A DNA stretch of 33,052 nt from positions 1 to 33,052 of the forward strand of contig QHXW01000075.1 in the NCBI GenBank assembly GCA_003223115.1, given 5' to 3'. The position numbers and the translations under genes are program-made. The notes under the pieces were generated by a model that was not told where the DNA came from, did not search any database, and was given only the letters and a program-made list of their open reading frames with translations. The DNA comes from Acidobacteriota bacterium (GTDB taxonomy: Bacteria; Acidobacteriota; Terriglobia; Bryobacterales; Bryobacteraceae). This document shows, one piece after another, positions 1 through 33,052 of this stretch (position 1 is the first letter of the stretch; every line of letters starts with the position of its first letter).

Positions 1-596
1 AACAGTCCCGTATCCACGTCGAACTGATGATCCTGACAGGAATAGATGATGTCGAAGCCCGCCGTCCAAAATGTCACGGTGGCGGTCAGCCACAGGATGC
101 GAACGTCAAGTGAGCCGCGGATGGCAATCCATGCCGCGGCGGGCGCGATTCCCAAGGCGAAGCCGAGCACCAGATGCGAGAACGTCGTAAAGCGTTTGGT
201 ATATGAATAGAAAAATACGATACCGAGCGCCACCGGCGCCAGCTTGAAGCACAGGGGGTTCAGCTCTCGGGCGGCATAAAGGAAAACCAGGCTCGAGACG
301 GCCACGAAGCCCCAGCCGAAAGCGACTGAAAGCAGACCCGCGGGAATGTGGCGCATGCGCGTTCTCGGGTTGCGCCTGTCGATATCCGCATCAATCAGCC
401 GATTGAACGCCATGGCTGACGAACGGGCGCCCACCATGGCCACCACGATCCACAGAAGCTTCGCCCATATCGACCGTGGATCGACGCCGCCTTCTCGAAT
501 GGCGAGTAGCGCGCCTGTCAGCGCAAAAGGCAGAGCGAACACGGAGTGCTCGAACTTGATCATCTCGAGCGTCAGCCGGATTTTCTTCCAGAACAT
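1..596 (-). CDS. ubiA: UbiA-family aromatic prenyltransferase, 3' end cut by window edge
   Basis: Integral membrane prenyltransferase that would attach a polyprenyl chain to an aromatic acid such as 4-hydroxybenzoate, for quinone (probably menaquinone) synthesis. About 198 codons are visible, starting [20 protein letters not shown]. The first Asp-rich motif is at residues 65-73 (NRLIDADID) and the second lies near residues 180-195 ([12 protein letters not shown]); these bind Mg-diphosphate in the family. Hydrophobic segments separate them, and the last part of the protein lies outside the window. The start is the ATG at 596, and the next gene starts 83 bp away on the other strand. Family assignment is secure. 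Whether it is UbiA proper or the MqnP type of the futalosine pathway cannot be told here. Confidence 0.9.
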
Positions 597-678
597 GATG
601 TGAAATCGGGCTCAGGGCCTGTTGCCGCTTCCACGCGCCGCGTGCGGTAATGGAACAAAGAAGTTACCATCTTATCGC

Positions 679-1137
679 ATGCGTTTTGTATTCCTTGGCT
701 TCATTTCACTTGTGCTATTCGGCTGCGGCTCCAAATCATCGGAAGACGACGACCCCATCCGGGCGATGTACACCAGAACGGTTACGCTGGCCGATGGAAA
801 CCAGATTCAGGCCGAGGTCCTGTTAAAACCTCAAGAGATGGCGCGCGGCATGATGTTTCGCGACACGCTTCCGCGTGGGCATGGGCTCCTATTCATCCAC
901 GATAAACCCGCCCCATACCGCTACTTCATGGCCAATGTGAAGGTGCCGCTCGACATCATTTTCATGGATGCCGCCCGCCGCATCGTCGAGATTTCGGCCG
1001 ACACGCCGCCCTGCACCACCAAACCCGCCGATTGCCCCACCTACGGCGGACACCACTACGAACAGTTTGTTCTCGAAGTCGGCGGCGGTGAAGCGCATCG
1101 CTTAGGCTTGCAGACCGGCCAGACACTGACCTTCTGA
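679..1137 (+). CDS. DUF192-family lipoprotein
   Basis: A 152-aa exported protein. The start at ATG 679 gives a classic lipoprotein signal ([16 protein letters not shown]) with Cys16 as the lipidation site, so an upstream in-frame TTG at 622 is unlikely to be the start. After a charged linker comes the DUF192 fold: [19 protein letters not shown], then [19 protein letters not shown], then [17 protein letters not shown]. These are the hallmark strings of the family. The function of DUF192 is not established. It stands 14 bp before larB and the two may be co-transcribed, though no functional link is known. Confidence 0.9.
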
Positions 1138-1151
1138 TATTCTGTGGTCGT

Positions 1152-1898
<747 letters not shown>

Positions 1899-2442
1899 GT
1901 GAGGTGCGCCAGAGTCAGGACTACCGCAACGCCGGTTTCCGTGGACGAGTATCTTTCCACCAGCTACGATCCCGACGTGGAATACGTGGACGGCCAGCTT
2001 GTGGAGAGGAACGTGGGTGAAAAAGATCATGGCCGGCTGCAAACGCTGATTGCCACATACCATGCAAATGCAAACAGAGAAGCGCAATGGAAGATTTGTA
2101 CATACACCGATACTCGCACGCAAGTTTTGCCCACTCGTTTCCGCCTGCCTGATGTCTGCGTAGTACGCGCGCCTGAGACCGATGAGCAGATCATCCGCGC
2201 CGCTCCATTTCTTTGTAGAAATCCTCTCGAAAGATGATCGCGCCGAAGACATTCAGAAAAAGATCGAAGAATATCTGGCCTTCGGGGTCAAATATGTCTG
2301 GATTATCAACCATCGCAAGCGGCTCGCGTTCGTCCACACGTGCAGTGGAATAACCAAAGCCGCTGGCGGCATACTGAAGACTTCCGAGCCGGACATCGCA
2401 GTTCCCCTCGCCGAGATCTGTCCCAAGTGGCAACGTCCCTGA
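1899..2442 (+). pseudogene. Uma2-family (DUF820) endonuclease, frameshifted
   Basis: Two overlapping reading frames make one Uma2 protein of the PD-(D/E)XK superfamily. The first (GTG 1899 to about 2215) holds VSVDEYLSTSYDPDVEYVDG and the RLPDVCVVR strand. The second (about 2213-2442) holds VEILSKDDRAEDIQKKIEEY and FGVKYVWIINH. The normal family order at the join is PFLCVEILS, and here the DNA reads ctttgtagaa. This fits loss of one GT from a GTGT, or a +1 change. The start touches the larB stop. These genes are often multicopy in bacteria with large genomes. A sequencing error cannot be excluded, but the gene as written cannot give a full protein. Confidence 0.8.
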
Positions 2443-2466
2443 TACGGGCTGATGAGCTGATTCCGG

Positions 2467-3087
2467 ATGTTCGGCAAATGGATTCGCGCGTGCACTCGCG
2501 CTGCCATCGGCATATTCGCCACCATTGGCTTGACCCTGGTCCTAGTCACGTTCAGTCCGGTGACCTCAATCTATGCAAAGTGGCTGGCCGGACCCTGGAC
2601 GGATCCTGAGGGCCCCGTCCTGGTCGTGTTGGGCGGCGCGTCCATGGAGGAAGGGATCATCGGGGAGAACACCTATTGGCGCGCTGTTTACGCTTTACGC
2701 GCGTACCGGAAGTCACATTTCCCGTTGGTCATTCTCACTGGAGCGCAAGCTGTTCACGACATGCGTGACTTTCTGACGTTCCAGGGCGTGCCTGCAGAAG
2801 CCATCAAGCTTGAGCCACGCGCCACCACCACTCGCGAAAATGCGCTGTATGTCCGGCAAATGCTGACCATACGTGTTCGGCCCCAAGATCCTGATGACCA
2901 GCGACTATCACATGTTATGTTCCGGGCCAAGCGGGTATTTGCCCGCGCCGGAATCGAGGTCATCCCCAGTCCCATTCCGGATGCCCTCAAGCAGGGCGCA
3001 AGCTGGTATGGCCGCTGGCCGGCTTTCGTGGATGAGATTGTAGAATCGCTGAAAATCGGCTACTACGCGGCTCGGGGCTGGATCTGA
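2467..3087 (+). CDS. YdcF/SanA-like (DUF218) membrane protein with altered core motif
   Basis: A 206-aa protein with one N-terminal membrane helix (about residues 12-36) and a DUF218 domain outside. Visible family motifs are VLVVLGGASMEEG, LVILTGAQ and EPRATTTRENALYV. The expected motif TSDYHMFRA is missing in frame, and residues 139-149 read QDPDDQRLSHV instead. The DNA at 2885-2914 still encodes KILMTSDYHM in the +1 frame, and a tandem duplication of atgtt at 2912-2921 brings translation back to the family frame (MFRAKRVFARAGIEVIPSP). The ORF is therefore open but about 12-15 residues of the domain are scrambled. The protein is probably impaired. The start is ATG 2467. Confidence 0.85.
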   Translation: MFGKWIRACTRAAIGIFATIGLTLVLVTFSPVTSIYAKWLAGPWTDPEGPVLVVLGGASMEEGIIGENTYWRAVYALRAYRKSHFPLVILTGAQAVHDMRDFLTFQGVPAEAIKLEPRATTTRENALYVRQMLTIRVRPQDPDDQRLSHVMFRAKRVFARAGIEVIPSPIPDALKQGASWYGRWPAFVDEIVESLKIGYYAARGWI

Positions 3088-3110
3088 GTTTCATCATGGA
3101 AAAGTAACGC

Positions 3111-4139
3111 TTACGCCGAATTCCGCTTCAACTGCCCGCAGGCAGCGAAGATGTCCAAGCCCCGTGGCTTGCGTATGAAGCAGGGCATCGCGCGGCGGAT
3201 AATCGCCTGAAAAGCGCGCACACGCTCAGTTTCCGGCGTCTCGAACGGAATTCCGGGACCCGGATTCAGCGCAATCAGGTTCATCTTCGCATTCAGATTT
3301 GCGAGTAGCTTCACCACGCGCCGCGCATCCGCATCAGTATCGTTGACCCCTTTGAGCAGCACGTACTCAAACGTCAGCTTTTCCCAGACCCGCAGTGGAT
3401 AAGCCCCGCATGCCTCGATCAATTCTTTCAGATGATATTTCCGTGTGATCGGCATCAGTTCGCGCCGTGCCTCCTCGGTCGAAGCATTGAGCGAGATCGC
3501 CAGTTTCGGCCGTACCGGCTCGCGCCCCAGCTTCGCGATCTTCGGAACGATGCCCGCCGTCGAGAGAGTAATACGCTTTTCAGATAGCCCCACTCCCTTC
3601 GCGTCCACCAGAATCCGCGTGGCCTTCACCACGTTCGGCAGGTTCAGCAGCGGCTCCCCCATCCCCATCATGACGATGTTCAACCGGGCGCCCTGGTGCA
3701 GTAGTCCGTTATCGCGAGCCACGAACAGCACCTGTCCCACAATCTCACCCGCCGTCAGATTGCGCTCCAGGCCCATGAGCGCCGTCATGCAGAACTTGCA
3801 ATCGACTGGACAACCCACCTGGCTCGAGATGCACAGCGTGTCGCGGGTCTCTTCGGGCATCCAGACTGTTTCGACCGTCCGGCCATCTTCCAAACGCAAT
3901 AAATAGCGCCGGGCGCCGTCCGTCGATTCGTATCGCTGCTCGACCGCCGGCAGCCCGACTGTGTGTTCCGACGCCAACTCCTGCCGCAGGCGGCACGGTA
4001 GCGCCGTAATTTGAACTAAATCACGGACTTGCTGGTGATAGAGGGCGTCGTAGACCTGCCGGGCGCGAAACTCCGGCTGCTTCGGGCCCAACACCTGCCG
4101 GATCTCGCTAAGTTCCATCCCTAGAAGAGCTTGCGGCAT
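3111..4139 (-). CDS. rlmN: 23S rRNA/tRNA (adenine-C2) methyltransferase RlmN
   Basis: Radical-SAM enzyme that methylates C2 of A2503 in 23S rRNA, and A37 in some tRNAs. The 342-aa protein has the iron-sulfur motif CPVDCKFC (C110, C114, C117), the SAM-binding string [10 protein letters not shown], and the C-terminal [11 protein letters not shown], where C334 is the conserved mechanistic cysteine. An N-terminal helical domain ([13 protein letters not shown]) is present. Length is normal. An internal Met8 (MELSEIRQ) could be an alternative start. It is convergent with the YdcF-like gene and divergent from the M16 peptidase gene. No defect is visible. Confidence 0.97.
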
Positions 4140-4199
4140 CTCATATCAGTCTACCACGCGGGCTTGTAAGGACCTTACTCGGTGGCGGAAAGTACATCA

Positions 4200-4226
4200 A
4201 AAATGGTACAAAAAAAATGGTACAAA
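4200..4226. repeat. Two 13-bp direct repeats in the rlmN/M16 intergenic region
   Basis: The string aaaatggtacaaa occurs at 4200-4212 and again at 4214-4226, on a 14-bp period, 27 bp upstream of the M16 start codon. It sits in the divergent promoter region of rlmN and the peptidase gene. It could be a binding site for a regulator or an AT-rich promoter element; nothing in the sequence settles this. Confidence 0.6.
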
Positions 4227-4252
4227 GGATATAGGAAATCCCTCTTCCTGAC

Positions 4253-5539
4253 ATGCCCCAAGAGCCCACAGGAGTGCGCGAAATAGAGACCACCACGCTA
4301 CCCAATGGCGTTCGCGTGATCAGCGAAACCATGCCGCACGTGCGCTCGGTTTCGGTCGGACTCTGGGTGTCCACCGGGTCGCGCCGGGAAAGCCCCGAGC
4401 AGAACGGCCTTTCGCATTTTATCGAGCACATGGTGTTCAAGGGAACCACCAACCGCTCGGCAGAGGATATCGCGCGCTCGGTCGACTCGATTGGCGGTAA
4501 CCTCGACGCATTCACTTCCAAGGAACTGGTCTGCTTCAACACCAAAGTGCTGGACCAGCATCTGCCGCTGGCCTTCGATGTCTTGGCCGACCTGGTCCGC
4601 AATCCTCTGTTCCGCGAAGACGACATGGTCAAGGAAAAGGGCGTCATCCTGGAAGAGCTGAAAATGGACGAGGACAACCCGGATTACCTCGTCCATGAGA
4701 TCTTCTCGGCGAACTTTTGGAAAGACCATCCGCTCGGTAAGCCGATCCTGGGCACTCGAGAGACAGTGAAGCGCTTTGATCGGCAGATGATCGAGAACTA
4801 CTATTACAGCGCTTACGCGCCCTCTAATCTCGTCATCACGGCAGCCGGCAACTTGAAGCACAAGACTTTGGTGGATCTCTGCGCTGAACACTTCTCCGAT
4901 CTGAAGCCGCAGCAGGCCCTGCCACCCGAACGGGCTCCCGTCACCCACGCGCGCATCGCGTTGCGCAACAAGAAAGCGCTCGAGCAGGTGCATCTGTGCC
5001 TGGGAGTGCCCTCATACCCGGTGCCTCATCAGGACCGGTTCGCCTGCTATGTGCTGAATACGCTGCTCGGCGGCGGCATGAGTTCCCGGCTTTTCCAGAA
5101 TATCCGCGAGCGCCAGGGCCTGGCCTACGCGGTTTTTTCCGAGCTGAGTCCATACCGGGACACCGGCTGTCTCTCCATTTATGCCGGCACCTCCATCGAG
5201 TCCGCGCGCAAGGTGATCGAGTCTATCCTGAACGAATTTCAGCAACTTAAGCAGGAGCGCATCAGCGAAGAAGAGTTGCGGCGAGCCAAGGACCACCTGA
5301 AGGGCTCTCTGATGTTGAGCCTGGAATCCACTTCCAGCCGCATGTCAAACCTGGCCCGCCAGGAAATGTATTTCCAGCGCTTCTTCAGCCTGGATGAGCT
5401 GGTGGAAAGCATTGAGCGTGTGACTGCAGAGGATGTACAGCGCCTCGCGCAGACATTCTTCGACCAGAAACACATCGCACTCACCGTGCTCGGTAACCTG
5501 AACGGCTTCCGCCTCACCCGCGAAGACCTGGCTTGCTGA
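4253..5539 (+). CDS. M16-family zinc processing peptidase
   Basis: A 428-aa member of the pitrilysin/mitochondrial-processing-peptidase family. The inverted zinc motif HFIEH is at residues 55-59 (H55 and H59 bind zinc, E58 is catalytic), and the third ligand is expected at E135 in EELKMDEDNP, 76 residues further on. The C-terminal half keeps LLGGGMSSRLFQNIRERQGLAY (split here as the Gly-rich loop GGGMSSRLF and RERQGLAYAV), typical of M16B proteins. There is no signal peptide, so it is probably cytoplasmic. The start is ATG 4253, giving MPQEPTGVREIETTTLPNG as in relatives. It appears complete. Confidence 0.95.
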   Translation: MPQEPTGVREIETTTLPNGVRVISETMPHVRSVSVGLWVSTGSRRESPEQNGLSHFIEHMVFKGTTNRSAEDIARSVDSIGGNLDAFTSKELVCFNTKVLDQHLPLAFDVLADLVRNPLFREDDMVKEKGVILEELKMDEDNPDYLVHEIFSANFWKDHPLGKPILGTRETVKRFDRQMIENYYYSAYAPSNLVITAAGNLKHKTLVDLCAEHFSDLKPQQALPPERAPVTHARIALRNKKALEQVHLCLGVPSYPVPHQDRFACYVLNTLLGGGMSSRLFQNIRERQGLAYAVFSELSPYRDTGCLSIYAGTSIESARKVIESILNEFQQLKQERISEEELRRAKDHLKGSLMLSLESTSSRMSNLARQEMYFQRFFSLDELVESIERVTAEDVQRLAQTFFDQKHIALTVLGNLNGFRLTREDLAC

Positions 5540-5585
5540 GACCAGCACCTGGTTTCCGGTTTCGTTAAACTGAAATTACAGCTAC

Positions 5586-6374
5586 ATGAAAAAGTTCGTG
5601 CGGGTCAGCGCCGCCCTCATCTGCTTTGTCGCCATCGCGTCCGCGGTGGATTGGAAAGCGCTGAAACCGGAAGGTTACGTCAGCGATTTCGGGCGCGTGA
5701 TTGATCCTCAGAGCAAATCTGCGCTGGAGCAGTACTGCACCAGGGTGGAGCAAGCCACCGGCACTCAGATGGCTCTGGTGACCTTACCCACGCTCGAGGG
5801 CGAGCCCATCGAGGATGTGGCAAACACGATTTTTCGCGTCTGGGGCGTCGGGCATAAAAGCAAAGACGACGGGATAATGCTGCTGCTGGTCGTCAACGAT
5901 CGGCGCAGCCGCATGGAAGTTGGCTATGGCCTGGAGCCCCTGATCCCCGATGGTTTTGCCGGCAGCATTCTGCGCGAAATGCGGCCCGCTCTCCGGCAGG
6001 GCCAATACGGTGAGGCCATCATGGCTGCCGCGCAAACCATCGGATCGACCGTCGCCAAGGCCAAGAATGTCTCGCTCGATGCGCAACTGCCGCGCCGCGT
6101 GCATCGCTCCACGGGTAATTCCATTCCGTGGCCCATCATCCTGGGTGGATTGTTCATCCTGCTCTGGCTCATGCGGGCCGGCGGCCGGAGAGGCGGCGGT
6201 GGGGGGGGCGGTTTCCTTACCGGCATGATTCTGGGCAATCTGCTTGGTGGTGGTGGCGGTTTTGGCGGCCGCTCGAGTGGTGGAGGATTCGGCGGCGGAG
6301 ATTCGGGCGGCGGCGGCTTTGGAGGATTCGGCGGGGGAGATTCGGGCGGCGGCGGCGCCTCGAGCGACTGGTGA
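5586..6374 (+). CDS. TPM-domain (YgcG-like) exported membrane protein with Gly-rich tail
   Basis: A 262-aa protein. It has an N-terminal signal peptide (MKKFVRVSAALICFVAIASA), a TPM domain at about residues 35-150 with YVSDFGRVID, DDGIMLLLVVNDRRSRMEVGYGLE and IPDGFAGSI, then a membrane helix at about 180-197 (IPWPIILGGLFILLWLM), then a low-complexity tail of Gly, Ser, Phe and Asp ending ASSDW. The tail is coded by a repetitive GGC-rich stretch. TPM proteins often sit beside lemA genes, as here with one gene between. Their molecular role is uncertain; roles in envelope stress and photosystem repair are known for distant relatives. Confidence 0.92.
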   Translation: MKKFVRVSAALICFVAIASAVDWKALKPEGYVSDFGRVIDPQSKSALEQYCTRVEQATGTQMALVTLPTLEGEPIEDVANTIFRVWGVGHKSKDDGIMLLLVVNDRRSRMEVGYGLEPLIPDGFAGSILREMRPALRQGQYGEAIMAAAQTIGSTVAKAKNVSLDAQLPRRVHRSTGNSIPWPIILGGLFILLWLMRAGGRRGGGGGGGFLTGMILGNLLGGGGGFGGRSSGGGFGGGDSGGGGFGGFGGGDSGGGGASSDW

Positions 6375-6443
6375 TGTGTCTGGGGTTACGCCACGCCCCG
6401 CGCGCGCCTCCGTTCAGATTCGCTGATAAGATCAGGTGACTGC

Positions 6444-7154
6444 ATGGAAAGAGCACTGAATCAATTGCTCGCAAAGGTGACAAAGACCTTCGGCGACCGC
6501 CTGGTCTCGGTGGTGCTCTATGGTTCGGCGGCCGTCGGCGATCACCATGAAGGCTTTTCAGACTTGAACGTGATCTGCGTCCTGCAGCAGATTTCGACGC
6601 GGGAGCTCGAAGAATCCGAATCCGTCTTCCGCTGGTGGCGTGAGCAGAAAAATCCGGCGCCACTGCTGCTTAGCGAGCATGAGTTCCAGACGTCTAGCGA
6701 CTGCTTCGCCATCGAGTTTCATGACATCAAGAGCAACCATCGCATTTTGCAGGGCAAAGACATTGTCTCTAATCTGGTGGTGGATGATTCGTTCTACCGC
6801 GCTCAGGTGGAACACGAGTTGCGCTCCAAAGTGCTGCGTTTGAGGCAAAAGGCTTCGGGAGCGCTTTCCGATCAAGACGTGTTGCGCAGGTTGCTGGTGG
6901 ATTCAATCTCGACGTTTTGTGTCCTGCTTCGGCACGCGTTGATTCTCCACGGAGTTGAGACGTCATCTAAGAAGCGGGATGTGGTCGAGCGGGCTCATGA
7001 AAAATTCGGCATCGATCCGGCGCCGTTCCGCAGCATCCTGGATGTTCGCGAGGAGCGCATCAAACCGAAGGAATTGGAACCCCGGCCCGTTCTGGATTCG
7101 TATCTCAAACAGATCTCAATTGTGATAGATGCTGTGGACCGCCTGGAAAAATAG
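6444..7154 (+). CDS. Nucleotidyltransferase-fold protein, function unknown
   Basis: A 236-aa protein. The N-terminus has a nucleotidyltransferase signature: VVLYGSAAVGD (residues 23-33) followed by FSDLNVICVL. In active enzymes of the fold the second element is usually SD-x-D, but here the second acidic position is Asn (SDLN), so catalysis is doubtful. The rest is helical and Arg/Leu-rich, like the HEPN-type helical partner domains in this superfamily, but I cannot assign it firmly. It lies between the TPM and lemA genes on the same strand, 42 bp from lemA. The start ATG 6444 has no strong ribosome-binding site. Confidence 0.75.
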   Translation: MERALNQLLAKVTKTFGDRLVSVVLYGSAAVGDHHEGFSDLNVICVLQQISTRELEESESVFRWWREQKNPAPLLLSEHEFQTSSDCFAIEFHDIKSNHRILQGKDIVSNLVVDDSFYRAQVEHELRSKVLRLRQKASGALSDQDVLRRLLVDSISTFCVLLRHALILHGVETSSKKRDVVERAHEKFGIDPAPFRSILDVREERIKPKELEPRPVLDSYLKQISIVIDAVDRLEK

Positions 7155-7196
7155 AACGGGCCGTGGTCCCGCCCAACCGGAGGAGTCAAGAGGATT

Positions 7197-7763
7197 ATGA
7201 AAGTTCTAATCATTGTTCTGATTGTGCTGGTGGTCGCCGGCCTCGTGTTTGGCGGCAAATATGTCGGCATTCGCAACGATCTCGTTACGCGTAAAGAAGC
7301 CGTAAGCGCCTCCTGGTCCCAGGTGGACGTGGCCTTGCAGCGCCGCGCGGACCTGATTCCCAACCTGGTCGAGACCGTCAAGGGTTATGCCAAGCACGAA
7401 CAAGGCGTAATGGATGCCGTCGCCAATGCGCGAGCCGCACTGCTGGGCGCCAAAACGCCTCAGGAGAAAATTGCAGCCAACGCGCAACTGGATGGCGCTA
7501 TCGGCCGGCTGCTGGTGGTGGTCGAGAATTACCCCAATTTGAAGGCCAACGAGAACTTCCTGCGCCTTCAGGACGAGCTTGCCGGCACGGAGAACCGCAT
7601 TGCCATAGAGCGGCGCAAGTACAATGAGAAAGTTCAGGAGTACAATACGCAGATCCAGCTATTCCCGAACAACATTGTGGCGTCTCTTTCCGGCTTCACG
7701 CGCGACGATGCATATTTCAAGACCGAGCCTGGCGCTCGCACCGCGCCGAAAGTGGTCTTCTAA
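7197..7763 (+). CDS. lemA: LemA-family membrane protein
   Basis: A 188-aa protein with a short N-terminal segment and one membrane helix (KVLIIVLIVLVVAGLVFG), then the LemA helical bundle: WSQVDVALQRRADLIPNLVE, TVKGYAKHE, AAIGRLL-type core (here GAIGRLLVVVENYPNLKAN), and LQDELAGTENRIAIERRKYN. The length is typical. A clear ribosome-binding site (ggagg at about 7180) precedes ATG 7197. LemA and TPM proteins are frequent neighbours and both are membrane-anchored, which suggests a shared envelope role, though the biochemical function of LemA is not known. Confidence 0.95.
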   Translation: MKVLIIVLIVLVVAGLVFGGKYVGIRNDLVTRKEAVSASWSQVDVALQRRADLIPNLVETVKGYAKHEQGVMDAVANARAALLGAKTPQEKIAANAQLDGAIGRLLVVVENYPNLKANENFLRLQDELAGTENRIAIERRKYNEKVQEYNTQIQLFPNNIVASLSGFTRDDAYFKTEPGARTAPKVVF

Positions 7764-7784
7764 AGTGAAACATAGCAATCAGTC

Positions 7785-9251
7785 ATGAGTACCCCCATAG
7801 CCAAGAGCACTCCTACCTTCGCGAATTACATCAATGGAGAGTGGGTCGAGAGCAGCCAGACATTTGAAAAGCGCAACCCGGCCGATACCGATGAGCTGGT
7901 GGCGTCGTTTTCGACGGGCAGCGCCCAGGAAGTCGCGAGCGCCGCAAACGCCGCGGCCGCCGCATTTCCGGCCTGGTCCTCGCTCAACGCTCCGGCGCGA
8001 GGCAATATTTTGTTCAAAGCCGCTGACCTGCTCGAGCGGCGCTTCGAATCAATCGCGGCGGAAATGACGCGCGAAGAGGGCAAGACTCTGCCCGAGTCCA
8101 AAGGCGAAGTCCGCCGCTCCATCAATATCTTCCGCTACTTCGCCGGTGAGGGCTCGCGTCTGCCCGGCATGCTGGTGCCCTCGGAACGGGATCGCGTGCA
8201 CATGTTTGCCATCCGGAAACCCATCGGCGTCATTGGTCTGATCACGCCCTGGAATTTTCCGAGCGCCATCCCCGCCTGGAAGCTCGCGCCGGCGCTGATC
8301 TGCGGCAATACAGTGGTCCTCAAGCCCGCGTCCGCGGCGCCTTTGAGTTCCTGGCGTATCGTTGAAGCCCTGCACGAAGCCGGAATCCCGCGAGGTGTCG
8401 TCAATTTTGTCGCCGGTCCGGGCGGAGAACTGGGAAACGCCCTGGTCCAGGCCAAGCCCCTCAAAGCCCTTTCTTTCACGGGTTCGTGCCAGATCGGCAA
8501 CCACCTGCATGACCAGGCTTCGAAGCGCCGCCTGCGCATCCAGCTCGAAATGGGCGGGAAAAATCCAACCATCGTTCTGGCCGATGCCGATTTTAAATCC
8601 GCCGTCGAACACGTGGTCAATGGAGCGTTCTTTTCAACTGGCCAGAAGTGCACCGCCACGAGCCGCGCCATTGTTGAAGACGGCATCTATGACAAATTTC
8701 TCGAGGCGCTCGTCGACCGGACACGCAAACTGAAAGTCGGCAACGGGATGGAGCCCGGTGTGGACATAGGGCCGCTGGTCGATCAGGCCCAGATGGATAC
8801 CGTTCTGCGTTACATCGAGATCGGCAGAAAAGAAGCAGGCGCTCCCAAAATTGGGGGCCGCCGATTGACAGAGGGCGGATTGGCTAAAGGATATTTCGTG
8901 GAACCCACCGTCTTCGCCGATGTCACGGAGTCCATGACCATCGCTCAGGAAGAAATTTTCGGTCCCGTGCTCGCCGTCATGCGCGCCAAGAACTTTGAGG
9001 ATGCCCTGCGCATCGCCAATAATATTCCGTTCGGCCTTTCGGCCTCCATCCAGACCACTAATTTGTCGCACGTATTTGATTACGTCTATCAAATGGAGGC
9101 GGGCCTTCTCACCGTAAATTTGCCGAGCGCCGGCGTCGAATACCAGTTGCCGTTCGGTGGAACCAAGGAGTCGAGTTTCGGCCCCAAAGAGCAGGGTCCT
9201 GCAGCGCTCGAATTTTATAGCGACTACAAGACAGTCTATCTGAAATATTGA
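7785..9251 (+). CDS. NAD(P)-dependent aldehyde dehydrogenase, probably 2-oxoglutarate semialdehyde type
   Basis: A 488-aa soluble ALDH. Visible catalytic parts are N157 in TPWNFP, K180 in VVLKPAS, E255 in LEMGGKNP and the nucleophile C289 in STGQKCTAT. Oxidation of 2,5-dioxopentanoate (2-oxoglutarate semialdehyde) to 2-oxoglutarate is suggested by the GQKCTATSRAIV signature and by the FAH-family dehydratase gene 62 bp downstream, the normal partner in oxidative pentose or sugar-acid degradation. Sequence alone does not prove the substrate; succinate-semialdehyde dehydrogenase activity is an alternative. The gene is intact and starts at ATG 7785. Confidence 0.93.
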   Translation: MSTPIAKSTPTFANYINGEWVESSQTFEKRNPADTDELVASFSTGSAQEVASAANAAAAAFPAWSSLNAPARGNILFKAADLLERRFESIAAEMTREEGKTLPESKGEVRRSINIFRYFAGEGSRLPGMLVPSERDRVHMFAIRKPIGVIGLITPWNFPSAIPAWKLAPALICGNTVVLKPASAAPLSSWRIVEALHEAGIPRGVVNFVAGPGGELGNALVQAKPLKALSFTGSCQIGNHLHDQASKRRLRIQLEMGGKNPTIVLADADFKSAVEHVVNGAFFSTGQKCTATSRAIVEDGIYDKFLEALVDRTRKLKVGNGMEPGVDIGPLVDQAQMDTVLRYIEIGRKEAGAPKIGGRRLTEGGLAKGYFVEPTVFADVTESMTIAQEEIFGPVLAVMRAKNFEDALRIANNIPFGLSASIQTTNLSHVFDYVYQMEAGLLTVNLPSAGVEYQLPFGGTKESSFGPKEQGPAALEFYSDYKTVYLKY

Positions 9252-9313
9252 CCCGTGCTTTGACAGCGTTGAACCAAGGTGAACGCGGCGCGTGCTGCGC
9301 CCCTTATTAAATC

Positions 9314-10165
9314 ATGCGAATCGGACAAATCAGGCAGGAAGGCCGCACCGTGGCCGCTGTTTTCGAGGACGGCATGGCGCGCCCCATTCCGGGCCACACT
9401 GTGGGTGATTTGATTCGGCGCTCGGAAGTGGAATCCATTTCCCTTGCGCCGCTGGCCGAAAGTCTGGCGAGCCGCCATCCTGAACCCGCCACACCGCTGG
9501 CGCCCATCCACCCGGTCGAAGTCTGGGCTTGTGGCTGTACCTATGAAACCAGCGCCAGCTTTCGCGACGCCGAACACGGCACGCGCGAGGGAATGTACGC
9601 TTACGTCTACCGCAACGCGCGCCCCGAGATTTTTTTCAAGGGAACGGCCCGCGTCTGCGTCGGTCCTGGCCAACCCATCGGATTGCGAGCCGATTCCAAA
9701 TTCCCCGCTCCCGAGCCGGAATTGGCGGTGGTGCTGGGTAGCCGCGGCCGCATTCTCGGGTACACGCTCGCAAACGATGTCTCCGCCTGGGATATCGAGC
9801 GTGAAAATGCGTTGTACCTGCCGCAGTCAAAAATTTTCTCCGCCTGTTGCGCGCTCGGGCCGGTCATCGTGACAGCCGATCAATTGCCTGACCCGTACAA
9901 ACTGGAAATGACCTGCACCATCACGCGCAGCGGATCGCCCATTTTTGAGAGCCGCGTTTCTACTTCCAGGCTGCATCGCAAATTCGAAACGCTGGTGGAA
10001 TTTCTTTTGCGCTCGAACCCCGTGCCCGCGGGGTCAGTTCTCCTGACCGGAACCGGAATTATTGTCACCGAAGAGGCAGCACTGGCTCCAGGCGATGTGG
10101 TTTCCATTCGCATTCCGGAAATCGGCGAGCTCTCCAATCCCGCCGCGGTTGTACACTTACACTAG
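9314..10165 (+). CDS. FAH-family hydrolase/dehydratase, probable 2-keto-3-deoxy-pentonate dehydratase
   Basis: A 283-aa member of the fumarylacetoacetase superfamily. The metal ligands are visible as E134 and E136 in PEPELAVVLG and D155 in TLANDVSAWDIE. The string ENALYLPQSKIFSACCALGP (residues 164-183) matches the ENxLYLPQAK...CALGP pattern of 2-keto-3-deoxy-arabinonate/xylonate dehydratases rather than of fumarylacetoacetase. Such enzymes make 2-oxoglutarate semialdehyde, which the preceding aldehyde dehydrogenase would oxidise. The start is ATG 9314. The stop TAG (10163-10165) is followed at once by a group II intron end in the opposite strand. Confidence 0.9.
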   Translation: MRIGQIRQEGRTVAAVFEDGMARPIPGHTVGDLIRRSEVESISLAPLAESLASRHPEPATPLAPIHPVEVWACGCTYETSASFRDAEHGTREGMYAYVYRNARPEIFFKGTARVCVGPGQPIGLRADSKFPAPEPELAVVLGSRGRILGYTLANDVSAWDIERENALYLPQSKIFSACCALGPVIVTADQLPDPYKLEMTCTITRSGSPIFESRVSTSRLHRKFETLVEFLLRSNPVPAGSVLLTGTGIIVTEEAALAPGDVVSIRIPEIGELSNPAAVVHLH

Positions 10166-10242
10166 GAGCCGAGTCGCCTCGAGGAATTTCACCCCGAGGC
10201 GCTCACAGATTCCGGACGTGAACCTCTCGATTCATCCGGCTC
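10166..10242 (-). ncRNA. Group II intron domains 5 and 6
   Basis: On the minus strand, 10242-10209 reads as a 34-nt domain 5: GAGCC start with the AGC triad, an upper stem TGAATC/GGTTCA closed by a GAGA tetraloop, and a two-base CG bulge on the 3' side before TCCGG. The pairing partners of the triad are A rather than the usual U, which may mark decay. Domain 6 follows: CGCCTCG pairs with CGAGGCG, then an unpaired A at 10174 (the branch point), then CTC pairing with GAG. The 3' splice site would lie about 8 nt further, within a few bases of the FAH stop codon. Confidence 0.6.
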
Positions 10243-10470
10243 GTGCCACCGAATGAAGGCTGCCGCCTTCCGCCCAGACCAGTCGGTTCTTCCCGTTTCC
10301 GGTTGACCTATCGATCCCGACGCCGGTGACCTGCCCCCTTCCACGGGCATTACCCCGCTTCTCCGCTACTACGAACAATCCGCCCCCAGCCCGCGCCTTG
10401 GTACTTTCGACCTCACGGTTCTGCCGCTTGTGTCTTTTCCCTTACCATCGCCAGCCGAGTTCTCAAGTTC
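10166..10470 (-). mobile_element. 3' remnant of a group II intron, no intact reverse transcriptase
   Basis: The minus strand ends in recognisable domains 5 and 6 (separate entry). The 230 nt upstream of them (10243-10470 in plus coordinates) would be domain 4 or rearranged intron. They hold no reverse-transcriptase or maturase motif in any frame I read. No GUGYG-type 5' end is seen where the permease remnant begins near 10473, so the element is truncated or rearranged. The left edge is well supported by the structure; the right edge is a guess set by where permease homology starts. Confidence 0.5.
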
Positions 10471-10472
10471 CG

Positions 10473-10733
10473 TAACGAGAGCCCGGACAACATCGTCGGG
10501 TTGATGGTCCGACAAGGAATGGAGCTCGCGGCGATGGGCATTGTGGGCGGCTTGATCGGCGCAATAGTACTGACTCGCTTGATGGCCAGCCTGCTGTTCG
10601 CCGTCAGCGGAATCGACGCAGTTACATTCAGTGCGGTAGTATAGATTCTGGCGGCCGTAGCGCTCTCGGCCACCGTGATTCCGGCGCGCCGAGCCACCAG
10701 GGTAGATCCGATCGTGGTCCTGCGGGAGAAATA
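10473..10733 (+). pseudogene. C-terminal remnant of an ADOP-type ABC permease
   Basis: In one frame the segment reads SPDNIVGLMVRQGMELAAMG, then a membrane helix (GGLIGAIVLTRLMASLLFAV), SGIDAVTFSAVV, an in-frame TAG, ILAAVALSATVIPARRAT and RVDPIVVLREK with a stop at 10731-10733. This is the last transmembrane part and the conserved PARRATRVDP tail of acidobacterial MacB/FtsX-like permeases. The remaining 700 or so residues are absent and the internal stop shows it is dead. It begins directly after the intron remnant. Confidence 0.8.
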
Positions 10734-10847
10734 GGTCCGGGTAGGATCGACCCATGCGTGCTGCAACATACTAGGCCGAGTGCCGATTGCGGCTGTATGG
10801 GCAGAACCCGTGGATCTGCCAAAAACGGCGGTTCCGCGCCACAAGCG

Positions 10848-10866
10848 GTGGACTAGGCATTCATGC
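10848..10866 (+). repeat. 19-bp repeat, inverted copy at 17702-17720
   Basis: The string gtggactaggcattcatgc is present here and, as its exact reverse complement, at 17702-17720. Both copies are followed on their own strand by a run of T, and both contain the small palindrome GGCAT-TC-ATGCC or most of it. This could be a dispersed repeat or a terminator-like element. The two copies face each other across about 6.8 kb of accessory DNA. Confidence 0.7.
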
Positions 10867-10882
10867 TGGTTTTTTTTCGCGC

Positions 10883-11296
10883 CTACCAGAATCTGTACCA
10901 GGTCTTGGCTCGATTGCCGGCCGTTGCGACGCACTGTTCGACAGGCTCTCCCGCCAGCGCGGCCAATGGATTGGCAACAAAAAGCAGGTGTGCGCAAGTT
11001 TCGCCGTATCGCTCGGACACGTGCCGGTACGCGTCCACGAGCACCACGTTTTCGTGGTAAAGATGGAAGTCGCATCCGCGACGGATCCGCACCGCGCCAC
11101 CCGACGCAGCGACAAGCTGCGAGATTCTCTCGTCCACCACGCCGGAATGGAAGCCATATTCGAGATTCGCGTGCTGTGTGGCCACAATATCGGTGGTGCC
11201 GGATGCCGCGGCCATGTGGACCATGCCTACGGATTCCTCGAGTGACTCGGGTCCGTCGTCGAGGTCAGGCAGAATATGACAGTGAATGTCCACCAC
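10883..11296 (-). pseudogene. CpsB/YwqE-type PHP tyrosine phosphatase with internal deletion
   Basis: A 137-aa reading frame from GTG 11296. The N-terminus matches CpsB/CapC phosphatases of capsule and exopolysaccharide control: MVDIHCHILPDLDDGPESLEES up to RGCDFHLYHEN near residue 83, written here in two parts as DIHCHILPDLDDG and CDFHLYHEN. It then jumps to what is normally the C-terminal end, DAYRHVSERYGE and LFVANPLAALAGEP. About 120 residues of the catalytic core, including the later metal-binding His residues, are gone, yet the frame stays open. The usual ATPH motif reads ATQH. The product would be inactive as a phosphatase. It lies 33 bp after the 67-aa gene. Confidence 0.8.
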
Positions 11297-11329
11297 GGCC
11301 GGTTGTTCAACCAGTGGCGGAAAACGGTG

Positions 11330-11533
11330 TCAAATCTCGGGGTAAAATTCGAAAAAGGCGTCGAGCGACTGCATCAACTGCTTGCGGATTTCTTTTTCAG
11401 TCGCGCCTTCGATGAGATGCAGGGCAACGGAGGCTTTGCGGCCGTTTTTCAGAACGATTGAACCTTCGCCCACGGAATCCAGTTCATCGCCAGGCAACAG
11501 GTGAAGGCCGTAGACCAGCGCCAGCTTGGCCAT
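11330..11533 (-). CDS. Small conserved-looking protein, function unknown
   Basis: A 67-aa soluble protein (MAKLALVYGLHLLPGDELDS at the start). No known domain is recognised. Its ATG overlaps the stop of the preceding DUF948 gene by one base (TGATG), so translation is probably coupled. That overlap, and an acidic-basic helical C-terminus (EKEIRKQLMQSLDAFFEFY), support it as a real gene. It belongs to the minus-strand cluster YtxH - DUF948 - this gene - CpsB remnant. Confidence 0.65.
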   Translation of the reverse strand: MAKLALVYGLHLLPGDELDSVGEGSIVLKNGRKASVALHLIEGATEKEIRKQLMQSLDAFFEFYPEI

Positions 11534-12039
11534 CAGATGAACATCTCTTCGTCTTGCGTGGCGTGATCCACCGATTCACGCCGGCCATGGGCGTAAACCG
11601 AAAGAGCGGCGCGCAGTCCGTTCACCAGGCCATTGACCTCGCGGGCCGGACGTGTGATGGCGGTCTTCATCGTGTGACTCGCGTTCTCGAGTTGCTCCAC
11701 CGTCTGGTCCACTGCCCCATCGATGCGGGCTATTTGGGCACGCGCCCGATCGCCGACTTCTTTGACCACCTCTCCCAGACGGTCCACCTGTTCGCGCACC
11801 GTCTTCACGGTCTCTGAGGCGTTCTCGATGGCCGCGGAGAGTTTCGGACCGTTCTCGTCTACAAAGCGGCGAACTGTGCCGAGAATAGGCGCAGCGGCCT
11901 CGAGCAGTGGCGTTAGCTTTTCCTCCGAGGCCTTCGCTACCCGGTACATTCCATACACAAAGGCCGCCTGCACGATGAAGGCCATGGCTGCCAGTACTAC
12001 GCCGATCACTACGATCCAGCGGAAAGCATCTTCAGACAT
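11533..12039 (-). CDS. DUF948-like membrane-anchored coiled-coil protein
   Basis: A 168-aa protein with one N-terminal membrane helix (about residues 8-31, IVVIGVVLAAMAFIVQAAFV) and a long helical region rich in Ala, Glu and Val (AAIENASETVKTVREQVDRL) expected to form a coiled coil. Pattern and neighbours match DUF948 proteins, which usually lie beside YtxH genes, as here with an 8-bp gap. Function is unknown; general-stress and envelope roles are suggested for the family. It ends in an acidic tail (DEEMFI). Confidence 0.8.
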   Translation of the reverse strand: MSEDAFRWIVVIGVVLAAMAFIVQAAFVYGMYRVAKASEEKLTPLLEAAAPILGTVRRFVDENGPKLSAAIENASETVKTVREQVDRLGEVVKEVGDRARAQIARIDGAVDQTVEQLENASHTMKTAITRPAREVNGLVNGLRAALSVYAHGRRESVDHATQDEEMFI

Positions 12040-12047
12040 AGAAGATC

Positions 12048-12356
12048 TTAGCGGGTCATCTGTCCTTCCGGCGGCATGGGTTGTCCCACGGTCTCGCGAT
12101 AGGCCTGTTTGCCCGCTTCCACTGCTTCCGACAGAGTGTCCTTTTGGCGGCCGATGACTTCTTTGCCGCGCTCAATGATGTCACTTGCGCTATCGCGGAG
12201 TTCTGAGCTGCGCCGCTTCAGGTACTCTTTGCCTTCGTCGGCTTTGTCCTTCAGCAGCCCCCTTGTCTCCGCACCGGATTTTGGAGCGAATAGCAACCCC
12301 ACGCCAATGCCCACCCCAAGTCCCAGAAAGAAGCTGGCCATTCCATCTCGATCCAT
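12048..12356 (-). CDS. YtxH-domain protein
   Basis: A 102-aa protein. ATG 12356 was chosen because ggag precedes it closely and because the sequence then begins just before the family's membrane helix (FFLGLGVGIGVGLLFAPKSG). The motif LLFAPKSGAETR is diagnostic of YtxH. The rest is charged helix (KADEGKEYLKRRSSELRDSA). YtxH proteins are small and often stress-induced, with unknown mechanism. It is first in the minus-strand cluster and divergent from recX, with a 137-bp intergenic region. Confidence 0.9.
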   Translation of the reverse strand: MDRDGMASFFLGLGVGIGVGLLFAPKSGAETRGLLKDKADEGKEYLKRRSSELRDSASDIIERGKEVIGRQKDTLSEAVEAGKQAYRETVGQPMPPEGQMTR

Positions 12357-12493
12357 TTTGGTCTCCGTTCCCGGTTCGGCTTTCGGAAACAAGCACGAAA
12401 AGCCGTCCGCAGTCAGTTTCAGTATACTCCGCAGCGCAGTGCCACGGGTTCGCTGATCACGGCTGCGGTAAACTTCGGTACAGTCAATCAACC

Positions 12494-13048
12494 ATGCGCA
12501 AAAACTCCACGCGAGCGTCGCGGCTGCTGGACTCGGGCGGCCTGTGGGAATTATCGCTCAAGCTGCTGGGAGCGCGAGCCTGCACCATGGGCGAATTGCG
12601 CGCCAAGCTCCGGCTCAAAGCGGCTGCTGCTCAAGATGTCGAAACCACCATTGCGCGGCTAAAAAGTTGCGGATATCTCGACGACCGCCGGTTTGCGGAA
12701 AGCTTCACGGCGGCTCGCCTTGAAAATCAAGGCCTCGGGAAACGCAGAGTCATCCAGGACCTACGGAAGCATCGCATCGCGCCCGCGTTGGCAGAAACCA
12801 CTGTCCAAAAGACGTACGAAACCGTGGACGAAGTCGGCTTGATCGAAAGCTACATCCGCCGAAAATTCCACCGTTCGGGTGTTGGCGCCCTTTTTGCCCA
12901 TGAAAAAGACCTGGCTTCGGCGTACCGCCGGCTGTTGCGCGCCGGTTTTGGCGGCGGAAACATCATCCGGGTGCTGAAACGCTTCGCGGCGAATCCGGAC
13001 CTAGTGGATCAGTTCGAGGAGGAGCCTCAAAATGAGGGCGATGGGTGA
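12494..13048 (+). CDS. recX: Regulatory protein RecX
   Basis: A 184-aa RecX, which binds RecA filaments and restrains recombinase activity. It shows the three-helix repeats of the family: ELSLKLLGARACTMGELRAK (residues 17-36), RLKSCGYLDDRRFAESFTAA with LGKRRVIQDLRKHRI, and the C-terminal LASAYRRLLRAGFGGGNIIR. The start is ATG 12494; open frame continues upstream but is not RecX-like. recA is not nearby. The gene is intact. Confidence 0.92.
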   Translation: MRKNSTRASRLLDSGGLWELSLKLLGARACTMGELRAKLRLKAAAAQDVETTIARLKSCGYLDDRRFAESFTAARLENQGLGKRRVIQDLRKHRIAPALAETTVQKTYETVDEVGLIESYIRRKFHRSGVGALFAHEKDLASAYRRLLRAGFGGGNIIRVLKRFAANPDLVDQFEEEPQNEGDG

Positions 13049-13637
13049 TGCTCGATCACGCCTGACCTTTGCAGTTTGGCGAGCACCATTACTCTTCTAA
13101 CTCTAGCTACTAGCTAGTTCTCCATGTCTTGACGACAGCACGAATCATGAAAATGGGTGCCAGATCGCGATATGCTAACAGAGCTGACGTTAACTTCTCG
13201 GTGGCCCTCTCGAGAGAGGCGTGACTGGAATCTCCAGACTGTCGCTTGCGCCGCTGGTGGGGTACCCGGAGATCCGTTGACGGTCACACTCACCCTGGTA
13301 AGGGAGGGGAGAACTGTGCTTTGTGTACCTGCGCACAGTGCCACTTACGCCCCTGGCCATTAACCCAAGCTCTTCCAACGCTCCGGCATTTTATTTTCGA
13401 GGGAGCCTTCTTAAGTGCGTTGGCAATAGCAGCGGCGAAGGCTTCGGGCTCGGTTTCGCGCTCTGGGGTACCCCGTCCGGTATATTCTCCTTGGAAACCT
13501 GTTCTGTTGTCGTATCAATCACCTCTTTTAAGTGGTGGTATGACACACACATAATTCTGAGAAAACCACGGGCATGAGCGGCACTTCTTTGACGTTACCG
13601 CACGCAAATGAGCGATGGAGAGAGTCCCTCGACCGCT
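13049..13637. other. Stretch without a supported gene
   Basis: About 590 bp between recX and a permease scrap. Short open frames on both strands have no recognisable domain and no ribosome-binding site. The region includes short imperfect repeats of ctag (ctagctactagctag near 13104) and is probably decayed accessory DNA. Confidence 0.5.
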
Positions 13638-13727
13638 GGCCAACGACAGCACCACTACGAAGTTCAGGCCAGGGGTCTTACGCAACATGCGGAGTGCATA
13701 CCGGAGATCTTGCAGCATCGGGTTCAT
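13638..13727 (-). pseudogene. N-terminal scrap of an ADOP-type ABC permease
   Basis: From ATG 13727 the minus strand reads [20 protein letters not shown] and then [10 protein letters not shown], the N-terminal segment and first membrane helix of acidobacterial ADOP permeases. The family would continue LGIGANTAIF, but after 30 residues homology stops (SGRGTLSIA). The rest of the gene is absent here. Confidence 0.75.
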
Positions 13728-13953
13728 GGTGTCTCTTACAGAACGGATATGCGTCCATGGTAGTGCATGTCGCCACCTCGGCGGCACGCCGCGCATCACG
13801 AATCGATCTGATGGTCGCTCTTTCGCGCTAATTTAACTGTCTTCAACTTACTCAGAGACTGCTCCCAAACGTCGCCAAGCATCTAGCCCGTTCCTAATCA
13901 TCGTTGTCCGCATGGCTTGACGGCTATACGCCAATGGCGGATAATCAAAGCAC

Positions 13954-14286
13954 GTGGAGTTGATCGAACTTCCACTTTTTCGAGGCAGATCACGGCTCTG
14001 CTCGGCGATGAAGATTACGGGGCGTTTCAGTCCCGGCTGGCAGCAAATCTAGGTCTCGGCGCTCTCATTAAGGGTGGCGGCGGAATACGGAAGATTCGTG
14101 TGGCGATAGGTTTGCGTGGAAAGCGCGGGGGCGCTCGCGTGATTACTACTGGGCGGTCCGAAAAGATCTGATTCTGCTGCTCTATGCATACCCGAAGAAC
14201 GCGTCGGCTGATCTGACTCCGAGGCAGGTAGCGCAGCTCGGTAGGGTAGCCAAGGAGGAATTCAGGGATGAAGCCGAAAATGTTTG
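13954..14286 (+). pseudogene. HigB/RelE-type toxin with two frameshifts
   Basis: Three frames joined give one toxin of the HigB/RelE superfamily, an mRNA-cleaving ribosome-dependent RNase. VELIELPLF runs to the T-run at 13976-13980. SRQITALLGDEDYGAFQSRL, GGGGIRKIRVAIGLRGKRGG and ARVI run to 14144. YYWAVRKDLILLLYAYPKN and LTPRQVAQLGRVAKEEF run to TGA 14284-14286. Each join needs one extra T, so both changes are single-base losses. The end overlaps the antitoxin start by 19 bp, as is common in toxin-first pairs. The toxin cannot be made as written. Confidence 0.82.
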
Positions 14287-14561
14287 AAGCGCTGCTGGAA
14301 AGCGTGCGCGAAGGCGGAGCCATTCTCCGCGGCCAGAAGAAACCCTCGCGCCGGTTTGAAGTCGGGCCTTCCGGGATACGGGCGATTCGCGAACGGACCA
14401 GCCTCTCACAGTCGGAGTTCGCGCGCTTGATTGGCGTTAGCGTCAAGACCCTACAGAACTGGGAGCAGGACCGGCGCCGTCCAACTGGACCGGCAGCCAC
14501 GCTGTTGAAGATCATCGCGTACGAGCCACGGCTGGCGGTAAGGGCGATTCATCAGACATGA
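14268..14561 (+). CDS. HigA-like antitoxin, XRE-family helix-turn-helix
   Basis: A 97-aa DNA-binding protein. A strong ribosome-binding site (aaggagg) precedes ATG 14268. The helix-turn-helix lies at about residues 42-75 (IRAIRERTSLSQSEFARLIG and VSVKTLQNWEQ), followed by RRRPTGPAATLLKI, which is typical of HigA/NadS-type antitoxins. It would bind the toxin and repress the shared promoter. The frame is intact although the partner toxin is broken. Confidence 0.88.
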   Translation: MKPKMFEALLESVREGGAILRGQKKPSRRFEVGPSGIRAIRERTSLSQSEFARLIGVSVKTLQNWEQDRRRPTGPAATLLKIIAYEPRLAVRAIHQT

Positions 14562-14601
14562 GTCTCGGCTCACCCGGTGTGACGCCTGGGCGGCGCCGAG
14601 G

Positions 14602-16461
14602 TCAGCCGCCTGCGAGGGGCAGCCGGAACGCGACCATTTCTTGCCCGTTGCGAACCAGCAGAATGTCGCCGGCCAGCGCCGGGTGGTTCCAGGTCTTGTC
14701 GTCCATCGCCTTGAACCGCGCGATCTCCGTGAACTGGCCGGTGACAGCGCCGACGAGTGCGACTTCACCCTCCTCCGACAAAACCAATAACAAGTCCTGG
14801 TCACGCAAGAGAATCAGCTGGCCGTGGCCGTAATGTCCGCCCTTCCACTTGCGCTTGCCGTCCTGGAGGTCGATGCAAGAAAGGATGCTGCCGTCGAACC
14901 CGAAGGCATACCCGTTATGAACGACGAAGTCATTGAAGTAAGGCTTCAGCCCGGTCGAAGTCCACACCTCTTGGGCGGTCCATCCGCCTGGAGCGTACGC
15001 CACCGTGAGGCGGCGCGTGCCGGCTCCACCGCCCATGTCGCCAGTAGTGATCAGGAGGCTGCCGTCCGCAGTCACCGCCGGCTGCACGATTGCGGAGCCC
15101 GGCCATGAGTGCTCCCAGAGCACCCTGCCGTCAGATGGCGCGACGCTGGTGGCACCGGGGCCGTTCAACAGCAGGACCTGCGGTACTCCGCCGATAGTCA
15201 CCAGATGCGGCGAACTGTAGCTGACGCCGCCCTCCTTCTTAACCCAGCGTGGAGCACCGGTCGAGAGGTCATAGCCGGCAAGCCGTCCAGAGGCCGCGAC
15301 AATGACACTGTCATCAACTACCAACGGTGAACTCGCGAAGCCCCAACCCGGAACCTTGGCGCCGGTGTCGTCAGCCGCATTGCGCGTCCACACCACGGCA
15401 CCATTACTGGCGTCGAGCGCGTTCAAGATTCCCGTCGCGCCAAACGTATATAGCCGTCCGTCGTGGAGAGTCGGCGTCCCGCGAGGACCGGCGCCGCCAT
15501 TTGATTCCCAGAAGCGGGCGGCGTCGCGGTGCGTCCACACCGGCTTGCCAGTAGTCTCGTCGTAGCAGGCCACGACTTCGAAGTCACCGCGTTGCTCCTG
15601 AGTGTAGAGGCGGCCGTCGCCGACCGCGAAGGATGACCAGCCCGGTCCCACCGGCCGGCGCCATAGTTCGACCGGCGGCGATGCCGCCCAGTCGGTCTTG
15701 ATCCGCACGCCGGTGACGACGCTGTCGCGATGCGGTCCGCGAAATCCGGGCCAGTCGATGTGCGAGCTGGCGTGCATCCGCGCGGCGGTCTTCGGGAATG
15801 CGGGTAGCGGCACGGACGCGGACGTCGTAGCCTCGCCCTGGGATTTTGGCTCTGGAGCCTTTATTGTCGCCGGAACCGGGACCGGCGTTGGGCTCGTTAC
15901 TGGAGCCGTGATCGGTGTTGGGCTCGTTACCGGTTCGCTGCCGGTTCGAGCCAAAAGTTTTTGCTCGGGAGTCTCCGTCCAACGCCAAGCCAACTGCGAA
16001 CGGCCCTCGCCCGTTATCCCATTTGTTCGCAGCAACGCCCAGGCCCCGCAGGCTACGAGGATGGCCGCGACGAGCGCCGCGCGTCGAGCTCCGACGTCGA
16101 GCGAGCGGCTGATCACGGCCCAAACGACCAGCGCGAGGCTCAGGCCCGGGATGACATAGATCCTGAACATCATCCCCATCATTCCCCCCACAATGGACTG
16201 GTGGAGGATCGGTGGAGTTGCGGCTACCGCGACAATGATCAGCACGAGTGCGCCCCAGCGCTCGAAGTGCGAAACGCGGCTGAAGAACGCCCACCACACC
16301 AGGACAGCCAATGCACCCACGAGTCCGCCGAGCATGCCGAAGAACGTGGCCTCCGACGCGACGATCGGTACGCCAAACCAGAGAATCCACTGGAGCACAA
16401 CGGCGACGACGCCGGGCCGCAGCCGGAGCGGCTGCCGTTCGCCTTTCTGTGTGAGGGTCAT
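14602..16461 (-). CDS. Membrane-anchored PQQ-binding-like beta-propeller protein
   Basis: A 619-aa protein. Residues about 20-150 hold several membrane helices (VVAVVLQWILWFGVPIVAS, GLVGALAVLVWWAFF, ALVLIIVAVAATPPIL, LSLALVVWAVISRSL, AALVAAILVACGAWALL). A Pro/Thr/Ser/Val linker with repeats of VTSPTPI and VTSPTPV follows (about 175-215), then a PQQ-like propeller with WPGFRGPHRDSVVTG, YDETTGKPVWTHRD, NALDASNGAVVWTRNA and YDLSTGAPRWVKKEGG blades. The WxxFRGxxRD entry motif is common in acidobacterial and planctomycete PQQ-like proteins. It probably faces the periplasm as a scaffold or dehydrogenase-like protein. No catalytic residues can be assigned. Confidence 0.88.
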   Translation of the reverse strand: MTLTQKGERQPLRLRPGVVAVVLQWILWFGVPIVASEATFFGMLGGLVGALAVLVWWAFFSRVSHFERWGALVLIIVAVAATPPILHQSIVGGMMGMMFRIYVIPGLSLALVVWAVISRSLDVGARRAALVAAILVACGAWALLRTNGITGEGRSQLAWRWTETPEQKLLARTGSEPVTSPTPITAPVTSPTPVPVPATIKAPEPKSQGEATTSASVPLPAFPKTAARMHASSHIDWPGFRGPHRDSVVTGVRIKTDWAASPPVELWRRPVGPGWSSFAVGDGRLYTQEQRGDFEVVACYDETTGKPVWTHRDAARFWESNGGAGPRGTPTLHDGRLYTFGATGILNALDASNGAVVWTRNAADDTGAKVPGWGFASSPLVVDDSVIVAASGRLAGYDLSTGAPRWVKKEGGVSYSSPHLVTIGGVPQVLLLNGPGATSVAPSDGRVLWEHSWPGSAIVQPAVTADGSLLITTGDMGGGAGTRRLTVAYAPGGWTAQEVWTSTGLKPYFNDFVVHNGYAFGFDGSILSCIDLQDGKRKWKGGHYGHGQLILLRDQDLLLVLSEEGEVALVGAVTGQFTEIARFKAMDDKTWNHPALAGDILLVRNGQEMVAFRLPLAGG

Positions 16462-16747
16462 AGTGATAGGATACGTCCTGCACCGGCCCCGATGTTCCCG
16501 CCGATTTCACCTCTGCATCTACGTCCTCGGCCAATAATCACGGCCGGCCTCACGTAAAGTGGCCGCCCGCCGGCAACTCCAGTGTATCGGTCGGCCTTCA
16601 CGCTTCAGGTGGGTCAGGCTTGAGTTAGCAGTCGGAAAGGACAACTCTCACAAGGATGCAAGGTTGCATAGCAACGGAGGAGAAACGCGATTTCCTGCCA
16701 GACGCTGATCGAAAACCCTGGGGCCACTCGCAAACCAAACTGAACCT

Positions 16748-17115
16748 TCACTCATAGCGTAAGGCGTGGATCGGGTCCACGCTGGTAGCCGGCCGCGCGG
16801 GAATCACGCTTGCCAAAGCCGCCGCCGATCCGAGCAGCAGAATCACAATCAAGTAGGTGATCGGGTCGGCTGCGGTCACCGAATACAGGAAACTGGAGAG
16901 CGCGCGAGAAATTGCGAACGCCGCGAATCCTCCCATGATCGCTCCCAGCCCGACTAGGCTCAAGGACTCGCCCACGATCATCCTCAACAGGCTGCTTCGT
17001 CGGGCGCCAGGTTCTCTCTGATGCGCGCCTCAAGGTGGAATCCCAGTTCCTCGTCGGCCTCAGCGTGGAGCCGGTCGCGCCGAAACAGATTCATCAAACG
17101 ACTCGTCCAGGACAT
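16748..17115 (-). pseudogene. ADOP-type ABC permease collapsed to its two ends
   Basis: From ATG 17115 the frame reads MSWTSRLMNLFRRDRLHAEA and DEELGFHLEARIRENLAPDE, the cytoplasmic start of a PadR-linked ADOP permease, and stops at once (TGT TGA). In a shifted frame the C-terminus follows directly: LLRMIVGESLSLVGLGAIMG, two membrane helices, and ASVIPARPATSVDPIHALRYE split as PARPATSVDP and HALRYE. Some 700 middle residues are missing and the join is out of frame. It lies 15 bp after the padR gene, where the full permease would be. Confidence 0.85.
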
Positions 17116-17130
17116 GTCGAAAACCCCTCA

Positions 17131-17466
17131 CTAAGCGAACCGGAGCACTCGCGCCACAGCCTCGATCAACTGGGCCCAGCTCTTCTCTTCGTCGGCCAAC
17201 TGCCGCCGCCCTGCAGCCGTGATCGAGTAGTAGCGAGCCCGACGGTTGTGTTCCGAAGCGCCCCACTCGGATCGAAGCCAACCCGACTGTGTCATTCGAT
17301 GCAGCGCCGGGTAGAGCGAGCCCTCCTCGAGGTGGAGAACGTCCTTTGAAATCTTTTCGATATGAAGAGTAATCGCGTAGCCGTGCATGGGACCCAGCGA
17401 CGCCAAGGTCTTGAGCACCAACAGGTCCAACGTACCCTGCAAGCGATCATTGCTATGTTTACGCAA
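17131..17466 (-). CDS. PadR-family transcriptional regulator
   Basis: A 111-aa winged-helix repressor. It shows the family pattern LQGTLDLLVLKTLASLGPMH, GYAITLHIEKIS, LHLEEGSLYPALHRMTQSGW and RARYYSITAAGRRQLADEEK. The start is TTG 17466, supported by agga-ga about 8 nt upstream and by full-length homology. In Acidobacteria such genes normally precede an ADOP permease gene and probably repress it. Here the downstream permease is destroyed, so the regulator may be an orphan. Confidence 0.92.
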   Translation of the reverse strand: MRKHSNDRLQGTLDLLVLKTLASLGPMHGYAITLHIEKISKDVLHLEEGSLYPALHRMTQSGWLRSEWGASEHNRRARYYSITAAGRRQLADEEKSWAQLIEAVARVLRFA

Positions 17467-17479
17467 ACGCGCAATCTCT

Positions 17480-17497
17480 CCTATAGCCAGCTATAGG
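17480..17497 (-). promoter_or_regulatory. Palindromic operator candidate in front of padR
   Basis: The perfect inverted repeat CCTATAGC-CA-GCTATAGG begins 14 bp upstream of the padR TTG start and overlaps its ribosome-binding site. PadR proteins are dimers that usually repress their own promoter, so this is a good autoregulatory site candidate. The role is inference; the palindrome is directly visible. Confidence 0.55.
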
Positions 17498-17701
17498 GAA
17501 GTCTGAACTAAGTGCGCACCGATGTCAATGGACAACGTGACGAACTGGTACGCACCTGATCGAGGCCCGCTTGATTGGCCTTAGGTCTGGATTTAGCTGT
17601 CAGAAAATTGTTCTTTTCGGCACCGTGCCCGATTTTTCCACCGTTTTTACCTCTGTGCTACCACACGAGTCCTCGACGCCTGCCCCACAAAAAAACACCC
17701 G

Positions 17702-17720
17702 GCATGAATGCCTAGTCCAC
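17702..17720 (-). repeat. 19-bp repeat, inverted partner of 10848-10866
   Basis: An exact reverse complement of the 19-bp string at 10848-10866. It lies in the 240-bp gap upstream of the PHP-like gene. On the minus strand it carries GGCATTCATGCC followed by gggtg and seven T, which resembles a weak intrinsic terminator. Confidence 0.65.
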
Positions 17721-17754
17721 GGGCGGTCGCGGTAAAATGCCAGACTTCACAGGC

Positions 17755-18090
17755 ATGAAACTTACGGCGCTCGCATTCTTCTATCCTGTTCTCCTTTCTG
17801 CGGACTCGCTCCATTGCACGCTGCCGGTGGGCGTGTCGACATCCGAACTCGCCGCGGGCATCGATGGTGACACGCTCAGCGTCACCTGGACCGGCGAACG
17901 AAACGCCGTGCTGCGAGCGCGATTCGCCATCGACCGGGGTACGCCAGTCATTCGCGACCTTTCGGCAAAAACCGGCGCAGGCGCCTGGACCACTCTGGGC
18001 CGCGATTTGATTCCGGAATTCACTACCATCAGCGGCGTGCGGCGCGAGGCGCATGGGCTCGCATACGATCACCGTTGGGACGTGTTTTAG
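17755..18090 (+). pseudogene. N-terminal part of a secreted PHP-like protein, ended by in-frame TAG
   Basis: From ATG 17755 the protein has a signal peptide (MKLTALAFFYPVLLSADS) and a beta-rich region (SVTWTGERNAVLRARFAIDR) up to WDVF, then TAG at 18088-18090. The same frame then continues without a break into the next entry (DAPLSIPGHGENPGLPRKPE), so the two parts were one protein of about 705 aa. TGG to TAG is the likely change. ATG 17737 is an alternative start. Confidence 0.75.
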
Positions 18091-18243
18091 GATGCGCCGC
18101 TGAGCATTCCGGGCCACGGCGAAAATCCCGGCCTGCCGCGCAAACCGGAAGAGATCCGCCGCGGCGTCGCGTCATTTCATTCCGATTCCTGCGAGGTCCG
18201 GCGCGAGGGAGCCAGGCTCGAGATTTCGTTCCCGGGTCTGTCC

Positions 18244-19872
18244 ATGGGAATTTTCTCGGGCCGCCTGCAGTTCACGGTCTACGAACGATCCAACATGCTG
18301 CGCCAGGATGCTATTGCCAAGACTGAGGAGCCCTCGGTGGCGTACAAGTACACTGCCGGTCTGCGGGGCTTCAAGATCGGCGATCTCGATCGCATCACCT
18401 GGCGCGATGCCGGCGGCAACCCGCAGGTCTACCGGTTTGGAGGAACGCCGAATCACGACGCTGTGCCGCTTGTGGCGCGCAATCGCCTGGCAATGGCTGA
18501 AGGCGGCAGCGGGAGCATCGCGGTATTTCCACCGCCGCATCAGTTCTTCTTTGCGCGCGAAATCGAAGTGAATTCAGGCTATGCGTGGTACCGGAAAGAT
18601 GACGATCGAAGTTTCTCTCTCGGCATCCGCCAGGGCGACAACGCCGGCGGCTACAATCCCATCTGGATCGAACGCGTCTACGCGCTCTACAACGCGCCAC
18701 CGGGAACCTGGCAGCGCATGCCCGTGTACTTTTACTTGAGCGCGTTGCCTGGCCCTCAAACACGCGACGCCGTACTTGCCTACACGCACCAGGACCGCTT
18801 CCAGCCGCTCCCCGGCTATCAGGTGATGGCGACACATTTCCACATGGCGTTCACCCAAGAGCTGGTTGAAGCAGGAAGTCTGGATGTGCAGCCACCCTGG
18901 ATTCCGGCCCTACGCGATTTGGGCGTCAACATCGTGATGCTCGATGATTTTCATGGCGACGGACACCCGGAAGATCCCGGCAAGCTGCGAATCGAAGATC
19001 TCAGCCTGTACTACCAAGCCTGCCGCCGCCATTCGGATTCGGGCTTCCTGATCCTGCCCGGTGAAGAGGCCAACGTCTATTTTGGCGGCCATTACAATCT
19101 GCTGTTTCCAAAGGCGGTGTACTGGACGCACAAGCGCGCGGCAGGTGCTCCGTTCAAGGAACAGATTCCGACGTACGGAACCGTGTACCACCCCACCAAT
19201 GCGGAGGAGATGTTCGATCTGGTCCGCCGCGAACAAGGCCTCGTCTGGCAGACGCATCCGCGGACCAAAGGTTCGACATTCTACCCCGACCGCCTCCGCG
19301 AGCAGCCGTATTTCTCGAGCGACCGGTGGCTGGGCGCCGGGTTCAAAGCCATGCCGGTGGATCTCTCCGAGCAGCGGCTGTGCGACCAACGCTGCTTTGG
19401 AACTTTGGATGACATGAATAATTGGGACGGCGCGAAATACCTCATCGGCGAAGTCGATACCTACAAGAAGTTTCCGGATTACGATCTCTACGGTGATTTC
19501 AACGTAAACTACGTCAAGCTCGCGTCATTGCCGCCGGCAGGCGATTGGACGCCGGTCAACCGATCCCTGCGCTCGGGCGATTTCTTCGTCACCACGGGCG
19601 AGGTGCAGATTCCGGAATTCGGCGTGAATGGAGTGAGTGGTGTTACCGCCGAGGTTGCATGGACTTTTCCGCTGGAGTTCGTCGAGGTGGTCTGGGGCGA
19701 TGGCGAGCGCACGAACCGCAAGATTATCCGTACGCCCGAAACGATAGCCTTCGGGTCCCGTCGATTTGAAATCCCGGTGGACTTGTCGAAGCAGAGATGG
19801 GTGCGGTTCGCCGCCTGGGACTCAGCCGTGAACGGAGCGTTCACACAACCGGTTCGTGTGGGTTCACCGTAA
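18244..19872 (+). CDS. C-terminal part of a secreted PHP/CehA-like putative metallohydrolase
   Basis: The same frame is open from 18091 to 19872; 18244 is the first ATG, without a clear ribosome-binding site. About 540 aa follow. The second half shows metal-site strings of the PHP/CehA-McbA kind: ATHFHMAFTQ, MLDDFHGDGHPED, LPGEEANVYFGGHYNLLFPK and VWQTHPRTKG. The first half (FSGRLQFTVYERSNMLRQDA) looks like a beta-domain. The substrate is unknown. If translation does not pass the TAG, this part lacks a signal peptide and would be mislocalised. The family call is moderately sure and rests on the spacing of the His motifs. Confidence 0.7.
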   Translation: MGIFSGRLQFTVYERSNMLRQDAIAKTEEPSVAYKYTAGLRGFKIGDLDRITWRDAGGNPQVYRFGGTPNHDAVPLVARNRLAMAEGGSGSIAVFPPPHQFFFAREIEVNSGYAWYRKDDDRSFSLGIRQGDNAGGYNPIWIERVYALYNAPPGTWQRMPVYFYLSALPGPQTRDAVLAYTHQDRFQPLPGYQVMATHFHMAFTQELVEAGSLDVQPPWIPALRDLGVNIVMLDDFHGDGHPEDPGKLRIEDLSLYYQACRRHSDSGFLILPGEEANVYFGGHYNLLFPKAVYWTHKRAAGAPFKEQIPTYGTVYHPTNAEEMFDLVRREQGLVWQTHPRTKGSTFYPDRLREQPYFSSDRWLGAGFKAMPVDLSEQRLCDQRCFGTLDDMNNWDGAKYLIGEVDTYKKFPDYDLYGDFNVNYVKLASLPPAGDWTPVNRSLRSGDFFVTTGEVQIPEFGVNGVSGVTAEVAWTFPLEFVEVVWGDGERTNRKIIRTPETIAFGSRRFEIPVDLSKQRWVRFAAWDSAVNGAFTQPVRVGSP

Positions 19873-19900
19873 GATGGCGAGGATGGAGCCGAAGCCGGGC

Positions 19901-20092
19901 CTACGCGGCCTTCTGGATCTTGCCACTCCGGATGCAGGAGGTGCAAACGCGCAAGCGGCGCGTGGCCCCCTTCACCATGGCGCGAACCGTGTGCAGATTT
20001 AGATTCCAGCGGCGCTTGGACACGTTATGAGCGTGACTGATGCGGTGCCCGAATCGCGGCCCGCGGCCGCACACTTCACAAACTCTAGCCAT
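19901..20092 (-). CDS. rpmB: 50S ribosomal protein L28
   Basis: A 63-aa L28 of the zinc-binding (four-Cys) type: MARVCEVCGRGPRFGHRISH at the start and RRLRVCTSCIRSGKIQK at the end, with CxxC pairs at both ends. The core HNVSKRRWNLNLH is typical. ATG 20092 is set by a strong gaaggag site. The longer open frame upstream is not L28. It is convergent with the PHP-like gene, whose stop is 28 bp away. Confidence 0.96.
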   Translation of the reverse strand: MARVCEVCGRGPRFGHRISHAHNVSKRRWNLNLHTVRAMVKGATRRLRVCTSCIRSGKIQKAA

Positions 20093-20129
20093 GAAGACAA
20101 AAATCTCCTTCAAAAACGTGCAAGCTCTG

Positions 20130-20159
20130 ATTGTAGCAAGGGGATTCATGCGGCGGCAA
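20130..20159 (-). promoter_or_regulatory. rpmB: Likely rpmB promoter
   Basis: On the minus strand TTGCCG and TACAAT are separated by 18 bp, with TACAAT about 38 bp upstream of the rpmB ATG. It is the best sigma70-like match in the divergent region. Not tested. Confidence 0.45.
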
Positions 20160-20295
20160 ACACAGCGATGGGCTGCCTTGGGCTGCCCCCGTCTGGGGGG
20201 AAGCCGTGTGAAACAGGACAACTACACTAAGACCCGGTGTATGATAGCTCTATTCCGGTCAGGGAATTGCCACAAATCAGATCGGAGAGCTGCCG

Positions 20296-20760
20296 TTGCA
20301 GAACCACTCGGGGCCACACACGCGTAACGAAGGCATCACCATTCTCCTGGTGGAAGACGACTCATCCGTCCGCCGGCTGGTGAGCCAGACGTTGATGCTT
20401 ACTGGGTATACGGTTCTCGAAGCTGCCAATGGCCCTGAAGCGCTGCAACTTATGGAGCAGCAGGCCGGCGAAGTCCACCTGTTGCTGACAGATGTAGTCA
20501 TGCCCTACATGAACGGTGGCGAACTGGCGGAGCGTCTGGCGGGCATCTGTCCGCGAATGCGGGTGCTGTTTACATCGGGATATATGGACGATGCCGTTGT
20601 GCAGAAAGTCGTCGCACTGGGCGCGCAATTTTTACCGAAACCGTTCTCACCAAGCACCCTCATGAACAAAGTTCGCGAGGTGCTGGAGCAGCCTTTCCGA
20701 GAGTCGCATACCGGACTCGCGCCGGGAGTGAACCCGCAAAAGCCGGTTGATATTCATTGA
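20296..20760 (+). CDS. CheY-like response regulator, receiver domain only
   Basis: A 154-aa protein. The receiver domain shows the acidic pair E20-D21-D22 (ILLVEDDSS), the phospho-acceptor D66 (LLLTDVVMPYMNGGEL), T93 (LFTSGYMDD) and K115 (FLPKPFSP). There is no output domain; the tail after residue 130 is short and Pro/His-containing. VMPxMNG and TSGY are typical of receivers of hybrid kinases. No kinase gene is nearby. The start TTG 20296 has ggagag 8 nt upstream. Confidence 0.93.
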   Translation: MQNHSGPHTRNEGITILLVEDDSSVRRLVSQTLMLTGYTVLEAANGPEALQLMEQQAGEVHLLLTDVVMPYMNGGELAERLAGICPRMRVLFTSGYMDDAVVQKVVALGAQFLPKPFSPSTLMNKVREVLEQPFRESHTGLAPGVNPQKPVDIH

Positions 20761-20791
20761 GCCCCGCGGCTCTTGATATACTTCTGTCAAA

Positions 20792-21085
20792 ATGGCGAAT
20801 CCCAGATATACCGTCTCTGATAAGCCGATCCCCGTCGCGGAACTGGTCGCCACGCTCACGGATGGGACCAAGATCAAGCGCCGGGTTCCCCGCATGCGGG
20901 CCTGCAACGAAAAAGACGAAAAGGGCAAACTCTGCGCTGGCCACTTGAAGCGCTGGTATTTTTTTGGCGATGAAGTGAAGCAGAAATTCGGCGCTGACGC
21001 TGAAGTCTATCGCTGCGAGCGCTGCAAGACGCTTTACCTTCCGAACACGGAAGAAGAACCGCGGACCGGAACGCTGTCCTGGTAA
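20792..21085 (+). CDS. Small protein with Cys pairs, function unknown
   Basis: A 97-aa soluble protein. Cysteines at C38 and C48 (ACNEKDEKGKLCAGH) and a CERC pair at about 74-77 (VYRCERCKTLY) could hold a zinc ion, with a nearby His. No named family is recognised. There is no Shine-Dalgarno site; a TATACT box at 20777-20782 ends only 9 nt before the ATG, so the mRNA may be leaderless. It lies 31 bp after the response regulator. Confidence 0.75.
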   Translation: MANPRYTVSDKPIPVAELVATLTDGTKIKRRVPRMRACNEKDEKGKLCAGHLKRWYFFGDEVKQKFGADAEVYRCERCKTLYLPNTEEEPRTGTLSW

Positions 21086-21105
21086 CCGCCCTCCGTTTGC
21101 TGATC

Positions 21106-21162
21106 AAAAAGAAAAACCGCATCGGATCGCCCCGTAGACTTGCCTGAGCTTTTCCGATGCGG
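21106..21162 (-). terminator. Intrinsic terminator on the minus strand
   Basis: CCGCATCGGA (21117-21126 as read on plus) and TCCGATGCGG (21153-21162) form a perfect 10-bp stem with a 26-nt loop. On the minus strand it is followed by TTTTTCTTTTT. No protein gene ends here on that strand, which points to an RNA gene. Confidence 0.75.
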
Positions 21163-21330
21163 TCCGCCCGTGTCGAGCTGGGATCCGGCGGCGGGTCACC
21201 TGTGCCACTGTTCTCCTGGTGAGGTCCGCGTCCGAAGTTTCCCACACCAGCGAGCGCCAGAAGACCACCGCAACCCAGATCCCGGGAGAGAACCTTTAAA
21301 ACCGTCACAAAAAAAACCCCTCTGTTGCAA
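21106..21330 (-). ncRNA. Candidate structured RNA gene (6S-like) on the minus strand
   Basis: The 515-bp gap 21086-21600 has no convincing gene, but the minus strand between about 21330 and 21106 is rich in self-complementary pieces: GGGATC/GATCCC outside, GGGT/ACCC, TTCT/AGAA and CTGGTG/CACCAG inside, ending in a strong intrinsic terminator. A long rod with a central bubble and a terminator is the general form of 6S RNA. I cannot confirm the family, and the 5' end is approximate. It is not tmRNA, SRP RNA or RNase P RNA as far as conserved strings show. Confidence 0.4.
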
Positions 21331-21600
21331 CCAGCAAACGACCCGGTGAGCGAGCAGTTAACTTTGGAAAACACCGGCTCCCGCAAGCACGCTGTTTTTA
21401 GCCCGCTCCGTATCGCCTGCCTGTTGCAGCAGAGGGCAGGTTACAGAGTTACTTCGCCAATTCAAAACAGAAGTAGCAACAGCACGGCCAACTGTCAAGA
21501 GCCCTAAATGGTTGATACAGTGGCTGCTCGCGTACAATCCGCGCGTTGCGCTGGGGCGCCGTGGTGCGGCTGCTGTGGCGCTATGACACAATCGGAGAAA

Positions 21601-23058
21601 ATGTCGCGGTGCCGTGGGTGGCCTTCGGTTGCAATGCTTCTTTTCGGATTTTTGCCCGTTTCGGCGCAGAGCCTGCCGGAAGAGACCCTGAAGGTCTACA
21701 CCGAGCATCCTCGCTTGTTCCTGAATGCCCATCGCCTGAAGCTGTTGCAACGGGAAAAAGAACGGCGCTCCATGCGTTGGCAGCAGTTCGAGCTCTTGAT
21801 GGCCGGGCACGCACCCATGCCCGAAACCGGATTTGCTTCAGCTCTCTATTATCGGGCGGGCCAGGATCAAGACAGCGGGCGGCGGGCTGTAGCCTGGGCG
21901 CTCAGCTCTGGCAGCGAGGCGCGATCCGGCGCGGAACCGCGGCCCGACCTGCGGTCCGGGACGGATCTGCGACAGCTTGCGCTGGTCTTTGACTGGTGCC
22001 AGGAGCTGCTCACGCCTGCGCAATCGCGAGCCTTAGCTCTTAGACTCCAGAAGGGCATTGAGCAAAGCCAGCGCGACCGTTCGGTGGCGGCGGCCCGTTC
22101 GCGTTTACTGGCCGCGGTGGCGTTGGGCGATCATCTACAGGAAGTTTCCACTCAGGAAATCGAGCGGCTCATCCGCACCTGGTGGCGCGGTGAAATCGCT
22201 CCCGCGCTCCAGGCGGGCCGCGACATGATCGGACGCGATGGTCTTTATCCGTTATTCGAGCTTCTGCACGCTGTTCGCGACAACCTGAATATCGATCTGC
22301 GAGAGAACGCGCCGGCGTACTTCAAGAACCTGGTCACTTTCGATCTGCTGAGTTACTATCCCGCGATCTATCCGGCGCCCGAGGGCGAGTACCACATCCC
22401 GGCCTCGGAGGGGGGCGGGGAGCCCGACCTCCGGCGAGCCATGCTGGCGCGCGCCGCGGAATTGGCCATGGTGCCGTACGATCCGAACGGGCCCGAAAAC
22501 CAGGTATTGCAAGGCTGGCTCATGCACGACAATTTCATCATGCGCGGCACCTTCGGCATCACTTATGAATTCCTCTGGGCGAATCCCTACCATCCGGGAT
22601 TGAGCTATTATCTGGTGCCGCTGGTATTCCATGATGAGCTTTTTGGTCGGCTGTTTTTGCGCGCGAATTGGGAAGAATCATCGCGCTGGCTAGGCTACTT
22701 CCAGGGCGAACTGCAGCTTTTCGAGGACGGCAAGGTCACTCTACTGAACCCGGAACTTTCAGAAGGTCCCCTTTCGCTCGATACGGCCGTGGTCTACTTC
22801 GGCAAGAACGCGCTCAAGTTTCAGACGCTGGTCACCGAGGGCGAAGAGGTATTCGTGCTGGGCCTGCGGCCTCACCGTGTTTACCAGATCGAGGTGGATG
22901 ATGAAGAAATGGCCGAAGGAAAAACCGACGTCGGAGGCATTCTCGCGCTAAAAGTTCCGGCCAAAGTGCAGGTTGGGGTGCGGCTACGGGAAACGCCGGT
23001 CAGCACGCCTACGCGTGACGGAGCGCGTCCCCGAGACGAAAACAAACCTGGCGCGTAG
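21601..23058 (+). CDS. Secreted protein of unknown function
   Basis: About 485 aa from ATG 21601, chosen because ggag precedes it and because it starts a signal peptide (MSRCRGWPSVAMLLFGFLPV, cleavage near SAQ). After it comes EHPRLFLNAHRLKLLQREKE, which resembles the entry to alpha/alpha-toroid polysaccharide lyases of the heparinase or alginate-lyase type, and further helical pairs (LALVFDWCQELLTPAQSRAL). The last third is beta-rich (YFGKNALKFQTLVTEGEEVF). The lyase link is tentative; no catalytic set can be assigned. The C-terminus is Arg/Pro-rich. Confidence 0.8.
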   Translation: MSRCRGWPSVAMLLFGFLPVSAQSLPEETLKVYTEHPRLFLNAHRLKLLQREKERRSMRWQQFELLMAGHAPMPETGFASALYYRAGQDQDSGRRAVAWALSSGSEARSGAEPRPDLRSGTDLRQLALVFDWCQELLTPAQSRALALRLQKGIEQSQRDRSVAAARSRLLAAVALGDHLQEVSTQEIERLIRTWWRGEIAPALQAGRDMIGRDGLYPLFELLHAVRDNLNIDLRENAPAYFKNLVTFDLLSYYPAIYPAPEGEYHIPASEGGGEPDLRRAMLARAAELAMVPYDPNGPENQVLQGWLMHDNFIMRGTFGITYEFLWANPYHPGLSYYLVPLVFHDELFGRLFLRANWEESSRWLGYFQGELQLFEDGKVTLLNPELSEGPLSLDTAVVYFGKNALKFQTLVTEGEEVFVLGLRPHRVYQIEVDDEEMAEGKTDVGGILALKVPAKVQVGVRLRETPVSTPTRDGARPRDENKPGA

Positions 23059-23110
23059 CACAAACCCCGCGCACAGTGCGGTGAGTCACGGGCGCGGCCT
23101 GACCACCCCT

Positions 23111-23139
23111 TGACTCCGGCGTTCAATTTCAATACGTAT
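23111..23139 (+). promoter_or_regulatory. Probable promoter of the 23171 gene
   Basis: TTGACT at 23111-23116 and TACGTA at 23134-23139 are 17 bp apart, with AT-rich DNA (atataagc) after. The gene starts 31 bp downstream with a good ribosome-binding site. Confidence 0.45.
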
Positions 23140-23170
23140 ATAAGCAAAGAAATCACGCGGAGGTAAACTT

Positions 23171-23476
23171 ATGCTGAGTTTTTCTCCATTGACGCCTCTA
23201 ACCGGGATGCTGCTGGTATGGGCAGCCATCACCACAATATTCATCGTTATCATGGTATGGCGTTCACTGGTCGCGATGCGCGAAGATGACCAGTTGTTCC
23301 TAAATCCCGGCGAATCACTCCTCGAACAAGAACAGAAAGAGGTTCAGGGCACGATCAACAAGCTGACGCCCTATGCCAAAGGATTTGGATTCGCGTCGGC
23401 AGGATTGGCCATCCTCATTGCGGGGTTCTGGCTTTATCAGGGGATCATGCACTTCAACGGCACGTCGACTCCATAG
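23171..23476 (+). CDS. Small membrane protein, two helices
   Basis: A 101-aa protein with membrane helices at about residues 12-32 (GMLLVWAAITTIFIVIMVWR) and 72-92 (FGFASAGLAILIAGFWLY) and a charged middle (REDDQLFLNPGESLLEQEQK). A clear ggagg site precedes ATG 23171. No family is recognised. It follows the secreted protein gene by 112 bp and has its own likely promoter. Confidence 0.8.
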   Translation: MLSFSPLTPLTGMLLVWAAITTIFIVIMVWRSLVAMREDDQLFLNPGESLLEQEQKEVQGTINKLTPYAKGFGFASAGLAILIAGFWLYQGIMHFNGTSTP

Positions 23477-23524
23477 GATGAACACGGGGCTCCGGACTGT
23501 CCGGCCGGCAGGTAGGCCGGGCAG

Positions 23525-24385
23525 GTGAGGTATTTCTGCGCCGTTCTATTTGCTGTGCTGACCGGACCCGTGCTGGCACAGTCTCTGCGGGTGGTCTCAG
23601 AATTCCAGCGTTTCGACCCGTTCGGCAACGTTGTGCCGGTGGACCATACTGGCGAACCGCGGGAGATTCTATCGCCGGCGCTCGCGCGCAATGCGTTTGC
23701 TTCCTTCCACGTTATTGTGACCATTCCGGAACGCGACCCGTTTTTTCTTTTCGTGCAGACCAATCCCGCAGGTGTCTTCCAGATCTCCCTATATCAAGAG
23801 CTGTTCAGCAAGACGGCTCAAGGCTGGATTCCCGATGCGCTAGAACCTTCGAAACTGCCGGGGTTCGGCAGCCTTCCCTACCTGCCCTCGCCGATTCCAG
23901 GACAGACGACACTGTGTTACTGGTTGGACGTCTGGGTTCCCCGAGACGCCATGGCCGGGCGCTTGCGTCTGGAGGTGCTGCTGAAGGCCGGGAAAGGATG
24001 GCTCATGTATCCCATGGAGGTGCGGATCACATCCGCTGTGATTCCAGCGATTCAGGAGCATGCAGCCGCACAGCCGCCGCCGACGGCGCGCGCCGACGCC
24101 TCAGTCTACGGACCGTTCCGAAATTTCCTCTGCAACGTACGCGAAGTCCGGCGCGAGGAGCGTCTGAGCGTAAGGCGCTTGATCCATCGGAACGCTCTGC
24201 AGGACATGGCGCTGGCACATTCACTCGAAGCGATGCACGGCCGGGAGCGCGTGGTTTCCAGGATTCTGGGCCCCGCAGGCGCGAGCCACCGGGAGCGCTG
24301 GTGCCAGTCGCGCTGGCCCGCTGAAGAGTTGGGTACGGAGTGGTACTTGCACGTGCGAGATGTGTTGTACAGGGACAATCCTTAG
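23525..24385 (+). CDS. Secreted protein of unknown function
   Basis: A 286-aa protein starting at GTG 23525 with a signal peptide (MRYFCAVLFAVLTGPVLAQS). The mature N-terminal half is beta-rich (FHVIVTIPERDPFFLFVQTN and WLDVWVPRDAMAGRLRLEVL) and the C-terminal half is Arg-rich and helical (NVREVRREERLSVRRLIHRN). No domain is recognised. It lies 48 bp after the small membrane protein gene, possibly in the same transcript. Confidence 0.72.
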   Translation: MRYFCAVLFAVLTGPVLAQSLRVVSEFQRFDPFGNVVPVDHTGEPREILSPALARNAFASFHVIVTIPERDPFFLFVQTNPAGVFQISLYQELFSKTAQGWIPDALEPSKLPGFGSLPYLPSPIPGQTTLCYWLDVWVPRDAMAGRLRLEVLLKAGKGWLMYPMEVRITSAVIPAIQEHAAAQPPPTARADASVYGPFRNFLCNVREVRREERLSVRRLIHRNALQDMALAHSLEAMHGRERVVSRILGPAGASHRERWCQSRWPAEELGTEWYLHVRDVLYRDNP

Positions 24386-24424
24386 CCGCTTGGCCGGGTC
24401 AAGCAAGATCAGACAAATTTCTCA

Positions 24425-24448
24425 GGCGGACGGTTACATCCGTTCGCC
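24425..24448 (+). terminator. Stem-loop after the 23525-24385 gene
   Basis: GGCGGACGG and CCGTTCGCC form a 9-bp stem with loop TTACAT, 40 bp past the stop codon. The T-run after it is poor (ccccttcaac), so it is a weak terminator or an mRNA-end structure. Confidence 0.45.
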
Positions 24449-24511
24449 CCTTCAACAGTGGAGATCGTAAAATTCCGCACGTGCCTGAAAATACGCAAGA
24501 TAGAAATGAAT

Positions 24512-24527
24512 TTAGTTAGTTAGTTAG
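24512..24527 (+). repeat. Four TTAG units
   Basis: Four tandem TTAG copies in the 258-bp gap 24386-24643. It is a short microsatellite with no clear role. Confidence 0.7.
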
Positions 24528-24643
24528 AGTTGCTCCACTCACGGTCAGAACGACTGAGGGCCGAGCGACGCACCCCTCCCCGGCATCGCGCCAAACATGC
24601 GTTTCTCATAAGGCGCGTCCATTTCACAGAAGTGTGACGAGGA

Positions 24644-24820
24644 ATGAGTTTGACTCCGTATCAAAGTGAGAAACTGCAAGACTGCGTACTGTTGATTGCT
24701 TCCGCCAGGAACACTCTGGTTGGCATTGGCGCCGACAAGTTGCCCGAACTCGACACGATTCGAGAGTGTTTCGATTCCGCCGAGGGAGCGATCAACAAAG
24801 CCCTCGTCAACAGCCGCTAA
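24644..24820 (+). CDS. Small helical protein, 58 aa
   Basis: From ATG 24644, with gacgagg just upstream, an open frame of 58 codons reads MSLTPYQSEKLQDCVLLIAS, then ARNTLVGIGADKLPELDTIR and ECFDSAEGAINKALVNSR, ending at TAA 24820. The heptad-like hydrophobic spacing suggests a small helical hairpin. No family is recognised. A competing frame on the same strand at 24696 runs into the DUF3108 gene but looks non-coding before 24882. Confidence 0.5.
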   Translation: MSLTPYQSEKLQDCVLLIASARNTLVGIGADKLPELDTIRECFDSAEGAINKALVNSR

Positions 24821-24881
24821 ACTATCCCGAATTCAGGCTGTGAACGCCACGGTTTCGACGACTGCGATACACTGGCGTTTC

Positions 24882-25682
24882 ATGCCTGCTGCCCGGATAG
24901 ACCCGTGGCATGCGTTTTTAATCGCTGTTTTGTTTTGTGCGAGCGCTGAGTCTGCGCAGAACCTCTCGGCTGCCGAGGCACAGAGTTCAGGCGAGCTCCC
25001 GGTCCAGGAAACGCTGCAATACAACATCGAATGGAGACTCATCGATGCAGGTAAAGCCAAGCTGAGCTGGAACGCCGGTGCAACACTAGTCCGGGCCGGC
25101 GGGCAAATAGATCTGCATCTGGAGACCGCGGGGCTGGTTTCGAAACTCTACAGAGTAATTGATGACTACCGTGTAATTCTCGGTGCGGGCCTCTGCGCGA
25201 TAGACCAGCACATCAGCGTGCGTGAAGGCAGCCGGAAGCGCGACACCTTGGTTCACTTCGACGCTCAGGCGAAAAAGATCAGCTATCTGGAGCAGGACCT
25301 GGTCAAAAAGGCCGTGGCGCTCGCCAAGGAGATTCCGGACACCCCGGCCTGCATGCATGATGTCATTGGCGGCCTCTATTTCATTCGCACGCGGAATCTG
25401 GAGCCCGGGCACTCGATCGACGTGCCGGTAAGCGACGGTAAGAAGCTGGCGTTTGCGAAAATAGAGGCGCAGCGGCGCGAGGAGATAAAAGTGCCAGCAG
25501 GCACGTTCAAAACGGTTCGATACGAGGCTTATCTGTTTAATGACGTCCTGTACCACCGTCCGGGCCACATGTATGTTTGGCTTACCGATGATCGCCGCAA
25601 GATCCCCGTCAGGATTCAGGTGAAACTGCACTTCACCATCGGCACCATTACATTCCAACTGGAGAAACAGCAGAGAACATGA
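24882..25682 (+). CDS. DUF3108-family exported protein
   Basis: A 266-aa protein from ATG 24882, which gives a signal peptide (WHAFLIAVLFCASAESAQ). The DUF3108 pattern is clear: LQYNIEWRLIDAGKAKLSWN, then KLYRVIDDYRVIL, RKRDTLVHFDAQAKKISYLE, DTPACMHDVIGGLYFIRTRN, VPAGTFKTVRYEAYLF and VWLTDDRRKIPVRIQVKLHF. Family members are periplasmic beta-barrel-like proteins of unknown function. Its stop overlaps the next start (ATGA), so the two genes are translationally coupled. Confidence 0.9.
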   Translation: MPAARIDPWHAFLIAVLFCASAESAQNLSAAEAQSSGELPVQETLQYNIEWRLIDAGKAKLSWNAGATLVRAGGQIDLHLETAGLVSKLYRVIDDYRVILGAGLCAIDQHISVREGSRKRDTLVHFDAQAKKISYLEQDLVKKAVALAKEIPDTPACMHDVIGGLYFIRTRNLEPGHSIDVPVSDGKKLAFAKIEAQRREEIKVPAGTFKTVRYEAYLFNDVLYHRPGHMYVWLTDDRRKIPVRIQVKLHFTIGTITFQLEKQQRT

Positions 25683-26776
25683 AATGCGCGGTACTTATTT
25701 GCGCGGTACTCGCGGCTTTGCCCGCCGCCCGTCCACAGACCTCCGCAACTCAATCGCTGACCTCATCCACGGCGTTGTTACCGGACCGCGATGCGTTTGC
25801 TCTGTTGCAGCGCATCACTCAACTGATGGAATCTACCGCCGTGGCCATGCCCGGCATGGTGCGGGCAGCGGCGCCGTTGATGGAAAACGTCAAGCAAGCA
25901 CTGGTCAACATCCAGGCCGCATCGCCCAAAGACGCGCGGCAGGTGTATATCCTGTTGGCCAATGCACGGGCTTATCTGGGACTTTCCGACGCGCTGCCCA
26001 AGCCTTATCCGTTTACAGAAACCGCTTTGAAACAACTGGCCGAACTTCGTGACGATGTGACGCGGATGGACACAGATTTCGAGGCCCTGCTGGACTATAA
26101 GGAGCTCCGGGTCCGCAATCCCGACCGCGATGAACTCAAGCGTTATTCGGAAGAAAATGAGCGGCTCGGGCCCGCTACGCCCGGTAATCCGCGGGTGGTT
26201 TTCCTGGGCGACTCCATCACCGACGGCTGGCGGCTAAACGAATATTTCCCCGGGCGCGACTTCGTGAACCGCGGTATCAGCGGGCAGATAACCGGTGAAA
26301 TGCTGGGCCGGATGCGGGCCGATGTCGTTAACCTGCGGCCTGCGGCCATGTTGGTGCTGGCGGGCACCAACGATATCGCGCGCGGCGTCCCGATCGGAAC
26401 AATTGAGAACAACCTGGTGATGATCGCGGATATAGCCGAGTTCAACCACGTCCGGCCGCTGTTCGCCTCAGTGCTGCCGGTGAGCGATTATCACAAGAAC
26501 ATGAATCCGCGCTACGAAATGACACGGCAGCGGCCGCCCTCCACGATAGTCACTCTGAATCGTTGGCTTCACCAGTTTTGCTCGCAACGCGGTTACACCT
26601 ATGTCGATTACTACTCCGCAACGGTCGACTCGGCGGGTTTCCTGCAAGCCGATCTCGGCGACGACGGGCTGCATCCCAACAGCAAGGGCTATCGCGCCAT
26701 GGCGTCGATCGCACTCGAGGCCGTCAACCGGGCGGGCCCGCAGCAGCCGCAAAAAAAGAAACGGAAATTGTTCTGA
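25679..26776 (+). CDS. SGNH/GDSL-family esterase, exported
   Basis: A 365-aa protein with a signal peptide (MKCAVLICAVLAALPAARPQ), a helical N-terminal region up to about residue 165, then an SGNH hydrolase domain. Block I is VVFLGDSITDGW (nucleophile S179), block II VNRGISGQ, block III LAGTNDIA (N231) and block V DDGLHPNSKGY (D329, H332). The full catalytic set is present. It would act on esters outside the cytoplasm; the substrate is unknown. The helical extension before the SGNH domain is unusual and may bind a partner. The tail is basic (KKKRKLF). Confidence 0.92.
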   Translation: MKCAVLICAVLAALPAARPQTSATQSLTSSTALLPDRDAFALLQRITQLMESTAVAMPGMVRAAAPLMENVKQALVNIQAASPKDARQVYILLANARAYLGLSDALPKPYPFTETALKQLAELRDDVTRMDTDFEALLDYKELRVRNPDRDELKRYSEENERLGPATPGNPRVVFLGDSITDGWRLNEYFPGRDFVNRGISGQITGEMLGRMRADVVNLRPAAMLVLAGTNDIARGVPIGTIENNLVMIADIAEFNHVRPLFASVLPVSDYHKNMNPRYEMTRQRPPSTIVTLNRWLHQFCSQRGYTYVDYYSATVDSAGFLQADLGDDGLHPNSKGYRAMASIALEAVNRAGPQQPQKKKRKLF

Positions 26777-27017
26777 GCCGCGCCGATAATGCAGTTGTGA
26801 ATCCGCGTTTCCGCGTTTTTATGATGCGATTATGAGCCTTCGGCGCCGCGAGTGTGCGAAATCAAACAAAAAACGCCGAGCGTACGTCATCAATCGAAGC
26901 GGTAACAGAAACATTCGAAAGGATGGATTTGCGTTTGTGCGGGCTCGAACTGCTAGAGTGTGTGAGTGTGAACCGTTCTGAAGTATTCTATTCTTGACTG
27001 GCAACTCGAGATATCGA

Positions 27018-27443
27018 ATGGATGCTTCCTCTGACAATCCGAATGCTGCGCCAGCACCGTCCACTTTTTTCGATTGGCATCCGCCGGAAAAGCGGCTTAC
27101 CGTTTATCTCAACGTTGAGGTATGCGACGGACTTGGCCCGCGTGTCACCGAAGGCTTGAAATCACTTCCCCGGCGCGGACTGGAAGTCGGAGGGCTGCTT
27201 CTGGGCTGGGTCGACAAGGGCGGCGAGCTCAGTGTGATTGTGCAGGATTTCGAGCCTTTCGAAGCAGAGCACGTGCGCGGGCCTTCCTATTCACTTTCGG
27301 ATGCTGACCGCGGGCGCCTGGAACAACGGATCGAATACTGGCAGTCGAACCCGGCAGGCCTGTCCGTAGTCGGGTACTACCGCAGCCACACGCGGCCAGG
27401 ACTCTATCTGGACGAAGCCGATTTCCAAATCATTCGTGAGTAG
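27018..27443 (+). pseudogene. N-terminal JAMM-like part of a split protein, ended by in-frame TAG
   Basis: From ATG 27018 (an upstream TTG at 26994 is also possible) 141 residues resemble a JAB1/MPN fold: RGLEVGGLLLGWVDKGG (E56 in the place of the JAMM Glu) and VVGYYRSHTRPGLYLDEADF (H124). The usual HxH reads HTR and the following S/D are not in register, so metal binding is unlikely. Translation meets TAG at 27441-27443, but the frame goes on as FSDPGQVCLLIRPSFTEI, the expected next strand of the fold. The two entries were one protein of about 609 aa. Confidence 0.72.
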
Positions 27444-27461
27444 TTTTCCGATCCGGGCCAG

Positions 27462-28847
27462 GTGTGTCTGTTGATCAGACCCTCGTTTACCGAGATCGGC
27501 ACGGCCGGATTTTTCTTCTGGGAAGATGGCGAGATTCATGGCGAGTCAAGCTACTTCGAGTTTCCGTTCGACAGCGCGCGGTTGCGCTCCGAAGCTTTTC
27601 CAATCCACGAGATCCGCGAGGAACAGCTTGAAAATGCTCCAGCGACCGCGCCGGTCTCTGTTCCCACAAGCCGCTGGCAAGTGGCGAGCTGGCAGACGGC
27701 AGTGGAAAAAGTGTCGCGATGGTGGTGGATTCCGATGGCTGCGGGCCTGTTAATGGCTTGGGCGTTAGGCGGCCATCATCCGGCCCCAAAGCCCGCCGCC
27801 GTCGCACTCGCCCACCGTCAGAGCGAGCTCGCGCTCAGCGTCGGCAGGAGCGGCCGGAGCCTGAAGCTGAGCTGGAATCGCAATGCTCCTGATGTAAAGC
27901 ATGCCACCAGCGCAGTGCTGTGGATCAACGATGGGGGCCGCCGGACGAAAGTGGATCTGGCCGCGGCCGAACTTGCATCCGGCAACGTGGTCTACTGGCC
28001 GGCCACCGATGATGTAGGCTTCCGCCTCGAGATTCTTTCGCCACCCGGTGGGGTGAGTGAGTCTGTGCGCGTGCTGGGTGAAGGAATTTATGGCTCGACT
28101 CCAGCGCCGGAAAGCCAAAGCGTGGAAAGTGGCGCTGCCAAAGCTGACGGCCCGGCGACGTCCGATCGTTCATCGGCAAATGCGCGCAGCCGGCGCACGG
28201 CACGTAAGGCTTATGCTGAAGACTTCGAGGACGCTACGGGCAAACGAGACGAGAAGCCCTCTCCATTCCCGCCTGCCCGCGCCGTCTCCGAGGCCCGGAA
28301 TATTGCGGAACCGGCGCCGGTTACAGTAGCCGGCGAGGACGGAAAGTTGGCGGCAACCATAGCGCCAGCGCTTCCGGCCCCTGAGGTTTCAAAGAAGCCC
28401 ACTGAGGCTGCGCCGGTTGTGCCCGTAAGTGCCCCAGCCGTACCGGCGCCGCAGCCCCCTCAGCCTGCACATGTCACCGTGAGCTGGGAACCAGCGCCGC
28501 AATCCGCATTCCGTCGGGTATTTGGGAAAATTCCCGGGCTGAACCGGCTGAAGCGCAGCCAGAGAGAAGGGCAGGCGTTCGTCCCCGCCAAACTGCTGCA
28601 TTCGGTGACGCCGTCGGTGCCGCCGGAAATGGGTGCCGCATTTGCTGGAGAAGGTCCGGTCAGTGTCAAGGTGCGTGTTGCGCGATCCGGACAAATTTCG
28701 CGCGTAGAGCTGCTCTCCGATGAAAATCGGCTCGCGAACCTGGCGGTCCACGCAGCCGAGCAATGGCGCTTCGCTCCGGCCAGGGTCGGTGACGAGCCGG
28801 TGTCGAGCGACATGATCCTGCACTTTCGTCTGCACAACGCCCGATAG
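27462..28847 (+). CDS. C-terminal part of the split protein: membrane helix and TonB-like domain
   Basis: The same frame as the previous entry continues from 27444; 27462 (TTG) is the first start-like codon. It finishes the JAMM-like fold (AGFFFWEDGEIHGESSYFEF), then a membrane helix (about residues 87-103, WWWIPMAAGLLMAWALG), a region of short beta segments (LSWNRNAPDVKHATSAVLWI), a Pro/Ala/Val-rich linker, and a TonB C-terminal-like domain at the end (GPVSVKVRVARSGQISRVEL and AVHAAEQWRFAPARVGDEPV). Cytosolic JAMM-like and periplasmic TonB-like ends in one chain would span the inner membrane. Function is unknown. Confidence 0.72.
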   Translation: MCLLIRPSFTEIGTAGFFFWEDGEIHGESSYFEFPFDSARLRSEAFPIHEIREEQLENAPATAPVSVPTSRWQVASWQTAVEKVSRWWWIPMAAGLLMAWALGGHHPAPKPAAVALAHRQSELALSVGRSGRSLKLSWNRNAPDVKHATSAVLWINDGGRRTKVDLAAAELASGNVVYWPATDDVGFRLEILSPPGGVSESVRVLGEGIYGSTPAPESQSVESGAAKADGPATSDRSSANARSRRTARKAYAEDFEDATGKRDEKPSPFPPARAVSEARNIAEPAPVTVAGEDGKLAATIAPALPAPEVSKKPTEAAPVVPVSAPAVPAPQPPQPAHVTVSWEPAPQSAFRRVFGKIPGLNRLKRSQREGQAFVPAKLLHSVTPSVPPEMGAAFAGEGPVSVKVRVARSGQISRVELLSDENRLANLAVHAAEQWRFAPARVGDEPVSSDMILHFRLHNAR

Positions 28848-30053
28848 GGACGAGTGGGACAGGCGTTTCCGGGCTTTGCCTGCCGTTTCATGTCGAGCCC
28901 GAGCGTTCGAGCGTAGGGATGGTCCACTTCTGCGCACCATCATTCCCGTAGCGCAGGGCTTCGAGCGGTTTGTGCGAGAGACCTGCGGCTTTTCGCTACA
29001 TGTCCCGGTGGGACCGGGGCTTTCGCCGGTCTGGCTCATACGTCAGCCTGCGGTGCCTTGCATTTTCCTCGCCTCTGAACCGTGACCGACAGGGAGCGGA
29101 ATCCGGAAATCCGCGGACGAACCCGTTGCTTTGATCTTTCCCAGCCCAATCCGTCTCGAAGGCCGCTGAGAGCGACACGGGGTATAAGTGCGTCTCAACT
29201 CGCCTGTGTCCAAATGTGGGACGCAACTCGGCCCGGCCAACCAAGTGAAACAAAACAGCCGGAGTGAGGTTCCTCAGAAGCACGGGTGCGGCGGTTTCGA
29301 TGGTTGATGAGGGTGGATGTTATTGAGGGGATGAGGGCTGAAGGTTCGAAAGTGAAGTGATCAGGATTGGTGGGCTAATTCTTACGGGTGCAAAGCGCAT
29401 GGGCAGTTTCTTTTCTGGGGGAATTATCGTTGCTGACTCGGGGGAGGGGGCAGTTCGAGTCCGGGCTTTTCGCCATCCAAAGCGGGAGAATGGCGACGCC
29501 AAACCCGCCGACAGCGAGCTTAGCAATCACGTATTTCCGCGAAGACGAGGCTTTCCAATGAGTACCTTCGAATCTTTTCTTCCGCCCCCAATGCGCCCAC
29601 AGGGTCTTTCAGATCAGGCGGCGCCGGACAAAGCGATGGAAAAGCATTACTCACTGGCAGCAGATTGGGGAACGCTGGGTCCTGAGCACAAGGACCGTGC
29701 GCAAAATGTTTGAGAACGAGCCTGGGATCATCGTCTTCGGGAACACGGGCAACTTGAGGAAACGCCATTACTTGACCTTAAGATTCCTGAGAGTGTTATG
29801 CTGCGTGTGCATCGTGGACTTCGGAAAGCAAGCTCACAGTTGGGACCTTGACCGTAGAGGGCTGCATTCGGGACCTTTGCGATCTGAGCTTGGTTCCGGT
29901 TTTCGCATGATCCCGGAAGCAATCCGGCAATTGAGATTGCCATTGCCCAATCACGTTCCAAAAAGCCGACCTCCCACAGTACCAGTCTGCCTGATGGCGG
30001 GGCCCCAAGACGGACTGATTGGTGGGTTGCCAAGCGTTCGCGCTGGGTGGCAG
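28848..30053. other. 1.2-kb stretch without a supported gene
   Basis: Short open frames exist on both strands but none shows a known domain, a codon pattern like the neighbours, or a good start. A 51-codon frame at 29558-29713 has a gagg site 8 nt upstream and could be a small gene, but nothing else supports it. The region is probably decayed or regulatory DNA. GACCGG-GGCTTTCG-CCGGTC near 29013-29032 can form a short stem. Confidence 0.5.
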
Positions 30054-30512
30054 TTAGAAGATTGCTCCTGCCACGAGAAGGACAAGACCCCCAATGCCCG
30101 CAACTACTCGGATGATATGGAACGCTCCCCAGCGATCACGGAGCTGCTGCCAATTGGCCGGTAGTGTTCCAACGGTCCCTGTTACGATCTGTTTGACGAT
30201 AGGAACCTCAATAAGCATCGTGACAAGCAGTGCAACGATGAACATGACGAATCCTATCAAGGTTAGATAGAAGGTCCTTGGTTGCTCCTTGTACGAGAAG
30301 AACAGAACTGGAGCTGTCGACAACAGGGCAACTGGCGTCAAAATGGTCATGACGAATTCCATATTTCGGTTCATCCGGTTTACGATGTCAAGAAATACTT
30401 CCGGCTTGAACGTGGGCATCGACCTACTCAAAGCCAGCCATGGCCCCCAATACATTCCACCGACCAAAGCCGAGAGAACGATGTTGATGAGTTCGCATAT
30501 TTTCAGAGTCAC
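30054..30512 (-). CDS. DUF1772-family membrane protein
   Basis: A 152-aa protein with four membrane helices (ICELINIVLSALVGGMYWGP, MTILTPVALLSTAPVLFF, LTLIGFVMFIVALLVTMLIE, IIRVVAGIGGLVLLVAGAIF). NRNMEFVMTILTP and WQQLRDRWGAFHIIR fit the DUF1772 (anthrone oxygenase-like) family. The GTG start at 30512 overlaps, as GTGA, the stop of the TetR reading frame that would precede it, so the pair was an operon. Function is unknown. Confidence 0.85.
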   Translation of the reverse strand: MTLKICELINIVLSALVGGMYWGPWLALSRSMPTFKPEVFLDIVNRMNRNMEFVMTILTPVALLSTAPVLFFSYKEQPRTFYLTLIGFVMFIVALLVTMLIEVPIVKQIVTGTVGTLPANWQQLRDRWGAFHIIRVVAGIGGLVLLVAGAIF

Positions 30513-31125
30513 GCTCCCCTTCCCTTCTGGGCTTCGCTTTTCAGAGAAACTTCGGTCGATCGGCTTTCAGAAACGAGTTCGATGGCTTGGCGTGCTGATG
30601 GACCCGATGTTGGCGCAAGCAATCGATCCGTGAAGTACCCCTTCGCGAGATCCCCAATGGCACCTGTTTCCTGAACCGGCACGCTTGCAGAGCACGCATC
30701 GAGGTACGCGCGGCCATAAAGATCAGTTCCCGACGCAAGGTGTCGAAGTACTTCTCAGGAGCACCCGATTCCAGCATCATCCGGCTGACCCCGATCATCG
30801 CACCTTGAAGCATGGACGCCACTAGTTGTGGATCAGTTGCGAACGGCTCGCAAGCGGTTGCCAACAGTCGGACGATCGCCTTGTTGGATCGGGCTGCCAA
30901 CTGCTGCGCGATCTTCGCGCCATCCTCATCGGAGCTTACGGAGTAGAAAGCGACAATCCTCTTTGCGTCCCTCATCTTAGCTTGAAGAAATGCGGTGATG
31001 AGAGCGGTCGCCATTTGTCGGAGTGTTCTACCCTCCTGTTCCTGGCAAACGAGTTCGACAGCTTCGGTGACCTCGGCGAAGTGGCGTTTCAAGGCAGCAT
31101 GTAAAAGTGCGCTTTTGTTTATCGC
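30509..31125 (-). pseudogene. TetR-family regulator lacking its DNA-binding domain and frameshifted
   Basis: Homology starts at NKSALLHAALKRHFAEV (near 31119), which is the end of a TetR helix-turn-helix (normally YxxFxNKxAL). The ligand domain follows: TLRQMATALITAFLQAKMRD, ARSNKAIVRLLATACEPFAT, VASMLQGAMIGVSRMMLESG. The upstream 45 residues with the DNA-binding helices are gone, replaced by an aldo-keto reductase gene on the other strand. Near 30724 a single-base loss shifts the frame; the shifted frame (DLYGRAYLDACSASVPVQET onward) ends in the TGA that overlaps the DUF1772 start, so it is the original end. Confidence 0.8.
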
Positions 31126-31456
31126 GTGGCACACAGGAACGATGATGGCTTGATAAATAACCTCGCGGGGCAAGACATAGCTTACGTGCCGTTCTTCCCG
31201 CTGGGAGGGTTTACTCCGTTACAGTCGTCGAAGCTCGACAGAGCAGCAGCGTCACTCGGGGCCACGCCGGTGCAGGTTGCGCTAGCGCGCGCTAGCGTCG
31301 CTAGCGTGGCTTCTTCAGCGCTCGCCCACCATCCTCTTAATCCCCGGCATCTTCAGTCGAACATTTCGTGAGAATATCAAGGCTGCAACGCTGCAAATTC
31401 CTTCCGAAGTGATTGCTAATCTTGACTCAAACGGCGGAAGTCCTGGGCAGTGCTAA
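31126..31456 (+). pseudogene. C-terminal remnant of an aldo/keto reductase
   Basis: The frame from 31126 reads VAHRNDDGLINNLAGQDIAY, VPFFPLGGFTPLQSSKLD and AASLGATPVQVALA, typical of the second half of aldo/keto reductases. A 19-bp insertion at 31288-31306 then breaks the frame. In the shifted frame LQRSPTILLIPGIF and FRENIKAATLQIPSEVIANL continue to TAA 31456, where the family has LLQRSPNILLIPGTSS. The first half of the enzyme, with the catalytic Tyr and Lys, is absent. Confidence 0.85.
31280..31306. repeat. Three CGCTAGCG palindromes
   Basis: The 8-bp palindrome CGCTAGCG occurs at 31280-31287, 31290-31297 and 31299-31306. The last two lie in the 19 bp that interrupt the reductase remnant; without them the coding order VALA-W-LLQRS is restored. 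It looks like a local expansion of the first copy. Confidence 0.8.
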
Positions 31457-31823
31457 CGGCGGGAACCGGAACCCTTCCTTGCTCGGCCGGATCGGTAACG
31501 CGTCGGCTGCGGTCATGTGATGCGTGGTGGCAACGGCCACGTTGAACGTAGCGCTCACGAAGGCGGGGGCAAGACCGTAGACATAGACACAGAAGGAACG
31601 TTTTCTCTTTGTCGTGTAAAAGTGACGTCCCGTCTCCCCGGATTTTCGGCCGCATGCGAACCATGAAAATCACGAAACGCCGCTGAGAATGCACATGGGA
31701 GCTCCCGCAGCTCAGGCTCCAGGCAAGGGATACCACCGATCAAGGCCGCTCAAAACTGTCTTCAACGCACCTTGAGGACACTACTCCCGGCAGCCGGCAC
31801 GCTTGGATGCGACAATAGAGAAT
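31457..31823. other. Stretch without a supported gene
   Basis: About 370 bp between the reductase remnant and the next gene. Open frames on the minus strand have no recognisable domain. I see no RNA gene or terminator with confidence. Confidence 0.5.
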
Positions 31824-32933
31824 ATGCAGATGCGTCTCCCTGTGGCCGCGGTATTGGTGTGCTTCTGTGCCTTTGCGCAACAGCCGCTGAATCTCGACCA
31901 ATTGGTCGCGTTCGTCCGCTCGTCAATACAGCTCAAGTATGCGGACAAGCAGGTCGCAAGCTATCTGGCGCACGTGAAACTCACCGAGCAACTGGACGAG
32001 CGCACCGTGGAACAACTACAGGGCGAGGGGGCGGGTCCCAAGACAATGGCGGCTTTGAATGAACTGGTGGCGCAATCCGCATCACTGCCCAAGCCGAGGC
32101 CGAAAGCGCCTGCGCCACCGCCGGTGACCATTCCGCCGCCGTCATCGGAAGAGCAGGAGGCCGTGATCGGTGATGTCCGCGACTATGCGATGAACTATTC
32201 GAAATCGCTGCCGGACTTCATCTGCACGCAGGTCACGCGCCGCTATTATGACCCCACCGGACTCGAGTTCTGGCGCACCCAGGACACGCTGACCGCGAAG
32301 CTGACTTATTTCGACCAGAAAGAAGAATATAAGTTGGTGTTGGTGAACAATACGTACACCAGCGCCGCATACCAGTCACTGGGCGGCGCGACATCGGCGG
32401 GCGAGTTTGGCAGCCTTTTGAGGCTTACGATGGAACCGAAGACCGACGCATTGGTCGGATGGGACCATTGGGCCACACTACGCGGCAGGCGTGCGTATGT
32501 CTTCTCGTATCGCGTGGATTCGTTTCACTCGCAGTGGCACATCAATTTCGAGAACACCCAGACCATCATCTCCGGTTACCGCGGCCTCCTTTACGTGGAC
32601 AAGGATACGCACATGGTGCTGCGCGTCATGTTCCAGGCCGTGGACATTCCATCCAGTTTTCCGGTGCAGGAAGCCACCACAGTGCTGGATTATGATTTCG
32701 TCAAGATCGGCGAGCGCGACTTTCTGTTGCCCCTAAAAGCCGTGGTGCGCATGCGGCATGACAAGCTGCTGACGAAAAATGACGTGGAATTCCGCATGTA
32801 CCGGAAGTTCTCGGCCGAAGCGGTCGTGACCTTCGACACTCCCCCGCCTCTCTCCGAGGATCAGACCAAAGAGCAGCCGCAGCAGGGAGAGCCGCCTAAA
32901 GGCGAAATTCCCAAGGGAGAGCCCCCGAAGTAA
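31824..32933 (+). CDS. Secreted protein of unknown function, acidobacterial type
   Basis: About 369 aa from ATG 31824 (ATG 31830 is also possible), with a signal peptide (RLPVAAVLVCFCAFAQQP). An N-terminal helical region (LDQLVAFVRSSIQLKYADKQ, LTEQLDERTVEQLQGEGAGP) is followed by a Pro-rich linker near residue 95. A larger beta-rich domain holds YSKSLPDFICTQVTRRYYDP, TAKLTYFDQKEEYKLVLVNN, GYRGLLYVDKDTHMVLRVMF and LDYDFVKIGERDFLLPLKAV. The tail has repeats of GEPPKGEIPKGEPPK. The pattern resembles secreted proteins common in Acidobacteria. No enzymatic motif is seen. Confidence 0.85.
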   Translation: MQMRLPVAAVLVCFCAFAQQPLNLDQLVAFVRSSIQLKYADKQVASYLAHVKLTEQLDERTVEQLQGEGAGPKTMAALNELVAQSASLPKPRPKAPAPPPVTIPPPSSEEQEAVIGDVRDYAMNYSKSLPDFICTQVTRRYYDPTGLEFWRTQDTLTAKLTYFDQKEEYKLVLVNNTYTSAAYQSLGGATSAGEFGSLLRLTMEPKTDALVGWDHWATLRGRRAYVFSYRVDSFHSQWHINFENTQTIISGYRGLLYVDKDTHMVLRVMFQAVDIPSSFPVQEATTVLDYDFVKIGERDFLLPLKAVVRMRHDKLLTKNDVEFRMYRKFSAEAVVTFDTPPPLSEDQTKEQPQQGEPPKGEIPKGEPPK

Positions 32934-32964
32934 CCAGGATGTCCGCGGCGCCCGAAATCGCTCT

Positions 32965-33052
32965 CTACTCCGGCCGCTTGGACGGTTTGCGTTTCGGAGT
33001 TTTCCTGGCGGCTTGCTTATGGATTTGCTCTTTTTCCGGCGCAGTTTTAGAA
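32965..33052 (-). CDS. C-terminal tail of a gene running off the window
   Basis: On the minus strand an open frame enters from the right edge and ends at TAG 32965-32967: SKTAPEKEQIHKQAARKTPK then RKPSKRPE. The Lys/Arg-rich tail looks like the basic end of a real protein, but only 28 codons are visible and no function can be given. Confidence 0.4.
   Translation of the reverse strand, partial: SKTAPEKEQIHKQAARKTPKRKPSKRPE

Follow-up and report, generated by a model that had tools for sequence, protein, structure and literature searches.

A 5'-truncated relic of an ORF-less group II intron antisense behind a fumarylacetoacetate hydrolase family gene, and the intron family behind it

Immediately behind the stop codon of a fumarylacetoacetate hydrolase family gene (FAH) of an Acidobacteriota bacterium, the minus strand bears what a preliminary description, made from the letters alone, had taken for the 3' end of a dead group II intron. 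What this piece is, how it came to lie there and whether the adenines in its domain 5 (D5) mark it as dead are the questions that the locus raises. Positions refer to the window, the entire 33,052-nt stretch of contig QHXW01000075.1 (C390 below) of assembly GCA_003223115.1 (genome G000), which contains the following features:

9314 to 10165, plus strand: FAH, an open frame convergent with the intron (Pfam PF01557, E 6.7e-28)
10168 to 10484, minus strand: 5'-truncated ORF-less group II intron relic (87% identity to the 3' half of the 639-nt intron G000:C55:1911-2549; alignment with 15 other copies; covariation)
10463 to 10484, minus strand: last 22 nt of domain 1 (D1) plus linker, the rest of D1 being gone (alignment columns 374-396)
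10382 to 10462, minus strand: domain 2 (consensus structure with compensatory changes; name assigned by domain order)
10331 to 10378, minus strand: domain 3 (consensus structure and covariation; name assigned by domain order)
10245 to 10330, minus strand: domain 4, 86 nt, no ORF (consensus structure; the RT-encoding relative L253 has its RT gene in the same interval)
10208 to 10242, minus strand: domain 5, 35 nt, with AGC triad, GAGA loop, 2-nt CG bulge and AA opposite the triad G (Rfam RF00029; alignment columns 645-680)
10171 to 10204, minus strand: domain 6 with a bulged A at 10174 (Rfam RF00029, fold and consensus structure)
10168 to 10170, minus strand: 3' terminal GGC of the intron, the 3' exon starting at 10167 (aligned 3' ends and empty sites of relatives)
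10486 to 10734, plus strand: piece of an ADOP permease gene, C-terminal part, interrupted by an internal TAG (matches 722-772 of the 803 positions of NCBIfam TIGR03434, E 1.7e-10; reading frame; homologues)
10883 to 13048: block CpsB-DUF948-YtxH-RecX, inverted relative to the order after FAH in several relatives (family matches and locus comparison)
13515 to 13832, minus strand: piece of an ADOP permease gene, N-terminal part, on the far side of the inverted block (matches 2-31 of the 803 positions of NCBIfam TIGR03434, E 8.1e-7)

The minus strand from 10484 to 10168 corresponds to the last 317 nt of a group II intron of about 640 nt when whole. The Rfam model Intron_gpII (RF00029) matched minus strand 10244-10168 over its entire length with 35.4 bits (E 4.5e-5, at a permissive threshold), while a default Rfam scan of the window listed no match, the gathering score of 40 lying above the 35.4 bits of the relic. 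The covariance-model search of this strand that the preliminary description had proposed therefore does find a match, though with an Rfam score under the family cut-off. The 80-nt D5/D6 region of the minus strand folds at -38.9 kcal/mol, compared to -26.85 (sd 3.32) in 200 shuffles, none of which was as low. In addition, a D4-D6 covariance model built from 12 relatives, excluding the window copy, C55, L165 and L168, gave a single window match with E values up to 10 allowed, at 10330-10168, with 153.4 bits and E 2e-33. An intron 3' end antisense to FAH is thus borne out, and the AGC triad, the GAGA loop, the CG bulge and the unpaired A at 10174 are all as they had been described; D5 is 35 rather than 34 nt long, with one extra A. 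The 3' boundary does fall within a few bases of the FAH TAG, two bases past the stop codon, but the exact end is 10168 and not 10166, and intron homology does not stop at 10470 but spans 10484-10168, adding D2 to D4 and the last 22 nt of D1. The predicted branch-point A at 10174 lies six bases before the last intron base.

The preliminary description had further noted the lack of a reverse transcriptase (RT), and indeed none of the seven RVT_1 matches of the genome is on C390; its "ORF-less or truncated" turned out to be both at once, a 5'-truncated copy of an ORF-less family. A truncated RT-encoding intron is ruled out, as D4 is complete and full-length relatives have the same short D4. From the six-domain order with covarying helices that is present for the family, the window copy retains D2 to D6 only and the 5' end is absent. 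Since most of D1 and the 5' splice site are lost, it cannot splice as a normal intron; judged from sequence it is dead, and it probably has no function today. In itself, the copy is an unremarkable relic.

A search of the window's own genome for full-length copies, likewise suggested at the outset, returned the 639-nt copy at C55, 87% identical to the relic and with neither an RT gene nor a long ORF. This copy interrupts a transposase-like gene (named by eye) in antisense orientation, and a paralogue of this transposase on contig C253, which has no intron and has its exons joined, marks the insertion site. Further family pieces lie on C531, C300 and C504, and a D5/D6 piece on C158 looks nearer to RT-type introns, so that the genome holds one full-length copy, the window piece and fragments. 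Its RT-type introns, found by Rfam on C300, C498, C67, C325 and others, were rejected as a source, given that their D5/D6 belong to another lineage.

How the 5' half was lost can be approached from the junction, where intron homology stops at 10484 and ADOP sequence, from about codon 722, starts at 10486. Matches to FAH were obtained in 46 of 61 genomes searched, the window's own included, and 29 FAH loci, out of 47 further places found, were compared. None of the 29 matches the intron part when compared with the window's downstream sequence. In nine of them RecX lies downstream of FAH and convergent with it, within flanks of up to 1.5 kb (farther off in L074), and the window's CpsB-DUF948-YtxH-RecX block is oriented opposite to those relatives; in G002, the nearest relative with FAH, the block was not seen at FAH. 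Using alignment rows as queries at E up to 0.5, the missing intron half gave only short scattered matches in the window (best E 0.009, 30 bases). The relic stands at one edge of the apparently inverted block, and the simplest reading is therefore that a rearrangement took the 5' half of the intron together with the front of ADOP.

As side observations on this neighbourhood, the CpsB/CapC match spans only positions 1-80 of 234, and the gene may be truncated; an aldehyde-dehydrogenase-like gene (7785-9251, named by eye) precedes FAH and adjoins it in most of the 29 relatives' loci (blastn); and plus strand 13887-14561 carries a decayed toxin-like frame followed by an XRE-type helix-turn-helix frame, by eye a HigB/HigA-like pair.

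Loss of the 5' half could also have accompanied insertion, by an early stop of reverse transcription and end-joining of the short cDNA to an ADOP fragment that already existed. The loss of the 5' side only, with an exact 3' end, is as in incomplete reverse transcripts. However, this junction also interrupts the ADOP gene, and the block downstream has the opposite orientation to that in several relatives; one rearrangement could explain both the cut and the inversion, whereas truncation at insertion requires a second event, and we regard it as unlikely. Nor do we favor the idea that the 3' piece was retained for a function, for instance as a structured 3' end or terminator of the FAH mRNA on the opposite strand. 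Its position two bases behind the FAH stop codon and its strong hairpins (computed for the minus strand) would suit such a role, but the piece is antisense, has no match in any of the 29 relative FAH loci and is conserved as an intron family at other sites, which makes this explanation highly improbable. With a probability of roughly 0.85, we instead propose that the relic derives from an ORF-less family mobilised in trans, one copy of which landed antisense behind FAH, later underwent rearrangement and is now dead and truncated on its 5' side. Most likely, a full-length copy would have landed two bases behind the FAH stop codon, a step that we infer, as none of the 29 relatives' FAH loci has a full-length intron. 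A later deletion or inversion would then have joined the end of D1 to the middle of the ADOP permease gene, removing the remainder.

The family itself was delineated by a pattern scan for the D5/D6 motif in a collection of 84,980 species, which gave 79 matches in 78 stretches, 74 of them with enough flank to classify. An RT frame of at least 250 aa ending no more than 300 nt upstream was found for 15 of these 74 (in Bacteroidota, Propionispira, some Acidobacteriota and others), some of the others being too short upstream to tell. RT-less introns of about 640-670 nt occur in both Acidobacteriota and Alphaproteobacteria, organism names being record titles and several records metagenome assemblies. 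Five RT-less loci, L146, L129, L132 (Methylocystis), L189 and L145, align to the C55 intron from position 1 or 3 to 640 at 74-80% identity, and seven more, L140, L194, L166 (Bradyrhizobium), L165, L144, L153 and L168, from about position 32-41 to the end at 62-73%. At E 1e-8, intron matches were present in 18 of 19 genomes (the window's own and the source genomes of 20 selected loci), with at least one copy spanning from position 40 or earlier to 640 in 11 of the 19. Among 200 genomes of the window's own taxonomic family, 29 had a match at 1e-6, many of them weaker, and seven (G000, G009, G059, G485, G496, G553 and G546) one of at least 100 bits. When the C55 intron was compared by blastn with 396 genomes of the phylum, only two candidates per genome being scored, a match was obtained in four, including the window's own.

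An alignment of 16 sequences and 720 columns was assembled. Out of 19 candidate full-length copies, L146 and L153 (5' end unclear) and L238 and L239 (near-duplicates) were dropped, and the start of L168 was set by hand. The predicted consensus structure comprises 180 pairs, 111 of which are changed on both sides, and 95.8% of the cells are paired across the 16 sequences. The 111 two-sided changes compare with a mean of 56.1 in shuffled alignments, none of 500 being as high, and with 25-43 for slid structures.

The most informative set of copies is that of Bradyrhizobium erythrophlei GAS478 (8.65-Mb contig), with seven full-length 642-nt introns, five of them identical and two at 99.5%. They lie in related transposase genes (the 3' exon matches Pfam rve_3; the 5' exon piece has no family match), L234 and L238 on their 3' side only, as their 5' flanks differ. 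Joining the exons restores the transposase frame, ...NPLWG|APR(I/V)HGEL..., in five of the seven, an indirect sign of splicing. The joined-exon 24-mer of L236 is present uninterrupted at one place in the loci examined, an empty site; those of the other six had no uninterrupted match there. These introns read UUGUG...CUCGGC, and the preceding base is mostly G but C in L238 and A in L245. Both the empty sites and the copies with C or A in front place U at the intron start, ruling out a 5' end of GUUGUG. Group II introns usually start with GUGYG and thus with G; the C55 and B. erythrophlei copies, whose ends are set by empty sites, start with UUGUG instead. For the other alignment rows the start was taken from a motif search allowing UUGUG or GUGUG (L140 has GUGUG), and for Bradyrhizobium centrolobii, Methylocystaceae and a few other rows it is set by motif only. 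As a separate observation, the bases directly before the full-length copy L238 (GGTCCACTCGGC) match the 3' end of the intron itself exactly, which may reflect a tandem arrangement or an insertion at a 3' end.

That the family does not home as introns, and that the identical GAS478 copies were spread by transposase elements or gene conversion, would be in line with the location of all seven in transposase genes that are related, though for two copies this holds only on the 3' side, and with three pairs whose flanks are 93-98.5% identical. The latter involve L236, L237 and L239, three copies that may have multiplied along with the transposase element or through gene conversion. However, the 100%-identical introns L233, L235, L236 and L237 include pairs whose flanks are only 72-82% (5') and 85-88% (3') identical, and in the adjoining 200 bases identity between copies with identical introns falls as low as 72-74% (5') and 85% (3'). 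Moreover, one copy, L234, has an unrelated 5' flank, and other members occupy unrelated sites with matching ends. The pattern of introns and flanks fits intron homing better than copying with the transposase, and we consider spread by such other means quite unlikely.

The GAS478 copies also bear on the claim that adenines opposite the catalytic triad mark the window copy as dead. All seven have an AA-type D5; the GGAAUC strand of the relic is found in these near-identical copies, five of them identical, and in the full-length C55 intron. The existence of an identical multi-copy set argues against decay of the AA-type D5. We therefore uphold the conclusion that the relic is dead, based on the lost D1 and 5' splice site, but not the reason given for it: an A opposite the triad is not by itself a sign of death, unless the copies spread by other means. 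The standard GGUUC is seen in an eighth long GAS478 copy, which belongs to another subtype (L194/L242); of two partial copies, L243 has A and L244 has AA. Among the 74 classified matches, with classes judged by the last bases of the D5 strand and a few of the D5s decayed, the strand opposite the triad reads GGU (or GU) in 49, GGA in 14, GGAA in nine and otherwise in two. In the 16-row alignment, the base opposite the triad G is AA in seven rows, A in four, U in four and N in one.

On a tree built without D5, which is small and has three of 13 inner branches well supported, the AA, A and U states need eight changes, compared to a mean of 7.0 with shuffled labels (the N row set apart). Two B. 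centrolobii copies grouped with 100/99 support have different states, A and AA. As eight changes are no fewer than with shuffled labels, the D5 states are not tied to a single clade, and their distribution could stem from either relaxed constraint or scattered decay. The variation also affects detection. With RF00029, the AA copies scored 35.4 (window), 28.4 (C55), 39.7, 37.4, 32.9 and 40.7 bits, five of six falling below the cut-off of 40, while five of five A copies scored above it (42.0-52.3) and the one U copy tested reached 55.9. One survey, in its accessible text, gives a D5/D6 threshold of 24 bits (PMC8919778); all six AA copies pass this value, and single members may therefore already stand in existing lists.

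A candidate source of the protein required for movement in trans is found in GAS478 as well. This genome has two copies of an RT-encoding intron (L253 and L254) with identical genes for a 442-aa RT/maturase (TIGR04416, PF00078, PF08388). The L253 RNA is collinear with the ORF-less intron, at 68.5% identity over 508 positions, with the RT gene in place of the short D4, followed by D5/D6. Its D5 has the standard strand GGUUC, and it apparently starts with GUGUG, judged by eye from the exon reading frame. Splicing and reverse splicing of the family's RNA into DNA would be carried out by the RT/maturase of such related introns elsewhere in the cell, and by analogy with Thermosynechococcus elongatus (PMC2882425) homing in trans is likely.

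RTs at least 50% identical to that of L253 were found in six of the 19 genomes, among them G468, G469, G456 and G458, with fragments only in G465 and G472. At E 1e-30 no match was obtained in the window's genome, G464 or G467, and the remaining genomes have RTs of 33-45% identity. Where no RT reaches 50% identity, either a more divergent one would have to act as helper or the assembly would have to lack the helper gene. As no RT of the matching class was found in the window's genome, the family looks extinct there. As an observation of its own, L123 (MAG gp1 AA121, 563-1897) is an RT-encoding intron with a 445-aa RT and an A-type D5 (GGATC), the only one of the 23 A or AA matches directly preceded by an RT frame.

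ORF-less introns moved in trans are already known from Thermosynechococcus elongatus, whose TeI3 introns are, according to the available text of PMC2882425, mobilised by the intron-encoded proteins of related introns. The introns described there resemble the present family in being small, in having no RT, the ORF being lost from D4, and in occurring in many copies, some of them inside other group II introns (PMC2882425). Correspondingly, D4 contains no ORF in our family (86 nt in the window), and near-identical copies occupy separate sites in GAS478. In contrast, TeI3 is described from one genome, in which it arose from a single intron (PMC2882425), while members of the present family occur in Acidobacteriota as well as Alphaproteobacteria, their triad G often faces A or AA, the best-defined copies start with U, and mobility is predicted here from sequence. 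What is new is thus the two-phylum spread, the altered D5 and the 5' U. The searched literature, including the accessible portions of PMC4424553, PMC8919778, PMC2882425 and PMC12350094, yielded no description of this ORF-less family, which is weak evidence of absence, with supplements and most subscription papers outside the scope of the search.

Rfam group-II-D1D4-2 (RF01999) scores L253 and seven of 11 ORF-less loci above its cut-off, the other four being without that part of D1. Compared to the RF01999-type introns L253/L254, the ORF-less family is collinear in D1-D3 and D5-D6, with the 442-aa RT/maturase being carried in D4 of L253/L254. Full-length copies are thus still found by this D1 model although most AA copies miss the RF00029 cut-off.

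We put even odds on the broader proposal that one ORF-less, trans-mobilised family has spread between Acidobacteriota and Alphaproteobacteria, with D5 having repeatedly changed from U to A or AA, and with a 5' U, while still splicing and homing. What makes the relic interesting is its family: introns that are small and ORF-less, occur in two phyla, carry a changed active-site helix and have a 5' U. If the family splices, its naturally occurring variants can be used to ask to what extent the D5 active site, a feature shared with the spliceosome, is required. The presence of identical copies in a named strain together with an RT-encoding relative makes the question of movement in trans directly testable.

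Nested arrangements were also seen. The nested ORF-less and RT introns of Methanosarcina (Dai and Zimmerly 2003, as summarised in the accessible part of PMC4424553) likewise home into group II introns; they are archaeal and are set beside the present family by description only. L129, L127, L146 and L250 are preceded by an apparent D5 end of another, RT-type lineage (..GTGGTGTGGCAG or ..GTGGTGCGGCAG), and these D5-like 5' exons suggest that the four are nested in D6 of other introns, as twintrons. In L146, at about 6038-7423, one copy is nested in another at about position 306, and in L127, at about 251-1806, some 0.9 kb of other DNA interrupts the intron at position 183/184.
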